A DNA stretch of 64,000 bases from Arcobacter sp. (GTDB lineage Bacteria > Acidobacteriota > Terriglobia > Bryobacterales > Bryobacteraceae), in assembly GCA_020723085.1 (NCBI GenBank), contig DYJN01000008.1, forward strand, positions 1 to 64,000. The letters run 5' to 3'. A program made the position numbers and the translations under genes. The notes below the pieces were generated by a model. That model worked only from the letters and a program-made list of their open reading frames with translations. It had not been told where the DNA came from and made no database searches. Of this stretch, positions 1-64,000 are shown one piece after another (positions within the stretch are counted from its first letter, which is position 1; every line of letters starts with the position of its first letter).

Positions 1-90
1 CTAGGCAGCGGCGCCGTTCTACAAAATTTGACACTTGCGGCGCAACCCTTTTCCAGAAATGGCCGTTCAGGAAGGAGAGGAGGACCGCTT

Positions 91-564
91 ATGAAGCGAC
101 TCGTGCGGATGTTCGGCGTGGCAGGGCTGGCAGCCACGATGGCCATGGCGCAGATGAGGGGCGGGCTCGCCGGCGCGCAGCCGGACCCGGCCAGGATGGT
201 GGAGGCGCGCGTGACAATGCTCACGCAGGCGCTGAACCTGACCGACGCCCAGAAGATGCAGGCAATAAAGCTCTTCACGGATGCTCAGGAAGAGGGCCAG
301 CGGTTCCGGGAAGAGATCCAGGTGGCACGGCAGGAGATGCAGACGGCGATCAAGGCAAATGATCTGGCCGCCATCGAGCGGTACGCGCGCGAAATCGGCA
401 CGGCGACGGGCGAGATGACGGTGATCGAAGGCCGCGCGCAGGCCGCCTTTTATGCGTTGCTGACGGCCGGGCAAAAGACGAAGTATGACCAGATGCCGAT
501 GCGCGGCTTCGGCATGGGGCCGGGCGCAATGAGGCCCGGCGGCCGCCTGCCGTCTCAGCAGTAA
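91..564 (+). CDS. Spy/CpxP-like LTxxQ periplasmic protein
   Basis: A 157-residue exported protein. The first ~29 residues form a signal peptide (basic start, Gly/Ala/Met-rich core, AGA-type end). The mature part is mostly charged helix with an LTDAQ motif after 'ALN' and a second 'LLTAGQ' near the end, the paired LTxxQ signature of Spy/CpxP periplasmic proteins that bind unfolded protein or sense envelope or metal stress. The tail is Gly/Met/Arg-rich. I chose the ATG at 91 because GAGGAGG at 77-83 sits 7 nt upstream and the signal peptide begins there; the longer frame to 28 adds an unlikely Arg/Gly stretch. No CpxAR-type partner is visible. The family is fairly clear from motifs and architecture; the exact role is not known. 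Confidence 0.75.
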   Translation: MKRLVRMFGVAGLAATMAMAQMRGGLAGAQPDPARMVEARVTMLTQALNLTDAQKMQAIKLFTDAQEEGQRFREEIQVARQEMQTAIKANDLAAIERYAREIGTATGEMTVIEGRAQAAFYALLTAGQKTKYDQMPMRGFGMGPGAMRPGGRLPSQQ

Positions 565-567
565 GTG

Positions 568-590
568 ACAGGCGGGCAGACGGTGCCTGT
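568..590. terminator. Hairpin after the LTxxQ gene
   Basis: ACAGGC (568-573) and GCCTGT (585-590) can form a 6-bp stem just after the stop at 564. No T-run follows, so it is only a possible terminator or attenuating hairpin. Confidence 0.22.
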
Positions 591-633
591 AGTGCGCCTG
601 CTCGCAGCCCGGCGGAAATCGCGAAAGGAAAGC

Positions 634-1716
634 ATGGCCAACGTCAACGTGATTCCCCTGGCCAAAGCGGCGGCCTTGCCACCCCAGACGGGAAGACACC
701 TGGCCGAGCGGGAGGTGGCGTGGGGGAGGCTGGTCAAGGCGGGACTCGCCTGGCAACCGGATCCCAACCGGCAGGCGGACGCAAACCCGGTGCTCATACT
801 CTCCTCGGTATGCGAATGGACGGCGGAGCATCTGAAAGACGCGGCACTGCATGTGCTGCGGGTGGAAGCCGCCCTTCGGGAGATGGGCTGGACGCTGGGC
901 GCGATCGTATCGCCGTGGATTCAGTTCGCCGGTTGCCGGCCGGTCTGGATCAGCCAGACAGCGCTCAGGCCGCGGGGGTCAGCCGATTGGGCTGGGAGAC
1001 GGGCGTTTCTGGACGAATTCCTGAACCCACTGTTGCAATGGTGCGGCCGCCGGACTCCGGAGCCGCCGTGGCTGGGATTGCTGCGGCGGGCCGCTGCGCG
1101 GTGGACCGGACGGGCAGGCCGCGATGATCTGGCGGAACTGATGGAATCGGTGGAGAACTTGAAACCGCGGCCGCAATGGTCGCCGTGGAGAAGCCGTCTA
1201 CAGGCTCTGGAGCCACCCGGGCTGGCAGCGATTCAGGCCCAGGAGGAGGCTTCGCGGCGCGGCGCCCGGCTGGTTTACGAGTGGCGCGGGCCGCAGCCGG
1301 CGAGCGAGCCGCTGCGGCCGTTTCCGGGCGCGGCCTGGATCCGGTTCCATTCCAACGGAGACGACGCAGCAGCGGACTATCTCGAACAGCGCGCCGTTCA
1401 CGGCCGGGTGCTGCCTCTCTGGAACCGCAGCGGCGATCCGGTGGCCGCCTGCCCGCGACGGTCCGAGACCGACCTGTTGATCGCCGCGGGGCGCGGCAAT
1501 GTGCCGTCCGGCGCCGCGTCTCTGGACGGCTTCGCCCGCATCATCCGCCGCATGGCGCGCGCCGTTCTGGTGGAATACGTGCCAGAACCCGGCGGCGTGA
1601 CCTGGGAGACTTTCCTGCATACGATGCGCGGCGCCTGCCGCATTCTGCACGTCACCGAGACCGGCGCAGGACGCCGGCTGTGCCTGCTGGAACGCGCCGG
1701 ATCGGCCGTCTGGTAG
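634..1716 (+). CDS. Degenerate relative of NoeA-type SAM methyltransferases
   Basis: A 360-residue cytoplasmic protein. The start is the ATG at 634, preceded by GAAAGGAA at about 623-630. Read by eye, the N-terminal half follows the plan I recall for the NoeA-like/nodulation-type class I methyltransferase family: 'CEWTAEHLKDAALH', then 'IQFAGCRPVWIS', then 'FLNPLLQW'. The C-terminal half has 'VLPLWNRSGDPV' and 'AVLVEYVPEPGG', resembling the post-SAM segments of that family. The glycine-rich SAM-binding loop expected between them is not recognisable: the region reads 'GAAWIRFHSNGDDAAADYL'. It may therefore be an inactive or re-purposed homologue. The assignment is an inference from motif order; a wholly unrelated protein is possible. 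The next gene begins 11 nt downstream. Confidence 0.45.
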   Translation: MANVNVIPLAKAAALPPQTGRHLAEREVAWGRLVKAGLAWQPDPNRQADANPVLILSSVCEWTAEHLKDAALHVLRVEAALREMGWTLGAIVSPWIQFAGCRPVWISQTALRPRGSADWAGRRAFLDEFLNPLLQWCGRRTPEPPWLGLLRRAAARWTGRAGRDDLAELMESVENLKPRPQWSPWRSRLQALEPPGLAAIQAQEEASRRGARLVYEWRGPQPASEPLRPFPGAAWIRFHSNGDDAAADYLEQRAVHGRVLPLWNRSGDPVAACPRRSETDLLIAAGRGNVPSGAASLDGFARIIRRMARAVLVEYVPEPGGVTWETFLHTMRGACRILHVTETGAGRRLCLLERAGSAVW

Positions 1717-1727
1717 GCTGTTCGAGG

Positions 1728-2723
1728 ATGGCTCCAGTTCCGAAAGGCACAGCGGCGGTTCTTCTGGCCGCAGCGCTCGCAGCGCCCGCAGTGGCGCAGG
1801 TTCCGCCGCCGCAGGTGCTGCTGCGAAACCGCTCGGCGACGGCGCGCGTGCATCTGCCGGATCCGCAGCGCGGCTACTACCGCGGGACACGGTTCGACTG
1901 GTCTGGCCAGGTATTCAGCCTGCGCACGCTGCGGCATGAGTATTTCGGGCAGTGGTTCAACCATTACGACCCACTGCTGCACGACTCGATCATGGGGCCG
2001 GTGGAGGAGTTCCGGACGGGCGGCGCAGCGCTGGGTTATGCTGAAGCGCCGGCGGGCGGCGAGTGCGTGCGGATCGGCGTGGGCATCCTGCGCAAGCCCG
2101 GCGACGGGCCATTCGAAACGTTCCGGACATACGAGATCGTCGATCCGGGGCAGTGGCGGATCAAACGGGCGCGCGGGTGGGTCGAGTTCACGCATACGAT
2201 CCGGCCGTCGCATGGGTATGCGTATGAATACCGGAAAAAGGTGCGGCTGGTGAGGCAGAAGCCACGGCTGGAAATCGAGCATACGCTCATCAATACGGGT
2301 TCCAGGACGATCGAGACTGACCAGTACAACCATAATTTTTTCGTGATTGATGGCCTGCCTTCAGGGCCAGGCGTCCGCGTTATTTTCCCGTTTCAGCTGG
2401 AGGCTGTGCGGAAATTCCAGGCGGATTTCGTGGAAAAGCGAGGCAGGCAGATCAAGTTTGTCAAAGAGGTTCCTGAGGGGGCGAGCGCAATTGGGGAATT
2501 CCGCGGCTTCTCGGTCAGTGCCGCCGATTATGACATCCGTATTGAGCACGGACCCGCGGCGGCGGGGGTGCGGATCCGCGGATCGCTTCCGCTGGCGAAG
2601 CTCGTGTTCTGGTGCACGCGGCGGACCTTCTGTCCGGAGCCGTACGTGCATCTTTCCGTGCCGCCAGGGAAGCGCGTTTCGTGGCGCCTGACGTACGATT
2701 TCTACGACCTGCCGCGGCGCTGA
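1728..2723 (+). CDS. Exported galactose-mutarotase-fold protein
   Basis: A 331-residue protein with an N-terminal signal peptide (Ala-rich core ending 'AVAQ', about residue 23). The body is beta-rich. 'LEIEHTLINTGSRTIET' followed by 'QYNHNFFVID' resembles the strand and N-H motif of the aldose 1-epimerase/mutarotase fold, and the end ('FCPEPYVHLSVPPGK') matches the late 'PEP...PG' strand of that fold. It probably binds or epimerises a sugar in the periplasm. It lies just upstream of a sugar porter, a sugar dehydrogenase and a rhamnulokinase, which fits carbohydrate handling. Start at 1728 was chosen for the signal peptide; no good ribosome binding site separates it from the preceding gene. 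Fold moderately sure, activity unknown. Confidence 0.5.
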   Translation: MAPVPKGTAAVLLAAALAAPAVAQVPPPQVLLRNRSATARVHLPDPQRGYYRGTRFDWSGQVFSLRTLRHEYFGQWFNHYDPLLHDSIMGPVEEFRTGGAALGYAEAPAGGECVRIGVGILRKPGDGPFETFRTYEIVDPGQWRIKRARGWVEFTHTIRPSHGYAYEYRKKVRLVRQKPRLEIEHTLINTGSRTIETDQYNHNFFVIDGLPSGPGVRVIFPFQLEAVRKFQADFVEKRGRQIKFVKEVPEGASAIGEFRGFSVSAADYDIRIEHGPAAAGVRIRGSLPLAKLVFWCTRRTFCPEPYVHLSVPPGKRVSWRLTYDFYDLPRR

Positions 2724-2805
2724 GGCTGCGCGCGCGGAGCGGAACGCGATACTCTGGCTGGATTCGGACTCCAGCGGGTCCGCTGTGCGAACAGGGAGGT
2801 TTGTT

Positions 2806-2895
2806 TTGTTGCGCGCCATTTTGAGCGATGTTCAGTTCTGGATCCCCGTGGCGGTGCTGCTGGCGGGCGCAGCGCTGCTGGCGGCGATGGGGTGA
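2806..2895 (+). CDS. Possible 29-aa single-helix membrane peptide before the sugar porter
   Basis: A TTG-initiated frame of 29 codons preceded by AGGGAGGT at 2793-2800, the best ribosome binding site in this stretch. It encodes a short polar start (LLRAILSDVQFW) followed by a continuous hydrophobic helix (IPVAVLLAGAALLAAMG). Its stop codon at 2893-2895 overlaps the GTG start of the porter at 2892, so translation of the two would be coupled. It could be a leader peptide, a small porter subunit, or a mis-called extension. The strong ribosome binding site and membrane-helix character support translation, but nothing proves it. Confidence 0.35.
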   Translation: MLRAILSDVQFWIPVAVLLAGAALLAAMG

Positions 2896-4181
2896 GCCTG
2901 GTGCATGAAGCGCGGGAACCGAAGCTCTCCCTGCACGTGCTGGGCGTGGCGTGCGGGCTGACGGCGGGCGCCTGGCTGGGCGCGGCGGAGGCGCCCACAA
3001 AGCTCGTGATGACGGGCATATCGCCGTTCGTCATTTCCCTGGGGATGGTGGCTGGCGTGTTCGTGGCGCGGTGGACGTTGCCGGTGGCAATCAAAGGCAC
3101 ATCGTATGTGTGGATGGATCTGAAGGACAAGCCGCACCTGGCGGCGTGGGCGGTTCTTGCCGGGATGCTGTGGGCGGTGGCGAACACGCTGACGGTGTTC
3201 GCCATCCGCAACGTCGGACTCTCGGTGGCGTTCCCGCTGTGGAATACGAACAGCCTGGTGGGGCTGTTCTGGGGGTGGCTGCTGTTCAACGAGCTGCGCG
3301 ACGCGGGGCGGGCTGCGCGGGCGAAAGTGCTGGGCGGCGCGGCGGCGATTGTGGCGGGGGCGATGCTGCTGGCGTGGGCAACCTCGCATCAGCCGCCGAA
3401 TCCGGAGCATTCCGCGGCGCTGGGCGTGGCGGCGGCGCTGATGGCCGGCCTGTTGTGGGGCACGATGTACATTCCGTACCGCAAGGCCTACATCAGCGGC
3501 ATGAACCCGCTGTCGTTCGTCACCGTGTTCACCTTCGGCGAACTGGCCACCTGCGTGGTGCTGGCGATGGCCTTTCATGGCGGCTGGCAAGCGATGTTCG
3601 GCGAGCTGGCCAGGGTGCGTCCGGCGATGTTCTGGCTGTTCCTGGGAGGCTTCTGCTGGGTCCTCGGGGACCTGTTCCAGCAGTATGCGGCCAAGTATAT
3701 CGGCATCGGGCGGGGCATTCCGCTGTCGAACACGAATCAGCTCTGGGGGCTGGCGTGGGGCGCGCTCGTGTTCGGGGAGTTCGCCGGGCTGGGTGCGGCT
3801 GCGCGGGCGCTGATCATCGCCGGGTCGTTGGTGATGATCGCCGGGGCGGTGGCGATCAGCCTGGCGGCTGCGCCTGAGGCGGAGCGGCGATCGTGGCGCA
3901 AGGCGATGCGGCGGGAGTGCGAGCGCTACGGACTCAGGGAGGCGGATGTGGAAGCAGCGCTCGCCGGTGGCGATCCGCTGTCGGAGACGGCGCCCCGGCG
4001 GCGATGGTGGGAGTTCGCGGTGGTGGCGCTGGCAGTGGGAGTGTTCGTGTGGCTGGGGCGGCACGCGGGGCGGCAGCCTCTCGCGGTGGATCTCTTCTGG
4101 CTTGTCGTGCTGTCCGCGCTGTCAGCGGCGGCGCTGGCCGCGGGCGGCTGGATGCTCTGGCGGCGGACGCGCTTTTCCTGA
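2892..4181 (+). CDS. RhaT/GRP-type sugar uptake permease (DMT superfamily)
   Basis: A 429-residue membrane protein with about ten hydrophobic segments in two similar halves. The loop pattern 'FPLWNTNSLVGLFWGWLLFNE' in the first half recurs as 'IPLSNTNQLWGLAWGALVFGE' in the second, the inverted-repeat plan of glucose/rhamnose porters (GlcU, RhaT). Such porters bring sugars in with H+ or Na+. A charged region (about residues 335-375) precedes one or two extra C-terminal helices, making it longer than typical 10-TM RhaT proteins of about 340 residues. GTG start, overlapped by the stop of a 29-codon frame. The rhamnulokinase downstream makes L-rhamnose or a related deoxysugar a reasonable substrate guess, but this is inferred from context. 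Confidence 0.7.
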   Translation: MSLVHEAREPKLSLHVLGVACGLTAGAWLGAAEAPTKLVMTGISPFVISLGMVAGVFVARWTLPVAIKGTSYVWMDLKDKPHLAAWAVLAGMLWAVANTLTVFAIRNVGLSVAFPLWNTNSLVGLFWGWLLFNELRDAGRAARAKVLGGAAAIVAGAMLLAWATSHQPPNPEHSAALGVAAALMAGLLWGTMYIPYRKAYISGMNPLSFVTVFTFGELATCVVLAMAFHGGWQAMFGELARVRPAMFWLFLGGFCWVLGDLFQQYAAKYIGIGRGIPLSNTNQLWGLAWGALVFGEFAGLGAAARALIIAGSLVMIAGAVAISLAAAPEAERRSWRKAMRRECERYGLREADVEAALAGGDPLSETAPRRRWWEFAVVALAVGVFVWLGRHAGRQPLAVDLFWLVVLSALSAAALAAGGWMLWRRTRFS

Positions 4182-4215
4182 AGAACCGCGCCATTCGGCG
4201 GGCCTCGGGTTGCGA

Positions 4216-4221
4216 TATTCT
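4216..4221 (+). promoter_or_regulatory. -10-like TATTCT before the zinc dehydrogenase
   Basis: TATTCT lies 9 nt before the ATG at 4231. There is no Shine-Dalgarno sequence and no clear -35. If used, the transcript would begin at or next to the start codon. Confidence 0.3.
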
Positions 4222-4230
4222 GGACGCTTC

Positions 4231-5274
4231 ATGCGAAGCGTCCCTCTGGTAGCCCCGCGCCGGCTTGAACTCGTGGAATCGCCCCTGCCGGAAGGCCCGC
4301 GCGAGGGTGAACTGCTGTTGCGCATGCGGGCGGTGGGCCTGTGCGGCTCCGACTTGCACTGGTGGGCCGAGGGGCGGATTCACTCCACGCCTGCGCGGTA
4401 TCCGCAGATTCTGGGCCACGAGCCGGTGGGTGAAGTGCTGGCCGTGGGCGCGGGGGCCGAGAACTTCCGGCCCGGCGATCTGGTCTCGGTCGAGCCTTCG
4501 CTTACCTGCGGGCACTGCGAATACTGCATCGCGGGGCGGCACAATCTTTGCGTCCACGCGCGCTTCCAGGGCGGGCCGGACGCCCCGGGATTCCTGCGTG
4601 ACTACGCCGTCATCCCTGTGCACAACGCGGACCGGGTGCCCGCCGGGCTGAGCGTGCACCAAGCCACCCTGATCGAACCGCTGGCGGTGTGGGTGCACGT
4701 GTTCGAACTGGAGTCCGTGCGGCTCGGCGATACGGTGGCGGTGCTGGGCGCCGGATCCATCGGGCTGTTGGGCATCGCCATGGCGAAACAGGCAGGGGCG
4801 GAAATGGTTCTGGCCTGCGACCGCGTACCGCACAGGCTGGAACTCGCCCGCCGCATGGGCGCCGATGAAGCGGTTCTCACAGGAGAGCGCGATTTCCGCG
4901 AACTGGTCATGGACCGGACCCGGGGCCGCGGCGTGGACGTGGCATTCGATGCGGCGGGTGCGCCGGAGACCATCGCGTTGGGGCTGCGGTGCGTGCGTCC
5001 GGGCGGCACGCTCGTGCTGATCGGAATTCCGGAGCCGCTGGAATTTGCCGTGGATCTTCACGCCGCGCTGGCGAAAGAGCTGCGCATCCAGGCGGTCCGC
5101 CGCTCGAACCACAAGGGGGCGCAGGCGGCGGCGCTTCTGGCGGCGGGACGGATTCCCACGGAGCTGATCACGCACCGGCTGCCGCTGGAGCGCGCGCAGG
5201 AGGGATTTGAAATTCTGCATTCCTATGCGGATGGCGTGGGCAAACTGGTCTTCGATTTCGATCTGAAAGGTTAG
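4231..5274 (+). CDS. Zinc-dependent medium-chain sugar/polyol dehydrogenase
   Basis: A 347-residue MDR-family NAD(P)-dependent dehydrogenase resembling sorbitol/L-iditol and threonine dehydrogenases. Visible motifs: catalytic zinc site 'LCGSDLHWW' and 'LGHEPVGEV'; structural zinc tetrad 'CGHCEYCIAGRHNLC'; Rossmann glycine loop 'VLGAGSIGLLG'. The start at 4231 removes an upstream extension that only overlaps the porter gene. The rhamnulokinase begins 5 nt after its stop, so the two are probably co-transcribed. In this locus it may oxidise a sugar or sugar-alcohol intermediate. A paralogue with the same 'RRSNH' and 'YADGVGK' signatures lies at 33232-34263. Family certain, substrate unknown. Confidence 0.85.
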   Translation: MRSVPLVAPRRLELVESPLPEGPREGELLLRMRAVGLCGSDLHWWAEGRIHSTPARYPQILGHEPVGEVLAVGAGAENFRPGDLVSVEPSLTCGHCEYCIAGRHNLCVHARFQGGPDAPGFLRDYAVIPVHNADRVPAGLSVHQATLIEPLAVWVHVFELESVRLGDTVAVLGAGSIGLLGIAMAKQAGAEMVLACDRVPHRLELARRMGADEAVLTGERDFRELVMDRTRGRGVDVAFDAAGAPETIALGLRCVRPGGTLVLIGIPEPLEFAVDLHAALAKELRIQAVRRSNHKGAQAAALLAAGRIPTELITHRLPLERAQEGFEILHSYADGVGKLVFDFDLKG

Positions 5275-5279
5275 CCGTC

Positions 5280-6758
5280 ATGTCCCGTTATTTGGCTTTT
5301 GATCTCGGCGCGGAAAGCGGGCGCGCCATCCTCGGCACGCTCGAAAACGGGCGTCTGGAACTCGAAGAACTGCACCGTTTCCTGAACGAGCCCGTGCGGC
5401 TTCCGGATGGTCTCTACTGGGACACGTTCCGGCTCTTCCATGACATCCGGGAAGGGCTGCGCATCGCCGGACGCGAGCGGCGGCTGAAACTGGACGGCGT
5501 GGCTGTGGACACATGGGGCGTCGATTTCGGGCTGCTGGACGCCAATGGCGAGCTGTGCCTGAACCCGCGCCATTACCGCGACCCGCGCAACCAGGCCGCA
5601 TACGACGAGGCAATCGCGAAGGCAGGCCGGGAACGGATCTTCGCCGAAACGGGCAGCCAGTTCATGGCCCTCAACTCGCTGTACCAGCTCTATGCCGCGC
5701 GGCGAGCCGCTTCGCCGGGGCTGTGGTCCGCGTCGCGGCTGCTGTTCATGCCGGACCTGTTCAACTACTGGCTCAGCGGGGTCCAGGCCAACGAGCTCAC
5801 CATCGCATCCACTTCGCAGTTCTACAATCCGGCGGCCGGGCGCTGGTCGCTGGAGCTGTTCGACGTCCTCGGTCTGCCTAAGGCGATTCTCGGCCCCGTC
5901 CTGCCTCCGGGGAAGCGGCTGGGCACGCTGCTTGACGAGATCCGCGCCGCCTGCGCGCTCGATCCGGTTCCCGTGTTCACCACCGCAAGCCACGACACGG
6001 CCTCGGCCGTGGCTGCGGTGCCTGCCTCGGGAGACCGCCCCTGGTGCTACATCAGTTCCGGCACGTGGTCCCTGATGGGCGTCGAAGCGGAATCGCCGGT
6101 CATCAACGGAAAGTCGCTCGCCATGAACCTGACGAACGAGATCGGCGTGGCGGGCCGCATCCGCGTTCTCAAGAACATTGCCGGTCTCTGGACCGTGCAG
6201 GAATGCCGCCGCCAGTGGATGCTGGAGGGGCGGGAATACACTTACGCCGAACTGACGGAAATGGCCGCCGGCGCCCCGCCATTTGTGGCTGTGATCGATC
6301 CGGACCGATTTATCGAGCCGGGAGAAATGCCGCGCCGGATCGCGGAATTCTGCAGGAATACCGGGCAAAAGGAGCCTGAATCGCACGCGCAGTTCGTGCG
6401 CGTGGCGCTGGAAAGCCTGGCCTTGAGATACCGTCAGGTGCTGGAAATGATCGAAGAACTGACCGGCATGAGGATCGAGGTGATCCACATCGTCGGCGGC
6501 GGCTCGCGGAACGGATTGCTGAATCACTTCGTGGCGGCGGCAACGGGGCGGACTGTGGTGGCTGGTCCGGCGGAAGCCACGGCCGCGGGCAACATTCTGG
6601 TGCAGGCGATGGGCGCGGGCGCCATTGATGGCCTTGAGGACCTGCGCCGCGTCGTGCGGGATTCGTTTTATCTGGAGACCATCGAGCCGCGTCCGGACCC
6701 TGCCTGGGACCGGGCGTATGAGAGATTCCGGCGGTTGCCTGATCTCTCAAGGCTGTAA
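5280..6758 (+). CDS. rhaB: Rhamnulokinase (FGGY kinase)
   Basis: A 492-residue FGGY-family carbohydrate kinase of the usual RhaB length. It phosphorylates L-rhamnulose to L-rhamnulose 1-phosphate with ATP in the cytoplasm. Evidence: N-terminal phosphate loop 'FDLGAESGRAILG', substrate motif 'VDTWGVDFGLLD', 'HYRDPRN', central 'TASHDTASAVAAVP', nucleotide-binding 'SSGTWSLMGVE', and the C-terminal FGGY-type 'HIVGGGSRNGLLNHF'. The N-terminal 'ESGRAI...YWDTFRLF' pattern favours RhaB over xylulokinase or glycerol kinase. The start at 5280 has AAAGG about 9 nt upstream, inside the end of the dehydrogenase gene. No RhaA isomerase or RhaD aldolase is nearby, so the route is completed elsewhere or is non-standard. 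Confidence 0.85.
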   Translation: MSRYLAFDLGAESGRAILGTLENGRLELEELHRFLNEPVRLPDGLYWDTFRLFHDIREGLRIAGRERRLKLDGVAVDTWGVDFGLLDANGELCLNPRHYRDPRNQAAYDEAIAKAGRERIFAETGSQFMALNSLYQLYAARRAASPGLWSASRLLFMPDLFNYWLSGVQANELTIASTSQFYNPAAGRWSLELFDVLGLPKAILGPVLPPGKRLGTLLDEIRAACALDPVPVFTTASHDTASAVAAVPASGDRPWCYISSGTWSLMGVEAESPVINGKSLAMNLTNEIGVAGRIRVLKNIAGLWTVQECRRQWMLEGREYTYAELTEMAAGAPPFVAVIDPDRFIEPGEMPRRIAEFCRNTGQKEPESHAQFVRVALESLALRYRQVLEMIEELTGMRIEVIHIVGGGSRNGLLNHFVAAATGRTVVAGPAEATAAGNILVQAMGAGAIDGLEDLRRVVRDSFYLETIEPRPDPAWDRAYERFRRLPDLSRL

Positions 6759-6768
6759 GCCGCAGATC

Positions 6769-8385
6769 ATGCAGTCCCGAAAAGCGCCCTCCGGAGCCAA
6801 ATGGACGGAAGGATTGCTTGCCTGGATTCCATGGGGCTTCGCTGTTCTGGCGCTTGCCTTCACGTCTGTCAGGATCTTTGTTCCGGCGGTGGGAACGCTG
6901 CGGGACGACGGCATATACCTTTCTTGTGCACGGGCTTTGGCCACCGGCAAAGGATATGTCATTGACATATTGCCCGGCGAGCCCCTCAATACGAAATACC
7001 CTCCCCTGACGTCCCTGCTTGTCGCGCCGCTGTTCGCAGCCGGTCTGGATCCGGTCCGGCACTTTGCAGCCTTCAAGGCTGTCCCGTTTGCGTTCCTGAT
7101 CCTCTGGCTCCTGGGGCTTCGCCGTCTCGGACTGCTCATTGGGCTGGGTGCTGGAGCGGTCGGATGGGTGATTGCTTGCACGGTTGCGAGCGCCTGGGTG
7201 GCGTATTGCAGCACGATGATTCTGTCGGACATCCCCGCTGCCGCCTTGATTACCTGGGGACTGGCGCTGACCATCGCGTCCGTTCAGCCCGGTCAGCAAA
7301 GCTTCGCTCTACCGGCAGCCGCCGGCGTGCTTCTCGGGTTGGCCTTCCTGACGCGAACTCACTCAGCCGCCGCCATTGCAGGAATCGTCCTTTATCTGCT
7401 CACCCGCCGCCGCTGGAGTCAGCTCGCCGCTCTGTCGTGTTCCTGCCTCATCTTGACCGTGCCATGGATTTTCTGGGTGAACAGCGTCCCTGCTGTCCAG
7501 GATCCCGTATTGCAGTACTACTCTGGTCACAGCTACCGCGGCTGGTGGGCTTGGAACACAGGATCGTTCGACAAGGCTGTCCAGGTCGTTTTTCTGAATC
7601 TGGCCATGTTCCTTGCGGCGCCGTCTCAATCCGTCGCGTTTGGATCCCCGATTCTTGGAGCGGGCGCGTTCATTCCGGTGCTTGTCATTGCGATGAAGGG
7701 CTTCGGAAAGCAGCAGTTGCGGTTGCTGCTCTATGCGATCCTGACCTCGGTCGTAATTGCGCTGTTCTGGCAGTGGAGGCCGTCGCGCCTGCTGCTTTTT
7801 GTTTTTCCCCTGATCTGGTCAGCGGCTTCGGCGGCGGCTTCGAGTCTCCACCGCCGTATCCTCGCCGGCGCCGCCCTGCTGCTCTGCTTGCAAGGCTTGT
7901 GGTTGCAGGGCAATCAAATCCCTTTCGCTTTCGTTGATGCAAATCCACCTCTGCCGGTGGGTAGAGGTGACGACTGGAACAGGCTCAGGCGGATTGCTGA
8001 GTGGCTGCGCCTGCGGACGAACGCAGGTGAGACGATTGCAGCGCTCCAGGAAGGCGCCGTTGCGCTGCTGGCCGAAAGAAAGGCGGTTTTCCCCGTTGAG
8101 GTGCGGCCTTTCTCTCTGATTTATGAGGGAGGCCTTTCGCCGCTGGGAACTCCGGCGGAGATGGAGGCCAGCCTGAAGAGAATGAGGATCCGCTACATCG
8201 TGCGCACCCCATCCCTGGTGTTCGCGGAGGCGGGCCAATTCGACAGACTCATCGGGACGCTCCACTCCTCACCAGACGGCTGTCTGCATCTGGCAACGGA
8301 CTGGGGAAGTGGATATCGAGTCTACGAGCACACGTGCCTGGACCAGGATTCCTCTCCGCCCCGCGGCAGTCCCATGGCTCCATAG
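6769..8385 (+). CDS. GT-C fold (ArnT/PMT-like) membrane glycosyltransferase
   Basis: A 538-residue integral membrane protein with about ten hydrophobic segments. After the first helix comes 'TLRDDGIYLSCARALATGKGYV', where the acidic pair matches the DD/DE catalytic motif in the first periplasmic loop of GT-C enzymes (ArnT, PMT, GT39/GT83). 'TKYPPLTSLLVAPLF' follows, also typical. The C-terminal ~130 residues are soluble, as in GT-C periplasmic domains. It would transfer a sugar from a polyprenyl-phosphate donor on the outer face of the inner membrane; the acceptor cannot be told. The ATG at 6769 is 10 nt after the rhamnulokinase stop. Codon use looks slightly less G/C-biased at third positions than its neighbours (impression, not counted). 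Confidence 0.65.
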   Translation: MQSRKAPSGAKWTEGLLAWIPWGFAVLALAFTSVRIFVPAVGTLRDDGIYLSCARALATGKGYVIDILPGEPLNTKYPPLTSLLVAPLFAAGLDPVRHFAAFKAVPFAFLILWLLGLRRLGLLIGLGAGAVGWVIACTVASAWVAYCSTMILSDIPAAALITWGLALTIASVQPGQQSFALPAAAGVLLGLAFLTRTHSAAAIAGIVLYLLTRRRWSQLAALSCSCLILTVPWIFWVNSVPAVQDPVLQYYSGHSYRGWWAWNTGSFDKAVQVVFLNLAMFLAAPSQSVAFGSPILGAGAFIPVLVIAMKGFGKQQLRLLLYAILTSVVIALFWQWRPSRLLLFVFPLIWSAASAAASSLHRRILAGAALLLCLQGLWLQGNQIPFAFVDANPPLPVGRGDDWNRLRRIAEWLRLRTNAGETIAALQEGAVALLAERKAVFPVEVRPFSLIYEGGLSPLGTPAEMEASLKRMRIRYIVRTPSLVFAEAGQFDRLIGTLHSSPDGCLHLATDWGSGYRVYEHTCLDQDSSPPRGSPMAP

Positions 8386-8387
8386 CG

Positions 8388-8433
8388 GCGGATCGGTCCG
8401 CAGCCATGTCGTGCCCATAGGCGGCGGACCGCC
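8388..8433. terminator. Inverted repeats between convergent genes
   Basis: CGGTCCGC (8394-8401) is perfectly complementary to GCGGACCG (8424-8431), and a nested GGCGG/CCGCC stem lies at 8420-8433. They sit in the 73-bp gap between the convergent GT-C and clpP genes, so a bidirectional terminator is plausible. There is no T-tract. Confidence 0.35.
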
Positions 8434-8458
8434 CTTCAAGCGGGTTCCGATCCGGCTA

Positions 8459-9085
8459 TCACTTCTCCCGGCGCGCGATGATCTTGTCCACCATTCCGTA
8501 TTGGAGCGCCTGCTCGGCTTCCATGATGTAGTCGCGGTCAACGTCACGCGCGATTCGTTCCACCGGCTGTCCGGTGGCGTCGGCGAGAATCTTGTTGAGG
8601 ATCTCGCGCATTCGCAGGATCTCTTTGGCGTAGATGTCGATGTCCGTGGCCTGGCCTGCAAGGCCGCTCATCGAGGGCTGATGAATCAGGATGCGCGAGT
8701 GGGGCAGGGCGAAGCGCTTGCCCTTGGATCCGCAGGCCAGCAGCACCGCGGCCATCGACGCCGCCTGGCCCACGCAGTAAGTGACAATGTCGGGCTCCAC
8801 CAGGTTCATCGTGTCGAGAACCGCCAGACCGGCTGTGATGGAGCCGCCCGGAGAATTGATGTAGAGCTGGATGTCCTTCTCGGGGTCTTCGGCGGCCAGG
8901 AACAGCATCTGGGCGATGACGAGGTTGGCCACCTGGTCGTCAATCGGCGTGCCCAGAAAGATGATGTTTTCGCGCAGCAGCCGCGAGTAGATGTCGTAGG
9001 CGCGCTCCCCGCGCGAGGTCTGCTCCACCACCATCGGCACCAGCATGTCCACAGGCGCCGGCGCAATTCTGCTTCCGTTCGGCAT
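8459..9085 (-). CDS. clpP: ATP-dependent Clp protease proteolytic subunit ClpP
   Basis: A 208-residue serine peptidase (family S14) that forms the double-heptamer degradation chamber for ClpX/ClpA-unfolded proteins in the cytoplasm. The catalytic triad is visible: Ser110 in 'GQAASMAAV', His135 in 'RILIHQPS', Asp185 in 'RDVDRDYIM'. '[15 protein letters not shown]' is the conserved oxyanion and strand region. A GGAGG lies about 5 nt upstream of the start. No clpX or tig gene is adjacent in this window; instead an Rrf2-type regulator lies immediately upstream (57 nt) on the same strand. Highly conserved, full length. Confidence 0.95.
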
Positions 9086-9142
9086 TCCGCCTCCTTCGCT
9101 TGTGAAGCCGCCCCGCCGGGCGGCGACCGCCTCGGGCCGGGA

Positions 9143-9619
9143 TCAGCTCTTTTCGCTCTGCGCGGAGCGCTTCGCGGCCTTCTTCTGCATCCGCTCCAGG
9201 TTCTTCCGCTTCTGCTCGAACCCCTTGGCCAGATCCAGAATCGTCGTGCGCTCCAGATACTCCATGATACGATTCCGCAGAGCCTTCCAGTTGTCGTGCA
9301 TCCCGCAAGGGGCGTCGTCGTTGCAGACAGCCATGCCGGCGGGGCAGCGCTCGAAGTCGGCTAGTCCGTCCACGGCGTCCACGATGCTGAGCAGGTTCAG
9401 TTCGCCCGCCGGAATCCGCAGGCTGAACCCGCCCGTCGGACCCTTGCTGGAACGCAGGAAACCCTTGCGCGCCAGTTGCTGCAGGATCTTCGCCAGAAAG
9501 TGCGCCGGGATGTCCGCCTTCTCGGCGATCTGCTTGACCATCGCATACTTGCCCTCGGGCACCGAAGCGAGCTGGACGAACGCCCGAATCGCGTATTCCG
9601 CCGAACGAGAATAGATCAT
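9143..9619 (-). CDS. Rrf2-family transcriptional regulator with three-cysteine motif
   Basis: A 158-residue winged-helix regulator of the Rrf2/IscR/NsrR family. N-terminal 'YSRSAEYAIRAFVQLA' and the recognition helix 'IPAHFLAKILQQLARKG' followed by the wing 'GPTGGFSL' are diagnostic. Cys92, Cys99 and Cys105 ('CPAGMAVCNDDAPC') are placed to ligate a [2Fe-2S] or [4Fe-4S] cluster, so it probably senses iron-sulfur status, NO or redox state. The Lys/Arg-rich tail is unusually long. It lies upstream of clpP on the same strand and may be co-transcribed with it. AGAGGT precedes the start. The promoter region (9620-9713) carries a direct repeat that could be its own operator. Confidence 0.85.
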   Translation of the reverse strand: MIYSRSAEYAIRAFVQLASVPEGKYAMVKQIAEKADIPAHFLAKILQQLARKGFLRSSKGPTGGFSLRIPAGELNLLSIVDAVDGLADFERCPAGMAVCNDDAPCGMHDNWKALRNRIMEYLERTTILDLAKGFEQKRKNLERMQKKAAKRSAQSEKS

Positions 9620-9642
9620 GAATACCTCTAGAGCGCTGGATG

Positions 9643-9667
9643 TTAATACGCGTTTGTCCTTTAATAC
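9643..9667 (-). promoter_or_regulatory. TTAATAC direct repeats in the Rrf2 promoter region
   Basis: TTAATAC occurs at 9643-9649 and 9661-9667 (GTATTAA on the minus strand), 18 bp apart, in a conspicuously AT-rich stretch upstream of the Rrf2 gene. The spacing puts both copies on nearly the same helix face. A candidate operator or promoter, possibly for autoregulation. Confidence 0.35.
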
Positions 9668-9713
9668 TATATACGAGGATGCAAGAGCCGCGACAGAAGA
9701 TTCACACTTTGTT

Positions 9714-10493
9714 TCAGAGACTCAGCCCCAGGAAGCCCTGCACGGCTGGCGCCATGCCGGGCGCATAGAGGGCCAGGCTGCCGCCATAGATTGTGCGGCG
9801 CCCCTCGAAATCGTGCCAGAGGCAGCCGGCCTCTTCGCCGATGATGGCCAGCGCAGCCACGTCCCACGGCTTCAGCCGCGGTTCCAGATATGCCTCTGCC
9901 TTGCCTGAAGCCACCAGCATGGCATCCGTCGCGCCGCCCATCGAACGGACAGCCCAGAACGGTTCGAGGAATTCCAGGAGCCGCCCGCCCCACGGCTCGT
10001 GGCGCGCCCGGTTCAGTTGGCCGAAGCAGAGGACAGCCCGGCTGGTCTGCTGGATTGCCGAGCACTGCAACTGCGTCTCCGTGCGCCCTTCCAGGCGCCA
10101 GGCGCCCTGGCCCTTCGAAGCGTAGAAGACGCGGCCCTGCATGGGGAAAGCAGCCACTCCCAGCACGGCCTCGCCTTCCTCTTCCAGAGCCAGCAGATGG
10201 CACCACAGGAAGCCGCCGCGGACATAGTCGCGCGTGCCGTCGATGGGATCGATGATCCACCGCCGTCCGCCTGCGCCTGCGCGGCTGGATCCCTCCTCGC
10301 CGAAAACTCCATCGGCGGGAAACGTCTCGGCGAGGCGGGACGCAATCAGACGCTCGCATTCCCGGTCCGCGGCCGTCACCGGCGAGCCGTCCGTCTTGGT
10401 CTCGGCAGCAGCGGAACCGAAATGTTTCAGCGCCACGGAGGCGGCGGCCCGGGTCAGTTCCAGAGCCGTTTCCAGTTCGCGCTCCCAGGCCAT
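9714..10493 (-). CDS. Inositol monophosphatase-family phosphatase
   Basis: A 259-residue Mg2+- or Li+-sensitive type sugar/alcohol phosphatase. The metal-binding signatures are present: 'GEEGS' (residues 65-69), 'IDPIDGTRDYVRG' (Asp82 and Asp85 with the GT pair), and the late 'LKPWDVAALAII'. Substrate could be inositol phosphate, histidinol phosphate (HisN-type), or PAP; the sequence does not decide. The short 'DPIDGTRDYVRGG' loop rather than 'DPLDGTTNF' favours the histidinol-phosphatase or CysQ-like side. It is transcribed towards the Rrf2/clpP pair, 94 nt away, and is divergent from the acyl-CoA synthetase. Confidence 0.8.
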   Translation of the reverse strand: MAWERELETALELTRAAASVALKHFGSAAAETKTDGSPVTAADRECERLIASRLAETFPADGVFGEEGSSRAGAGGRRWIIDPIDGTRDYVRGGFLWCHLLALEEEGEAVLGVAAFPMQGRVFYASKGQGAWRLEGRTETQLQCSAIQQTSRAVLCFGQLNRARHEPWGGRLLEFLEPFWAVRSMGGATDAMLVASGKAEAYLEPRLKPWDVAALAIIGEEAGCLWHDFEGRRTIYGGSLALYAPGMAPAVQGFLGLSL

Positions 10494-10499
10494 CCCCCC

Positions 10500-10505
10500 A
10501 TCTTA
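10500..10505 (-). promoter_or_regulatory. -10-like TAAGAT before the inositol-phosphatase gene
   Basis: On the minus strand TAAGAT lies 6 nt before the start codon at 10493, separated by a G-run. No -35 is evident. Confidence 0.3.
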
Positions 10506-10583
10506 CAGCCTCGCGATTCTGTAACCTGAAAAGAGCCGCGCCGGGCTGGCGCGCCGATCCCAAGCTGAGAGGATGATGACTGC

Positions 10584-12398
10584 ATGGCGAGGACAGCGCC
10601 TGCCGTCCCCAAAGAGAGAAGGACCGTCTACCGGATGCTGCGCGCCGCAGCGGAGACATGGAACGGCAAGCCCGCGCTGCACCAGCCTTCCGGCAAGGGC
10701 GCCTACCGGACCTGGAGCTGGACAGAGTATCTCCATACGGCGGAAAGGGCCGCGGCTGCGCTGCGCGCCGCCGGCATCCGCAAGGGCGACGTGGTGGGGC
10801 TGGCGTCGGAGACCAGAGCCGAGTTCTACCTGGCCGATCTCGGCATCATGACCGCCGGTGCCGTCGCCGCAGCCGTCTATACATCTCTGCCGCCGGGCGA
10901 GCAGGTGCGCGCACTGAAAGCCTGTCAGCCGCGGGCCGTGTTTGTGGAGAATCCCAGGGCGCTCCGCGCGCTGGAACAGGCCGGTCTCGCCGAACTGGGG
11001 GTTCCCAGGATCCTGCTGGCCGGTGAGGAAGAATCGGCTGTCACCTTTCAGGAATTCCTGGCCGCCGGCGAGCGGGCGCTGGCTGCCGACCCGGACCTGA
11101 TCGAACGCATCCAGGACGAGATCTCGCCCGCCGATCCAGCCATTCTGTATCTGACCTCGGGCGCGACCGGCGAACCCAAGATGGGCCTGGTGAGCCACAA
11201 CGCCATTCTGGCCAACTGCGAATGCGGGCCTCCGGCGCTTCCGTTGGGGGAGAACGACTCGGCCCTCGTCTTTCTGCCCTCCGCCCACATCACGCAGAGG
11301 CTGGTGCTGGAGCTGCTGATGATCCGCATGGGAGTGCCGGTCTGGTTCAGCGAAGGGCTGTCGAAAATGCCTGCCGAATTACGTTCCGTCAGGCCGGCAT
11401 TTTTCGTCGCTCCTCCACGCGTATGGGAGCGGATTTACTCGAGTATTACAACGGAGATCCGCAAGAAACCGGCTCCGGTCCGGAAGCTGTTCTACATGGG
11501 CCTCGGCGTGGGCTCTGAGGCGGCGCGGGCCCGCGCGCAGGGGCGGCAGCCCTCGCCCTGGGTGAAGGCCTCGCTCCGGTTTTTCGACAGGGCCGTGTTC
11601 TCCAGGATCCGCGGGCGGCTCGGGGGGCGCATCCGCGTGGCGGCCAGCGGAGCGGCGCCGCTGGGCCGCGATCTGGCCGAGTTCTTTTCCGCCATCGGCC
11701 TGCCGCTCATCGAAGGCTACGGGCTGACCGAAGGCGGCGTGGTGATCCTGAACCCGCTGTCCAATCCCCGTCCGGGTTCGATCGGCAAGCCGCTCAAGGG
11801 CGTCGAGGTGCGGCTGTCGGAGGACGGCGAACTCCTGTTGCGCGGCGAAATGCTTTTCTCCGGCTACTACAACGACCCCGCCGCCACTGCCGCCGTGCTC
11901 CGCGATGGCTGGCTTCACACAGGGGACATGGCGGAGATCGACGCCGACGGCTATGTGTGGATCACCGGGCGCAAGAAGGAACTGATCGTCTCTTCCAACG
12001 GGAAGAAGATCTTTCCAGCCCGGATCGAGGGGCTGTTCAAGCTGGAGCCGCTCGTCAATCAGGTGATGCTGCTCGGAGACCGCATGCCGCACGTGGCGGC
12101 CGTTTTCACCATCAACCCCGATGCCGCCGTCTCGCTCGGCCTCGTGCCCGCCGGCACGCCGCTGGCGGAGGCCGCCCGGGCCCCGGCAGTCCAGGAGGAG
12201 ATGCGGCGCATCGTCGCCAGGATCAACCGCCAGCTCGCCCAGTTCGAACAGATCCGCAGGTTCAGGATCCTGGACCGGGAATTTTCCATCGAGAGCGGGG
12301 AAATGACGCCGACAATGAAATTGCGCCGCGGAAAAGTGATCTCGAATTTACGGGAAGTGGTGAACGAATTATACCCGGGCCGCGAAGAGATGGAATGA
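10584..12398 (+). CDS. Long-chain acyl-CoA synthetase (AMP-binding)
   Basis: A 604-residue ANL-superfamily ligase that activates a fatty acid via acyl-AMP to acyl-CoA. The P-loop at about residues 189-200 reads 'YLTSGATGEPKMGLVSH', an altered form of the usual (T)SGTTGxPKG with Met in place of Gly after PK. 'GYGLTEGGV' (A5 motif), 'LHTGDMAEIDADGYVWITGRKKELI' in pieces (A7/A8) and the C-terminal 'NGKKIFPARIE' are all present. The length and 'SEFFYLADLG'-like N-terminus fit the FAA1/FadD15 long-chain group. Its stop overlaps the start of the next gene (ATGA), so the two are translationally coupled. Chain-length preference cannot be read. Confidence 0.85.
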   Translation: MARTAPAVPKERRTVYRMLRAAAETWNGKPALHQPSGKGAYRTWSWTEYLHTAERAAAALRAAGIRKGDVVGLASETRAEFYLADLGIMTAGAVAAAVYTSLPPGEQVRALKACQPRAVFVENPRALRALEQAGLAELGVPRILLAGEEESAVTFQEFLAAGERALAADPDLIERIQDEISPADPAILYLTSGATGEPKMGLVSHNAILANCECGPPALPLGENDSALVFLPSAHITQRLVLELLMIRMGVPVWFSEGLSKMPAELRSVRPAFFVAPPRVWERIYSSITTEIRKKPAPVRKLFYMGLGVGSEAARARAQGRQPSPWVKASLRFFDRAVFSRIRGRLGGRIRVAASGAAPLGRDLAEFFSAIGLPLIEGYGLTEGGVVILNPLSNPRPGSIGKPLKGVEVRLSEDGELLLRGEMLFSGYYNDPAATAAVLRDGWLHTGDMAEIDADGYVWITGRKKELIVSSNGKKIFPARIEGLFKLEPLVNQVMLLGDRMPHVAAVFTINPDAAVSLGLVPAGTPLAEAARAPAVQEEMRRIVARINRQLAQFEQIRRFRILDREFSIESGEMTPTMKLRRGKVISNLREVVNELYPGREEME

Positions 12399-13204
12399 GT
12401 CTTTTCGTTCTTGCCCTCCTGTTGCAGTCCGGCTTCGTTTTTTCCGAAGTCCGTCCCTGGCGGTGGAGCGAGGGGCGCGGCGAGTACATTCCCGCGCTGG
12501 CCGCCGTGCTCGACAACCAAAACGGCCAGGACTTTGCCACGGCCCGCTTTCTGGTCCGCGTGCATTGCGATGGCGGAGGCGCGCGCGAGTACACGGTCCT
12601 GCTCCGGGATGTTCTGATGGGCCGGCAGCAGGTGGAGTTCACCGCGTATGGCGCCATTGGAACCGTTTCTTATTGCCCGGGAACGGCTGAAGCCGTGCCG
12701 CTCGAGCTGGCGCCTTACACCGGGCAGGAGCGGCCGGCGTTCGTTATCTTCGGCTTCAGCCGGCGGGACCCGGGCCAGGCGGTTTCCACAGATATGGAGG
12801 GCATTCTGGACTACCGCCGGCATTCGGATACGCATCAGACGATCGAGTTCCGCTCCTGGCGCCGTTACGGCGCCCGGTTCACGCTTCCGGGCGTTCCGGA
12901 CACCGCCTTCTACATGGTCCGCGTTCCCCCTGGGCGGGTCGGGCTGGCCGGCTTCGCCGTAGAGGCGTCGCCCGGGCCGCGCAACGCGCTGTCCCGGTTC
13001 CTGCGCTTCTATGACGTACCGCCGGGAGAGGCGCGCTTCCTGGGTCTCTTCCATCTCGAAGTGCACGGCCCCGGGCGGGCATCGGTTGTCCTGACGCCGG
13101 CCGCAGAGCTCCTGCCCGAACCCGCGGCCCGGATTCCCCGGCCTCTGGCGGCGGCCCGCGCCATTTCTCCTGCCGCAAGCTCCACGGTGGTAACTGAGCC
13201 CTGA
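12395..13204 (+). CDS. Exported protein of unknown function coupled to acyl-CoA synthetase
   Basis: A 269-residue protein starting at the ATG that overlaps the synthetase stop (ATGA). A short hydrophobic start ('SLFVLALLLQSGFVF') acts as signal peptide. The body is beta-rich with two cysteines in the first half, 'FLVRVHCDGGG' and 'TVSYCPGTAE', that could form a disulfide in the periplasm. The last 30 residues are Pro/Ala-rich and probably disordered. I do not recognise the family. The tight coupling suggests expression together with the acyl-CoA synthetase, but a functional link is unproven. Confidence 0.6.
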   Translation: MSLFVLALLLQSGFVFSEVRPWRWSEGRGEYIPALAAVLDNQNGQDFATARFLVRVHCDGGGAREYTVLLRDVLMGRQQVEFTAYGAIGTVSYCPGTAEAVPLELAPYTGQERPAFVIFGFSRRDPGQAVSTDMEGILDYRRHSDTHQTIEFRSWRRYGARFTLPGVPDTAFYMVRVPPGRVGLAGFAVEASPGPRNALSRFLRFYDVPPGEARFLGLFHLEVHGPGRASVVLTPAAELLPEPAARIPRPLAAARAISPAASSTVVTEP

Positions 13205-13207
13205 CAC

Positions 13208-13223
13208 GGCGCCGGCCGGCGCC
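13208..13223. terminator. 16-bp perfect GC palindrome before purE
   Basis: GGCGCCGGCCGGCGCC is a perfect palindrome 3 bp after the preceding stop and 17 bp before the purE start. It could stop upstream transcription or bind a protein; no T-run follows. Confidence 0.35.
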
Positions 13224-13227
13224 CCGC

Positions 13228-13233
13228 TATCCT
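13228..13233 (+). promoter_or_regulatory. -10-like TATCCT before purE
   Basis: TATCCT ends 7 nt before the purE start codon. No ribosome binding site is present, which fits a leaderless or near-leaderless transcript. Confidence 0.33.
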
Positions 13234-13240
13234 AAGATGC

Positions 13241-13753
13241 ATGAGCGCATCGCAGCCCCTGGTGGGCGTGGTCATGGGCAGCAGTTCCGACTGGGAAACC
13301 ATGCAGCACGCCTGCGCCATTCTGGAGCAGTTCGGAGTCCCTTACGAGACGCGTGTCGCGTCGGCCCACCGCACGCCGGAGTTGACGGCTGAATATGCCC
13401 GCAACGCGAGTTCGCGCGGTCTGAAGGCGATCATCGCCGGCGCCGGGGGCGCCGCGCATCTGCCGGGGATCATCGCCGCCTACACGACGCTGCCCGTGCT
13501 CGGCGTGCCGGTGAAAGGCTCCTCGCTGGAAGGGCTGGATTCGCTGCTCTCCATCGTTCAGATGCCCGCTGGCGTGCCTGTCTCGACTTTCGCCATCGGG
13601 CGGGCGGGCGCGGTGAACGCCGCCCTGGCCGCAGTGGCCATCCTGGCTCTCTCCGATCCCGTTCTTGCCGCGAAGCTGGAGGACTACCGCGCCGAAATGC
13701 GCGCCAAGGTGGACTCTTCCACGCTGCCGGACATCGTTCCGCCGAAGTCATGA
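13241..13753 (+). CDS. purE: N5-carboxyaminoimidazole ribonucleotide mutase PurE
   Basis: A 170-residue class I PurE that converts N5-CAIR to CAIR in purine synthesis. Diagnostic segments: '[12 protein letters not shown]' near the N-terminus, 'SAHRTPE' (41-47, His43 and Arg44 bind substrate) and '[11 protein letters not shown]' (67-76) with the His73 acid/base. Length and the purK partner immediately after, overlapping by ATGA, show the bacterial two-step PurK/PurE route rather than direct carboxylation. The octameric enzyme is cytoplasmic. There is no PurR or purine-riboswitch signal upstream that I can see. Confidence 0.95.
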
Positions 13754-14901
13754 AACGGAACCTGGCTCCGGGTTCGGTCATCGGCGTGCCCGGCAGCGGC
13801 CAGCTCGGGAGGATGTTCGCCATCGCCGCGCGCCGGATGGGTTACCGCGTGCATACGCTCTCGCCGGACGAAGACACTCCCACGAGGCAGGTGTCCGATG
13901 TCGAGATCCGCGCCTCGTACGAAGACCTCGACGCAGTGCGCGAGTTCGCCAGCCGCGCCGGCGCCGTCACGTTCGAGTTCGAGAACGTCCCCGCGGCTTC
14001 CATTGAAGCCTGCGCCGCGCTTGGCCCTGTCCACCCGCGCGCCGAGGTTCTGCACGTCACGCAGCGCCGGCTGCGGGAAAAAACATTTCTTGCAAAGAAC
14101 GGTTTCCCCTGCGCGCCGTTCCGGCGCGTGCGATCGTCCGCCGAGTTGGAGCCGGCACCTGCTGGAATCGGCCTGCCCGCCGTCCTGAAGACCGCCGGCT
14201 TCGGCCACGACGGCAAAGGGCAGCGGCTGGTGCGGACCCCGCAGGACCTGAAGCCGGCATGGGAATCCATCGGCGCCGGGGAGGCGGTCCTGGAGAGGTT
14301 CGTCGATTTCGAGCGCGAGCTCTCGGTTGTGGCGGCGCGCGATCAGGAAGGGCGCTTCGAGCCTTTCCCCGTCTGTCTCAACACCCACTCGCAGCACATT
14401 CTGGATCTGACCGCCGCTCCGGCTCCCATCGACCCCCGCATCGCCGCCCGCGCCATCGAGATCTCGCGTGGCATTCCGGAAGCTGTGGACGGGGCAGGCG
14501 TGCTGTGCGTGGAGTTCTTCCTGGCGCGGGATGGAAAGCTGCTGGTCAACGAGATTGCGCCGCGCCCGCACAGCTCGGGCTATTACACCTTCGATGCCTG
14601 CGTCACGTCGCAGTTCGAGCAGCAGTTGCGCGCCGTTTGCGGCCTTCCTCTGGGCTCGCCGGAGCAGATGCGCCCGGCGGCGATGGCGAACCTGCTCGGT
14701 GATCTGTGGTCCGGCGGCGAACCGCTCTGGCGGCAAGCCGCGGCATTCCCGGACGTCAAGCTGCACCTCTACGGCAAGCTCGAGGCGCGCCCGGGGCGGA
14801 AGATGGGCCATCTCACGGCGCTGGCGCATAGAGTGGATGAAGCGAAGGACCGTGCGCTGGCCGCCCGTGCGTCGCTCGCACGGGGCGAGCGGGAGTCGTG
14901 A
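13750..14901 (+). CDS. purK: N5-carboxyaminoimidazole ribonucleotide synthase PurK
   Basis: A 383-residue ATP-grasp enzyme that makes N5-CAIR from AIR, bicarbonate and ATP. N-terminal '[23 protein letters not shown]' (given in part) is the PurK PreATP-grasp loop. '[15 protein letters not shown]' is the ATP lid region, '[18 protein letters not shown]' and '[15 protein letters not shown]' are the ATP-grasp metal and substrate motifs, with the Glu and Asn of '[12 protein letters not shown]' conserved. Starts inside the purE stop codon. The C-terminal third carries the usual PurK beta-domain ('LHLYGK'). Confidence 0.93.
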
Positions 14902-14904
14902 ACC

Positions 14905-16107
14905 ATGCCGGCCTTGCGCATCACCGTCATCGGCGGAGGAGCGGTCGGTCTGGCTTCGGCGTTCCGGATTCTCGAACGCCTGCCCGGCGCCCGGCTCACG
15001 CTGCTCGAGAAAGAGCTGCACGTGGCCGCGCATCAGACGGGCAACAACTCGGGCGTCATGCACTGCGGGCTGGCCTACCGGCCGGGCACCGCCAAGGCGC
15101 GCCTGGCGGTGCGCGGCTTCCGCCAGCTCATCGCGTTTTGCCAGGAACACGGCATTCCGCACGACGTTTGCGGAAAGCTCGTGGTCGCTTCGCGTCCAGA
15201 CCAGCTCCCCCGGCTTCAGGATCTGCTCGAACGCGGCACGGCCAACGGGCTGCGCGGCCTCGAAATCCTGCCGCCGGAGCGCATTCGGGAATACGAGCCG
15301 CACGCCGCCGGCCTTGCTGCGCTCCGCGTGCCTGAAGAGGGCATCGTCGATTATCCCGCCGTCTGCGAAACGCTGGCCCGCCTCATCGAGGCCGGCGGCG
15401 GCCGCGTGGTGCTTTCCGCCGCCGTGCGCCGCCTTTATCTGAGAGGCGCGGAATGGATCGCTGAAACAGATCAGGGCGAGTTCGTTTCAGATTATCTTGT
15501 CGCTTGCGCCGGACTTCAGGCCGACCGCGTTGCCCGCATGGCCGGCGAGTCCACCGAGATCCGCATCGTCCCGTTCCGCGGCGATTATTACCGCCTGAAG
15601 CCGGCGCGCGAGTTCCTGGTCCGCAACCTCATCTATCCGGTCGCCGACCCGCAGTTCCCGTTTCTGGGCGTCCACTTTACGCGCATGATCCGCGGCGGCA
15701 TCGAAGCGGGGCCCAATGCCGTGCTCTCGCTCGCCCGCGAAGGCTATTCGCGCACGGCTTTCCACCCGCGCGACGCCTTCGATGCGCTCGCCTTCCCCGG
15801 CCTCTGGCGCTTCCTGGCGCGCCATGTCTCCATGTGCTGGAGTGAGCTGCGCCGCTCCTTCTCGCGCGATCTCTTCTGCCGCTCGCTTCAGACGCTGGTG
15901 CCCGAAGTGCAGACCGGAGATCTCGAGCCGGCCGGGGCTGGCATCCGTGCCCAAGCCATGACGCCCGATGGCAGGCTGGTGGAGGACTTCGCGTTCCTCA
16001 CGCGGCGCCGCGCCGTGCATGTGCTCAACGCCCCTTCGCCGGCTGCCACCGCCTGCCTGGCCATCGGCGAAGAGGTGGCCGCCCAGTTGTTGGAGCAGTG
16101 CCAATAG
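14905..16107 (+). CDS. lhgO: L-2-hydroxyglutarate oxidase LhgO
   Basis: A 400-residue FAD-dependent oxidoreductase of the DAO family. 'VIGGGAVGLASA' (residues 8-19) binds FAD; 'HQTGNNSGVMHCGLAYRPGTAKA' in short pieces is the LhgO/YgaF signature; 'VPFRGDYYRLK' and 'GGIEAGPNAVLSL' follow in the expected order. It oxidises L-2-hydroxyglutarate to 2-oxoglutarate and passes electrons to the membrane quinone pool. Starts 3 nt after purK, probably in the same transcript, although no metabolic link is obvious. Confidence 0.88.
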   Translation: MPALRITVIGGGAVGLASAFRILERLPGARLTLLEKELHVAAHQTGNNSGVMHCGLAYRPGTAKARLAVRGFRQLIAFCQEHGIPHDVCGKLVVASRPDQLPRLQDLLERGTANGLRGLEILPPERIREYEPHAAGLAALRVPEEGIVDYPAVCETLARLIEAGGGRVVLSAAVRRLYLRGAEWIAETDQGEFVSDYLVACAGLQADRVARMAGESTEIRIVPFRGDYYRLKPAREFLVRNLIYPVADPQFPFLGVHFTRMIRGGIEAGPNAVLSLAREGYSRTAFHPRDAFDALAFPGLWRFLARHVSMCWSELRRSFSRDLFCRSLQTLVPEVQTGDLEPAGAGIRAQAMTPDGRLVEDFAFLTRRRAVHVLNAPSPAATACLAIGEEVAAQLLEQCQ

Positions 16108-16167
16108 TACTACTCCGGTGTCACGCCGGGCCCCAAGAGTGCGTCCTTTATAACGGAAATTGCCCTT

Positions 16168-16611
16168 ATGAGCCCGTTGATCCGTGCCTGTCCGAGCTGC
16201 GGCAAAGGCAACCGCGTGCCGCCGTCCCGGCTGGCCGACCATGGGCGTTGCGGCGCCTGCCGGGCGCCCCTGCCTCCGCTTGCGGAACCTCTGGAAGTGA
16301 CGCCTGCGGAGTTTGACGCCGTCATCTCTTCGGCGCCTGTGCCGGTTCTGGCGGACTTCTGGGCGCCATGGTGCGGTCCCTGCCGCATGGCAGCGCCGGA
16401 GTTAGTGGCGTTAGCCCGGGAGATGGCTGGGCGGGCGCTGGTGCTTGAAGTGAACATCGATGAGCACCCCGGACTGGCGGCTCGCTACGGCGTGCAGTCG
16501 ATTCCGAACTTCCTCGTCTTCTCCGGCGGGCGTTTGATCCTGCAGCGCCCCGGCTTGGCACCGCGCAGCGAGATGCGCCGCTGGCTGGAACACGGCTTCG
16601 CAGCCGCCTGA
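16168..16611 (+). CDS. trxC: Thioredoxin 2 (TrxC) with N-terminal zinc ribbon
   Basis: A 147-residue thioredoxin. The N-terminal CPSC (8-11) and CGAC (28-31) pairs form the zinc-binding extension that defines Trx2/TrxC. The redox-active site is 'WCGPC' (68-72), followed by 'VNIDEHPGLAARYGVQSIPNFLVF' in pieces, containing the cis-proline. It reduces protein disulfides in the cytoplasm and is typically linked to oxidative stress. A 60-bp gap separates it from lhgO. A hairpin just after the stop could end the transcript. Confidence 0.92.
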   Translation: MSPLIRACPSCGKGNRVPPSRLADHGRCGACRAPLPPLAEPLEVTPAEFDAVISSAPVPVLADFWAPWCGPCRMAAPELVALAREMAGRALVLEVNIDEHPGLAARYGVQSIPNFLVFSGGRLILQRPGLAPRSEMRRWLEHGFAAA

Positions 16612-16636
16612 CTGAGCCGGCGCGCCTGCGGCTCAG
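16612..16636 (+). terminator. Hairpin immediately after trxC
   Basis: CTGAGCCG (16612-16619) pairs perfectly with CGGCTCAG (16629-16636) around a 9-nt loop, starting one base after the trxC stop. No U-tract follows, but position and an 8-bp stem suggest a terminator. Confidence 0.45.
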
Positions 16637-16637
16637 G

Positions 16638-16643
16638 TAGGCT
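16638..16643 (+). promoter_or_regulatory. -10-like TAGGCT before the YncE/phosphoesterase gene
   Basis: TAGGCT ends 7 nt before the ATG at 16651, directly after the trxC hairpin. No ribosome binding site is present. Confidence 0.28.
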
Positions 16644-16650
16644 GGACTGC

Positions 16651-19167
16651 ATGCGTGTCCCTTTCCTCGCCCTGGCGTCCATCGCTCTCAGTGCCCAATC
16701 ACCGGAGCGTCCGGTACGGGCGGTCACCGATCCGGGCGTGGTCACCACGCGGCAGGCCATTACTCCGGCAGGCGTGCCCACGGTATTTCAGGGCAAGGTC
16801 CATGCCGTCTCGTTCGGCAGCACGCCCAGCCAAGTGTGGGTTCTGACCGCCACGCACCTGTATCAGCTGGATTGGCGCGAGAACCGCGTGCTCGCGTTGT
16901 TCGCCCACAAGGGGACGCCGGGACTGCAAGGGCTGAGTCATGGCGAGCGGCCGTGGTTTACGGCAGTGGGCGGGAAGAAGGCAGCTTCGCTGTTCACCGT
17001 GGAGGGCGGGGCGCTGAAGACCGCAGCGTCGGGCTTCGGCTCGCACATTACGGGATCGCCTGTGGTCGTTGGCAAGCGCGCTTTCGTGCCGCTGACGGCG
17101 GAGAACCGCCTGGCGGTCATCGACCTGGACACAGGCGCTGTGGCAGCAAAGGTGGAAACCGGCATCGCGCCGTTCGGCGTGGCGGTGAACCGCGCGGGCA
17201 CAGTGGCCTATGTGACGAACTGGGGCGGGCGCCGGGCGCTGCCTGGAGAACTGGTGGCGCGGACCGGACTTGCCAAGGACGCCGATGAAGTGGTCGTCGA
17301 TTCCCGCGGCGTCGCCGCCACCGGTACGATTACGCGCATCGATCTGCGCGGGATGCGTGTGACAGATACGCTGCCGGCGGAGCTGCACCCGACCGCCCTG
17401 GTCTGGGACGAAGCCGGCCGCCGGCTGTATGTGGCCAACAACAACCGCGACTCGGTGACCGTGCTCGAAACGCGCAACCACGCCGTCATCCGCCACGTGC
17501 GCCTGCAGCCGTTCCGGGAGGAGGTGACCGGAATCGCCCCCACGGCGCTGGCGCTGGATTCGGCGGCGGCGCGCCTGTATGTGGCTTGCGGGGGAATCAA
17601 TGCGGTTGCGGTCGTCGACACGCGCACGTTCTCCGTGCTCGGCTACATTCCGGCGGGGTGGTATCCCTCCTCGCTGGCGCTCTCGCCCGACGCACGGTAT
17701 CTGGCTGTGGGAGCGCTGCTCGGCGCCGGGTCAGGCTGGCGGGACGAGCCGCGGCGCCGCTTCGTGCATGCCTACCGCGGCATGGTGAGCGTGCTGCCTG
17801 TTCCCGGCGAAGCGGAGCTCGCCGCCTACACGCTGGCGGTTTCGGAGAACAACCGGCTGCCGCTGCGCTCGGCCGCCCCGCCGGCCAAACCTGCGCGCGC
17901 CGCCGCGCCGCGGGCCATCCCGCTTCGCCCGGGCGATCCGTCCCTCATCCAGCATGTCGTCTACATCGTGAAAGAGAACCGCACCTATGATCAGGTGCTC
18001 GGCGACATCCCGCGCGGCAACGGCGATCCATCGCTGGTGCTGTTCGGCAGGGACGTGACGCCGAACCATCACCGGCTGGCCGAAGAGTTCGTGCTGTTCG
18101 ACAATTTCTATGCCACGGGAGGCAACAGCGCCGACGGGCATCAATGGCTGACGCAGGCCAACGAAGTGGCCTACACGCTCTACCCCGGCTACCAGGGACG
18201 CAGCTATCCGTTCGACGGCACCGACCCGATCGCCATCGCCCAGGCTGGCGCGATCTGGGACCTGGCGGCGCGCGCGGGCAAGACGGTGCGGATCTACGGC
18301 GAGTATGCAGGGCGGTTGCCTGAGCCAGCCGCGGAGCGGATCGGATATCTGAAGCGTTGGCGTGACGGGGAGGACTTCGCCGCACGCTGGTTTGTGACTG
18401 CTCCGGCCGTCTCCGTGAACGCCTTCCTCGCCCGGAACTATCCGCCTTACACAAACGCGGTTCCCGACGTTGTGCGCGCGCAGATTTTCCTGAAGGACCT
18501 GAAACAGTGGGAAGCCGAGGGGCGCATGCCCCATCTCGTCATCCTGCAGCTTCCCTGCGACCACACTTACGGCGCCACGCCCGGCGCTTCCACTCCGCGC
18601 GCCATGGTGGCTGACAACGATCTCGCCTTGGGCAGGATCATCGAGGGGCTCTCCCACAGCCGCTTCTGGCCGCGCATGGCGATCTTCGTGGTCGAGGACG
18701 ACGCGCAGAATGGCGTCGATCACGTCGACGGGCACCGCACGGTGGCGCTCGTGGCAAGCCCTTACGCGAGGCGCGGCGCCGTGGATTCGACCTTCTACTC
18801 GCAGACGAGCCTGCTGAAGACCATCGAGCTGATCTTGGGACTGCCCCCGCTGTCGCTGTTCGATCTGATCGCCAACGATATGCGCGCCGCGTTCACCGAT
18901 GTCGCCGATCCGGCGCCCTTTCGGCACTTGCCCGCCACCTGGGATCTGTTTGAAGTGAACCCGGAGCTGAAAGCCCTGCGGGGCGAAGCGCGGCGGGCTG
19001 CCGCAGACTCCGCCCGCATGCGGTGGGACGTGCCCGACGCCGCACCCACGGACCGGCTGAACCGCATCCTGTGGCACTCTCTCAAGGGGTGGCGGGCGCC
19101 CTATCCCGGGGTCCGGCGGTCCGTGTTCGCGCCATACTCCCTGGATCTGGCGGACGACGAGCGCTGA
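16651..19167 (+). CDS. Exported YncE-type beta-propeller fused to AcpA-type phosphoesterase
   Basis: An 838-residue exported protein with a short signal peptide. Residues ~40-400 hold repeated propeller blades of the YVTN/YncE type ('VDLDTGAVAAKVETG', 'LYVANNNRDSVTVLE', 'LYVACGGINAVAVVD'). From ~430 an alkaline-phosphatase-superfamily domain of the phospholipase C/acid phosphatase (AcpA) kind begins with 'VVYIVKENRTYDQVLGD', the metal-binding Glu-Asn segment. It continues with 'DNFYATGGNSADGHQWL', 'VVEDDAQNGVDHVDGHRT' and 'SPYARRG'. It probably hydrolyses a phosphodiester or phosphomonoester in the periplasm. This fusion is, to my knowledge, seen repeatedly in Acidobacteriota. Substrate unknown. 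Confidence 0.8.
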   Translation: MRVPFLALASIALSAQSPERPVRAVTDPGVVTTRQAITPAGVPTVFQGKVHAVSFGSTPSQVWVLTATHLYQLDWRENRVLALFAHKGTPGLQGLSHGERPWFTAVGGKKAASLFTVEGGALKTAASGFGSHITGSPVVVGKRAFVPLTAENRLAVIDLDTGAVAAKVETGIAPFGVAVNRAGTVAYVTNWGGRRALPGELVARTGLAKDADEVVVDSRGVAATGTITRIDLRGMRVTDTLPAELHPTALVWDEAGRRLYVANNNRDSVTVLETRNHAVIRHVRLQPFREEVTGIAPTALALDSAAARLYVACGGINAVAVVDTRTFSVLGYIPAGWYPSSLALSPDARYLAVGALLGAGSGWRDEPRRRFVHAYRGMVSVLPVPGEAELAAYTLAVSENNRLPLRSAAPPAKPARAAAPRAIPLRPGDPSLIQHVVYIVKENRTYDQVLGDIPRGNGDPSLVLFGRDVTPNHHRLAEEFVLFDNFYATGGNSADGHQWLTQANEVAYTLYPGYQGRSYPFDGTDPIAIAQAGAIWDLAARAGKTVRIYGEYAGRLPEPAAERIGYLKRWRDGEDFAARWFVTAPAVSVNAFLARNYPPYTNAVPDVVRAQIFLKDLKQWEAEGRMPHLVILQLPCDHTYGATPGASTPRAMVADNDLALGRIIEGLSHSRFWPRMAIFVVEDDAQNGVDHVDGHRTVALVASPYARRGAVDSTFYSQTSLLKTIELILGLPPLSLFDLIANDMRAAFTDVADPAPFRHLPATWDLFEVNPELKALRGEARRAAADSARMRWDVPDAAPTDRLNRILWHSLKGWRAPYPGVRRSVFAPYSLDLADDER

Positions 19168-19203
19168 AACGCGCGCCGTGCCGGGATGGGGAACGGGCTC
19201 GGC

Positions 19204-19209
19204 TAAACT
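19204..19209 (+). promoter_or_regulatory. -10-like TAAACT before the lipoprotein gene
   Basis: TAAACT ends 15 nt before the ATG at 19225. No clear -35. Confidence 0.25.
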
Positions 19210-19224
19210 GAATGTGGGCGGTCG

Positions 19225-20379
19225 ATGCGCCGGTTCTTCTTGTCGCTCCTGGCTTCCGGGGTTCTCTGCGGGCTCACAGCCTGCCGGAGCGGTTCCGAGT
19301 TGCGCCCGCGCACGCGGGCAGTCTCGCCGGACGCCGACGATGCCGCGCGCTTCCTCGCAGGACTGCCAGGGCGCGGCACGAGTCCGTTCAAGCTCCAGGA
19401 ATCCGAGCCGGCTTGGCGCGAGCACAGCCGCCGTCTGGACTCGATGTTTGCCGACTTCCGCGACCGCCGCGAGCCGCAGATGCGCGAGTTCGCCCGCTCG
19501 GAACTCAGCCGCCGCGAAGACCTGTCCTGTCCGGTGTTCTATCCCTTCTCCGGCGCCGACGCGCTGACTCTGCTGACGTTTTTTCCAGGCCGGAAGACAT
19601 ACGTCATGGCGGCGCTCGAGCCGCCCGGGCGGGTTCCCGCGGCGGCGGAACTGCCCGCAGAGGCGCTGCCTCGCCTGCTGCCGCCGCTGGCTTCCACGCT
19701 GCAATCGGTGCTGCACAAGAGTTTTTTCGTGACCCGTGAGATGGACCGTCAGTTGCGCGGGCAGGCAGCCGACGGCGTCGCCCAGCCGCTGCTGATCCAG
19801 CTTGCCCGGCTTGGCTACACCATCACGGACTTCGAATACGTCAGCCTCGACGCCCGCGGCGAGCCGGTGAGGCGCTCCGAGGACGTGCGCCGCGCCCAAT
19901 CCGGCAAGAACCGCGGGCTGCGGCTGGAGACCCGCCGCGGGCGCCGCCAGTCCGCCACGCTCTATTACTTCTCCCTCAACCTGGACGATGCGCATTTGCG
20001 CGCGAACCCGGCATTCGGCCGCTTCCTTGCCTCGCTCGGCTCGCCGTGCACCCTGCTGAAAGCCACCTCCTACATGCCCCACGACCGGAACTTCCAGTTG
20101 ATCCGCTCGCTGATCCTGGCGCGCTCGGCGCTCATCCTCCAGGACGACACGGGCATCCCGTGGCGCATGCTGGCGTCGGGCAACTTCGAACTGCAGCTTT
20201 ACGGTGGCTACCGGAAGCCTTACGGAAAGGCGTTTGAAGGCCGGCTGCAGCGCGACCTGCGCGCCGCTTACGAGGATCCGCGGCAGCGCGTCAAGCCTCT
20301 GAAGTTCCGGATCGGATATGGGGCTGGGCGCGTGGCTTCCAACCTGCAGCTCGCCCGCCGGAGGAGCGCCCGCTCCTGA
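19225..20379 (+). CDS. Lipoprotein of unknown function
   Basis: A 384-residue predicted lipoprotein. The signal sequence 'RRFFLSLLASGVLCGLTAC' ends in a lipobox with Cys20. No known catalytic motif stands out. Features seen: 'FYPFSGADALTLLTFFPG' (a short segment found in some putative periplasmic proteins of unknown function), 'LYYFSLNLDD', 'KATSYMPHDRNFQLIRSLIL', and 'LYGGYRKPYGKAFEGRLQRDL' in part. The last two suggest a conserved globular C-terminal domain. The gene is convergent with the DUF4097 gene and their stops are one base apart. Confidence 0.6.
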   Translation: MRRFFLSLLASGVLCGLTACRSGSELRPRTRAVSPDADDAARFLAGLPGRGTSPFKLQESEPAWREHSRRLDSMFADFRDRREPQMREFARSELSRREDLSCPVFYPFSGADALTLLTFFPGRKTYVMAALEPPGRVPAAAELPAEALPRLLPPLASTLQSVLHKSFFVTREMDRQLRGQAADGVAQPLLIQLARLGYTITDFEYVSLDARGEPVRRSEDVRRAQSGKNRGLRLETRRGRRQSATLYYFSLNLDDAHLRANPAFGRFLASLGSPCTLLKATSYMPHDRNFQLIRSLILARSALILQDDTGIPWRMLASGNFELQLYGGYRKPYGKAFEGRLQRDLRAAYEDPRQRVKPLKFRIGYGAGRVASNLQLARRRSARS

Positions 20380-20380
20380 T

Positions 20381-21313
20381 TCAGCGCCGCACGATGCGGA
20401 TGGAGCCGTTCGACGAAGTCAGCTCGATCCTTTCGCCTCCCGCGCCGAGCCTCCCCTCCAGGCGGTTCTTGCGGAAGTCCCGCGCCGCCACTTCGTAATC
20501 GCTCGAGACGCGCCCGTTACTGGTGGAAGCGCGCACGTCTGCGTTCACTCCCTCGGGCAAGGCGAGCGTGATGGAGGCGTTGGAGGTCGTAATGCGCAGC
20601 GGATTCCGCGACCAGCGGTCCAGTTTCACGCTGATGGAGCCGTTCGAGCTGCGGAACACCTGCCCAGCGCCCTCTTGCGGCTCCGCGATTTCGGCGTCGA
20701 TCGGGCCGTTCGAGGTCTCCACGTCGGCGCTGCCGCGCAGCCCGCTCAGGCGGATGCGGCCGTTCGAGGTGCGCGCCGTCATCGCGCCGCTGACTTTGTC
20801 GAGTTCCACGGCGCCGTTGGACGTGCGCGCCGCCCATTCGCCTTTCACGTCCCATGCCTGTACCTTGCCGTTGGATGTCGTGACCTTGCCGCTGCCTTCC
20901 AGCGCCTCGAGCGTGACGGATCCGTTGGATGTCCGCGCTTCTTCCAGAATGATCTTGCGCGGCACGCGCGCCGTGATGCTGGCGCCGCAGTTGCAGTTGC
21001 TTTGGGGCCGCCGCACGCGGACGCGCAGTGAATTGCCGTCGGCCGCCACGTCGATGTCCATCTGGTCCAACACTTCCTGCCGGGAGGCGTACTTCACGAT
21101 CTCGAGGGAGACCTCCTCGCGGTCCCATCCGCGGATCTCGATCGGCCCGTTGAACGTCTCCAGCATCACCCGGCCGCCGCTCGAGAGCTTCTCGGTGGTC
21201 GAGTACGGCTCCTTGAAGCGCTGCATCGCGCCCCACTCGGAAGGATCCACCCAGTCGCAACCGGCAAGAACCAGGAGCCCGGCCACGGAGGCAAACAAGA
21301 GACTCTTGCGCAT
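20381..21313 (-). CDS. DUF4097-type lipoprotein with repeated TSNG turns
   Basis: A 310-residue predicted lipoprotein; the signal peptide ends 'LLVLAGC' with Cys19. From about residue 120 a short beta-repeat with a (T/S)SN(G/A) turn recurs about nine times (RTSNGS, TTSNGK, RTSNGA, RTSNGR, ETSNGP, RSSNGS, TTSNAS, STSNGR, TSSNGS), plus an early 'TFNGPI'. Spacing is 15-30 residues, as in the parallel beta-helix DUF4097 (putative adhesin) family. 'NCNCGASI' adds two cysteines. The longer frame upstream to 21652 overlaps the pyruvate carboxylase gene and lacks a signal peptide, so the ATG at 21313 was chosen; GAGGA precedes it. Likely periplasmic or surface-associated. Confidence 0.78.
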   Translation of the reverse strand: MRKSLLFASVAGLLVLAGCDWVDPSEWGAMQRFKEPYSTTEKLSSGGRVMLETFNGPIEIRGWDREEVSLEIVKYASRQEVLDQMDIDVAADGNSLRVRVRRPQSNCNCGASITARVPRKIILEEARTSNGSVTLEALEGSGKVTTSNGKVQAWDVKGEWAARTSNGAVELDKVSGAMTARTSNGRIRLSGLRGSADVETSNGPIDAEIAEPQEGAGQVFRSSNGSISVKLDRWSRNPLRITTSNASITLALPEGVNADVRASTSNGRVSSDYEVAARDFRKNRLEGRLGAGGERIELTSSNGSIRIVRR

Positions 21314-21369
21314 CAGGAAGTCCTCACGATGCCTATTACGGATCGGATTGGCCGAAAGTTCCCCCATGC

Positions 21370-21375
21370 TAGCCT
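21370..21375 (+). promoter_or_regulatory. -10-like TAGCCT before pyruvate carboxylase
   Basis: TAGCCT ends 7 nt before the ATG at 21383; no ribosome binding site is seen. Confidence 0.28.
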
Positions 21376-21382
21376 GATTTTC

Positions 21383-24300
21383 ATGAAGAAGCTGATGGCC
21401 CTCAACCGGGGCGAGATCGCGATCCGGATTTTCCGCGCCGCCAACGAGCTGGGCCTGCAGACCGTGGCCATTTACAGCCAGGAGGACCGGCTCAGCCTCC
21501 ACCGTTTCAAGGCCGATGAGGCCTATCTGGTAGGCCAGGGCCTGGGCCCCGTGCAGGCCTATCTGGACATCGCCGGCATCGTCGGGCTGGCGAAGGAGAA
21601 GGGCGTGGATGCCATCCACCCCGGCTACGGCTTTCTGAGCGAGAACCCGCAACTGGCGCGCGCCTCAGCCGAAGCGGGCATCACCTTTGTGGGGCCCGGC
21701 GCCGAACTGCTGGAGCGGCTCGGAGACAAGACCGCCGCCCGCCGGCTGGCGCGCAAAGCCGGCGTGCCCACGCTGCCCGGCGCCGACCGCCCGGTGCGCA
21801 GCGCCGAGCAGGCGCGCCGCGCGGCGGAGGCTGCCGGATACCCGCTCATCCTCAAAGCGGCCTACGGCGGCGGCGGGCGGGGCATGAGAATCGTCCACCG
21901 CGCCGATGACCTCGAGGCGCGCTTCCAGGAAGCCAGCCACGAAGCCCACGCCGCCTTCGGCAACGGCGCCCTGCTGGTCGAACGGTACATCCGCCACGCG
22001 AAGCACATCGAAGTCCAGGTCCTCGGCGACATGCACGGAAGCCTGGTTCATCTCTGGGAGCGCGACTGCTCCGTGCAGCGCCGCCACCAGAAGATCGTCG
22101 AGATCGCGCCCGCCTTCAGCCTCGATCCCGGCATCCGCCGCGAGCTGTGCGATGCCGCCGTGCGCTTGTGCCGCCATGCGGGCTACTATTCGGCGGGGAC
22201 CGTCGAATTTCTGGTGGATGCCGATTCCGGCGAGTGGTTCTTCATCGAGGTCAACCCGCGCATTCAGGTCGAGCACACCGTCACAGAAGTGGTCACCGGC
22301 ATCGACATCGTGCGCGCGCAGATCCAGGTGGCGCAGGGGCTCTCTCTCCACAGCCCGGAAATGGCCATCCCCCCGCAGGAGGAGATCCGCGTCTTCGGCG
22401 CCGCCCTCCAGTGCCGCATCACGACCGAGGACCCCGCGAAGAATTTTCTTCCGGACTACGGCCGCATCACGACCTACCGCTCCCCCGCGGGCTTCGGCAT
22501 CCGCCTGGATGGCGCATCCGCCTACGGCGGGGCGGTGATCACCCCGTACTACGACTCGCTGCTCGTGAAAATCACCGCCTGGGGCAACGATTTGCTCGCG
22601 GCCTGCCAGCGCATGGACCGCTGCCTGAGGGAATTCCGCATCCGGGGCGTCAAAACCAACATTCCTTTCCTGGAAAATGTGGTCAATCATCCGGTCTTCC
22701 AGGCGGGAAAATCGACCACCACTTTTTTGGAAAATACGCCGGAATTGTTCCGCTTCCGGCCGCGCCAGGACCGCGCCACGCGGCTGCTTTCCTATCTGGC
22801 GGAGGTGGCCGTCAACGGCAACCCGGAGATGGCGCGCCGCCGCCCGCCGGAGACCGTGCGGAAGCCGCCGGTTCCCGCCCACAACCCCGCCGCGCCGCCG
22901 CCGGGCACGCGGCAGAAGCTGCTCGAGCTCGGCGCCGCAGGCTTCGCCGATTGGGTCCTGAAGCAGAGGCGGCTCCTGCTCACCGATACGACGATGCGCG
23001 ACGCCCATCAGTCGCTGATGGCCACGCGGATGCGCAGCTACGACATGCTTGCCATCGCGAACTTCTACGCGCACTCGCTCGCCGGGCTGTTCTCGCTCGA
23101 AATGTGGGGCGGCGCCACCTTCGACGTGTCGATGCGCTTCCTGCTGGAAGACCCGTGGGTGCGGCTGCAGAAGCTGCGCCGCGAGATCCCGAACATCTGC
23201 TTCCAGATGCTGCTGCGGGCGTCCAACGCCGTCGGCTACACGGCCTATCCGGACAACGCCGTGCGGCGCTTCGTCGAGGCTGCGGCGCAGGAGGGCATCG
23301 ACATCTTCCGCATCTTCGATTCCCTCAACTGGCTCCCGAACATGAAGGTCGCCATGGAAGCGGTCCGCCGCACCAGCGCCGTCTGCGAGGCGGCCATCTG
23401 CTACACCGGCGACATTGTCGACCCGAAGCGCGACAAGTACCCGCTCGCTTACTACGTGCGCTTGGCCAAGGAGCTCGAAAAGATGGGCGCGCATATGCTC
23501 GCCATCAAGGACATGGCGGGTCTGGTCAAGCCGTATGCCGCCTACAAACTTGTCAAGGCGCTGAAAGAGGAGGTCGGGCTTCCCATCCATTTCCACACGC
23601 ACGATACCTCCGGCCTCAACGCCGCCTCCATTTTGAAGGCCGCCGAAGCCGGCGTTGACGCCGCCGACGCCGCCATCTCCTCCATGAGCGGCTCCACCTC
23701 GCAGCCGAACCTCAACTCGCTCGTGGCTGCCCTCGAGCACGACCCGCGCCGCGCCACGGGCCTCGATTTCGACGCCCTGGACCGCTGCTCCGACTATTGG
23801 GAACAAGTGCGCCTGAACTACGCGCCCTTCGACACCGCGCCCCGCTCCGGCACGGCCGGCGTCTACCTGCACGAGATGCCCGGCGGCCAGTACACCAACC
23901 TGCGCGAGCAGGCCGAAAGCCTCGGCCTCGGTCACCGCTGGCCCGAGATCGCGCGCATGTACGCCGACGTGAACCACGCGTTCGGGGACATCGTCAAGGT
24001 CACGCCTTCCTCGAAGGTGGTCGGCGACATGGCGCTATTCCTGATTCAACACGGCATGACCGTGCAGGAATTCGAGAATCTCGGCCCCGACCACGCGTTG
24101 AACATCCCGAATTCCGTCGTGGAAATGTTCGAGGGCGCGCTCGGCGAGCCTGAGGGCGGCTGGCCTGCGAAGATCGCCTCGGTGGTCCTCAAGGGCGGCA
24201 AGCCGCGCCGTGGCCGCCCCGGCGCCCGTCTGGCTCCGGTCGACTGGAGCGAGACGCGTGCGGCGATCGAGAAGAAAACGGGCCGCAAACCGGCGGAGAC

Positions 24301-24832
24301 CGACGTGCTCAGCTACGTCATGTATCCGGACGTTTACCTGAAGTTCGACAAGGCTCGCACCGCTTACGGCGATCTCACCGTGCTTCCCTCGCCCGCTTTC
24401 TTTTATGGGCTGAAGCCGGGCGAGGAGATCACCGTCGAGATCGAGCCAGGCAAGGCGCTCATCATCAAGCACACCGCAACAGGAGACCCTCACCCCGACG
24501 GCACGCGCACGGTGTTCTTCGAACTCAACGGGCAACCGCGCGAGATCACCGTCCGCGACCGCCATATCAAGGCGGAAACCCGGGCTCAGCCCAAGGCCGA
24601 CCCGGCCAAGGAGGGCCACGTCGGCGCGCCGATTCCCGGCGCGGTGGCTTCCATGGCCGTCGAACTGAACCAGACGGTGAAAAAGGGCGACAAGCTGCTC
24701 GTGCTGGAAGCGATGAAGATGCAGACCACCGTCTACGCCCCCATCGCCGGCAAAGTGGCCGAGCGCCACGTCAGCGTCGGCCAGACCGTCGAGCCGAAAG
24801 ACCTCCTGCTGGTCATCACTCCGGTATCCTGA
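21383..24832 (+). CDS. pyc: Pyruvate carboxylase
   Basis: A 1149-residue single-chain biotin enzyme that carboxylates pyruvate to oxaloacetate (anaplerosis). Domains in order: biotin carboxylase (~1-460; 'LNRGEIAIRIFRA', 'HPGYGFLSEN', 'KAAYGGGGRGMR', 'EVNPRIQVEHTVTE'); HMGL-like carboxyltransferase (~530-800; 'DTTMRDAHQSLMATRMR', metal 'HFHTHDTSG'); conserved PC domain ('PGGQYTNLREQAE'); biotinyl domain with Lys1112 in 'EAMKMQT'. Length and order match alpha4-type bacterial Pyc rather than two-subunit forms. The ATG at 21383 starts exactly at the conserved N-terminus. The oxidoreductase gene starts 8 nt downstream. Confidence 0.96.
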   Translation: MKKLMALNRGEIAIRIFRAANELGLQTVAIYSQEDRLSLHRFKADEAYLVGQGLGPVQAYLDIAGIVGLAKEKGVDAIHPGYGFLSENPQLARASAEAGITFVGPGAELLERLGDKTAARRLARKAGVPTLPGADRPVRSAEQARRAAEAAGYPLILKAAYGGGGRGMRIVHRADDLEARFQEASHEAHAAFGNGALLVERYIRHAKHIEVQVLGDMHGSLVHLWERDCSVQRRHQKIVEIAPAFSLDPGIRRELCDAAVRLCRHAGYYSAGTVEFLVDADSGEWFFIEVNPRIQVEHTVTEVVTGIDIVRAQIQVAQGLSLHSPEMAIPPQEEIRVFGAALQCRITTEDPAKNFLPDYGRITTYRSPAGFGIRLDGASAYGGAVITPYYDSLLVKITAWGNDLLAACQRMDRCLREFRIRGVKTNIPFLENVVNHPVFQAGKSTTTFLENTPELFRFRPRQDRATRLLSYLAEVAVNGNPEMARRRPPETVRKPPVPAHNPAAPPPGTRQKLLELGAAGFADWVLKQRRLLLTDTTMRDAHQSLMATRMRSYDMLAIANFYAHSLAGLFSLEMWGGATFDVSMRFLLEDPWVRLQKLRREIPNICFQMLLRASNAVGYTAYPDNAVRRFVEAAAQEGIDIFRIFDSLNWLPNMKVAMEAVRRTSAVCEAAICYTGDIVDPKRDKYPLAYYVRLAKELEKMGAHMLAIKDMAGLVKPYAAYKLVKALKEEVGLPIHFHTHDTSGLNAASILKAAEAGVDAADAAISSMSGSTSQPNLNSLVAALEHDPRRATGLDFDALDRCSDYWEQVRLNYAPFDTAPRSGTAGVYLHEMPGGQYTNLREQAESLGLGHRWPEIARMYADVNHAFGDIVKVTPSSKVVGDMALFLIQHGMTVQEFENLGPDHALNIPNSVVEMFEGALGEPEGGWPAKIASVVLKGGKPRRGRPGARLAPVDWSETRAAIEKKTGRKPAETDVLSYVMYPDVYLKFDKARTAYGDLTVLPSPAFFYGLKPGEEITVEIEPGKALIIKHTATGDPHPDGTRTVFFELNGQPREITVRDRHIKAETRAQPKADPAKEGHVGAPIPGAVASMAVELNQTVKKGDKLLVLEAMKMQTTVYAPIAGKVAERHVSVGQTVEPKDLLLVITPVS
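24825..24830 (+). promoter_or_regulatory. -10-like TATCCT overlapping the pyc end
   Basis: TATCCT ends 10 nt before the ATG at 24841 and overlaps the last pyc codons. It may allow the oxidoreductase gene separate transcription; chance is also possible because the site is inside coding sequence. Confidence 0.22.
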
Positions 24833-24840
24833 TAGGCGCC

Positions 24841-26109
24841 ATGCGCGCCACAAGACGCTTCTTCCTCGGTGCGGCAGCCGCCGGGTTGGCCGCCCGCGCA
24901 CAGACCGCCCCCAGCGACCGCATCCGCGTCGGCTTCATCGGCTGCGGCGGCATGGGCACGGGACGCATCCGCCACTTCCTCGATCATCCTGACGTGGACG
25001 CCGCCGCCGTCTGCGACGTAGACCGCACGCATCTGGACCGCGCCGCGGCGCTCGTCGAATCGCTGCGCGGCCGCAAGCCGGAGGCGTACAGCGACTTCCG
25101 CCGCGTGCTCGACCGGAAGGACGTCGACGCCGTGATGATCGCCACGCCAGACCACTGGCACGCCCTGCCGGCCATCCTCGCCTGCCAGGCGGGCAAGGAC
25201 GTCTTCGTCGAAAAGCCTTTCTCCTATTCGATCGGCGAGGGACGGCGCATGGTGGAGGCCGCGCGCCGCCACGGCCGCGTCACGCAGATGGGCAACCACA
25301 TCCACAACGACCTGCCCAACTACCGGCGCGTCGTCGAACTGGTGCGCTCCGGGCGGCTGGGCAGGATCGTCCGCGTCCACTGCGGCCTGCGCTCGAACGA
25401 GAAGTCCATCGGCTCGCCGCCCGACGGCCCTCCGCCGCCGGAGCTGGACTACGATTTCTGGCTCGGTCCGGCGCCGAAGCGGCCATACAATCCGAACCGC
25501 TGCCATCTTCGGTTCCGGTATTTCTGGGACTACTCGGGCGGAGTGTTTGCGGATTTCTGGTGCCATTACGCCGACGTGGCCTACTGGGCCCTCGACCTGC
25601 GCGCGCCCCGCGCCGTGAGCGCCGCTGGAGGCCGCTGGCTCGCGCAAGACAACGCGGAGACGCCCGACGTCTTCGAGGCGGCGCTCGAGTACCCGGGCCC
25701 CGTGCTGCTGACCTGGACGCTGCACCCGCAAGGCCGGCCGGGGTTCGAACACATGGGCAGTTGCGTGATCTTCGAGGGGACGGAGGCCACGCTCGTGACC
25801 AATTACTCGAAGCACGAGGTGTGGGTGAAGGGCAGGCCGGCGCCCGATTTCCCGCGCCCCGAGCCGTCGATCCCCGATTCGCCCGGCCACATCCGCGAGT
25901 TTCTCGACGCCATCCGTTCGCGGAACACGCAGACGACCTGCAACTTCGAATATGCTCACCGGCTGAACAAGGGCGCTCTGCTCGCCAATCTCGCCTTTCG
26001 CACGGGCGCGCGGCTGGAGTGGGATGACGCCCGCGAACGGGTGGCCAATCACAGGGATGCCAACCGATCGATCACGCGCCGTTACCGCAAGCCGTGGAAG
26101 CTCGGCTGA
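24841..26109 (+). CDS. Gfo/Idh/MocA-family oxidoreductase with Tat-like signal
   Basis: A 422-residue NAD(P)-dependent oxidoreductase. The N-terminus 'RATRRFFLGAAAAGLAARA' has the twin-arginine and hydrophobic core of a Tat signal. The nucleotide-binding loop is 'VGFIGCGGMGTG', followed by 'MIATPDHWHALPA' and 'EKPFSYSIGEG', the conserved EKP of the family. 'FGSWDYSGG'-like 'YFWDYSGGVFADFWCHYAD' (in part) places it with the large Acidobacteria/Planctomycetes group acting on modified sugars. Closest in plan to the gene at 59453-60724. Substrate unknown; exported in folded form with its cofactor. Confidence 0.8.
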   Translation: MRATRRFFLGAAAAGLAARAQTAPSDRIRVGFIGCGGMGTGRIRHFLDHPDVDAAAVCDVDRTHLDRAAALVESLRGRKPEAYSDFRRVLDRKDVDAVMIATPDHWHALPAILACQAGKDVFVEKPFSYSIGEGRRMVEAARRHGRVTQMGNHIHNDLPNYRRVVELVRSGRLGRIVRVHCGLRSNEKSIGSPPDGPPPPELDYDFWLGPAPKRPYNPNRCHLRFRYFWDYSGGVFADFWCHYADVAYWALDLRAPRAVSAAGGRWLAQDNAETPDVFEAALEYPGPVLLTWTLHPQGRPGFEHMGSCVIFEGTEATLVTNYSKHEVWVKGRPAPDFPRPEPSIPDSPGHIREFLDAIRSRNTQTTCNFEYAHRLNKGALLANLAFRTGARLEWDDARERVANHRDANRSITRRYRKPWKLG

Positions 26110-26169
26110 GTGCGTCTTCTCTCAAAATTCGCTGACGACGTCCGATATGCCCTGCGAGGTCATAAGAAC

Positions 26170-26574
26170 ATGGCATTCATCGACTGGAAACCCCAATACA
26201 GCGTCGGTCACATGGAGATCGATCAGCAGCACAGGAAGCTCGTGGACATCATCAACAACCTTCACGATGCGATGAAGCTGGGAGGCAAGCCCGAGGATCT
26301 GATGCGCATCTTGAATGATCTGGTGAACTACACCCGCTACCACTTCACTCACGAGGAAAAGGTGATGCAGCAGGCGGGTTACCCGGACCTGGCGAACCAC
26401 CAGAGGGTGCACCGGGCGATGGTGGAGCAGGTGGAAAAGTTCCGCCGCGAAGCGGGCAGCTCGCGCACGGGCTTTTCGATCCGGCTGATGGGCTTTCTGA
26501 AGACCTGGCTTACGGACCACATCATGGGCACGGACCAGAAGTATGCTCCAGCGCTGAAGTCGGCGAAAGTCTGA
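26170..26574 (+). CDS. Bacteriohemerythrin
   Basis: A 134-residue single-domain hemerythrin that binds O2 at a di-iron site in the cytoplasm. All seven expected ligands are in place: His21 ('IDQQH'), His58 and Glu62 ('YHFTHEE'), His77 and His81 ('ANHQRVH'), His117 and Asp122 ('DHIMGTD'). GAGGT at 26156-26160 sits 9 nt before the ATG at 26170, and the family start 'MAFIDW' begins there, so the longer frame to 26110 is rejected. It follows the oxidoreductase gene by 60 nt on the same strand. Possible O2 delivery, storage or sensing. Confidence 0.93.
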   Translation: MAFIDWKPQYSVGHMEIDQQHRKLVDIINNLHDAMKLGGKPEDLMRILNDLVNYTRYHFTHEEKVMQQAGYPDLANHQRVHRAMVEQVEKFRREAGSSRTGFSIRLMGFLKTWLTDHIMGTDQKYAPALKSAKV

Positions 26575-26894
26575 ACGCGGCGGCGACGCAGCGGCGGAGC
26601 AGGGCATTCGGCACACAGCCCGCCCGCGCCGCCCGACGGCGGGCGGGAAGGAAATTCTGCGGCTGCGATGGTCATGAGCAGGGCAGTCCAGCTTTCCGTC
26701 GCCGCCGCGCATCCCGCAGCGGGCAAGGAGAGCTCGCCGGGAAACTCAGGCTCCGAAGTCCAGGCACTCGATTTGCAAAGTGTCGCTGCGGGCTCGGTCA
26801 TGGCGGCACTCGCGCGGGCAGGAGAGACATCGGCCGCGAGTGTCTGTAAACCTCGGCTGCAATCCCCCGTCATGAGGAGCGGAGGCGCACGAAC
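26575..26894. other. 320-bp region with no convincing gene
   Basis: No frame here has both a credible start and protein-like composition. A GC-rich hairpin can form from CCCGCCCGC (26619-26627) and GCGGGCGGG (26639-26647), about 45 nt after the hemerythrin stop, possibly its terminator. The 3' part should contain the promoter for the small exported protein at 26895. Confidence 0.4.
26619..26647 (+). terminator. GC-rich hairpin downstream of bacteriohemerythrin
   Basis: A 9-bp perfect stem (CCCGCCCGC / GCGGGCGGG) with an 11-nt loop, without a following T-run. The only strong hairpin in this gap. Confidence 0.35.
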
Positions 26895-27200
26895 ATGAAA
26901 CATTTCCTGATCGCCATTGGCTGCGGCGTTTTGGCCGCGTCTTTGCTGCCCGCGCAAAATCTCGCCGCACGGCAGAAGCATCAACAGGCGCGCATCGCCC
27001 AAGGCGTCCGCAGCGGATCGCTCACGCCGGGAGAAGCCGCGCGGCTGGAGCGCCAGCAGGCGCGCATCCATCGCGAAATCCGCCAGGACCGCGTGGATGG
27101 CGGCGGCTTGACCCCGCGCGAACGCGCCAAGGCCGACCGCATGCTTGATAACGCCAGCCGGGACGTCCGCCGCCTGAAACACAACGGGCGGACCCGGTAA
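26895..27200 (+). CDS. Small exported protein with two LTPxE helical repeats
   Basis: A 101-residue protein with a clear signal peptide ending 'LLPAQN'. The mature part is Arg/Gln/Ala-rich helix containing two copies of a ~30-residue unit with the turn '(S/G)G(S/G)LTPxE' ('SGSLTPGEAARLERQQARI' and 'GGGLTPRERAKADRML'). It ends in basic residues. I recall proteins of this type as small exported proteins common in Acidobacteriota, function unknown; RNA, metal or polyanion binding would fit the charge but is a guess. Preceded by GGAGGC about 10 nt upstream of the ATG. Confidence 0.65.
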   Translation: MKHFLIAIGCGVLAASLLPAQNLAARQKHQQARIAQGVRSGSLTPGEAARLERQQARIHREIRQDRVDGGGLTPRERAKADRMLDNASRDVRRLKHNGRTR

Positions 27201-27276
27201 AGGAACCATCTCCCGCGGCGGCGGCATATTGTCAGTGCAGGAAACATCGCTTGCCCGCGAAGCATCTTCTGTATAG

Positions 27277-29148
27277 ATGGATCCGGCTTCCTCCGTCAAT
27301 CCGGGCATTGCCTGCGCACGGATTCGTTTGCTTCGGCAAGGATTCTGGCGGGTGCTTCCCGCGTCGGCCTTTTTGTGGCTGGCGCCGGTTTTCGCCGGAT
27401 CTCTGCCCTCCGATCCGCGGGATTTCGTGAGCGTCGACTCGAAGACGCGGTTCACGCCGCGCCATTACACAGATCTGAAAGGCTGGGAAGCCCGCCGGGC
27501 CGCGCTGCGCCGGCAGATCCTGGTTTCCGCAGGGCTGTGGCCGCTCCAGCCGCGCGGTCGGGTGAAGACACACCGCTTCGGCAGTGTTGCGAAGGGTCCG
27601 TATGTGGTGGAAAAGCTCGCGCTGGAAACGCTGCCGGGCTTTCTGGTGGGAGCGAACCTGTACAAGCCGGCGAAGCTGACCCGGCCGGCTCCCGCGGTGC
27701 TGGTGGCGCACGGGCACTGGAAGCACGGCCGCACGCACCATGCCGAAGATTACTCCGTGCCGGCGCTGTGCGCCAACCTCGCGGCGCAGGGTTTCGTGGT
27801 GCTGGCCTGGGACATGGTCGGCTATGAGGATACGCGGCAATTGCCTCATCACTTTGGCGATGCCCCGGAAGAATTGGCCTGGTTGTTCACGCCGTTCAGC
27901 CTGCAATTGTGGAATGCGATCCGGGCGCTGGACTTCGTGCAGTCGCTCCCGGAGGTGAACCGGTTTCAGATCGGCATGACCGGCACTTCCGGCGGGGGCA
28001 CGCAGACGTACCTGCTGGCGGCGATTGACGAACGGATCCGCGCCGCCGCCCCGGGAGGCATGGTTTCCGCCACATTTCAGGGCGACGACGTCTGTGAGAT
28101 GGCGCCGGGGCTGAGAGTGGGGACAAACAACCTGGAGTTGACGTCGCTGATCGCGCCGCGCCACCTGCTGCTGGTGGCGGCGACGGGCGATTGGACGCGC
28201 GACACGCTCAAAGTGGAGCTGCCGGCCATCCGCTCGGTCTATGCCTTATACCGGCAGGAGCGGCGGGCTACGGCCGTGATGATCGACGCCGGCCACAATT
28301 GCAACCGCGATAGCCGTGAAGCTGTGTATGCGTTCTTCCGCCGCGCGCTGGCGCGGCGGTATCTGTGCGCCGCGGCGCCGCGGGAAAGCGACGCAGTGCC
28401 GCTGCCCTCGCGCGAGGAATTGCTGATCGGCGAAGCCATGCGGGCGCAGGCTACAGCGTCCCGCGCGGAGATTCTCGCGGCGTGGAAGGCCATGGCGATC
28501 GAGCGCACCGCCTCGATGTCTCTGGAACAGTTGCGCGAGCGCATGGCGGCCGTGTTCGGCGTCTCGATGCCCGCGCAGGTGACGGTGCCGGAGTCTACGC
28601 CGGAGCTGGTGCTTCTGCGGACGGACACAGGCACGCCGGTGCGGGCCAGATGGGTGAGGCCGCCCACGACGCACGCATCGGTTTTCGAGATCGTGGTCAG
28701 CCCCGAAGGCCTGGCCTGTGAGGAGTGCCGGCGCCTGCCGCCGGACGCCCTGCCTCTGCGCGCCCGTCTGCTGGTGGAGGTGTACAGGGCGGCCGCGCCG
28801 CCTCAGCCCTTCCGGCTGGAGCGGGCCACGTTTCACCGCACGGTCTTCGCTGAGCGCGTGCAGGATATCCTTGCCTCCATCCGTTACGTCTCAGGGTTTG
28901 CAGCCGAAAAACCGGTCAAGCTGAGCTGCAGAGGGCTGGCGCAGGCGTGGTGCCTGCTGGCGGCGGCAGCCGCGCCGCCGGGAGTGAGCCTGGAGCTGGA
29001 CGGCGGCTTCGAGGCAGGCGTCACGGCGGGGCTGGCTGAGTACCTGAACCATCCGGGAATTGCTTACGCCGGCGGGTTGCCCGTGCTGTTCCGCCTGTCT
29101 TCCCGCGGCGCGGCGGCCACAGAGCCGGCCGTTACAATGGGGAAGTGA
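27277..29148 (+). CDS. Exported alpha/beta-hydrolase of acetyl-xylan-esterase type
   Basis: A 623-residue exported protein; a hydrophobic segment at ~25-40 ('VLPASAFLWLAPVFAG') acts as signal. Residues ~90-370 form an alpha/beta-hydrolase: 'PAVLVAHGHWKHGR' (oxyanion region), nucleophile elbow 'GTSGGGTQTYL', and the late His in 'DAGHNCNRDSREAVYAFF' in part. This looks like the AXE1/dienelactone-hydrolase-like group acting on acetylated polysaccharides. The C-terminal ~230 residues are a second domain with no recognised motif. GTGA overlap with the HAD gene downstream suggests coupling. Esterase class likely, substrate unknown. Confidence 0.65.
   Translation: MDPASSVNPGIACARIRLLRQGFWRVLPASAFLWLAPVFAGSLPSDPRDFVSVDSKTRFTPRHYTDLKGWEARRAALRRQILVSAGLWPLQPRGRVKTHRFGSVAKGPYVVEKLALETLPGFLVGANLYKPAKLTRPAPAVLVAHGHWKHGRTHHAEDYSVPALCANLAAQGFVVLAWDMVGYEDTRQLPHHFGDAPEELAWLFTPFSLQLWNAIRALDFVQSLPEVNRFQIGMTGTSGGGTQTYLLAAIDERIRAAAPGGMVSATFQGDDVCEMAPGLRVGTNNLELTSLIAPRHLLLVAATGDWTRDTLKVELPAIRSVYALYRQERRATAVMIDAGHNCNRDSREAVYAFFRRALARRYLCAAAPRESDAVPLPSREELLIGEAMRAQATASRAEILAAWKAMAIERTASMSLEQLRERMAAVFGVSMPAQVTVPESTPELVLLRTDTGTPVRARWVRPPTTHASVFEIVVSPEGLACEECRRLPPDALPLRARLLVEVYRAAAPPQPFRLERATFHRTVFAERVQDILASIRYVSGFAAEKPVKLSCRGLAQAWCLLAAAAAPPGVSLELDGGFEAGVTAGLAEYLNHPGIAYAGGLPVLFRLSSRGAAATEPAVTMGK
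29133..29138 (+). promoter_or_regulatory. -10-like TACAAT before the HAD gene
   Basis: TACAAT ends 6 nt before the GTG at 29145. It lies inside the end of the hydrolase gene, so it may be an internal promoter or chance. Confidence 0.25.
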
Positions 29149-29756
29149 TCCGCACGCTGATCTTCGACCTCGGGCGCGTCATCGTTCCCTTCGATTTCCG
29201 CCGCGGCTACGCCCGCATGGCGGAACGCTGCGGCCTCGAGCCCGAAGAGGTCCGGGCGCGGCTGAAGTCCGATGGACTGGTGCACGCGTTCGAGTCGGGC
29301 GCCATCGACGGTTATGAATTCCACCGGCAGGTGGCGCGGCTGTTGGAAACCGATGTCGCATATGACGAGTTCCGCGAGATCTGGTTCAGCATATTCCTGC
29401 CCGAGACGCTGGTTCCCGACAGCCTGTTGGAAGCGTTGCACGCCCGCTACAGGCTGGTGCTGCTGTCGAACACGAACGTGATCCACTTTGAGATGATCCG
29501 CAAGCGTTACCCGATCCTGCGCCACTTCGACGCGTTCGTCCTCTCCTATGAAGCCGGCGCGATGAAGCCGGACCCGCGCATCTATGCCGCCGCCATCGAG
29601 GCGGCGCAATGCGCGCCTGCGGAGTGCTTCTATACCGACGATATCCCCGAGTTCGTCGAAGGAGCGCGGCAGGCGGGCATTGACGCCGCCGTGTTCGAGG
29701 GCGCCGAGGCTCTCGAGCGTGATCTGCGCGCCCGCGGCGTGGTCTGGGATCAGTAA
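29145..29756 (+). CDS. HAD-superfamily (subfamily IA) phosphatase
   Basis: A 203-residue HAD hydrolase. The nucleophile motif '[14 protein letters not shown]' has Asp8; the DxD second acidic residue is absent, as in YihX-like sugar phosphatases of the 'FDxGxV' group. Motif II 'LLSNTN' (Ser), motif III Lys in '[10 protein letters not shown]', and motif IV '[13 protein letters not shown]' are all present. It probably dephosphorylates a small sugar phosphate in the cytoplasm. The GTG start overlaps the stop of the hydrolase gene. Its 3' end overlaps the convergent 2-oxoacid dehydrogenase gene by 7 bp. Confidence 0.85.
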
Positions 29757-31855
29757 GCCAGCAGCCGTTCCGCTTCGCGCTGGATGTCCTGTGTCTGCGG
29801 CAGGATGGCGTCTTCCAGGTCCGGGTGGTAGCCGACCCAGGTGTCCTTCGCGGCGACGCGCCCCACAGGCGCGTCGAGATGCTCGAACAGTTCGCCGGCG
29901 ATGCGCGCCGCGATCTCGGCGCCATAGCCGAAGCTCAGCATGTCCTCGTGCACGATGAGCGCGCGGCTCGTCTTGCGGACGCTGTGCGCGATGGCCTCCC
30001 AATCATAGGGGGCAAGCGTGCGGAGGTCGAGAATCTCGATCGACAATTCCGGCCGTTTTTGTTCGATCCAGGAAGCCGCCACCAGCGACTTCTGCACCGT
30101 CATGCCGTAAGTAATGATCGTGAGGCCGTTGCCCGGCTTGACGACGCGCGCCTTGCCGAAGGGAATGGTGAAATCCGGGCCAGGGTGCGGGCTGCGGTTG
30201 TAAGGCTCGCGGTAGAGCCGCTTGTGCTCGAGGAAGAGCACGGGGTCGTCGCAGCGGATGGCGGTGCGAAGGAGCCCGCAGGCGTCCAGCGCGTTCGAGG
30301 GGAAGACGACGCGCAGCCCGGGGATGTGCGTGAAGGCGACTTCGCCGCACTGGCTGTGGTAGATGGCGCCGCCGTTCAGGTAGCCGCCGACGGCTGCGCG
30401 GATCACGGTTGGAGCTTTCCAGGCGTTGTTCGAGCGCCAGCGGATGTTGGCCAGCTCGTCGCGGATCTGCATCATCGCGGGCCAGATGTAGTCGAAGAAC
30501 TGAATCTCGACCACCGGCTTCATGCCGCGGCTGGCCATGCCGATGGCGCGGCCCACGATGGCCGCCTCCGCGATGGGCGCGTTGAACACGCGGCGCGAGC
30601 CGAACCGCGCCTGCAGGCCGTGCGTGGCCTTGAACACGCCGCCCTTGCCCTTCACTTCCCGCAGATTCTCGTCGCGGCTGCAATCGGCCACATCCTCGCC
30701 GAAGACGACGATGTCGGGGTTGCGTTCCATTTCCTCGGCGAGCGTCAGATTGATTTCGTCGACCATGGTCCGCGGCTCGCCGTCGTACTGCGGCTCGGCC
30801 TCCAGCGCGGGCGAGCAGGGATCGAAATCCGGCGAGTAGAGGAACTCGAGCGCGGTGGCGGGCGCGGGCGGCTCCGCCTTGAGCACGCGCTCGGTGATCT
30901 GCGCGATCTCGAGATCCACTTCGTGGCAGATGCGCTTGTAGGAGACCTCCTCGAGCAGATTCTCGGAGATCAGCCAGCGGGGGAATTGGATGATGGGGTC
31001 GCGCTCGGCTTCGGCGGCGCGCTCCGCCTCCGTCTTGTACAGGCGCTCGTCGTCGCTGAGCGAGTGCGAGTAGGGGCGGATGCAGTGGGCGTGGACGAGC
31101 GCCGGCCCTTCGCCGGAGCGCGCATGGGCGGCGGCTTCCATCATCGCCCGGTAAGAGGCGAGGAAGTCCGTGCCGTCGCACTCGATGATCTTGAGATGCG
31201 GGAAGCCGGTGACGAGCCGGGAAATGCTGCCGCCTGGCGTCTGCTTCTCGACGGGCACGCTGATGGCCCAGCCGTTGTCCTGGATCAGGAAGATCACCGG
31301 CAGGCGGTTCAGGCAGGCGGCGTTGAGCGCCTCCCAGAACTCGCCTTCGCTGGTCGAACCCTCGCCGCCGCTGGCGAGCGTCACTTCTCCGGCATCGGGC
31401 CGGAGATAGCGCGACGCCTCGGCGCAGCCGGCGGCGTGAAGGAACTGGGTGCCGGTGGGAGACGAGCCGGTGAAGATGTGCAGCTCGGGGGACGACCAAT
31501 GCGAGGGCATCTGCCGGCCGCCGGAGGCGGGTCCGGCGGCGGCGCCGACGCTTTCGAGCAGCATCTCTTCGGCGGTGACGCCCAGGGCGAGGGCCAGGGC
31601 GCGGTCGCGGTAGTAGAGATGGAACCAGTCGTGGCCCGGCTTGAGCGCCATTCCGGCCGCCGTCTGGATGGCTTCGTGCCCGGCGCCGCTGATCTGGAAG
31701 TAGATGCGGTTCTGGCGCTTCAGCATCACCTCGCGGTCGTCGAGCCGCCGCGACATCTGCATGGTTCGGAAGGCGCGCTGGAAGTCTTCGCGGTCAAGGC
31801 CGTAATAGCCGGGGCTTGGCGGTGCGGGCACGGTGACAGTCTTGGCGGTCGCCAT
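29750..31855 (-). CDS. Fused alpha-beta E1 of a branched-chain/pyruvate-type 2-oxoacid dehydrogenase
   Basis: A 701-residue thiamine-diphosphate enzyme. The alpha part (~1-350) has the TPP motif '[14 protein letters not shown]...QDNGWAIS' (164-199) and '[16 protein letters not shown]' in part. The beta part (~375-701) starts '[24 protein letters not shown]' in part and holds '[17 protein letters not shown]', '[10 protein letters not shown]', and the transketolase C-terminal domain. Bacterial E1 subunits are usually separate genes; here they are one polypeptide. It feeds acyl groups to an E2 lipoamide acyltransferase not in this window. ATG 31855 chosen because GGGAAAGGGAAG precedes it and the longer frame adds sequence overlapping the serS promoter. 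Confidence 0.88.
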
Positions 31856-31919
31856 CGGCTTGCTTCCCTTTCCCTTCAGTGTACCCGCTCCCCGGAGGCT
31901 GGCCACCGGGCTGAAACGG

Positions 31920-31925
31920 TACAAT
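31920..31925 (+). promoter_or_regulatory. -10-like TACAAT before serS
   Basis: TACAAT ends 10 nt before the serS ATG in the 80-bp divergent gap. A weak GTGAGG lies between. No good -35 at 17 bp. Confidence 0.4.
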
Positions 31926-31935
31926 GTGAGGTTCT

Positions 31936-33219
31936 ATGCACGACCTTGGTTATTTTAGGGCGAATCTCGAGGCGATTGCGGCCCGGCTGGCCGACCGCGG
32001 CTTCGCGCTGGATGTCGAAGAGTTTCGTTCCTTGGATGCGCGCCGGCGCGCCGCGGTCACAGAGGCGGAAGAACTCCGCGCGCGCCGCAACGCGGAAAGC
32101 CAGGAGATCGGGCGGCGGAAAAAGGCGGGCGAGGATACTTCTGCGCTCCAGGCGGAAGTGCGGGCGCTGGGAGACCGGATCGCCGAGCTGGAGGAGCAGG
32201 TGAAGGCGCTGGATGAAGACTTCCGCGCACGGCTGGCGTCGATCCCCAACGTGCCGCATGAAAGCGTCCCCGCCGGCGCTTCGAGCGAGGACAACGTCGA
32301 AATCAAGCGCTGGGGCGCGCCGCGTGAATTCCCTTTCCAGCCGAAGGCCCACTGGGACCTCGGGCCGCAGCTCGGCATTCTGGATTTCGAACGCGCCGCC
32401 AAGATCACCGGCGCGCGGTTCGCCGTGTACATGGGCGCTGGGGCGAAGCTCGAGCGGGCGCTGATCAACTTCATGCTCGACCTGCACACGCGCGAGCACG
32501 GCTACACGGAAGTGCTGCCGCCCTTCCTGGTCAACTCCGGCTCTCTGTTCGGGACCGGCCAGTTGCCCAAGTTCGCCGCCGACCTGTTCAAGTGCGAGAA
32601 CTTCGATTTCTGGCTGATTCCCACGGCTGAGGTTCCGGTGACGAACCTGCACCGCGAAGAGACGCTCGACGGCGACGCGCTTCCGGTCCGCTACTGCGCC
32701 TTCACGCCCTGCTTCCGCAGCGAGGCGGGCTCATATGGGCGCGACGTGCGCGGCATCATCCGCCAGCACCAGTTCCAGAAAGTCGAGCTCGTCAACTTCA
32801 CGCGGCCGGATCAGAGCTACGAAGCGCTGGAGCGGTTGACGGAGAGCGCCGAGCATGTGCTGGAAAAGCTTGGGCTGCCCTACCGGCGCGTGGTGTTGTG
32901 CACGGGCGACATGGGCTTCTCCTCGGCCAAGACCTATGATCTGGAGGTCTGGATGCCGGGGCAGCAGGCGTTCCGCGAGATCTCCTCGTGCTCGAACTTC
33001 GAAGCGTTTCAGGCGCGGCGCGCCAGTATCCGTTTCCGCACGGGCAAGGGCAAGGCCGAGTTTGTGCACACGCTGAACGGAAGCGGCCTGGCGGTGGGGC
33101 GGACGTGGGTGGCGGTGGTCGAGAATTATCAGCAGGCAGACGGCTCAGTCGTACTGCCGGAGGCGCTGCGGCCGTACCTGAACGCGGAACTGATCGACGC
33201 GAGCGGGCAGCTGCGCTGA
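31936..33219 (+). CDS. serS: Seryl-tRNA synthetase
   Basis: A 427-residue class II aminoacyl-tRNA synthetase. The N-terminal ~110 residues are the long antiparallel coiled-coil arm that grips tRNA-Ser ('[20 protein letters not shown]...' region, residues ~30-105). The catalytic domain shows motif 1 ('[13 protein letters not shown]'), motif 2 ('[23 protein letters not shown]' in part) and motif 3 ('[18 protein letters not shown]'). The serine-specific '[10 protein letters not shown]' is intact. Standard length. A -10-like TACAAT ends 10 nt before the start codon. The gene is convergent with the zinc dehydrogenase. Confidence 0.97.
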
Positions 33220-33231
33220 CGCGGGCGCCCT

Positions 33232-34263
33232 TCAGGGGAGCAGGACGATCTTGCCGACGCCGTCGGCGTAAGCTTCCAGCGTCTCGAAGGCCTGCTGGAC
33301 GCGCTCGAGCGGCCAGCGGTGCGTCACCATGGGCGCGAAGCGGGCAGCGTGATCGCGCAGCAGGCGCAGGGCGAGCTCGCCCCGGTGGTTGGACCGGCGC
33401 ACCGGGAAGAACCACTGCTCCTTGCGCCGCAGCGTGAAGAAGTCGATCGGCAGCCGTTCCGCGCTGGGCAGCGCCGTGATGACGATCCGTGCCGCCGGCG
33501 CGCCCATCTGGATTGCCTGGTTGTGCGTGTCGCCCTTGCCGGCGCAGTCGAAAACCATGTCCACGCCGCGCTGTCCGGTGTCGCGCAACACTTCCTTCAC
33601 GGGGTCGGCAGCTGAGGGGTCGATCGCCGCGTCCGCGCCCGCCAGGCGGGCCATCTCGCGGCGGTGCGCCACTGGTTCGACAGCCCAGATGCGCGCCGCT
33701 CCCGCCAGCCGCAGGCAGGCGATGGTCACCAGCCCGATCGGCCCGGCGCCGATCACGGCAGCCGTCTCGCCGAGCTTGGGCGCGCCGAAGCGGAACGAGT
33801 GCAGCGCAATGCCGATGGGCTCGAACAGCGTTCCTTCGGCCATGCCCAGCCGCTCGGGCAGCGGCAGCAGGTTCACGGCGGGCAGATTGACATGATCCCG
33901 GAAGAAACCCGGTTCGCCGGCGTTGGAAAGGAACCGGACGTTGTGGCAGAGATTGTGCCGCCCGCTCAGGCAGAATTCACAGTGATAGCAGTACAAGGGC
34001 GCTTCCAGCGCCACCCGGTCTCCCGGCGACCATTGCGAGACGCCCTTGCCCACGGCGCTGACCACGCCCGTGGGCTCGTGGCCGAGGACCATGGGGTAGA
34101 TGCACTCCATGCCGCCGACGCTGCCTTCGGTAAAGTTGTGCAGATCGCTGCCGCAGACGCCGACGGCGGCCACGCGCACCTGCACCTCGCCCGGTCCAGG
34201 CGGCTCCGGCTCGTAAGCGCGGAGCTCGAACGTGCGGGGACGCGTAAGCAGTGCGACGGCCAT
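33232..34263 (-). CDS. Zinc-dependent medium-chain sugar/polyol dehydrogenase (second copy)
   Basis: A 343-residue MDR dehydrogenase similar to L-iditol/sorbitol dehydrogenases. Catalytic zinc: 'VCGSDLHNF' and 'LGHEPTGVV'; structural zinc: 'CYHCEFCLSGRHNLC'; nucleotide loop 'VIGAGPIGLVT'. 'RRSNHRGELALRLL' and 'AYADGVGKIVLL' match the paralogue at 4231-5274, though the two differ enough to suggest different substrates. It is followed on the same strand... upstream (higher coordinates) by a zinc-ribbon protein gene 13 nt away. Substrate not readable from sequence. Confidence 0.85.
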   Translation of the reverse strand: MAVALLTRPRTFELRAYEPEPPGPGEVQVRVAAVGVCGSDLHNFTEGSVGGMECIYPMVLGHEPTGVVSAVGKGVSQWSPGDRVALEAPLYCYHCEFCLSGRHNLCHNVRFLSNAGEPGFFRDHVNLPAVNLLPLPERLGMAEGTLFEPIGIALHSFRFGAPKLGETAAVIGAGPIGLVTIACLRLAGAARIWAVEPVAHRREMARLAGADAAIDPSAADPVKEVLRDTGQRGVDMVFDCAGKGDTHNQAIQMGAPAARIVITALPSAERLPIDFFTLRRKEQWFFPVRRSNHRGELALRLLRDHAARFAPMVTHRWPLERVQQAFETLEAYADGVGKIVLLP

Positions 34264-34276
34264 GGGGGCGGGGAGC

Positions 34277-34762
34277 CTACTTCTTGAAGAGCCGATCGAA
34301 GGCGAGACGGGCGTCCGCCGCGCTCTTGGGGGCGGCCACGTCCGGCCGGTCGTTCATGCGGACCACCGACGAGGGCGGCGCGCTGTCCCGCGCCACGGTG
34401 ACGCGCGGCCGGAAGAACGTGCACTCGTTGGCCTTGTCCTTGTACGGGATGCGCGCGGGAATCGGCTTGGTGCACTGGAACCGCGTAGAGGGCTCGAAAT
34501 AGGCGCACTGCTTGCAGCAATGCAGCTCGGCGCCGCACTTCGGGCATATTCCGGAGAAGTCCATGTCCGGCGGAAACGGCGTGGCGCAATTGTAACAACG
34601 CGCAGCGGTGACCGTCTCCACCATGCGCGGCAGGCGCGGACCGGTGATGTCAATAGGCGGCTTGGGCCCCCTGGGCTTCGGACGTTCGCGCTCGCGCTCT
34701 TCGCCCGACGGGGCGTCGTAGTCCATGTAGCCCCGTTGCTTGTACTTGCGGTCGCCTTCCAT
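34277..34762 (-). CDS. Zinc-ribbon protein of unknown function
   Basis: A 161-residue cytoplasmic protein. After a charged N-terminal region rich in Arg/Glu/Pro there are two or more zinc-binding cysteine pairs: CYNC (56-59) with CPKC (73-76), then 'HCCKQC' (82-86) with Cys97 and Cys114. That gives at least two zinc ribbon/rubredoxin-like knuckles. The C-terminal ~45 residues are Ala/Arg/Asp-rich. It could bind nucleic acid or protein; no family is recognised. ATG at 34762 chosen with AAAGGAG about 12 nt upstream. It lies 13 nt before the zinc dehydrogenase gene and is probably co-transcribed. Confidence 0.65.
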   Translation of the reverse strand: MEGDRKYKQRGYMDYDAPSGEERERERPKPRGPKPPIDITGPRLPRMVETVTAARCYNCATPFPPDMDFSGICPKCGAELHCCKQCAYFEPSTRFQCTKPIPARIPYKDKANECTFFRPRVTVARDSAPPSSVVRMNDRPDVAAPKSAADARLAFDRLFKK

Positions 34763-35019
34763 GCGGGAGAGTGCTCCTTTGGTGGCTCGGTCGATTTGCA
34801 GGCAGTCCAATCGGTGCGGATCGTATTCCTGAGCAGCTCGTGTGAGTCCAGTTCCTGACGGGAGCCCATGGCGATGGATCACGCCGCGAGGAAGGAGAAT
34901 CGCACCAGCCTGTGTGCCGTTTCCACCGCTCGCCGAAGCATCCCAGCTTCGCCGTGCGGCCGCTCACCCGGCACACCCCATACATACCACGCTTCCGCGC
35001 CAGAATCCAGCCCCTCCGG

Positions 35020-37572
35020 CTAATTCCGCGCGGTCCATTTGACCGGCAGATGGCAGGGGCGGGCGACGGGATCCTCGCTGCGGTTGGGACTGACGCGGAG
35101 GGTGTAGCCGATGCGCCCGGTCTGATGCGGCACGAACTCCCGGCCGAACAAAAACCGGCCATCCTGTTGTTGCAGGAACGGCAGGCTGATCACGGTGGTG
35201 TCATACAGCTCCCCGTCCGGGTTCACGCGGCCCACTACAGCCTCCACGCGTACGTCGCCGGGCTCCAGTCCAGCCAGGTGCACCGAGGCGCGGAGCTGGA
35301 TGGGCGCTCCGGTGACCATGGACCGCCCGGCGGAGCTGGAAACGTCTTCGATCTGAACGCCGGGCCAGGCCTGGTCCACCTTGCGGTTCCACTCGGCCTT
35401 CTCGTGCGCCCACTGGTATTCGTCCTGGCGCGCCCGGAGGCCGGCCAGGTGCGCCGGCTCGTACATCCGCTCGGCGTAGTCCCGCACCATGCGCTGGCAG
35501 TTGAACAGCGGGCTGAGGTTCATGATGGAGGTCTTGACGCGCTTCATCCACGCCACCGGAACCCCTTCCTCCCGGTTGCGGTAGTACATCGGCACGATCT
35601 CCGTTTCCAGCAGCGAGTAGATGGAGGAAGCGTGGACCTCGTCGAGGTCCGGCGTGTAGGGATCCCGGTCGCCGATCGCCCAGCCGCCGCTCGCTTCGTA
35701 GGCCTCGTCGAACCATCCGTCCAGGACCGAGAGGTTCAGCGTGCCGTTCATGGCGGCCTTCATGCCGCTCGTGCCGCAAGCCTCTTCGCCCCGCCGCGGA
35801 TTGTTGAGCCAGAGGTCGACGCCCTGCACCAGCTCGCGGCCCACCTCGATGTCGTAGTCCTCGACGAGGACGATGTGCCGCGCCAGTTCCGGATCGCGCG
35901 TGATCTGGATGATCTCCCGGATCAGATGCTTGCCGGGCGTGTCCTTCGGGTGCGCCTTGCCCGCGATGACGAGCTGGACGGGCATCTGCGGGTTGGTCAT
36001 GATCTTTTTCAGCCGCGCGATGTCGCGGAAGATCAGCGTGGCGCGCTTATAAGTGGCGAAGCGCCGCGAGAAGCCGATGGTGAACACCTCGGGATCGAAG
36101 ATCTCCGAAAGGCGTTTCTGCTCGGCGCTGGGCGCGTGCCGCTCCTGCGCGCGCCTGAGCAGCCGTTCGCGGATGAATGCGATCAGGCGGCGTTTGCGGC
36201 GGCGGCGGATCTCCCACAGCTCCTCGTCCGGGATGTCTTCCACCTGCGCCCAGATGGCTGAATCCATGTACTGCTCGCGCCAGCCCGGCGCCAGGTACTG
36301 GTCGTAAAGCCCGGCCAGATCCGGGTGCAGCCAGGTGGGCAGATGCACGCCGTTCGTGATCGGAATGATGGGCACTTCGTGCACGGGGAAGTCCGGCCAC
36401 AGCCGGCTGAACATCTCCCGGCTCACCTCGGAGTGCAGGCGGCTGACGGCGTTGCGGTATGCCGACATCTTCAGCGCCAGCACGGCCATCGAGAAGCGGT
36501 CGCCCTGCTCTTCGGTGCCGCCCTGGCCGAGGGCGAGGAAGCGGTCGAACGGCACGCTGTTGCGCTCGCAGTAAGCGTGGAAGTATTCGTAAATCAGCCC
36601 CGGATCGAACATGTCGATCCCGGCGGGCACGGGCGTGTGCGTGGTGAACGTATTGTTGGCGCGGGCCGCTTCCAGCGCCTCCTCCCAGCTCAGGTTGTGC
36701 TCCTGCATCAGCAGCCGCACGCGTTCCAGCGCCAGAAAGGCCGAGTGGCCCTCGTTCATGTGGTATACGGTCGGCTCGATGCCCAGCCTCTTCAGCGCGC
36801 GCAGGCCGCCCACGCCCAGCACAAACTCCTGCTGGATACGCGTCACTGCGTCGCCGCCGTACAGCTGGTCCGTAATGTCGCGGTACTCTTCGATCGTGTT
36901 TTCCGGAATGTTGGTATCCAGCAGGTACAGCGGCACGCGGCCCACCTGCATCTTCCAGACCTTCGCGTAGCAGTTGCCGCGGGGCAGGCGCAGCTCGATG
37001 ATGATTTCACTGCCGTCCGCGTCCTGGGCAGGCGCCACGGGCCAGGTGAAAAAGTCGTTGACCGGATACTTCTCCACCTGCCAGCCGTCCGGATTCAGGT
37101 GCTGTTCCAGATACCCTTTCTGGTACAGCAGACCCACGCCGACAAGCCCCAGGTTGGCGTCGCTGGCGGCTTTCAGGTAATCGCCGGAGAGAATGCCCAG
37201 TCCGCCGGAGTAAATCGACACGGACTCCAGCAGACCGTATTCCATGCTGAAGTACGCCACTTTCATCCCGTCCGGCGGAGGCTGGACTTTCATGTACTCG
37301 TCGAACTCGCGGCAGGCAGCCTGATACAGAGCCACATAGCGGGGGTCGGCGGCTGCCCTCTGAAGCGTCTCCTGAGGGATGCGGCCGAGCATGAGCACCG
37401 GATTGCGCCGGCACTCTTTCCACAACACCGGATCCAGCCGCCGGAACACGGGGCGCAGATTCTGTTTCCAGCTCCAGAGGAAATTCAGGGCCAACTCCCC
37501 GAGCCGCGAAAGCTCAGGCGGCAGCGCCGGGCTGACGAGAAACTCCTTGACGGGATGAATGCGGTACGCCAT
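35020..37572 (-). CDS. glgP: Alpha-glucan (glycogen/maltodextrin) phosphorylase
   Basis: An 850-residue GT35 phosphorylase that releases glucose 1-phosphate from alpha-1,4-glucans. This is the DUF3417-bearing subgroup: an N-terminal ~110-residue domain ('PPELSRLGELALNFLWSWKQN' in part) precedes 'AYFSMEYGLLESVSIYSGGLGILSGD' in pieces. The pyridoxal-phosphate lysine lies in 'EEACGTSGMKAAMNGTLNLS' with the conserved 'GTSGMK'. 'HMNEGHSAF' and 'TNGVHLPTW' are also canonical. The C-terminal ~120 residues form an extra beta-domain. No glg synthesis genes adjoin it. Start AGGGAG about 13 nt upstream. Confidence 0.93.
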   Translation of the reverse strand: MAYRIHPVKEFLVSPALPPELSRLGELALNFLWSWKQNLRPVFRRLDPVLWKECRRNPVLMLGRIPQETLQRAAADPRYVALYQAACREFDEYMKVQPPPDGMKVAYFSMEYGLLESVSIYSGGLGILSGDYLKAASDANLGLVGVGLLYQKGYLEQHLNPDGWQVEKYPVNDFFTWPVAPAQDADGSEIIIELRLPRGNCYAKVWKMQVGRVPLYLLDTNIPENTIEEYRDITDQLYGGDAVTRIQQEFVLGVGGLRALKRLGIEPTVYHMNEGHSAFLALERVRLLMQEHNLSWEEALEAARANNTFTTHTPVPAGIDMFDPGLIYEYFHAYCERNSVPFDRFLALGQGGTEEQGDRFSMAVLALKMSAYRNAVSRLHSEVSREMFSRLWPDFPVHEVPIIPITNGVHLPTWLHPDLAGLYDQYLAPGWREQYMDSAIWAQVEDIPDEELWEIRRRRKRRLIAFIRERLLRRAQERHAPSAEQKRLSEIFDPEVFTIGFSRRFATYKRATLIFRDIARLKKIMTNPQMPVQLVIAGKAHPKDTPGKHLIREIIQITRDPELARHIVLVEDYDIEVGRELVQGVDLWLNNPRRGEEACGTSGMKAAMNGTLNLSVLDGWFDEAYEASGGWAIGDRDPYTPDLDEVHASSIYSLLETEIVPMYYRNREEGVPVAWMKRVKTSIMNLSPLFNCQRMVRDYAERMYEPAHLAGLRARQDEYQWAHEKAEWNRKVDQAWPGVQIEDVSSSAGRSMVTGAPIQLRASVHLAGLEPGDVRVEAVVGRVNPDGELYDTTVISLPFLQQQDGRFLFGREFVPHQTGRIGYTLRVSPNRSEDPVARPCHLPVKWTARN

Positions 37573-37780
37573 GGAAACTGATTGTTGCTCCCTGTTCTAA
37601 GGTAGCAGAACCCCTTGAAACTGCTAGGCGGGGGCTGCCGCGACGGGGCCCTTCTGCTATTCGTTTGGATGCGGCCGGTCCGCCGGCAGGAGCGGAATTC
37701 GGAATCCTGCCCTCACGGGGCCGGCAATCCTAAACAACCGGGTTTGTGGTCTTTTTATCTCGATTTGGCCCATCTTGACG

Positions 37781-37786
37781 TACAAT
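37781..37786 (+). promoter_or_regulatory. -10-like TACAAT before the second Rrf2 gene
   Basis: TACAAT ends 6 nt before the ATG at 37793, and TTGACG directly precedes it (too close to be its -35). The preceding 20 bp are unusually AT-rich. If used, the mRNA would be leaderless. Confidence 0.38.
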
Positions 37787-37792
37787 GTAAGC

Positions 37793-38293
37793 ATGAAACT
37801 GAGCGCGCAGGAAGAATATGGGCTGAGGTGTCTTCTATACATGGCCCGCCATGGCGAAGACCGCAGCCACAGCATTCCGGAAATCAGCCGCGCAGAGGGT
37901 CTTTCGGTTCCCAACGTGGCTAAGCTGATGCGCATTCTTCGGCTTGGAGGATTGGTGCAGAGCGTGCGGGGGCAGGCAGGCGGCTATACGCTGGCCAAGC
38001 CGGCGGCCGAAATCCCGGTTTCGGAGGTGTTGGGGCTGTTGGGGGGCAGCTTCTTCAACGCGCATTTCTGCGACCGGCACGCCGGGCTCGAGCGCAACTG
38101 CACGCACACTCAGGATTGCTCGCTGCGCATCCTGTGGGGTACGGTGCAGAAGAGCCTGGACGCGATCCTCACGCGCACCACACTGCACGATCTGCTCCGC
38201 AACGAGCAGGAGATGACCGCGCTTCTCCGGGAGCGCGCCTCTGCTGCGCTGCTGGCTGCGGCCGAAACCGGCGCGCAACCGCGCGCCTGCTGA
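37793..38293 (+). CDS. Rrf2-family regulator, possible iron-sulfur sensor
   Basis: A 166-residue winged-helix protein with the Rrf2 signature 'KLSAQEEYGLRCLLYMARH', recognition helix 'LSVPNVAKLMRILRLGGL' and wing 'GQAGGYTLAK'. Cys93, Cys103 and Cys109 ('FCDRHAGLERNCTHTQDC') are spaced as cluster ligands in IscR/NsrR/RirA-type sensors, though the first gap is longer (nine residues between the first two). The ATG at 37793 matches the family N-terminus. It precedes the cobalamin cluster by 84 bp on the same strand and could regulate it or simply itself. Distinct from the Rrf2 gene at 9143-9619. Confidence 0.85.
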   Translation: MKLSAQEEYGLRCLLYMARHGEDRSHSIPEISRAEGLSVPNVAKLMRILRLGGLVQSVRGQAGGYTLAKPAAEIPVSEVLGLLGGSFFNAHFCDRHAGLERNCTHTQDCSLRILWGTVQKSLDAILTRTTLHDLLRNEQEMTALLRERASAALLAAAETGAQPRAC

Positions 38294-38377
38294 ACTGGTA
38301 CGGTCCCCGAAGCCGCAGGCGCCCGGCGCCGCCCGATATCCTGAGAGAGCAGCGCCTGAAGGCGTCTGCCCAACTGC

Positions 38378-39247
38378 ATGCCGGATCCAAATTCTGTCCC
38401 AAGCTTTGCTGTGACCAGCGCCGCGCCGGGAGCGGGCAAGACCCACGTGGCCTGCGCCCTGGCGAGGTGGCTGGCCAATGAAGGCTACCATCCGGTTCCT
38501 CTTCATTTGTCCTGCGGCGCCGGCAGCCGTGTCGGCTGTCCTGGCGGAGGAACCGTCTCGCTTCCGGCCGCCCTGCTGGCCGAGGCCTGCCGGGTGCCGC
38601 CGGAACCCCTGTTCGAATCCTCCTGGTCCGGGCTGGGCGAACTGGCCACGCGGGGCGACGTGGTCATCATCGAATCGCCGTGGGAAGAAGCCCGCTCAAG
38701 CGGCCTGCCCCTGATCCGTGTGGAGCGGACGCCCGGGGGGCTCTCCGTGAACGGCTTTCCGTTGCCGCTTTTCTCCTTCGCCCTGACGCCTGCCGAGGCG
38801 CCGGAACTGGAAGGACTGCCGGAGTGGGACTACGCCACAAGGCCCCGCACCGGCATTGTCAGCCTGCCGCACCTGCTCGATTTCGGAGACCTGGCGCTGC
38901 TGCGGGGAGCGGAGTGGCTGACGGCGGCAGGCATCGGGAAGTTCGAATTCATCTTTGTTCCGGCGACAACAAACGCACCGCACGATGCCGCGTGGCTCGA
39001 AGAGACGGGATTGCAGGGCTGGCTGGAAGAACAGGCGCGCAGCGGCGCCGAGGTGGTGAGCTGCGCCTGGGAGGTGGGTGGCGCGCGGGTGGTCGAGCGG
39101 GCGGATCTGACAGACTACCGGCGGCTTTCCCTGCTGCTGGGGAGGCGGCTGGCGCCGCCGCTGCCCGGCGACGCCGTCTTCGACGAACTGGCCGAATGGG
39201 CTGCTCCATGGGCGCGCCAGGAAACGCTGCTGAAGGCGGTTCTGTGA
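38378..39247 (+). CDS. CobQ/BioD-like P-loop ATPase-domain protein in cobalamin cluster
   Basis: A 289-residue protein. The P-loop 'AAPGAGKTHVACALARWL' (Walker A around residues 15-22) and the following 'YHPVPLHLSCGAG' and 'VSLPAALLAEACRVPPEP' recall the N-terminal ligase domain of cobyric-acid synthase CobQ ('GGEIGRAQALQA...GVEP') and dethiobiotin synthetase. The glutamine-amidotransferase half of CobQ (with its CGG and His-Pro elements) is absent. It is followed 151 bp later by cobD, then btuFDC, so a role in cobalamin or cobinamide salvage is likely. Exact reaction unknown. Confidence 0.55.
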   Translation: MPDPNSVPSFAVTSAAPGAGKTHVACALARWLANEGYHPVPLHLSCGAGSRVGCPGGGTVSLPAALLAEACRVPPEPLFESSWSGLGELATRGDVVIIESPWEEARSSGLPLIRVERTPGGLSVNGFPLPLFSFALTPAEAPELEGLPEWDYATRPRTGIVSLPHLLDFGDLALLRGAEWLTAAGIGKFEFIFVPATTNAPHDAAWLEETGLQGWLEEQARSGAEVVSCAWEVGGARVVERADLTDYRRLSLLLGRRLAPPLPGDAVFDELAEWAAPWARQETLLKAVL

Positions 39248-39321
39248 CGGATGCAGCGCGCCGCCGGCGGGGACGTAGTAGATTAGGATCTGAGCGGCCT
39301 TTGAGGAACGCGCTTCGAGGG

Positions 39322-39376
39322 CCGGGCGGGGGTGGGCCGGGACATGAAACCGGAGTGGGTGGCATGCCGCGCCCGG
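39322..39376 (+). promoter_or_regulatory. Structured leader before cobD (unclassified)
   Basis: CCGGGCG (39322-39328) pairs with CGCCCGG (39370-39376), enclosing a CCGG/CCGG hairpin (39337-39353) and the palindrome GGCATGCC (39361-39368). The element ends 9 bp before the GGGGAGG ribosome binding site (39386-39392) of cobD. The cobalamin riboswitch core and B12 box are not recognisable, so the class is unknown and chance in GC-rich DNA is possible. Confidence 0.25.
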
Positions 39377-39398
39377 AGCGGCTAAGGGGAGGCAGAGA

Positions 39399-40412
39399 TT
39401 GACCGTCACGCATGGTGGAAACGTGTTCGCCGTCGCACGGGAGCGCGGCTGGGACTGGCGCGAGATCCTGGATCTAAGCGCGAGCATCAACCCGTTGGGG
39501 CCTTCGCCAGCCGTGCGCCCCGCCATCGAAGAGGCGATGGACCGGGTGGCGCTCTACCCGGATCCGCTGCCCGCGCAACTGAGCGAAGCGCTGGCCCGCG
39601 CCTGGGGCGTGGAGCCGGATCAGGTGCTGGTGGGCGGCGGAGGGACGGAGCTGATCCACTTTCTGGCGCGCGCCGGCTGGAACGGCCCTTGCGCGCTGGC
39701 GGCGCCGGTCTGGACGGAGTTCTACCACGCTTTCCCCTATGCCCTGCGCGTGCGCGCCGATGAGCCGGAACGCTGGCCGCAGCGGGGCTTGCTGGTGCTG
39801 AGCCAGCCGGGCAATCCCACAGGCATCCCGGCGCCGGCGGAGGTGGTCAGGCGCGCCATTGCCAGCCGGGAAGGGCCGGTCCTGATTGACGAGAGCTTCA
39901 TCGAGTTCACCCGCCTGGAGTCTGCCGTCGGATGGGTGCAGGACCATCCCAATGTGCTGGTGCTGCGGTCGCTGTCGAAATTCCACGCGCTGCCCGGCCT
40001 GCGCGTGGGGGCCCTGGTGGCTTCGCAGGAATGGATCCGCCGGTTCCGCCGCAAGCGCGAACCGTGGCGGGTGAGCACGCTGGCGGAAGCCGCGGCGCTG
40101 GCCGCAGTGCGCGACACGGCGCACGCGGAACGCTCGCGCCGGATCGTGGAAGAAGAGCGCGCCTGGCTGCTGGCGGCGCTGGATTCAATGGCGGGCCTGC
40201 GCGTGCTGCCGGGCGAGGCCAACTACCTGCTCGCCTACACGGACCGCCCGGCGGCGGAAGTCTGCGAGTGGTTCCTGAACCGCAAGATTCTGCTGCGCAA
40301 CTGCGCCGGGCTGCCTGGAGTGGAGGGAGAGGCGGTGCGGTTTGCCGTGCGCACGCGGCCGGAAAACGAGCGCTTCGTCGCGGCGGCGCGGGAGTTCTTT
40401 TGCGAAAGCTGA
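39399..40412 (+). CDS. cobD: L-threonine-O-3-phosphate decarboxylase CobD-like
   Basis: A 337-residue PLP-dependent fold-I enzyme. 'THGGNVFAVARERG' and 'DLSASINPLGP' at the N-terminus are the CobD signature; the PLP lysine is Lys194 in 'RSLSKFHALPGLRVG', with 'SQPGNPTG' and 'IDESFIEF' in the expected places. CobD makes (R)-1-amino-2-propanol phosphate for the lower-loop attachment in cobalamin. A histidinol-phosphate aminotransferase is the alternative, but context (btuFDC downstream) and the N-terminus favour CobD. It uses a TTG start with GGGGAGG at 39386-39392, 6 nt upstream; the btuF-like TTG overlaps its end. Confidence 0.8.
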   Translation: MTVTHGGNVFAVARERGWDWREILDLSASINPLGPSPAVRPAIEEAMDRVALYPDPLPAQLSEALARAWGVEPDQVLVGGGGTELIHFLARAGWNGPCALAAPVWTEFYHAFPYALRVRADEPERWPQRGLLVLSQPGNPTGIPAPAEVVRRAIASREGPVLIDESFIEFTRLESAVGWVQDHPNVLVLRSLSKFHALPGLRVGALVASQEWIRRFRRKREPWRVSTLAEAAALAAVRDTAHAERSRRIVEEERAWLLAALDSMAGLRVLPGEANYLLAYTDRPAAEVCEWFLNRKILLRNCAGLPGVEGEAVRFAVRTRPENERFVAAAREFFCES

Positions 40413-41251
40413 TTCCGGCCCTGCTGCTATGCGCGGCGGCTCCGGCGGCGCCTCCGCAGCGCATTGTTTCCACGGCGCCGTCGCTGACGGAAACTCTGTT
40501 CGCCCTGGGCCTGGGGCCGCGCGTCGTCGGCGTCACCGAGTTCTGCCGCTACCCGGCCGAGGCGGCGCGGAAGCCGAAGATCGGCACCTTTCTCGAACCG
40601 GATTTCGAGCGGATCCTCGAGCAGCGGCCCGATCTGGTGCTGGTGGTGCGCAACCCCGTGCGCCTGGCCGAACGGCTCTCGCAGCTCGGGCTCCGCGCGG
40701 TGGAGATTCCGCAGGACACGGTGGCGGAGATCCTCGCTTCCATCCGGCAGATCGGCAGGCTCGCGGGCGCCGGGCCGCGCGCCCGTGCGCTGACTGCCTC
40801 GATCGAACGCGATCTCGATGACGTGCGGCGGCGCGCGGAGAAGCTGCCGCGGAAGAAAGTCCTGTTTCTGGTGGGCCGCTCTCCGGGGACCTTGCAGGGC
40901 ATGGTGGGTGTGGGCCCCGGTACGTTCATTGATGAACTGATCCGGATGGCCGGCGGCGTGAATGTCCTGGCTGGATCGCCGATGGCCTATCCGCGGGTCT
41001 CCGTCGAGCAGATTCTGGCCGCGGACCCGGACGTGATCCTCGACATGGGCGACTTCGCGCATCATGAGGGCAAGCCGCTGGAGACGCCGCAACAATTCCG
41101 CTCGGTGTGGGCGCCTTACCGTTCGCTGCGGGCGGTGCGCGGCAATCAGGTGCGGCAGGTGTCGGCTGAGGCGCTGATCCGCCCCGGGCCGCGCGTGGCG
41201 CAAGGGGCGAGGCTTTGCCTGGAGCTGATCCACGGAGCCGCGGGCCGATGA
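40400..41251 (+). CDS. btuF: Cobalamin-type periplasmic substrate-binding protein BtuF-like
   Basis: A 283-residue class III periplasmic binding protein. A short signal ('KLIPALLLCAAAPAAP') precedes 'RIVSTAPSLTETLFALGLGPRVVGVTEFCRYP' in part, the B12/Fe-siderophore binding-protein start. 'PDVILDMGDF' and 'AVRGNQVRQVS' are typical of BtuF. TTG start at 40400 overlaps the cobD stop; its own stop overlaps the btuD start (ATGA). Captures corrinoid in the periplasm and delivers it to BtuCD. Iron-siderophore binding is possible by sequence alone, but cobD and the CobQ-like gene favour corrinoid. Confidence 0.8.
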   Translation: MRKLIPALLLCAAAPAAPPQRIVSTAPSLTETLFALGLGPRVVGVTEFCRYPAEAARKPKIGTFLEPDFERILEQRPDLVLVVRNPVRLAERLSQLGLRAVEIPQDTVAEILASIRQIGRLAGAGPRARALTASIERDLDDVRRRAEKLPRKKVLFLVGRSPGTLQGMVGVGPGTFIDELIRMAGGVNVLAGSPMAYPRVSVEQILAADPDVILDMGDFAHHEGKPLETPQQFRSVWAPYRSLRAVRGNQVRQVSAEALIRPGPRVAQGARLCLELIHGAAGR

Positions 41252-42018
41252 GCGTGAAGTACGAGCTGGATCATGCGGGGATGCGCTACGGCGGCGTGGC
41301 AGTGCTCGAGGGAGTCTCGCTGCGCTTTCGCCGTCCGGAGCTGGTGACGCTGATCGGGCCGAACGGGGCGGGGAAGTCCACCATGCTCGGCATCATGGCC
41401 GGCCTGCGCCGGGGCCACGAAGGCCGCTGCCTGTTGAACGGGCGCGCCGTATCCGAATGGCGCCGGCGCGAATTTGCCCGCCTGGTGGCCTTTGTCCCGC
41501 AATCCCTGCGTTTCGACTTCCCGTTCACTGCGGAGCAGGTGGTGCTGATGGGCCGCACGCCGTATGCGGGAGGGTTCTTCGACAGCCGCGAGGACTGGCT
41601 GGCCGTGCGGGAAGCGATGGAGGAGACCGATGCGCGCGCGCTGGCGCGGCGCGACTTCCGCTCGCTCAGCGGCGGCGAAAGGCAGCGCGTGATGCTGGCC
41701 GCGGCGCTGGCGCAGAAGCCGGCGGCGCTGCTGCTGGACGAGCCGGCGGCGTTTCTCGACCTGCACCATCAACTGATGATCTATGAGCTGCTCCGGCGGC
41801 AGGCCCGCGCGGGGCTGCTGGTGATCGCCGTGACGCACGACGTCAATCTGGCGGCGTCATTCGCCGACCGCGTGGTGGCGCTGCGTGCCGGGCGCGTGGC
41901 GGCGGACGCCGCGCCTTGCGAGGCGCTCTCGGCGGAGCGGATCCGCGAAGTCTTCGGCGTCAGCGCCGAGTGGATCACGCGGCGGGACGGCAGGGCCTGG
42001 ATCGCCTATGGGGATTGA
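41248..42018 (+). CDS. btuD: Cobalamin/iron-complex ABC ATPase BtuD-like
   Basis: A 256-residue ABC ATPase. Walker A 'GPNGAGKST' (37-45), Q-loop 'FVPQSLRF', signature 'LSGGERQRV', Walker B 'ALLLDEPAAFLD' and H-loop 'VTHDVNLAA' are intact. It belongs to the FepC/BtuD/HmuV group energising import of large chelates. Starts at the ATGA overlap with btuF; its last 11 bp overlap the permease start. Forms the BtuC2D2 importer with the next gene product in the inner membrane. Confidence 0.88.
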   Translation: MSVKYELDHAGMRYGGVAVLEGVSLRFRRPELVTLIGPNGAGKSTMLGIMAGLRRGHEGRCLLNGRAVSEWRRREFARLVAFVPQSLRFDFPFTAEQVVLMGRTPYAGGFFDSREDWLAVREAMEETDARALARRDFRSLSGGERQRVMLAAALAQKPAALLLDEPAAFLDLHHQLMIYELLRRQARAGLLVIAVTHDVNLAASFADRVVALRAGRVAADAAPCEALSAERIREVFGVSAEWITRRDGRAWIAYGD

Positions 42019-43012
42019 GCCGCTCACTCCCGGACGGGCCGCGCGCGTGCTGCTGCTGGCGGCGGTGTTCGCCGCGGCGGTGATGCTGGTGACGCCGCTC
42101 ATCGGGCCGGCGCGGATCGATTTCTGGAAGGCCTGGCGCGGCGAGTTTCCCGATGCGCAGATGTTTTTCGGCGTGCGCTGGCCGCGGACGCTGCTGGCCA
42201 TGCTGAGCGGCGGGGCGCTGGCGCTGGCGGGCGTGCTGTTTCAGGCGCTGCTGCGCGATCCGCTGGCCACGCCGTTCACTCTGGGCGTGTCGAGCGGAGC
42301 GAGCCTGGGCGCGGTACTGATGATCGTTTTGGGGGTGCATACGCTGTGGGGCTTGCCTGCGCTGTGGGCCGGCGCCGCCTGCGGGGCGCTGGTTGTGCTC
42401 GTGATCGTGCTCTCCGCCGCGGCCGAAGGGCGGCGCGTGTCCTCCTTTACGTTGCTGCTGGCCGGCGTGGCTGTGAACAGCATCGCTTCGTCGCTGATCA
42501 TGCTGCTGCATAACATGGCCACCGTCGGGCAGAGCTTTGCCATCGTGCACTGGCTGATGGGCAACATTGATCCCGTGCCCGGGGCGACGCTGGCGGGGAT
42601 GGCGCTTGTGGTGCTGCCGGTGTCCATCGCCGCCTGCGCGTTTGCGCGGCATTGGAACCTGATGGCCGTAGGCGAGGAGTGGGCCGCGGCGCGCGGCGCG
42701 TCTCCGCAACGGCTGCTGTTGGGCGGCTATGTGGCGGGCAGCCTGCTGGCGGCGGCGGTGACGGCGGTGACCGGGCCCATCGGATTCGTCGGGCTTGTCG
42801 TGCCGCATGCGCTGCGGCTGCGCATCGGCAGCGATCACCGCGTGCTGCTGCCGGCGTCGTTTCTCGTTGGCGGCGCGTTTCTCACCCTGTGCGACACGGC
42901 GGCGCGCACGCTGTTGAGCGTGGAGCTGCCGGTGAGCGTCGTCACGGCGCTGGTGGGCGGGCCGGTGTTCATTCTTCTGCTCCGCGGACGCCGCCGGAGC
43001 CTGTGGCTCTGA
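42008..43012 (+). CDS. btuC: FecCD-family ABC permease BtuC-like
   Basis: A 334-residue permease with about ten membrane helices. 'RWPRTLLAMLSGGALALAGVLFQALLRDPLATP' in pieces, with 'LATPFTLGVSSGASLGAV', is the FecCD/BtuC signature, and 'GPIGFVGLVVPHALRL' lies in the late coupling segment. Starts within btuD, so cobD-btuF-btuD-btuC read as one translationally coupled operon. No BtuB/TonB receptor gene is in the window. A small hairpin follows the stop. Confidence 0.88.
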   Translation: MGIEPLTPGRAARVLLLAAVFAAAVMLVTPLIGPARIDFWKAWRGEFPDAQMFFGVRWPRTLLAMLSGGALALAGVLFQALLRDPLATPFTLGVSSGASLGAVLMIVLGVHTLWGLPALWAGAACGALVVLVIVLSAAAEGRRVSSFTLLLAGVAVNSIASSLIMLLHNMATVGQSFAIVHWLMGNIDPVPGATLAGMALVVLPVSIAACAFARHWNLMAVGEEWAAARGASPQRLLLGGYVAGSLLAAAVTAVTGPIGFVGLVVPHALRLRIGSDHRVLLPASFLVGGAFLTLCDTAARTLLSVELPVSVVTALVGGPVFILLLRGRRRSLWL

Positions 43013-43027
43013 GCCCGGGACTCGGGC
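43013..43027 (+). terminator. Hairpin after btuC
   Basis: GCCCG (43013-43017) and CGGGC (43023-43027) pair around a 5-nt loop right after the btuC stop. Weak and without T-run. Confidence 0.28.
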
Positions 43028-43047
43028 GGCCCGCAAGGCTCAGACGA

Positions 43048-43053
43048 TAAAAT
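43048..43053 (+). promoter_or_regulatory. -10-like TAAAAT before the ABC permease
   Basis: TAAAAT lies 30 nt before the TTG start at 43084 in the gap after btuC. It suggests separate transcription of the exporter pair. Confidence 0.3.
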
Positions 43054-43083
43054 GGAAAATCCGGCCGGAGGCCGGCGAAGCCG

Positions 43084-44184
43084 TTGATCAACCGTCTCGT
43101 TCTCGAAAACCTCAAGCACCGCAGGCTGCGTACTCTCCTCAGCGCGCTCTCCATCGGTTTCCAGGTCACGATGATTCTTGCCGTCGCCGGCCTCAGCCGG
43201 GGCATGCTGGAGGATTCACGGAACCGGGCCAGGGGCGTCGGCGCCGATATCTGGATCAAACCGCCTGGCGCTTCCGCCATCTCGCTCACCGGCGCGAGCA
43301 TGCCGCAAAGCGTGCTCCGCTATTTCCGCCAGGTGCCCCATGTGAAGCTGGCCACCGGAACCGCCGTGCAGCCCATCGGCGGAGTCAGCACCATCACGGG
43401 GATCGAATACGCCCAGTTTGTGGCCATGAGCGGTCCGTTCCGCTTTCTCGACGGCGGGCCTTTTCAGAGCGACGACGACGTGATCGTCGATCAGTACTAC
43501 GCCATGCAGCAGAAGCTCAAAGCCGGAGACACGGTGACCATCCTGAACCACCGGTGGCGCGTGTGCGGCGTGGTCGAGCCGGGCAAGCTGGCGCGGCTCT
43601 TCGTGCAGCTGCACCGGCTGCAGGAACTTACCAACAGCGAGGGCAAGCTGAACCAGGCGTTTCTCAAGCTGGATGATCCGGCGCGGGTGCAGGACGTGAT
43701 CCGTTATCTGAAGAGCCAGCCGGAGCTGACGGGTTACTCCATCTATTCGATTGAAGAGTTCCTGAGCATGTTTTCGATAAGCAACGTGCCGGGACTGCAG
43801 GCGTTCATCTACGTCATCATCGGCCTTTCCCTGATCATCGGGTTCCTCGTGGTCGGACTCACCATGTACACGACGGTGCTTGAGCGGACGCGCGAGATCG
43901 GCATCCTCAAGGCGCTGGGCGCCTCGCCGCTCGATATCGTCGGCATCCTCGTCCGGGAGACCGTCGTGCTGGCGGTGGCGGGATGGGTTGCGGGCATCCT
44001 TCTTTCGCTCGGCGCGCACTGGGCCATCAACGCGCAGGTCCGGGCGAATCTGCAATCGGAGATCGCGCCGGACTGGTGGCCCATCGCCCTCGCGGTCTCC
44101 CTGGCCGCAAGCCTTCTGGGCGCGCTCTATCCGGGGTTGCGCGCGGCGCGGCAGGACGCCATCGAAGCCCTTTCCTACGAGTAG
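43084..44184 (+). CDS. MacB/FtsX-type ABC transporter permease
   Basis: A 366-residue inner-membrane protein with one N-terminal helix ('LRTLLSALSIGFQVTMILAVAGL'), a ~200-residue periplasmic domain, then three C-terminal helices with the FtsX/ABC3 signature 'ERTREIGILKALGASPLDIVGILVRE' in part. This layout is that of MacB, LolC/E and DevC-type permeases, which couple cytoplasmic ATPase strokes to work in the periplasm rather than transporting through the membrane. TTG start at 43084. Its ATPase follows 12 nt downstream. No membrane-fusion protein or TolC gene is adjacent, so the cargo is unknown. Confidence 0.82.
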   Translation: MINRLVLENLKHRRLRTLLSALSIGFQVTMILAVAGLSRGMLEDSRNRARGVGADIWIKPPGASAISLTGASMPQSVLRYFRQVPHVKLATGTAVQPIGGVSTITGIEYAQFVAMSGPFRFLDGGPFQSDDDVIVDQYYAMQQKLKAGDTVTILNHRWRVCGVVEPGKLARLFVQLHRLQELTNSEGKLNQAFLKLDDPARVQDVIRYLKSQPELTGYSIYSIEEFLSMFSISNVPGLQAFIYVIIGLSLIIGFLVVGLTMYTTVLERTREIGILKALGASPLDIVGILVRETVVLAVAGWVAGILLSLGAHWAINAQVRANLQSEIAPDWWPIALAVSLAASLLGALYPGLRAARQDAIEALSYE

Positions 44185-44196
44185 CAGGACAGAATC

Positions 44197-44874
<678 letters not shown>

Positions 44875-45350
44875 AACTCCCGGACGAGGAGCAGCGCCGC
44901 GAGAGAGGGAATCCGGAGAGACCGCGAGAGCGGGCTGTTCCATCCACACGGGCGCGCCGTGGATTTGGCCGCCCGTTCCGGCTGCCGGCGCCGCCCTCGA
45001 CGGAGTCCTCCCCGCTGCAGCCTCCGCCGGCTGCTCGACCCGCGCGCCCCAGGGGCCGGGCAGCGCCAGAAACCGGATTCTTCTCCGGCATGGGAACAAA
45101 GGCCGGCCGTCTGCGTCTCTCAGACAGACCATGTCCGGATGCCTGTTTCTTTCTCTCCTCCTGCTCCCCGTTGTTCTCGGCGCCGTTGCTCCGGAACGGC
45201 TCGACCAGCAGGCCCGCGCATATTGCGAACTCCGAAGGCGATCGACGCCACGATCGAATTGAGGTGGACACGGAAGGGAAAGCCGCTGCGCTCATGCTGG
45301 ACCAGGGAGGCCCGCGCATGCGGGGCGTGCGGAAGTAGGTCCGGCGGCAG
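44875..45350. other. 476-bp region with at most a short relic frame
   Basis: Between the ABC ATPase and the convergent deacetylase gene there is no full-length gene. Several frames are open but have the Arg/Pro/Ser-rich composition of random GC-rich sequence. The only protein-like element is the 43-codon signal-peptide-like frame at 45131-45262. Confidence 0.45.
45131..45262 (+). pseudogene. 43-codon exported-protein frame, possible gene relic
   Basis: ATG at 45131 opens a frame with a good signal-peptide profile ('SGCLFLSLLLLPVVLGAVAPE') followed by ~20 residues, then a stop at 45260-45262. The neighbouring frame after the stop reads through 'DRIEVDTEGKAAALMLDQGG', protein-like text that could be the shifted continuation of the same gene. 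It may be a frameshifted and truncated exported gene, a small exported peptide, or chance. Confidence 0.25.
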
Positions 45351-46142
45351 TCATGGACGTTTTCCGGCCAGATGGCGTGCCACCGCTCCCGCTGTGTCCA
45401 GCCAGATGCCGTTGGCCGGATTCCTGGCATAGGCGGCGATGGCCTCGATGGTGGCGGCGTCGACCGACTGGAACTTGCGCGGACCGATGTCGTGGCCGAC
45501 GAAGATGACCCACCGGCCTTCCTTCGCCGCGGCTTCCAGAATGCCGAGCGCCTGCGCCGGGGCCATGTCGTCGAACGGCGTGCCCATGGCGTTGGCCGGA
45601 TCGAAAGCCGAAGGATCGTTGGCCGCTTCGCCCATGTAGCCCCGGCCCAGCAGGAAGCGCTCCGCCACCAGCGGCACGTAGCTGCGCGCCTGCCGGCCGC
45701 GCCCGACGAAACTCTGGCCGCAGGGATAGGCGAAACTGGCCGGCGTGACGCCGAGGAGCTTGCCGATGGCGGCCTGCGCCGCGCCGATGTCCAGCGTAAT
45801 GCGCTCGAGGTCGTAGTCCTCCAGCGCGTTGGCGCGCGAGAACAGGTAGTTGCCCGTGCAGGGGTGCGTGCGCGAATGGTTGCCGATCTCATGGCCGAGC
45901 GCCACGGCCCGCTTCCATCCTTCCAGCCGCTTCTCCACGTTGCCTGGCAGGACGAAGAAGGTGACGCGGATGCCCAGCTTCTCGAGCAGCAGCAGTCCGG
46001 TATCGAGCTGGCTCGGGCGGGCGTCGTCGAATGTCAGGCTGGCCGCGGCGCGCTTGCCCTGCGGCCACACGGACGGGGGCTGCGCGGCGGCATTCACGCA
46101 ACCAAGGATCAGGAGTGCGGGGATCAGGCTTCTCATGGTCAT
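45351..46142 (-). CDS. Exported polysaccharide deacetylase (NodB family)
   Basis: A 263-residue exported carbohydrate esterase family 4 enzyme. Signal peptide 'RSLIPALLILGCVNAAAQ'. Metal and catalytic motifs: 'SLTFDDARPSQ' (DD), 'GNHSRTHPCTG' (His pair of the H(S/T)xxHP motif), and 'FAYPCGQ' with 'FVGHDIG' downstream. It removes N- or O-acetyl groups from chitin-, peptidoglycan- or exopolysaccharide-type polymers in the periplasm. It lies 46 bp downstream of the gmhA-like gene on the same strand and may be the last gene of that transcript. Confidence 0.82.
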   Translation of the reverse strand: MTMRSLIPALLILGCVNAAAQPPSVWPQGKRAAASLTFDDARPSQLDTGLLLLEKLGIRVTFFVLPGNVEKRLEGWKRAVALGHEIGNHSRTHPCTGNYLFSRANALEDYDLERITLDIGAAQAAIGKLLGVTPASFAYPCGQSFVGRGRQARSYVPLVAERFLLGRGYMGEAANDPSAFDPANAMGTPFDDMAPAQALGILEAAAKEGRWVIFVGHDIGPRKFQSVDAATIEAIAAYARNPANGIWLDTAGAVARHLAGKRP

Positions 46143-46188
46143 GCGCGGGGCGCGCCGCGCATGATCGTATCAAAGCCCGCCCCCGGCT

Positions 46189-46770
46189 TCAGCAGCCTCC
46201 GCCCGCGCCCTCCGACTCCATGAAGTAATAGGCGATCATGTGGCACACGATCATGTGCCCGTCCTCGATGCGGCCCATGTGCGGATCCGCGACGCGGATC
46301 TCGAGCTGCGCGAGCGGCCCGAGCCTGCCGCCGCCCCGCCCCGTGAGACCGATGGTACGCAGCCCGTTGGCGTTGGCCCACTCCACGGCGCGGAGCACAT
46401 TCGGCGAATTTCCTGACCCGCTCAATGCGATCAGCACATCTCCGGGCTGAGCGAAGTTCTTCAGCGGCTCGACGAAGACCTGTTCGTAGCTGACGTCGTT
46501 CGAGTACGCCGTCAGGGTGGGGAGATTGTCGTTCAGCGCGAGGATGCGGAACCGCTGCGGGCGGCCGTAGGAACAGCCCTTGAGCACGTCGCAGACGAAG
46601 TGCGAGGCGGTGGCGGCGCTGCCGCCGTTGCCGCAAATGAAGATGCCGCGGCCCGAATCGCGCGCCTCGCGCAGCCATTCGATGGCCTGCGCCACGCGGT
46701 CGAGAGGGATCCGCCCGAGCGTCTCCGACAGACGGGCTCGATACTCGGCGATGAACTGATCAGCTTGCAT
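46189..46770 (-). CDS. gmhA: SIS-domain sugar isomerase, GmhA-like
   Basis: A 193-residue SIS-domain protein. 'FICGNGGSAATASHFVCDVLKG' in part is the GmhA/DiaA phosphate loop, 'NDVSYEQVFVEPLKNFAQPGD' (part) and 'LIALSGSGNSPNVLRA' are the second phosphate-binding segment, and 'DPHMGRIEDGHMIVCHMIAYYF' ends in the His/Glu region. GmhA turns sedoheptulose 7-phosphate into D-glycero-D-manno-heptose 7-phosphate. Last of a four-gene operon with an RfaE1-like kinase, which supports a heptose role. DiaA (replication) is the alternative. ATG 46770 lies 7 nt after the ROK stop. Confidence 0.75.
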   Translation of the reverse strand: MQADQFIAEYRARLSETLGRIPLDRVAQAIEWLREARDSGRGIFICGNGGSAATASHFVCDVLKGCSYGRPQRFRILALNDNLPTLTAYSNDVSYEQVFVEPLKNFAQPGDVLIALSGSGNSPNVLRAVEWANANGLRTIGLTGRGGGRLGPLAQLEIRVADPHMGRIEDGHMIVCHMIAYYFMESEGAGGGC

Positions 46771-46777
46771 TCTCTTC

Positions 46778-47635
46778 TTATTGTCCCAGAGCTTCGCGGC
46801 CGAGTTCGTAAGCGCCCCACAGGACGCTGTCGTCGCCGAGCGAGGCAGGAACGACATCGATCCTGGCGCGGGACCACGGAGTGATCTGCCGGCGCAGCTC
46901 GGCGCGGAGAGGCGCGAACAGCGCGTCTCCCGCCTTGCTGATGCCGCCTCCGATGACGATGCGGGCCGGATTCAGCAGCATGATGGCGGCTTTGAGCCCG
47001 CGGGCGAGGTCGACGACGTAGTCCTCGACAAACGCCGCATCCCGCATCAGCTCCTGCGCCGTCCGCCCGTAGTCGCGCTCGAGCCAGAGGCCGCAGCACA
47101 TCCGCTCGAAGCAGCCGTGAGAACCGCAAAGGCACGCCGGACCGTCGGGACGGATGTTCAGATGCCCGATCTCTCCGGCGTAGGAATCCGCGCCCCGGTA
47201 GACGCCGGATTCGAGCAGGATGCCGCCGCCGATGCCGGTGGACAGGGTCATGTAGAACAGCGGGCGGAATCCGCGTCCCGCGCCGTGCATCCCTTCGCCG
47301 AGCGCGCCGGCATTGGCGTCGTTGTCCATCAGCACCGGCACGCCGAATTCCGCGCGCAGCCACGCGGGCAGGTCGAAGCCCTGCCAGCCGCCGACGTGCG
47401 TGGAGAGCACCACCTGCTGCGACGGGAAGTCCACAGGTCCGCCGAAGCCCACGCCGATGGCGGTGAACTCTTCCTCCGCCCGCCAGGCGAGGCCGATCCG
47501 GCGCAACTGATCGAGCATCCACTCGCGCCCGCCCTCGCGGTCGGTGCGGCGCGACTCGCGCCGCGCCATGCGGCCATCGCGGAACAGCGCGGCGCTGAAT
47601 TTGGTGCCGCCGATGTCGATGGCGAAAATGCTCAT
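46778..47635 (-). CDS. ROK-family sugar kinase
   Basis: A 285-residue ROK (repressor/ORF/kinase) family protein without a DNA-binding domain, so an enzyme. ATP loop 'FAIDIGGTKFSAALF', catalytic Asp in 'LMDNDANAGALGE', ROK zinc motif 'CLCGSHGCFE' preceded by 'GEIGHLNI', and late 'IVIGGGISKAGD'. Glucokinase, fructokinase or N-acetylmannosamine kinase activity is typical. In this operon, flanked by an RfaE1-like kinase and a GmhA-like isomerase, it may act on a heptose or hexose precursor. Its start overlaps the end of the PfkB gene (ATGA). Confidence 0.82.
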   Translation of the reverse strand: MSIFAIDIGGTKFSAALFRDGRMARRESRRTDREGGREWMLDQLRRIGLAWRAEEEFTAIGVGFGGPVDFPSQQVVLSTHVGGWQGFDLPAWLRAEFGVPVLMDNDANAGALGEGMHGAGRGFRPLFYMTLSTGIGGGILLESGVYRGADSYAGEIGHLNIRPDGPACLCGSHGCFERMCCGLWLERDYGRTAQELMRDAAFVEDYVVDLARGLKAAIMLLNPARIVIGGGISKAGDALFAPLRAELRRQITPWSRARIDVVPASLGDDSVLWGAYELGREALGQ

Positions 47636-48621
47636 GGCTGCGCCGTCCTCCCGGCTGCCGCGAGAACTTCCTCCGGCGAAGCCGTGCCCGTGCCGGGCTT
47701 CATGATCGTGATCGAAGCCGCCAGATGGCCGAACAGCGCCGCTTCTCTGGGCGGGGCGCCCGCCCGCAGGGCGAGGGCGGCGCCCGCGGAAAAGCTGTCG
47801 CCCGCGCCGCAGATGTCGACCGGGTTTTCGACTCGCTGCGTGGGCACGCGCTCCACTGCGCGAGCCTCGACCAGCGTGATGCCGTCGCCTCCGTGCGTGA
47901 TCACAACGAGCGGCGCGGCGGTGGCGCGGCGCAGTTGCTCATAGTCCGGCTCCGGCAGCCCGAGCCTTCCGCACGCCTCGCGCGCCTCGCGCTCGTTGGG
48001 TTTCAGGACGACGCCGCGGAACTGCTCGATGTGCATGCGCGAGTCGACCCAGATGAGCAGCCCGGGGCGGCGCAGGGCCAGCAGTTCGAGCTTCTCCCGC
48101 ACCCGCGGCGTGACCACTGCCCCCGATGCCGTCTCCATCTGGTCTGATACGAGGATCAGGTCGAATTCCGCCGCAGCCGCCTCCAGCCGCCTCAGAATCT
48201 CGTCTTCCACCTCGCGCGGCGGCGGGAACGTGACGAAGTCGACGCGGCCCAGGTCTTCCACCTCCGTATAAGCGTTGATGAGCTTCGTGTAGGTGAAGGT
48301 CTGTCCGGGCGCGGTCACCAGCAGGGAATCGTCGATGCCGCGGCGGGCGAGCGCGGCGCGCAATTCGTAGCCGTGCCCGTCGCCGCCGATGGAGCCGAGC
48401 ACCGCCACGCGCCCGCAGCCGAGAGCGGAGAGATTGGACGCCACCGTGCCGCCGGCGCCGGGCGTGCATTCCGTGCCGACCACGGCGATGCGGTCGATCC
48501 CGGTTTCCCGCGAAGGTTCGGTGAGCCGCGGATCGTAACGGCACCAGCGGTCCAGGCAGATGTCGCCGGCCACCAGCGCGCGCAGCCTTGGAATGGCGGC
48601 GAGGATTTCAGCCGGAGTCAT
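47632..48621 (-). CDS. RfaE1/HldE-kinase-like PfkB family sugar kinase
   Basis: A 329-residue PfkB-family kinase. N-terminal 'LVAGDICLDRW', sugar-binding 'GAGGTVASNLSALGCGRVAVLGSIG' in part, 'VLKPNEREA', ATP/anion-hole 'NPVDICGAGDSFSAG' with the catalytic Asp, and the end 'KPGTGTAS'. These match the kinase half of HldE/RfaE, which phosphorylates D-glycero-D-manno-heptose 7-phosphate at C1. The cytidylyl/adenylyltransferase half is absent; a separate gene for it lies at 58888-59367. ATGA overlaps with both neighbours show a coupled operon. Ribokinase-like activity on another sugar cannot be excluded. Confidence 0.72.
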   Translation of the reverse strand: MTPAEILAAIPRLRALVAGDICLDRWCRYDPRLTEPSRETGIDRIAVVGTECTPGAGGTVASNLSALGCGRVAVLGSIGGDGHGYELRAALARRGIDDSLLVTAPGQTFTYTKLINAYTEVEDLGRVDFVTFPPPREVEDEILRRLEAAAAEFDLILVSDQMETASGAVVTPRVREKLELLALRRPGLLIWVDSRMHIEQFRGVVLKPNEREAREACGRLGLPEPDYEQLRRATAAPLVVITHGGDGITLVEARAVERVPTQRVENPVDICGAGDSFSAGAALALRAGAPPREAALFGHLAASITIMKPGTGTASPEEVLAAAGRTAQP

Positions 48622-49601
48622 GAAGAGGGCGCCTCCATCGCCCGCAGGAACGCGACGCGCAGCGCGGGAAACGTGGCGCGGTGGTCCCCGCAGAAATAGA
48701 AGCTCTCGCCGCCGTCGGCGACCGTGCGCACGAGCATGGTCTTGTGGGGGCGGAAATAGTAGCCGGGATCGGTCTTCGGCAGCTCGCGGCGGAAATCCCC
48801 GCGGATCGGAACCAGATCGAACACCGCTGTCGTGAAATGCCGGATGACGCGCCCCTCCTGATGGGCTGCGTTGCGCGCCATGGCCAGCGCCTTCAGATAC
48901 ACTTCCGGCCCCATGATGGCGGAGCCGAACGACAGCAGCACGCCTCCTTCGAGCCCCTCCACGACACGGGCGAAGATGAGGAAGTCGCGGTAGCTCGCCT
49001 CGCCCAGAGCGGCGCCATGGCAGTTCGGGTGCTCGTGCAGGATGTCGTAGCCGATGCCCGCGTGGACGGTGACGGGCACGCCGCAGCGGTACGCGGCAGC
49101 GAGGACGCTCCAATCACGCCAGGGGAAGTCCGATTCGAGAATGCGCCTGCCCGCGTGCTCTCCCAGCCCCTCGCCGGAAGCCGCCGCATCGCGGATCCAC
49201 TCGTTCAGCTCGCCCGTCTCGCGCCACAGCCCGAACTGCCCTTCGCGGATGTAGCGCGCCACGCTCTCCGTGGTGGCGCCGATCCGGGCGAGTTCGTAAT
49301 CGTGGATCATTCCGGCGCCGTTCATGGCGATCACGGAGATCGCGCCGCGTTCCAGCAGGTCGATGATGTGCCGGTTCGTGCCGGCGCGCAACAGATGGGC
49401 GCCCATCATCAGGATGCGAGCCGAGCCGCGTCGCTGCGCCGCCGCCCAGCGCTGCGCCACCGCGGGCAGGTCCGGGTGCTCGAAGGGCGGCGCGGGATCG
49501 TCGAGCCGCAGCCAGTGCTCGATGTGCAGATCGTGGACGCGGTCCGCGAGCGGCAGGATCCTCAGCCGCGAGCGGTCGAAGAGCGGGTAACGCGAGGGCA
49601 T
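48618..49601 (-). CDS. Deoxyhypusine-synthase-like protein
   Basis: A 327-residue protein that starts the operon. By eye it follows the deoxyhypusine synthase (DHS) fold: 'ILMMGAHLLRAGTNRHIIDLLERGAISVIAMNGAGMIHDYE' in pieces corresponds to the early NAD-binding segment, 'CGVPVTVHAGIGYDILHEHPN' to the active-site entrance, and 'GGVLLSFGSAIMGPEVYLKALAMARN' to the later helix. The end 'DPGYYFRPHKTMLVRTV' and 'FCGDHRATFPALR' lacks the 'SWGKI' catalytic lysine context of true DHS. Bacteria have no eIF5A, so a different NAD-dependent reaction or a sugar-linked role is likely. Coupled to the PfkB gene by ATGA. Confidence 0.5.
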   Translation of the reverse strand: MPSRYPLFDRSRLRILPLADRVHDLHIEHWLRLDDPAPPFEHPDLPAVAQRWAAAQRRGSARILMMGAHLLRAGTNRHIIDLLERGAISVIAMNGAGMIHDYELARIGATTESVARYIREGQFGLWRETGELNEWIRDAAASGEGLGEHAGRRILESDFPWRDWSVLAAAYRCGVPVTVHAGIGYDILHEHPNCHGAALGEASYRDFLIFARVVEGLEGGVLLSFGSAIMGPEVYLKALAMARNAAHQEGRVIRHFTTAVFDLVPIRGDFRRELPKTDPGYYFRPHKTMLVRTVADGGESFYFCGDHRATFPALRVAFLRAMEAPSS

Positions 49602-49651
49602 ATGCGGTACAACATTTCAGTTAATCACATACGGACGCCCGGAATATTGCA

Positions 49652-50320
49652 TCAGAGCCAGTATTCGAAACGCCCGGAGGAGAGCACCCACGCGCAGAGA
49701 CAGGCGTTCGTGACCGCGTGAGCGAGGATCAGGTCGCCGAGATTCCGCGTCCGCACCATCCAGTAGTTGTAGGCGATGCCCGCCAGCAGTCCAACGTCCC
49801 AGTACGCGCCGTGCTCCAGCGCGAACAGGACAGCCGTGATCCAGAAGGCGCGGGCGTGCCAGGCGCCCAGGGGGACGCGTTCGAAGTCGGGATTTTCGAT
49901 CCACCGCATCATCCATCCGCGCCAGAACAGCTCTTCCACGACGGGGACGAGAACGACGGCGCGGGTGGTGCGCAATGCGAGGACGAGCGGGTCGCGGAGC
50001 GCCCCGGGCTGGAGGCTGGCCGTGGCCTCTCCGAACAGGGAATTGCTGAACAGCCAGTGGGCGCGCCAGCCGGGGAAAACCGTGTCAGGAGCGATCCACA
50101 TCACGAAGACCGCGATGCCGAAGGCAGCCGAGACCCACGGAGAGGATGCCTGGAACCTGAGCAGCCGGCGGCTGAACAGCCAGACGGCGGCCAGACCGGA
50201 AAACAGCCAGACGGCCAGTTCGGCCCGCGGCGCCAGCCCGAGCTTCGGCAGAACAGCCAGGCAGAGGACGAAGTACAGGAACGGCGCCACCCAGGGCGCC
50301 GCCGGGTGCCTCAGCAGCAT
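49652..50320 (-). CDS. CPBP-family intramembrane protease (exosortase-associated type)
   Basis: A 222-residue membrane protein with about seven hydrophobic segments. The CPBP/Abi catalytic motifs are visible: 'VPVVEELFWRGWMMRW' (Glu129-Glu130, Arg134), 'VLFALEHGAYWDVGLLAGI' and 'ILAHAVTNACL'. The arrangement resembles the CAAX-protease-related proteins found beside exosortases in PEP-CTERM-type loci. It may cleave membrane-embedded protein substrates. A TPR lipoprotein gene ends 4 nt upstream on the same strand, consistent with one transcript. No exosortase gene is in the window. Confidence 0.72.
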   Translation of the reverse strand: MLLRHPAAPWVAPFLYFVLCLAVLPKLGLAPRAELAVWLFSGLAAVWLFSRRLLRFQASSPWVSAAFGIAVFVMWIAPDTVFPGWRAHWLFSNSLFGEATASLQPGALRDPLVLALRTTRAVVLVPVVEELFWRGWMMRWIENPDFERVPLGAWHARAFWITAVLFALEHGAYWDVGLLAGIAYNYWMVRTRNLGDLILAHAVTNACLCAWVLSSGRFEYWL

Positions 50321-50324
50321 CGGC

Positions 50325-52658
50325 TTAGCCGGCCCGCGACAGGGCTTCCTGGATCCTCTGCGCGTCTTCCTTCGACGGATTGAGCGATAGCGCCGTATGC
50401 AGGCTCTGCCTTGCGGCGGTGCGGTCTCCTTTTTGCAAGAGAGCGAGTCCGAGGTGGTAGTGGAACAGCGGATTGCGCGGCTGTTTGGCGATGAGCGGCT
50501 TCAGCAGCGAGATGGCCGTGTCGTTGAGGTTTTTCCGGATATACACCCACGCCAGCGTGTCCACGACGTCGAGGCTCGTGGGGGCGCGCTGTTGGGCGCG
50601 CTGCGCATAGGTGAGCGCAGCGTCGAGATCCTTGCCCATGTCGGCGTACCGGTAGGCCAGGTTATTGAGGGCAATCAGATGGTTGGGATCCTGCTTCAGG
50701 ATCCATTCGTACAGAGGAACGGCGGAGCGCCAGTCGCCCAGAGCTTCATGAGTGAGGGCCAGTTGCAGGGCGAGCCCCGGATACGCGGCGTTGCGGGCGT
50801 ATGCCTGTTTCAGCAGATTGAGAGAAGCGTTGATCTGCCCCTTGCGCCGCAGGACTTCGCTCAGGCGCATGGTGATGTCGATGTTGTCCGGATCCAGAGC
50901 CGCCAGGGCGCGGAACTGCTGTTCCGCCGTGTCGAGCTGATTCACTCTCATGGCGGTGTTGGCCACCGCCAGCTTCAGTCCCGGCAGGCCCGGGTCTTTC
51001 CGGTACGCATCCTGCACAAGCCGCATGGCGTCGGCCTGCCGGTTGGTGCGCAGCATGACCTCGGCGATGGCGAACAGCAGCCGCAGGTCGTTGGGGAACC
51101 GCTGTTGCAGGGCGCGGAACTGCTGCTCGGCCTCCTGGTAGCGCCGCTCGACGAAATTGACAATGGCCAGCTGGTACTTCAGGTCGGGGTTGTCAGGCGT
51201 GTCCTTCAGATAGCTGTTGATGTCGATGCGCGCCTGATTTGTGTTGCCGCCGGCCATCAACCCGTTGACGCGCATGATTCGCGCGGCAAGGTTGCCGGGA
51301 TCGTAGGCGAGAACCTCGTCGGCGGAGGAGACCGCCTTGCCGGCATCCCCCTTGGCCAGCGCGATCTGGGCCAGCCCGAGATGGGCCGCGGTGAGATATT
51401 TGGACACCTTGACGGCTTCCGAGTACTGCGTGCGCGCTGCGTCGAGCTCGCCCCTGGAATGGTAGGCCCGGCCCAGGTTGTAGCGGATGACCGCGTTGTT
51501 GGGCTCCTTGGAAATCAGCTGCTGAAGATCCTTCACCGCCGCGTCGAATTGTTCCTTTGTGCCGAAATTCAGCCACAGGGACGCGCGCATCGAGATGGCG
51601 CCGTTGTTGGAAGGATCTTCCCGGACGGCGGTTTCCGCCAGCCGTATGGCCTCTTCCCGCTTCTGAAGAGACAGAAGAGCAGGGATCATTTTCAGCCGGA
51701 ATTCCGTCTTTTGGGCAGGGAATTTCCGGACTCCGGAGGCGTATGTGTCGTAGGCCTTCCCGGGTTCGCGGAGCCGGAGGTACGTGTCGCCGGCGCGCTT
51801 CAGCAGCGAGGCGCCGGTGTCGGCGCCGGAGGCGATTGCGGCCAAAATGCGCAGGGCCTCTTCCTTGCGCTGGGTGGCGAAGAGAAACTCGGCGCGGTCC
51901 ACCTTGTAGGCGGGGATCCCAGGGTTGGACTGAACGAGCCTCTCGACGACCGCGTCGGCGTCCTTCAGGCGGTTTTGCTGCATGTAGAGGCGGCTGAGGA
52001 ACCAGTAAGCGCCGGCAACCCCAGGCGAATCCTGGATGATTTCTTTCGCGTATTTTTCGGCTTCCTCCAACTGGCCCACCTGAGCCATCGTCTGCACCAT
52101 CGCCAGCCTCAGCTCCGGCTGCTTCGGCTTGACCGCGTCCGCCTTCTTGAAAAACTCGATGGCGCGGAACAGGTGTTCCTGAGTCTTGTCCGTCGTGTCG
52201 GCGAGGTTGAGGAAAGCCCGCAGCCGGAGAGCCTGGAAGGAGTTGGGATTCTTCGATGCCAGTTGTGACGCCAGGTCTTCCACTTCGCGCAGGAACTGCG
52301 GGTCTTTCTTGGGCGAAAGGACATAAGCCGCCAGGTAAATGTCGGCCAGCTTGCCGGCAGGTTCCTCAGGGTCGGAGTACAGTTCGACGGCGCGCCGGTA
52401 GGCTGCCACAGCCTGCGCGGGCATGCCGCGCCGCATTTCCGCGTCGCCCAGCCGCAGGTAAGCCTCGCCGAAGCGCGCATCGCGCTTCAGGGCGTTGCGG
52501 TACATGATGATGGCCTCTTTGAACTTGCCCTGCTGCGCGTAACGGTTTCCGTTTTCCAGATACCGCCGCTTGGCTTTCTCCGGATCCCGGCCGCAGGATG
52601 CGGCAAACAGGAGCGCGGCGGACAACAGCATTGCCCACGCTCTGCTTCGTCTCATCAT
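50325..52658 (-). CDS. TPR-repeat lipoprotein resembling PrsT
   Basis: A 777-residue predicted lipoprotein. The signal 'RRSRAWAMLLSAALLFAASC' gives Cys22 as the lipidated residue. The rest is about 17-20 TPR units ('AEAYLRLGDAEMRRGMPAQAVAAYRRAVEL' type), running to the C-terminus with hallmarks such as 'WYRNALKRD', 'YNLGRAYHSRGELDAA' and 'LNNLAYRYADMGKDLDAAL'. Such large TPR lipoproteins (PrsT-like) occur with exosortase/EPS export systems and could scaffold polysaccharide or protein export. ATG at 52658 chosen; GGAGG lies ~12 nt upstream on the coding strand. Confidence 0.78.
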   Translation of the reverse strand: MMRRSRAWAMLLSAALLFAASCGRDPEKAKRRYLENGNRYAQQGKFKEAIIMYRNALKRDARFGEAYLRLGDAEMRRGMPAQAVAAYRRAVELYSDPEEPAGKLADIYLAAYVLSPKKDPQFLREVEDLASQLASKNPNSFQALRLRAFLNLADTTDKTQEHLFRAIEFFKKADAVKPKQPELRLAMVQTMAQVGQLEEAEKYAKEIIQDSPGVAGAYWFLSRLYMQQNRLKDADAVVERLVQSNPGIPAYKVDRAEFLFATQRKEEALRILAAIASGADTGASLLKRAGDTYLRLREPGKAYDTYASGVRKFPAQKTEFRLKMIPALLSLQKREEAIRLAETAVREDPSNNGAISMRASLWLNFGTKEQFDAAVKDLQQLISKEPNNAVIRYNLGRAYHSRGELDAARTQYSEAVKVSKYLTAAHLGLAQIALAKGDAGKAVSSADEVLAYDPGNLAARIMRVNGLMAGGNTNQARIDINSYLKDTPDNPDLKYQLAIVNFVERRYQEAEQQFRALQQRFPNDLRLLFAIAEVMLRTNRQADAMRLVQDAYRKDPGLPGLKLAVANTAMRVNQLDTAEQQFRALAALDPDNIDITMRLSEVLRRKGQINASLNLLKQAYARNAAYPGLALQLALTHEALGDWRSAVPLYEWILKQDPNHLIALNNLAYRYADMGKDLDAALTYAQRAQQRAPTSLDVVDTLAWVYIRKNLNDTAISLLKPLIAKQPRNPLFHYHLGLALLQKGDRTAARQSLHTALSLNPSKEDAQRIQEALSRAG

Positions 52659-52780
52659 CGTTCGTCTTTCCTCCATGCAGCCGGCGGCTGAAAGGCCCGC
52701 TGTCCTGTTCTTTATGAGCATAACCCGGAATGGCTTGCCGGACGAGTCCGCCTGTTACCGGCGCTTTGCGGGAGAGAGCT

Positions 52781-53176
52781 TCAGAGAAGCGCCGCGTCCA
52801 GTTTCTGCGGCTCCTCCTCCGCCGCCTCCGGCACGGGCGCTGGGCGGGCCGCCGCGGGACCGGCGCCGAGGAACTCCAGCAGGGCTTCCGGCCTGCCGTC
52901 GAACAGCGAGTCGGTCAGCTCGCGCACGGCCAGGGAGCGGATCTCCTGTTCGGACACGGACGGCTTGTAGAGAAAAGACCGCCCGGCTTTCCGCCGCGTG
53001 AGAACGCCCTTGCGCGTCAGGCGCTCCAGCATGGTCATCACGGTCGTATAGGCCAGCGGCCGCTGCGGGACCAGCCAGTCGCGCACGGCCTGAACGTTGG
53101 CCTCGCCGAGCCTCCACAGCGCCGTCAGGCAGCGGAGCTCCAGAGGCGGCGGAATGGCTCGGGCCGTTCGCGGCAT
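52781..53176 (-). CDS. BlaI/MecI/CopY-family winged-helix repressor
   Basis: A 131-residue repressor. 'LRCLTALWRLGEANVQAVRDWL' in part and 'AYTTVMTMLERLTRKGVLTRRKAGRSFLY' in pieces form the winged helix; 'SVSEQEIRSLAVRELTDSLFDG' is the dimerisation arm, and 'EALLEFLG' follows as in BlaI. The C-terminal ~25 residues are Ala/Pro/Glu-rich and extra. In other bacteria these repress beta-lactamase or copper genes and are cleaved or induced by a BlaR1-type sensor, but none is adjacent here. It starts 2 nt after the YhaM-like stop, at the end of the hldC-mfd-surA-yhaM run. Confidence 0.78.
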   Translation of the reverse strand: MPRTARAIPPPLELRCLTALWRLGEANVQAVRDWLVPQRPLAYTTVMTMLERLTRKGVLTRRKAGRSFLYKPSVSEQEIRSLAVRELTDSLFDGRPEALLEFLGAGPAAARPAPVPEAAEEEPQKLDAALL

Positions 53177-53178
53177 GG

Positions 53179-54234
53179 CTACTGCCCCTTCCCGCCCTGC
53201 AGCGCCGAAGACAGCGCCTGGGCGAACGGCGAGGATTTCCGCGTTGGCGCGGGTGCCGCCGGCCGCGGCTGCGGCGCGGGCTGCTGAAGGTACTTCTCGC
53301 GATCCAGAAGACTGCGCTCCAATGCCGCATTGTAGCCCGTCCAGATGCTGCCGGTGCTCTTCTCGCGCTCCAGCGAGGTCTGGATGGCGGCCATCTTCGA
53401 GTCGGTGAGGTCGATCAGGTGCAGCAGCATCGCCTCGGCGAAGCACGGCAGCTTGGGGCTGCCGAACTCGAGCTGTCCGTGGTGGCTGAGAATCAGGTGC
53501 TCGAGCAGGTTCCGCAGCTTCGGCGGAAAGTCCGGCGGCAGGTGATCGGCGACGATGCGCAGTCCGATCTGAATGTGGCCGACCAGGCCGCCTTCCGCCG
53601 TATACGAGAAGCTGCGGCTGTAGTCCAGCTCCCGGATCTTGCCGATGTCATGCAACAGCACGCCCGCCAGCAGCAGGTCCCGGTCGATGCCGGGATAGTG
53701 CGAGGCGAGGAAGCGCGCCAGCGCGCACATGCTCAGCACATGTTCCAGCAGCCCGCCGATCCAGGCGTGATGGATGCCCTTGGCAGCGGGCGCGCGGCGG
53801 TAAGCGTCCGCAATCCCGCGGTCATCGAAAATGGCTTGCAGCAGCGCCTTCAGATGCGGATCGGCGATGGAGGCGAGGATCTCCTCCAGCTCCTGCCACA
53901 TCTCGTCCGGGTCGCGGCGGGAGACGGGGAGGAAGTCGCCGATGTCCACGTCGGCATCGGAGATCCGCTGCAAAGAATGGACTGTGAGCTGCGTCTTGCC
54001 CTGATAGAGGCTGGTCTGGCCGCGGACGCGGACGAAGTCGTCGCGGTCGAAGGTCTCCAGCACGTCGGCGACGTTGTCCCACATCTTGGCCTCGACCTCG
54101 CCGGAGCGGTCCATCAGCACCAGCGACAGATAGGGTTCGCCGGTCTTCTTCTGCCGGACATCCTTCGACTGCACGAGGAACACGCCCTGGACGGCTTGCC
54201 CCGGGGCGAGGTCGCTGCACATGGGGGATTTCAT
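53179..54234 (-). CDS. YhaM-like 3'-5' exoribonuclease (OB + HD)
   Basis: A 351-residue protein. Residues ~10-95 form an OB-fold nucleic-acid-binding domain ('GVFLVQSKDVRQKKTGEPYLSLVLMDRSGEVEAKMWDN' in pieces). Residues ~150-300 hold an HD metal-dependent hydrolase domain: 'IHHAWIGGLLEHVLSM', 'LLLAGVLLHDIGKIREL' (the HD pair) and 'HLILSHHGQLE'. This is the YhaM/CBF1 architecture, which trims RNA or single-stranded DNA 3' ends. The C-terminal 50 residues are Pro/Ala-rich and probably disordered. A TAAAAT hexamer lies 6 nt before the start but overlaps the surA stop. Confidence 0.85.
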   Translation of the reverse strand: MKSPMCSDLAPGQAVQGVFLVQSKDVRQKKTGEPYLSLVLMDRSGEVEAKMWDNVADVLETFDRDDFVRVRGQTSLYQGKTQLTVHSLQRISDADVDIGDFLPVSRRDPDEMWQELEEILASIADPHLKALLQAIFDDRGIADAYRRAPAAKGIHHAWIGGLLEHVLSMCALARFLASHYPGIDRDLLLAGVLLHDIGKIRELDYSRSFSYTAEGGLVGHIQIGLRIVADHLPPDFPPKLRNLLEHLILSHHGQLEFGSPKLPCFAEAMLLHLIDLTDSKMAAIQTSLEREKSTGSIWTGYNAALERSLLDREKYLQQPAPQPRPAAPAPTRKSSPFAQALSSALQGGKGQ

Positions 54235-54243
54235 GGAGAGATT

Positions 54244-55392
54244 TTACTTGCTGGAGGACTTGCTCGTGTCGGTGATCGAGGTGCCGGGAATGGGAAGGAA
54301 ATACAGCAGACGCTTCAGGCGCGCCTGAGCCGCCACTTCCTCCTTGGTCACAGTCTCGGCGCGCAGCAGAGCCGGGTCGTTCCAGTCGGTCTTCTGGCCC
54401 GGCACGGCGCCGGTGTCGACCCACGGCTGGCGGATCTCGATGAAAGAGTTCTTCCGCAATTCGCTCAGGTACTCGCGCACCTTCGGCATCATGATCTCCT
54501 GAGCCAGCTTGTCGCGGATCTCGCCCTCGACCTCGGAGAGTTCGGCCAGGCCCTCTTTCTGGTGGTCTTCGACGCGCAGGATCAGCCACCCCGCGGGCAC
54601 GCGGATGGGATCGGTGACATGGCCCTTTTCCTTGTCCCAGACAAGCGCCTCCAGTTGGGGGCTGAGGATGCCTTTCTCGAACGGATCCAGCAGTCCGCCC
54701 TGGCGCGCCGAGACGGCTTCGGAGAACTCGCGCACGAGCTCCGTAAAGCGCTCGCCCTTGCGCGCCCGTGCCACGATGTCGCGGGCTTTCTTTTCAGCCG
54801 CCGCCGCAGCCGCCGGGTCCATGCCCTGGGTGCTGACGAGGATCTCGCGCAGGATGACCCGCTCCTTGCGCGTGAAGGACTGCTTGTTCTTCTCGTAGTA
54901 CTCCTCGATCTGGCGCCGCGGGATGTTCACTTTGCTGTAAACCTCCTGTCCGACGACGCGCTGGCTGAGGAAATTGTTGCGGAGCTCGGCCCGGAAATCC
55001 TCATAGCTCATGCCCGTGTTCTCGCGGATCCAGGCCTGGAATTTCTCGGGATCGGCGATCTTGTTCTCCGACTGGATCTGCGCCAGGTACTTGGTGACCT
55101 CGCTGTCGACGTTAAGGTTGAGTTCCTTGCCGCGCTGGATGAACAGCAGGCTGTCAATCTTGTCCCGCAGCAGGTCCTTTTCGGCCTGCGCCAGGATCCC
55201 GGCCATCTGCGAAGCGGGCAGCTTGCGCTGCCGCAGGTTGGCCTCCAGCTCCTGCCGCGCGCGCGCCAGATCGGAACGCGTGATGATGTCGCCGTTTACT
55301 TTGGCGACAATCTGCTCGACGATCGCCTGCTGCCCCGGGCACAGAGAGACGGCGGCGACCGCGGCGCACAAGCCCAGCCGAAAAACGCTCAT
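54244..55392 (-). CDS. surA: SurA-like periplasmic peptidyl-prolyl isomerase
   Basis: A 382-residue exported chaperone. Signal 'SVFRLGLCAAVAAVSLCPGQQA'. An N-terminal SurA domain ('VEQIVAKVNGDIITRSDLARARQELEANL' in pieces) is followed by one parvulin/PPIC domain (~180-290; 'ILREILVSTQG', 'FTELVREFSEAVSARQGGLLDP' in part, 'GWLILRVEDHQ'), then a SurA-type C-terminal helix. SurA folds outer-membrane beta-barrel proteins. Only one PPIase domain is seen, against two in E. coli SurA. ATG at 55392 is preceded at once by GGAGGC, so initiation may be at the TTG at 55407. Mfd follows 43 nt upstream. Confidence 0.85.
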   Translation of the reverse strand: MSVFRLGLCAAVAAVSLCPGQQAIVEQIVAKVNGDIITRSDLARARQELEANLRQRKLPASQMAGILAQAEKDLLRDKIDSLLFIQRGKELNLNVDSEVTKYLAQIQSENKIADPEKFQAWIRENTGMSYEDFRAELRNNFLSQRVVGQEVYSKVNIPRRQIEEYYEKNKQSFTRKERVILREILVSTQGMDPAAAAAAEKKARDIVARARKGERFTELVREFSEAVSARQGGLLDPFEKGILSPQLEALVWDKEKGHVTDPIRVPAGWLILRVEDHQKEGLAELSEVEGEIRDKLAQEIMMPKVREYLSELRKNSFIEIRQPWVDTGAVPGQKTDWNDPALLRAETVTKEEVAAQARLKRLLYFLPIPGTSITDTSKSSSK

Positions 55393-55435
55393 GCCTCCAT
55401 TATCCAAAACGGCGCGGCGTCCGCTCCAGGCGCGT

Positions 55436-58400
55436 TCATCCGCGAAGGCTCTCCAGCAGCTGCCGCAGGAAGCCCAGCAGTCCGGCGGCGCCGTTCTGCG
55501 GCACGGGGACGCGCAGCACGCCAGCCGGCGTGAACTGGGCCTGCGGAGTGGAAGCCACCAGCTCCATCAGCCGGCGCGGCTCGATCGGAGCGCCAGGGTG
55601 GAACTTGATCAGCGCCGCGCCCGCGCGCCGGTCGATGGACTCGATGCCGCAGCGCGCGGCGAGAGACTTCAGTTGCGAGAATTCCACCAGCAGCCGGACC
55701 GGCTCCGGAGGCGGACCGTAGCGGTCGGCCAGCTCTTCGAGCAGCGGCGCGGCCTTGTCCGGCTCGCCCGCGTCTGCGATGCGCTTGTAGGCGCGCAGCC
55801 GCTGCTGCTCGTCGGCGATGTAGCCGAGCGGGATGCGGAGGTCGAGGCTGAGATTGAGCGCCGAATGCAGTTCGGGCAGCACGGTTTCGCCCCGCAACTC
55901 GCGGGCGGTCTCCTCGAGCAGCTTCACATAGGTTTCGTAGCCGACGCTGGCGATGTGGCCGTGCTGCTCGCCGCCCAGCAGGTTGCCCGCGCCGCGCAGT
56001 TCGAGGTCGAGCGCGGCGATCTTGAAGCCCGAGCCGAGATCGCTGAACTCCTTGAGCGCCGCCAGCCGCTTGCGCGCCACCTCGGTGAGTTCGCCGTCAT
56101 CAGGAACCAGGAGGTAGGCGTAAGCCCGGCGGTTGGAGCGCCCGACGCGGCCGCGCAGCTGGTACAGCTCGCTGAGGCCGTAGTTCTGCGCGTTCTCGAT
56201 GATCATCGTGTTGGCCAGCGGGATGTCGAGCCCGTTTTCGACGATCGTGGTGCAGACGAACACATCGGACTCGCGCCGCATGAAGCTCAGCAGCACGCGC
56301 TCCAGCTCCGCCTCGCTCATCTGCCCGTGTCCGACGGCGATACGGGCCTGAGGCGCCAGCTCCTGCAGCATGGCGGCGCGGGACCAGATGGAATCGACGC
56401 GGTTGTGGATGAAATAGACTTGGCCGCCGCGTCCGATCTCCTGTTCGATGGCGGCGCGGATCAGATCGGGATGGAAGCGTGCCACCACGGTCTGCACGGC
56501 GAGGCGGTCTTTCGGCGCCGTTTCGATCACGCTCATGTCGCGCAGTCCGAGCAGCGCCATGTGGAGCGTCCGAGGAATGGGGGTGGCCGACATGGTGAGC
56601 ACGTCCACGCTCTGCCGGATCTGCTTCAGCCTCTCCTTGTGGCGCACTCCGAACCGCTGCTCCTCATCGACAATGAGCAGGCCAAGGTCGGCGAACACCA
56701 CATCCTTTGACAGCAGCCGGTGGGTGCCGACAAGGATGTCCACTTTGCCGGCGGCCAGATCGGCCAGCACGGTTTTGATTTCGCGCGCCGTCCGGAAGCG
56801 GCTCAGCATCTCGACGCGCACGGGGAACGGCGCGAAGCGCTTCCTGAACGTTTCGAAGTGCTGGAGCGCGAGCACCGTGGTCGGGGCCAGCACCGCCACC
56901 TGCTTCCCATCGCCCAGCGCCTTGAAGGCGGCGCGCATGGCGACTTCCGTTTTGCCGAAGCCGACGTCGCCGCACAGCAGGCGGTCCATGGGGCTCGGCG
57001 ATTCCATGTCACGCTTGATTTCCGCCGCCGCCTGCAGTTGGTCGCGCGTGGGCGCGAACTCGAAGGCGTCCTCGAACTCGCTCTGCCAGGCTGAATCAGG
57101 CGAGAAGGCGAAACCCGCTGCCAGCTTGCGCGCGGCGTAGAGCTTCAGCAGCTCCCCGGCCATGTCGCGCATCTTCGCTTTGACGCGCGATTTTGTCCGC
57201 GCCCAGGTGACTCCGCCCAGCCTGTCGAGCGAGGGCGCGGCTTCGCCGGCGCCGCGGTACTTCTGGATGAGATCGAGCCGCGTCAGTGGCACATACAGCC
57301 GGTCTCCGCCCGCGTACTCGACCAGCATGAAATCCTCGGCGGCGCCGGACGTGACGATCTGCTTCAGCCCCGTGAAACGCCCGATGCCGTGCTGCGCGTG
57401 CACCACGTAATCGCCGGGCTTGAGGTCGAGCGTCTCCGGCGTGAACAGCGCCGCGTGCGAGCGGGCGCGCGCGGGTTGCACGTCGTAGGCGGCTTCGAAC
57501 AGATCCCGGCTGCCGACCAGCGCCAGCCGTTGCTCGGGCAGCCGCGCGCCGCGGGCGAGTTGCCCGCGCAGCAGATACACGCCGGCGCTCTCCACGGCCA
57601 TGAACGCCCGGCCGGCCAGATACGGGGAAGCGCCGCCGCCATCCTCCTCGCCGATCTGGAACGGCAGCGAGTACTCGCTGAACACGTCTGCCATGCGCTC
57701 CAGATCGCCGCTGGTGGGCGCGAAGAACGCCACCTGCCAGCCCTGCGAGACGAGTTCGCGCGCCTCGTCGACCGCGGCGCGCAGGTTGTTGCGAAAGGCG
57801 GTTCCGGGCTGCGAGCGGATCTCAACGCTCGCCGCCTCGGGCGGCAGCTCGGTCTCCAGAAGCAGTTCGCGGAGCTCGACCTCCCGCCGGGAAGGACGGT
57901 GCGCGGCAAGTTCGCCCCAGTGGAAGAAAAGCTGCTCCGGCGCGGCTGGCGCCTGCGGGGCCAGAGCATCGAGCTTTTTCCATAACCGTTCGGAGGCGGC
58001 GCGCAGCGATTCCGGCTCGTCATAGATCATAATTGCGCCCGGGAGGAAGTCCTCCAGCGAGGCGGAAGGATTTTCCGCCGCCAGCGCGGCGAATTCCCAG
58101 CCACCCTCCGGCTCCCCCCCTTCGTCCTGCCAGGCAGGAGAGCCGCCTGTCTGGAGCTGCCGCGGAATCTCTTCCAGAGGCAGGAGCGTGACTTCGGAAA
58201 CCGCCAGCACGGAGCGCTGCGTTTCCGGATCGAAGCGGCGCAGGCTTTCGATCGAGTCGCCGAAAAACTCGATTCGCACCGGGCGCTGCGCCTCTGCGGG
58301 AAACACGTCGAAGATGCCGCCGCGAATCGAAAACTCGCCTTCCATCTCCACGGGCTCCCGGCGCTGGTATCCGATGGAGAACAGATGCGCGGCCAGGTCT

Positions 58401-58891
58401 TCCATGGAGACCTCCTCGCCTTTGCGCAACGTGAGCGCCATCCGGCGGTAGGCGTCCGGGGGCCGCAAGCGCAGCAGCGCGCTGTCCAGCGGCGCCAGTA
58501 CGATGGACGCGCGGCCGCGGGCGAGGCGGCACAGGGCGGCGGCGCGCTGCTCCTTGACGTCGTTGTGCGGCGAAAGCCCCTGGCCGGGCAGCACGTCGTA
58601 AGCGGGCACGAGCAGCGGGCGAGGCGCCGCCGCGCCGTCGTCCAGAATGTCATGGAACGTGTCCAGCGCCTCCAGCCATGCCTCGGCATCGCGCGGCGAT
58701 TCCGTGATCACGAGCAACGGCTGCTCCAGCGCATGCCACAGCAGCGCCGTGTAGAGAGCCTTGGCCGGCGGCGTCAAGCCGCTGAGGTACACCCTCCCGG
58801 AGTCCCGCGTCGAGAGGAATCGCAGCAGCTTCTGGAAGGGCTGCGAGCGGGACAGCGATTGAAACAAATCGCGCACCGCCGGGTGCGTCAT
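55436..58891 (-). CDS. mfd: Transcription-repair coupling factor Mfd
   Basis: An 1151-residue SF2 DNA translocase that removes stalled RNA polymerase and recruits UvrA. Regions: UvrB-homologous N-terminus (~1-350); RNA-polymerase-interaction (CarD-like) domain at 'DYVVHAQHGIGRFTGLKQI' ~480; helicase motifs 'LLCGDVGFGKTEVAMRAAF' (Walker A), 'LLIVDEEQRFGVRHKERL' (DEEQ box), 'TMSATPIPRTLHMALLG', 'QLRGRVGRSNRRAYAYLL'; and the C-terminal TRCF domain. Its start overlaps the hldC-like stop (ATGA), an unusual coupling. Full length and well conserved. Confidence 0.95.
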   Translation of the reverse strand: MTHPAVRDLFQSLSRSQPFQKLLRFLSTRDSGRVYLSGLTPPAKALYTALLWHALEQPLLVITESPRDAEAWLEALDTFHDILDDGAAAPRPLLVPAYDVLPGQGLSPHNDVKEQRAAALCRLARGRASIVLAPLDSALLRLRPPDAYRRMALTLRKGEEVSMEDLAAHLFSIGYQRREPVEMEGEFSIRGGIFDVFPAEAQRPVRIEFFGDSIESLRRFDPETQRSVLAVSEVTLLPLEEIPRQLQTGGSPAWQDEGGEPEGGWEFAALAAENPSASLEDFLPGAIMIYDEPESLRAASERLWKKLDALAPQAPAAPEQLFFHWGELAAHRPSRREVELRELLLETELPPEAASVEIRSQPGTAFRNNLRAAVDEARELVSQGWQVAFFAPTSGDLERMADVFSEYSLPFQIGEEDGGGASPYLAGRAFMAVESAGVYLLRGQLARGARLPEQRLALVGSRDLFEAAYDVQPARARSHAALFTPETLDLKPGDYVVHAQHGIGRFTGLKQIVTSGAAEDFMLVEYAGGDRLYVPLTRLDLIQKYRGAGEAAPSLDRLGGVTWARTKSRVKAKMRDMAGELLKLYAARKLAAGFAFSPDSAWQSEFEDAFEFAPTRDQLQAAAEIKRDMESPSPMDRLLCGDVGFGKTEVAMRAAFKALGDGKQVAVLAPTTVLALQHFETFRKRFAPFPVRVEMLSRFRTAREIKTVLADLAAGKVDILVGTHRLLSKDVVFADLGLLIVDEEQRFGVRHKERLKQIRQSVDVLTMSATPIPRTLHMALLGLRDMSVIETAPKDRLAVQTVVARFHPDLIRAAIEQEIGRGGQVYFIHNRVDSIWSRAAMLQELAPQARIAVGHGQMSEAELERVLLSFMRRESDVFVCTTIVENGLDIPLANTMIIENAQNYGLSELYQLRGRVGRSNRRAYAYLLVPDDGELTEVARKRLAALKEFSDLGSGFKIAALDLELRGAGNLLGGEQHGHIASVGYETYVKLLEETARELRGETVLPELHSALNLSLDLRIPLGYIADEQQRLRAYKRIADAGEPDKAAPLLEELADRYGPPPEPVRLLVEFSQLKSLAARCGIESIDRRAGAALIKFHPGAPIEPRRLMELVASTPQAQFTPAGVLRVPVPQNGAAGLLGFLRQLLESLRG

Positions 58892-59367
58892 GGCGAACTC
58901 CGCCGCGCCAGGGCCTGTTCCACCGTCGCCGTTGTCGAGTAGCCGGCCTCGAGCGGAAGCAACACGACCCGGCCGCCCGCGGCCTCCACCTCCTCCCGCC
59001 CGGCCACAAAGTGGCTCCAGTCGCTCCCTTTGACCAGAACATCCGGCAGCAGCGCGGCGATCAGTTCGCGCGGCGTGTCCTCTTCGAACAGCGTCACCGC
59101 GTCGACTGCTTCCAGCGCGCAGGCGAGCGCGGCGCGCTCGAGACCGGGAATCACCGGCCGCGCAGGACCCTTCATGCGCCGCACGCTCGAGTCGCTGTTG
59201 AGAGCGAGCACCAGCACATCGCCGAGCGCGCGCGCCCGCTCCAGCGTGCGGATGTGGCCCGGGTGCAGGATGTCGTAACAGCCGTTGGTGAAGACCACCG
59301 TGAGCCCCTCGCTGCGCCAGCGCCGGCGCACGGCGAGCAGATCCGGCCGGTTCAGCAGGACTCCCAT
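58888..59367 (-). CDS. HldC/RfaE2-like nucleotidyltransferase
   Basis: A 159-residue cytidylyltransferase-family protein. 'VVFTNGCYDILHPGHIRTLERA' in part holds the HxGH nucleotide motif (His35-His38), 'VLALNSDSSVRRMKGPARPVI' in pieces is the RfaE2 signature, and 'VLVKGSDW' lies where KxGxDY is expected. This is the nucleotidyltransferase half of HldE, which adds AMP or CMP to heptose 1-phosphate. The kinase half is 9 kb away (47632-48621). Its stop overlaps the mfd start. A -10-like TACACT and a terminator hairpin separate it from the oxidoreductase gene. Start at 59367 chosen for the family N-terminus. Confidence 0.75.
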   Translation of the reverse strand: MGVLLNRPDLLAVRRRWRSEGLTVVFTNGCYDILHPGHIRTLERARALGDVLVLALNSDSSVRRMKGPARPVIPGLERAALACALEAVDAVTLFEEDTPRELIAALLPDVLVKGSDWSHFVAGREEVEAAGGRVVLLPLEAGYSTTATVEQALARRSSP

Positions 59368-59384
59368 CGAGAGTTTCTGATTCC

Positions 59385-59390
59385 AGTGTA
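59385..59390 (-). promoter_or_regulatory. -10-like TACACT before the hldC-like gene
   Basis: On the minus strand TACACT ends 17 nt before the start at 59367, just after the terminator hairpin. It may drive hldC-mfd. Confidence 0.35.
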
Positions 59391-59412
59391 GCGGGGCGCG
59401 CGGAGACGGCAA

Positions 59413-59434
59413 GGGCGCGGCAAGCGCCGCGCCC
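59413..59434 (-). terminator. Strong GC hairpin after the exported oxidoreductase
   Basis: GGGCGCGGC (59413-59421) and GCCGCGCCC (59426-59434) form a perfect 9-bp stem with a 4-nt loop, 18 bp past the stop of the minus-strand oxidoreductase. Followed on the minus strand by TTGCC only, so intrinsic termination is plausible but the U-tract is poor. Confidence 0.5.
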
Positions 59435-59452
59435 CCGTGCGATATGCCGGCC

Positions 59453-60724
59453 TCAGGCGTACCGGTAGCGGTCCGCTTTGTGATCCCAGAGGACCTTCTT
59501 GCCTTCGCGGTAGCTCAGCACGCTCATGAAGCCGGGGATCGCCGCTTCATAGCCCGCCTGCGGCGGGGCGACCGGCTTTTCGATGCCGCGGATCGAGTTG
59601 AACCAGTTGCGGATGTGCGCCTCCACCGCCAGATGGTCGTTGTTCGGAATGGTGATCGACAGCTCCTTGCGGGCTTTCACCTTGTCGGACACGCCGGGAT
59701 AGGACTCCGGATAGAAGTTCAGCGTCTGGCGGCTGATGACCTCGATCATGCCGTCGTTGCCGAGGAACTGTTCGCCGTAGCCGAAGCGCGCGTTGCCGAG
59801 ATAGCAGGAGTAATTGATGTGGAAACGGCCGCGCGTGTAGTCCATCAGCACGCTCCAGGTGTCCGGCACGTCCCGGTCGTCGTTTTCGGTCCAGCGGTAG
59901 ACGCCGCCGGTGGCGACGACGCTGTCCGGGATGCCCTTGCCCATGACGAACGCCGTGATGTCGGTCTGGTGCACCATCAGGTCGGTGGCGATGCCGCTGG
60001 AATAGTCCCAATAGAGGCGCCACTGGAAGTAGCGCGGCTTGCTGAACTCGCGCGCCGGGGCGGGGCCGAGGAACCGCTTCCAGTCGGTGTTTTCCGGCGT
60101 TGCGTCCTGAGGGATGGAATAGCGCCAGGCGGCTGCGCCGTTGGGCAGCGCGTTGCGGTACCAGAAGGCGCGCACGTAATGGCAGTCGCCGATGAGGCCC
60201 TGCGCGATCATGGTCTTCGCCATCTGGTAAAGGCTGTTGGAGCGGTTCTGCGTGCCCACCTGAACGACGCTCTTGCTCTTCGACACGGCCTTCATGATCT
60301 CCTGGCATTCTTCAATCGTGTGCGCCAGCGGCTTCTCGACGTAGACGTGCTTGCCCGCGGCCAGGGCGTCGAGCAGCATGCGGTGGTGCAGGTGCTCGGG
60401 CGTGGCGATGATCACCGCGTCGATGGCCTTGTCGGCGAGCAGTTCGCGGTAGTCGACGTAGCCCCGCGGCGACTTGCCGCTGCGCGTGGCGACGACGTCC
60501 TTGCCCTTGGCCAGATTGCCGGCAAAGGTGTCGCAGACGGCGTCGACGGTGAAGCGGCCCTTGCTGCCTTCAAAGCTGCGCTCGACGAGATAGCGCCCGC
60601 GTCCGCCGGCGCCGATGACGCCCATGTGGATCACGTCATTGGCCCCAAGGGCGGGCAGCACGGCTGGCGCCGCGAGCACTGCCGCCTTGCGGGTGAAGCT
60701 TCGTCGGGAGAGTTCCTGGCTCAT
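59453..60724 (-). CDS. Tat-exported Gfo/Idh/MocA-family oxidoreductase
   Basis: A 423-residue protein. 'LSRRSFTRKAAVLAAPAVLPALG' in part carries a twin-arginine motif (SRRSFTRK) and a hydrophobic core, so it is exported folded with cofactor. 'HMGVIGAGGRGRYL' binds NAD(P); 'VIIATPEHLHHRML' and 'YVEKPLAHTIEECQ' are the family EKP segment; the C-terminal domain contains 'YFQWRLYWDYSSGIATDLMVHQTD' in pieces. This resembles the large Acidobacteria/Planctomycetes group acting on sugars; substrate unknown. AGGAAGGA lies 8 nt before the ATG at 60724. Divergent from the glycosyltransferase operon. Confidence 0.82.
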   Translation of the reverse strand: MSQELSRRSFTRKAAVLAAPAVLPALGANDVIHMGVIGAGGRGRYLVERSFEGSKGRFTVDAVCDTFAGNLAKGKDVVATRSGKSPRGYVDYRELLADKAIDAVIIATPEHLHHRMLLDALAAGKHVYVEKPLAHTIEECQEIMKAVSKSKSVVQVGTQNRSNSLYQMAKTMIAQGLIGDCHYVRAFWYRNALPNGAAAWRYSIPQDATPENTDWKRFLGPAPAREFSKPRYFQWRLYWDYSSGIATDLMVHQTDITAFVMGKGIPDSVVATGGVYRWTENDDRDVPDTWSVLMDYTRGRFHINYSCYLGNARFGYGEQFLGNDGMIEVISRQTLNFYPESYPGVSDKVKARKELSITIPNNDHLAVEAHIRNWFNSIRGIEKPVAPPQAGYEAAIPGFMSVLSYREGKKVLWDHKADRYRYA

Positions 60725-60803
60725 GGGACGTTCCTTCCTCTTCGGAGTATGATTACCGAAACTCCAGCATACCTGAAGCCTTCCGGATAGGGGGAATTGT
60801 ACG

Positions 60804-62057
60804 ATGAGAAACGATGTCCGCGTCCGGCAGGCCCCGGTGATGATCCCGCCCCCCGGAATTCTCAGCCTTTCCAGCGTCTTCCCGCGCCCCGGCGAGCCGC
60901 GTTTCGGGCTCTTCGTGGCAAGGCGGCTGGAGCACCTGGCGAGGCTCGCGCCGGTGGAAGTGGTTGTACCCGTGCCGTGGATCGAGACATCCGGCCCGCG
61001 TCCGCGCATGCCCCGTCTGGGCGGCGAGCCTGCGGTTGCACAGGGCGCGTTGACGGTCCATTACCGCCGCTGGCTCTACCCGCCGGGGCTGGGCGTCTGG
61101 CATCCGGCGTGGATGGCGGCGCAGCTCGCGCCATTCCTCCGGCGGCTGCGAAAGCGCTTCGCCTTCGATGTGATCGACGCGCATTTCGGATATCCCGAGG
61201 GCGCCGCAGCGCTGCGCCTGGCCCGGCGCCTGGGCGTTCCCTTTACGGTGACGCTGCGGGGCGTCGAGCTGATCCACGCCCGGAGCCCGCGCCGCCGCGC
61301 GCAGATGGCGGAGGCATTCCCTCATGCGGCAGCCGTCATTGCGGTCTCCTCCGAATTGCGCGATCTGGCGGTCTCGCTCGGCGCCGATCCCGGCCGCGCC
61401 GCAGTGATCGGCAACGGCGTCGACACCGGCGTCTTCTACCCGCGGCCGCGCGAGGAGGCGAGGCGGCGTCTGCAGATGGATCCCTCACGGCTGCACATCC
61501 TCTCGGCTGGGTGGCTGGTCCTCGAGAAGGGCCATCACCGGATCGCCGCGCTGCTTCCGCGCCTGCATGCCGCCGGGCTGCGCGCCGATCTCTGGATTGT
61601 GGGAGAGGCGGGACGGGGCGCGGACGCAAGGCCCGAGATCGCGAGGATCGTCGACAGGCACGGCCTTCAACAGCATGTCCATCTGCCGGGCGCGGTGGCG
61701 CCGGAAATTCTGGCCGAATACATGTCTGCCTGCGACCTTTTCTGCCTGGCCTCGGAGCGGGAGGGGTGGCCCAACGTGATTCAGGAAGCGCTGGCCTGCG
61801 GTGCGCCGGTGGTCGCCGCTCGTGCCGGCGCCGTCGCAGATCTCATTCCTTCCGAGGAATTCGGCCTCGTCGTTCCGCCCGGCCGCGACGAGGCCTTGCT
61901 GTCTGCCCTCGACCAGGCATTGCGGCGCAGCTTTGACCGCGCCAGGATCGCCCGCCACGGCGGCTCGCGCTCCTGGGCTCAGGTGGCGGCGGAGGCGATG
62001 GAGGTCCTCCGTGGCGCGGTTCAGGAGCGGCGCCCGGGCAAAGGAGGAAATTCGTGA
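60804..62057 (+). CDS. Family 4 glycosyltransferase
   Basis: A 417-residue GT-B enzyme. The N-terminal acceptor domain begins 'GILSLSSVFPRPGEPRFGLFVARRL' in part; the C-terminal donor domain has 'NGVDTGVFYP', 'ILSAGWLVLEKGHH', and the E-x7-E region 'EREGWPNVIQEALACGAPVVAA' in part. It adds a sugar from a nucleotide donor during exopolysaccharide, lipopolysaccharide or glycolipid assembly. The stop overlaps the GTG start of the epimerase gene, so both are coupled. Donor and acceptor cannot be read. First gene of the polysaccharide locus at the right end. Confidence 0.85.
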   Translation: MRNDVRVRQAPVMIPPPGILSLSSVFPRPGEPRFGLFVARRLEHLARLAPVEVVVPVPWIETSGPRPRMPRLGGEPAVAQGALTVHYRRWLYPPGLGVWHPAWMAAQLAPFLRRLRKRFAFDVIDAHFGYPEGAAALRLARRLGVPFTVTLRGVELIHARSPRRRAQMAEAFPHAAAVIAVSSELRDLAVSLGADPGRAAVIGNGVDTGVFYPRPREEARRRLQMDPSRLHILSAGWLVLEKGHHRIAALLPRLHAAGLRADLWIVGEAGRGADARPEIARIVDRHGLQQHVHLPGAVAPEILAEYMSACDLFCLASEREGWPNVIQEALACGAPVVAARAGAVADLIPSEEFGLVVPPGRDEALLSALDQALRRSFDRARIARHGGSRSWAQVAAEAMEVLRGAVQERRPGKGGNS

Positions 62058-63031
62058 CCCTGGATCTGCACCGTGCCGCCGGCCGGGTGCTTTTGACCGG
62101 CGGCGCCGGTTTCATCGGCTCGCATCTCGCCGAAGCGCTTCTGCGCGGCGGCTGCCGGCTGCTGGTTCTCGACGATCTGAATGACTATTACGATCCTGCG
62201 CTGAAACGGGCCAACCTGGAAGCGGTGCGCCGGGCAGGGCCGTTTGAGTTCGTGCAGGGCGACATTTGCGATGCGCCGCTCGTCGATGAGCTGTTCGCGC
62301 GGTTCCGCCCCGAAGCGGCCGTTCATCTGGCGGCCCGAGCCGGGGTGCGGCCGTCGCTTGAACAGCCCGCGCTCTATCAGCGTGTCAATGTGGAGGGAAC
62401 GGCCGTGCTGCTGGAAGCGGCGCGGCGGCATGGCGCGGAGCGCTTCGTCTTCGCCTCGTCAAGCTCCGTTTACGGCGCGGCGAGCCGCGTGCCTTTCTCC
62501 GAAGACGATCCCGTGCGCGCGCCGATATCGCCGTACGCTGCTTCGAAGATCGCCGGCGAGGCATTGTGCCACGTGTATTCACACCTGTACGGCATGCGCA
62601 TCGTCTGCCTGCGGTTTTTCACGGTGTACGGGCCCCGGCAGCGGCCCGACCTGGCGATCCGCAAGTTCGCCGAATCCATTGCCGCCGGACGCCCGATCCC
62701 GGTTTTCGGCGACGGCTCGACCGGGCGCGATTACACCTACATCGACGACATCGTGGCGGGCATCCTGGCGGCGATGGAACACGAGACCGCGTTCGAGGTG
62801 TTCAATCTCGGCAATTCCAGCCCCGTGCTCCTGCGCGAGATGATCGCCACGCTCGAGCGCGTGCTGGGCAGGCAGGCCATCATCGACCGCCTGCCCCTCC
62901 AGCCCGGCGACGTGCCCATCACTTACGCCGATATCTCGAAAGCGAAGCGGATGCTGGGATGGACGCCACGCACGCCCCTCGAGACCGGGATCCGCCGCAT
63001 GGCGCAATGGCTCGGGCTGGCAACTCAATGA
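62054..63031 (+). CDS. NAD-dependent nucleotide-sugar epimerase
   Basis: A 325-residue short-chain dehydrogenase/reductase. 'RVLLTGGAGFIGSHLAEALL' in part (NAD loop), 'SPYAASKIAGEAL' (YxxxK catalytic pair), and 'VYGPRQRPDLAIRKFAESIAAG' (part) with 'FGDGSTGRDYTYIDDIV' match UDP-glucuronate 4-epimerase and GalE-like enzymes. It interconverts a nucleotide sugar that supplies the adjacent glycosyltransferase. GTG start, overlapping the GT4 stop. The sequence does not separate UDP-glucuronate from UDP-glucose/GlcNAc. Confidence 0.85.
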   Translation: MTLDLHRAAGRVLLTGGAGFIGSHLAEALLRGGCRLLVLDDLNDYYDPALKRANLEAVRRAGPFEFVQGDICDAPLVDELFARFRPEAAVHLAARAGVRPSLEQPALYQRVNVEGTAVLLEAARRHGAERFVFASSSSVYGAASRVPFSEDDPVRAPISPYAASKIAGEALCHVYSHLYGMRIVCLRFFTVYGPRQRPDLAIRKFAESIAAGRPIPVFGDGSTGRDYTYIDDIVAGILAAMEHETAFEVFNLGNSSPVLLREMIATLERVLGRQAIIDRLPLQPGDVPITYADISKAKRMLGWTPRTPLETGIRRMAQWLGLATQ

Positions 63032-63215
63032 GCTGCGCCGGGCTCACGGCCTGGGGCCGGAAAGTCGCGCCCGCCGCCGCTCTCCGCGGGGAGGATGCGC
63101 CTGCGCCTGGAAACGAGGGAGCCGGGAGAAAGAGCGGGAGCGTCAGGCCTCTTTCTGTGCGAGAATCATGGAACTGCGCCACTGCGCTGCAGGCGCCTGA
63201 GAAGCGACCGGGCAT

Positions 63216-64000
63216 ATGAGAATTCAGCCGGCCGTCTTTCTGGACGGCCATAGCAATCTGCTCAAACAGCCGGCCGCCTGGCTGCCGTGGCTGCTGCTGT
63301 TCGTTTGGTGGGCTGGTCTGCGCGTGGTTTTCTTCACCGGTTTCGTCGGCTCCGACGATTTCTTCCATCTCCGATATGCCGTCCAATGGGACGCACCGCC
63401 CGTGAATCACTGGGAAGCGAGGCTGGCGTTCAACGCCATCCTACGGGCTGCGATCCGGCTTCTGGGATACCAGGAATGGGTTTGCGCGCTGCCATCGCTA
63501 GCCGGCAGTCTCCTGCTGGTGACTGCCGCGATCCGGGGGGCGTATCTGGCGGGCGGGCGGCGAAGCGCTTTTCTGGCGGGGTGGATCGCGGCCTCGATGC
63601 CGCTCGACGTGATTCTGTCTACGATGCCGATCGCCTCGCCGCTTTCATCGGGCGCCGCGGGCTGGTTTTTTGTGGAGCTGTTGGGCGGCAGATGGATTCT
63701 GGCTGCCCTGATCGGCGGGGTTGCCGCGGCCCTGCATCCTGTCAATATCCATTTCGTGTTGATGGCTGCGGTCGTGACGGCGGCCCTGGAGAGGCAGATC
63801 CGCCCACTGGCGGCGGCGGCGGTGGCCTTATGCGTATATCTCCTGCTGGATCTCGGAATCAACGCGCTCTCCTGGGGGGACCCGTTTCAGAGCTTTCGAA
63901 TCCTCTCCCGGGTGGACTATTCGGACCCTTATTACCCTGCCTGGACCGCTGCGTGGTTCGTGTATCCCTTCCGGTCGTTCGTGTTCTCGAAGGAACTCGG
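63216..64000 (+). CDS. GT-C-fold membrane glycosyltransferase (cut by window end)
   Basis: At least 261 codons, open to the window end, so the C-terminus is missing. ATG at 63216 gives 'MRIQPAVFLDGHSNLLKQ', then a membrane helix and 'GFVGSDDFFHLRYAVQW', where the acidic pair corresponds to the DD motif in the first periplasmic loop of GT-C enzymes (ArnT/PMT-like). Further hydrophobic segments follow. It is probably part of the same polysaccharide locus as the GT4 and epimerase genes, 184 bp upstream. Substrate unknown. Confidence 0.65.
   Translation, partial: MRIQPAVFLDGHSNLLKQPAAWLPWLLLFVWWAGLRVVFFTGFVGSDDFFHLRYAVQWDAPPVNHWEARLAFNAILRAAIRLLGYQEWVCALPSLAGSLLLVTAAIRGAYLAGGRRSAFLAGWIAASMPLDVILSTMPIASPLSSGAAGWFFVELLGGRWILAALIGGVAAALHPVNIHFVLMAAVVTAALERQIRPLAAAAVALCVYLLLDLGINALSWGDPFQSFRILSRVDYSDPYYPAWTAAWFVYPFRSFVFSKEL

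Follow-up and report, generated by a model that had tools for sequence, protein, structure and literature searches.

Heptose pathways and the GSU2086 family

Most Gram-negative LPS has ADP-heptose as its core sugar, and ADP-heptose is also an innate-immune signal. The ADP-L-glycero-D-manno-heptose pathway includes GmhA, HldE, GmhB, and HldD, and HldD is regarded as the standard epimerase of ADP-heptose. In the GDP-D-glycero-D-manno-heptose clusters, the GHMP kinase HddA is accompanied by a SIS isomerase, a HAD-IIIA protein, and a nucleotidyltransferase. The GSU2086 family (NF052581) is an NCBIfam family of unknown function. In Geobacter sulfurreducens, GSU2086 is located between GSU2085 (hldE) and GSU2087 (gmhA), and insertions in hldE, GSU2086, and gmhA show the same transposon phenotype (log2 −3.1, −3.2, and −3.7, respectively; PMC5585712). 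These phenotypes could reflect polar effects. The gene position given in the literature suggests a link of GSU2086 to the heptose genes. GSU2086 was found mentioned in a single paper, and no literature on a protein similar to deoxyhypusine synthase (DHS) and linked with heptose was found.

The window, the 64,000-nt stretch of DNA analyzed here, contains an operon with a GSU2086-family gene (here also abbreviated as DHSL). Like GSU2086, its product P0001 is encoded with a heptose kinase and an isomerase. However, P0001 belongs to a separate subfamily (B), and the partners are a divergent kinase and isomerase, a HAD phosphatase, and sometimes a ROK kinase. The module shares a GmhA-type isomerase and an RfaE1-type kinase with the ADP-heptose pathway, and its relatives also contain a phosphatase and an adenylyltransferase-kinase fusion. 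The differences are that the window genome has no HldD over the cut-off, that the kinase and the isomerase are below their cut-offs, that the phosphatase of the module is of the HAD_2 type rather than GmhB, and that DHSL and ROK are additional. With the GDP-heptose clusters, P0004 shares the metal-ligand pattern H..D / E..H of the SIS protein, but the kinase of the module is PfkB instead of GHMP, there is no GDP-transferase, and the module has DHSL instead of the SDR epimerase.

Organization of the operon

All four genes are on the minus strand: P0001, a putative NAD-dependent heptose epimerase/oxidoreductase (48618..49601), the PfkB-family kinase P0002 (47632..48621), the ROK-family sugar kinase P0003 (46778..47635), and the GmhA-like phosphoheptose isomerase P0004 (46189..46770). 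ATGA overlaps at 48621–48618 (P0001/P0002) and 47635–47632 (P0002/P0003) are legible in the sequence, and 7 nt separate P0003 from P0004. The earlier note had described the same four genes, overlaps, and gap, and the spacing supports its view that they form one transcription unit. The same-strand run is longer than the four genes it named. A TPR protein gene (50325..52721, minus strand) closely precedes a CPBP intramembrane protease gene (49652..50320, minus strand), which ends 50 nt upstream of P0001, and a polysaccharide deacetylase gene (45351..46142, minus strand) lies downstream of P0004. The CPBP protease gene occupies the position where most relatives have the HAD phosphatase gene.

P0002 corresponds to a divergent RfaE1/HldE kinase domain without an adenylyltransferase domain. 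It scores 109 bits against PF00294 and 131 bits against TIGR02198 (cut-off 345), and the CGAGDSF motif is conserved. A second, canonical-like kinase (TIGR02198, 342 bits, against the same cut-off) is encoded on contig C86. P0003 scores 187 bits against the ROK family profile (PF00480, cut-off 22.9). Its CLCGSHGCFE fits CxCGxxGCxE, and the CLCGxxGC and DNDAN motifs are conserved. P0004 is the sole GmhA-like protein of the window genome and scores 118 bits against TIGR00441 (GmhA; cut-off 209). When it is aligned to GmhA, both His of the metal/catalytic set (His, Glu, Gln, His) are kept, Glu is changed to Asp, and Gln to Glu. The resulting pattern H..D / E..H recurs in SIS proteins of GDP-heptose-type clusters. 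Both P0002 and P0004 differ from their canonical counterparts in motifs close to the substrate. Because both are far below the curated cut-offs, they are regarded as a divergent set parallel to the ADP-heptose enzymes. The PfkB/RfaE1-like, ROK, and SIS/GmhA-like families proposed from the sequence are confirmed.

The earlier note saw no GmhB-type phosphatase nearby. The HAD phosphatase is not encoded beside the operon, but the same genome has a 70%-identical HAD on contig C23. A GmhB-like match is seen on contig C52 (121.8 bits, cut-off 149.6), and a stand-alone RfaE2-like match has E = 1.4e-50 but is not among the listed matches over the cut-off. For HldD, the best TIGR02197 match has E = 4.9e-35 and does not reach the cut-off of 274.6 bits.

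Family and fold of P0001

P0001 scores 373 bits against NF052581 (cut-off 250) over positions 2–299 of 301. Against Pfam DS (PF01916), it reaches 15.7 bits (cut-off 27), and only at residues 53–102. In its AF2 model (pLDDT 89.9), the best Foldseek matches are LOR/SDH ornithine cyclodeaminase (OCD), ArgZ/AgrE, and DHS, with TM-scores of around 0.5. These fold relatives are NAD enzymes. A sequence search of PDB returned only chance MHC matches. P0001 is in the same overall fold class as DHS and the C-terminal NAD domain of LOR/SDH-type OCD/ArgZ-AgrE, and shares with AgrE/OCD the N-terminal motif region ending in HD.E. In contrast to DHS and OCD, it is found in other gene company, and its sequence is below their cut-offs. 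The WGK motif of the DHS catalytic lysine is absent from P0001 and from the rest of the family. Judged from profiles and the predicted fold, P0001 is distantly DHS/OCD-like but not a DHS. The "DHS-fold" assignment of the earlier note stands only as a remote relationship, and the family of P0001 is GSU2086.

The GSU2086 family is split into subfamilies A and B with supports of 100/99, and the window genome encodes members of both. Subfamily B, including P0001, has an insertion ahead of the RPHKT motif, in which K287 is invariant. Subfamily A lacks a lysine at this site, and the DHS catalytic lysine position varies within the family.

Conservation of the gene order

Of the 60 Bryobacterales DHSL loci with enough flanking sequence, 25 have the same order of four genes, which is far beyond chance. 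The PfkB kinase adjoins DHSL in 74 of 76 loci, and the HAD phosphatase is upstream of DHSL in 68 of 79. GmhA is present in 39/60 loci and ROK in 31/60, so that ROK, although an operon member here, is an optional, lineage-specific member of the module. In 24 genomes DHSL has no adjacent GmhA, and 21 of them have a P0004 relative elsewhere (E ≤ 1e-40). The flanks of the Bryobacterales module, judged by eye from sequence, are variable (cysteine desulfurase, TPR, flagellar motor, and acyltransferase). No adenylyltransferase, nucleotidyltransferase, glycosyltransferase, or transporter was seen in this module.

The core module is also found in other Acidobacteriota and on two plasmids. On a Chloroflexota plasmid it comes after a GntR regulator, a sugar isomerase, Gfo/Idh oxidoreductases, deoC, and a sugar ABC transporter, a stretch which resembles an operon for the uptake and catabolism of a sugar. 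On a Solidesulfovibrio plasmid it is seen with a fused adenylyltransferase-kinase in a glycan-biosynthesis setting. Among the plasmid relatives of P0004 are SIS genes from clusters of the heptose capsule/exopolysaccharide type. In one genome (G005), GmhA accompanies a subfamily A gene at locus L136, and at locus L131 a subfamily B gene is found with a fused adenylyltransferase-kinase and GmhA. Searching plasmids with a protein of subfamily A added no new phyla and returned only the same two records, and a search of phage records returned no match. The order is not unique to the window genome, and none of the refuting outcomes named in the earlier note was seen; together with Geobacter from the literature, its distribution bears out the proposal of a system conserved across distant lineages.

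Near-exclusion between DHSL and HldD

In 297 Acidobacteriota genomes, DHSL is present in 97 and HldD in 76, and both are present in only 3, all belonging to family f19, against 24.8 expected (p = 1e-11). Part of these presence/absence and GmhA-distance statistics was compiled by hand from search tables. Among the 199 genomes with a strong GmhA (E ≤ 1e-40), 80 have DHSL, 70 have HldD, and none has both. In 18 genomes, a strong GmhA lies no more than 2 kb away from DHSL. The exclusion is seen inside family f20 (8 DHSL and 12 HldD genomes without overlap, p = 4e-5) and at the genus level (p = 7e-4). It is not significant at the level of taxonomic families (p = 0.19), indicating that lineage effects are not fully removed. 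The evidence for the exclusion comes mainly from the sister subfamily A; P0001 belongs to subfamily B. GmhB- and RfaE2-type genes occur in most DHSL genomes, and with GmhB-like proteins so common there, a replacement of GmhB by DHSL is not favored.

Possible function and alternatives

The heptose link of the module is well supported. The "modified heptose pathway" of the earlier note was right in direction, but did not include the phylogenetic exclusion between DHSL and HldD. On the best reading, the GSU2086 family would perform an NAD-dependent, probably epimerase-like step on a heptose in the place of HldD, and P0001 would be part of a second heptose module running in parallel. It is quite possible, if short of probable, that the operon is a self-contained copy of the heptose module, with DHSL performing the NAD-dependent stereochemical step in the HldD slot. 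A broader proposal, about as tentative, is that the GSU2086 family is an unrecognized non-orthologous replacement of HldD, an NAD-dependent sugar epimerase of the DHS/OCD fold in the heptose biosynthesis of many Acidobacteriota and of Geobacter-type bacteria, and the operon a second, paralogous heptose pathway with its own epimerase.

The data show the gene order and how it is conserved, the families, their co-occurrence, and the exclusion of HldD, mostly by subfamily A. For a module consisting of the HAD phosphatase, DHSL, the RfaE1-like PfkB kinase, the optional ROK kinase, and the GmhA-like isomerase, the substrates, the use of NAD, the epimerization, and what ROK does are inferred. P0004 would convert sedoheptulose 7-phosphate to heptose 7-phosphate, P0002 would phosphorylate the heptose at C1, and the HAD enzyme encoded on the other contig would take off the 7-phosphate. 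Activation of the product could fall to the stand-alone RfaE2-like adenylyltransferase, which is encoded at another place of the genome. P0001 may oxidize and then re-reduce a heptose carbon with bound NAD, altering the stereochemistry by hydride shuttling as modeled on DHS and LOR/SDH-type OCD; this step would fill the slot of the SDR epimerase HldD in other bacteria. In one lineage, the ROK kinase might re-phosphorylate or salvage free heptose.

P0001 could instead act at an earlier or side step of the heptose pathway, taking sedoheptulose 7-phosphate or heptose 7-phosphate as its substrate, or catalyzing a reductive amination or oxidation that leads to an unusual heptose, and HldD would be excluded only because the two pathways yield different heptoses. 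This is possible, though somewhat less likely. Each heptose locus can have its own DHSL, as in G005, the invariant K287 of subfamily B implies that the chemistry may differ from subfamily A, and P0002 and P0004 are non-canonical near the substrate. Nevertheless, the complementarity of subfamily A and HldD in genomes otherwise having GmhA-, RfaE2-, and GmhB-type genes is explained most simply as a replacement of one missing step. Degradation of a scavenged seven-carbon or unusual sugar by the phosphatase, the NAD enzyme, the two kinases, and the isomerase is unlikely. The two kinases, the variable flanks, the lack of transferase genes in the Bryobacterales module, and the gene company on the Chloroflexota plasmid fit such a role, but this module has no transporter either, the loci of Solidesulfovibrio and G005 contain the fused adenylyltransferase-kinase, the former in a glycan-biosynthesis setting, the Geobacter homologue is placed with hldE and gmhA, and the plasmid relatives of P0004 point to capsule or exopolysaccharide heptose.

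A polyamine enzyme of the deoxyhypusine/homospermidine-synthase type, present in a sugar operon by accident, would account for the remote sequence similarity and the fold of P0001. This very improbable reading is close to refuted: P0001 reaches no DHS, homospermidine, or related cut-off, its family is tightly linked to sugar enzymes across phyla, and contig C143 encodes another PF01916 protein, which carries a TWGK motif and has an hhalign probability against P0001 of only 7%. DHS itself was rejected as the identity of P0001 because of the cut-offs and the separate DHS on C143.

If the replacement of HldD by the GSU2086 family is true, the work of HldD is done, in bacteria without it, by a DHS-type fold that had been associated with the chemistry of polyamines and ornithine, and sugar epimerization joins the reactions of this fold. 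A gap in many annotated pathways would be filled, and an unnamed NCBI family would gain a function. This replacement is testable in the genetically tractable G. sulfurreducens with GSU2086. For Bryobacterales, the presence of a parallel module hints at an uncharacterized second heptose.

Operon Structure and the Identity of P0001

The four genes lie on the minus strand, as the earlier note described: P0001 (49601–48618), P0002 (48621–47632), P0003 (47635–46778), and P0004 (46770–46189). The ATGA overlaps at 48621–48618 (P0001/P0002) and 47635–47632 (P0002/P0003) and the 7-nt gap between P0003 and P0004 can be read in the window sequence. Because a CPBP protease gene (50320–49652) and, upstream of it, a TPR protein gene (52721–50325) precede the operon on the same minus strand, the transcript may be longer than four genes. 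Elsewhere in the window, a run of genes for a CobD/HisC-like aminotransferase, a periplasmic binding protein, an ABC ATPase, and an ABC permease (39399–43012) looks like a cobalamin/iron-complex uptake cluster.

The PfkB (P0002), ROK (P0003), and SIS (P0004) assignments hold at the family level. P0002 scores 131 bits against the canonical HldE kinase (curated cut-off 345) and P0004 118 bits against canonical GmhA (curated cut-off 209), both well under the cut-offs. P0001, labelled earlier as similar to deoxyhypusine synthase (DHS), scores 15.7 bits against Pfam DS (cut-off 27) and 373 bits against NCBIfam NF052581, "GSU2086 family protein" (cut-off 250), a name that states no function. Its AlphaFold2 model, built from 42 sequences taken from the window and from retrieved loci, has a mean pLDDT of 89.9. 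In Foldseek, this model best matches the solved structures of LOR/SDH-type ornithine cyclodeaminase (OCD; 3c2q), ArgZ/AgrE, and DHS, all with TM ~0.5. One matched ArgZ/AgrE structure holds bound NAD+. At the sequence level, the N-terminal part of the P0001-family profile recovers the same OCD, ArgZ/AgrE, and DHS proteins. The window genome encodes a separate DHS-like protein with a TWGK motif on contig C143 (hhalign against P0001's family, 7%) and an OCD-like protein on contig C93. P0001 is therefore distantly related to the NAD-dependent DHS/OCD enzymes; its identification as a DHS is rejected on the Pfam score and the distinct C143 protein.

Conservation of the Gene Set

With each species represented by a single genome, the scan yielded 80 loci of GSU2086-family (DHS-like) proteins, here DHSL, essentially all in Bryobacterales-type Acidobacteriota. 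Among loci with enough flank for each neighbor, a PfkB kinase adjoins DHSL in 74 of 76, and a HAD hydrolase is upstream in 68 of 79. GmhA is present in 39/60 and ROK in 31/60. The order DHSL-PfkB-ROK-GmhA, for which the earlier note proposed a search, recurs in 25 of 60 loci. Genes flanking the module differ from locus to locus. In the window operon and its closest relatives, a CPBP gene occupies the place of the adjacent HAD. The TPR-CPBP pair (52721–49652 in the window) also stands ahead of HAD-DHSL in several relatives, e.g., L008 and L015. L008 (JACZKS010000147.1), titled Rhodospirillales, has a locus resembling those of Bryobacterales and groups with that order; it is probably from a mislabelled or contaminated assembly.

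A 70%-identical HAD copy is found in the window genome at C23:37014–37805 (L150), and 22 of 24 genomes without GmhA beside DHSL carry a P0004 relative elsewhere (21 at E ≤ 1e-40). Thus, module parts are kept within one genome even if unlinked. The C23 HAD gene stands alone, adjoining genes that resemble those for FAD-dependent oxidoreductase and cyclopropane-fatty-acid synthase.

The association extends to other lineages. A Chloroflexota plasmid has HAD-DHSL-PfkB-GmhA (59% identity), the only one of 72,556 plasmids with the HAD. A Solidesulfovibrio plasmid has, in this order, a fused adenylyltransferase-kinase, DHSL, and SIS (56% identity), adjoining pseudaminic/sialic-acid-type glycan genes. 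In one genome from another acidobacterial family (G005, L131), the order is fused adenylyltransferase-kinase, GmhA, DHSL. Split transketolase genes near loci of the fused-kinase type (L120:2189–3957 and L131:7923–9676) possibly supply a seven-carbon ketose. The Geobacter sulfurreducens gene GSU2086 is flanked by hldE and gmhA, and insertions in hldE, GSU2086, and gmhA give similar log2 ratios of -3.1, -3.2, and -3.7 on electrodes, with polar effects possible (PMC5585712).

Complementary Distribution of DHSL and HldD

Among 297 Acidobacteriota genomes, NF052581 is over its cut-off in 97 and HldD, the SDR epimerase of the ADP-heptose pathway (TIGR02197), in 76, with a wide gap in HldD scores beneath the cut-off. 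Both occur in 3 genomes, versus 24.8 expected (Fisher p = 1e-11). The exclusion is seen at the genus level (p = 7e-4) and inside family f20 (DHSL 8, HldD 12, zero overlap; p = 4e-5), and is not significant at the coarse taxonomic-family level (p = 0.19). Strong GmhA (E ≤ 1e-40) occurs in 199 genomes: 80 with DHSL, 70 with HldD, 49 with neither, and 0 with both. Strong GmhA is within 2 kb of DHSL in 18 genomes and of HldD in 5. Since most of these genomes have GmhB-type and RfaE2-type matches, the slot complemented by DHSL is that of HldD, not GmhB. The counts given here concern mainly subfamily A, one of the two DHSL subfamilies described below.

The three genomes with both genes are G023, G045, and G202 (family f19; L135). 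G202 has a long-branch third DHSL type, arranged HAD-DHSL-PfkB. Single open frames of ~341–344 aa matching both GmhA and RfaE2 (G280:C19:130699–131694 and G188:C21:107113–108093) suggest GmhA-RfaE2 fusions in family f20.

Heptose Genes of the Window Genome

In a tree, P0001 belongs to subfamily B, which is split from subfamily A with support of 100/99. The window genome has both. Its subfamily A copy (C86:77231–78037; L084), ~40% identical to P0001, is without the B-specific insertion and K287, and has a CPBP protease gene on one side and a gene for a UvrA-like protein on the other. A near-canonical heptose kinase (342 bits) is also on C86, RfaE2-like and GmhB-like matches are present, and HldD over the TIGR02197 cut-off is absent from this genome. 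P0004 is its sole GmhA-like protein. Given this gene content, the operon appears to be a paralogous second set for heptose, and P0004 may act in both sets. The metal-ligand pattern of P0004 is H..D / E..H in place of H..E / Q..H. Plasmid SIS proteins adjoining GHMP kinase, epimerase, and HAD-IIIA genes have the same pattern, which supports a heptose role for P0004.

Proposed Pathway

Beside the observed gene order, conservation, co-occurrence, and HldD exclusion, a pathway can be proposed. P0004 would convert sedoheptulose 7-phosphate to heptose 7-phosphate, P0002 would phosphorylate C1, and the HAD would take off the 7-phosphate. DHS- and OCD-type enzymes pass hydride via NAD, and HldD, an SDR epimerase, uses its cofactor in the same way; P0001 may thus catalyze NAD-dependent oxidation and then re-reduction, probably an epimerization. 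ROK, in only half of the loci, is not constant. The modified heptose pathway suggested earlier stands in its direction, the reaction of P0001 being a prediction. The main result concerns the uncharacterized family to which this DHS-like gene belongs: its link with heptose synthesis spans phyla, and it complements HldD.
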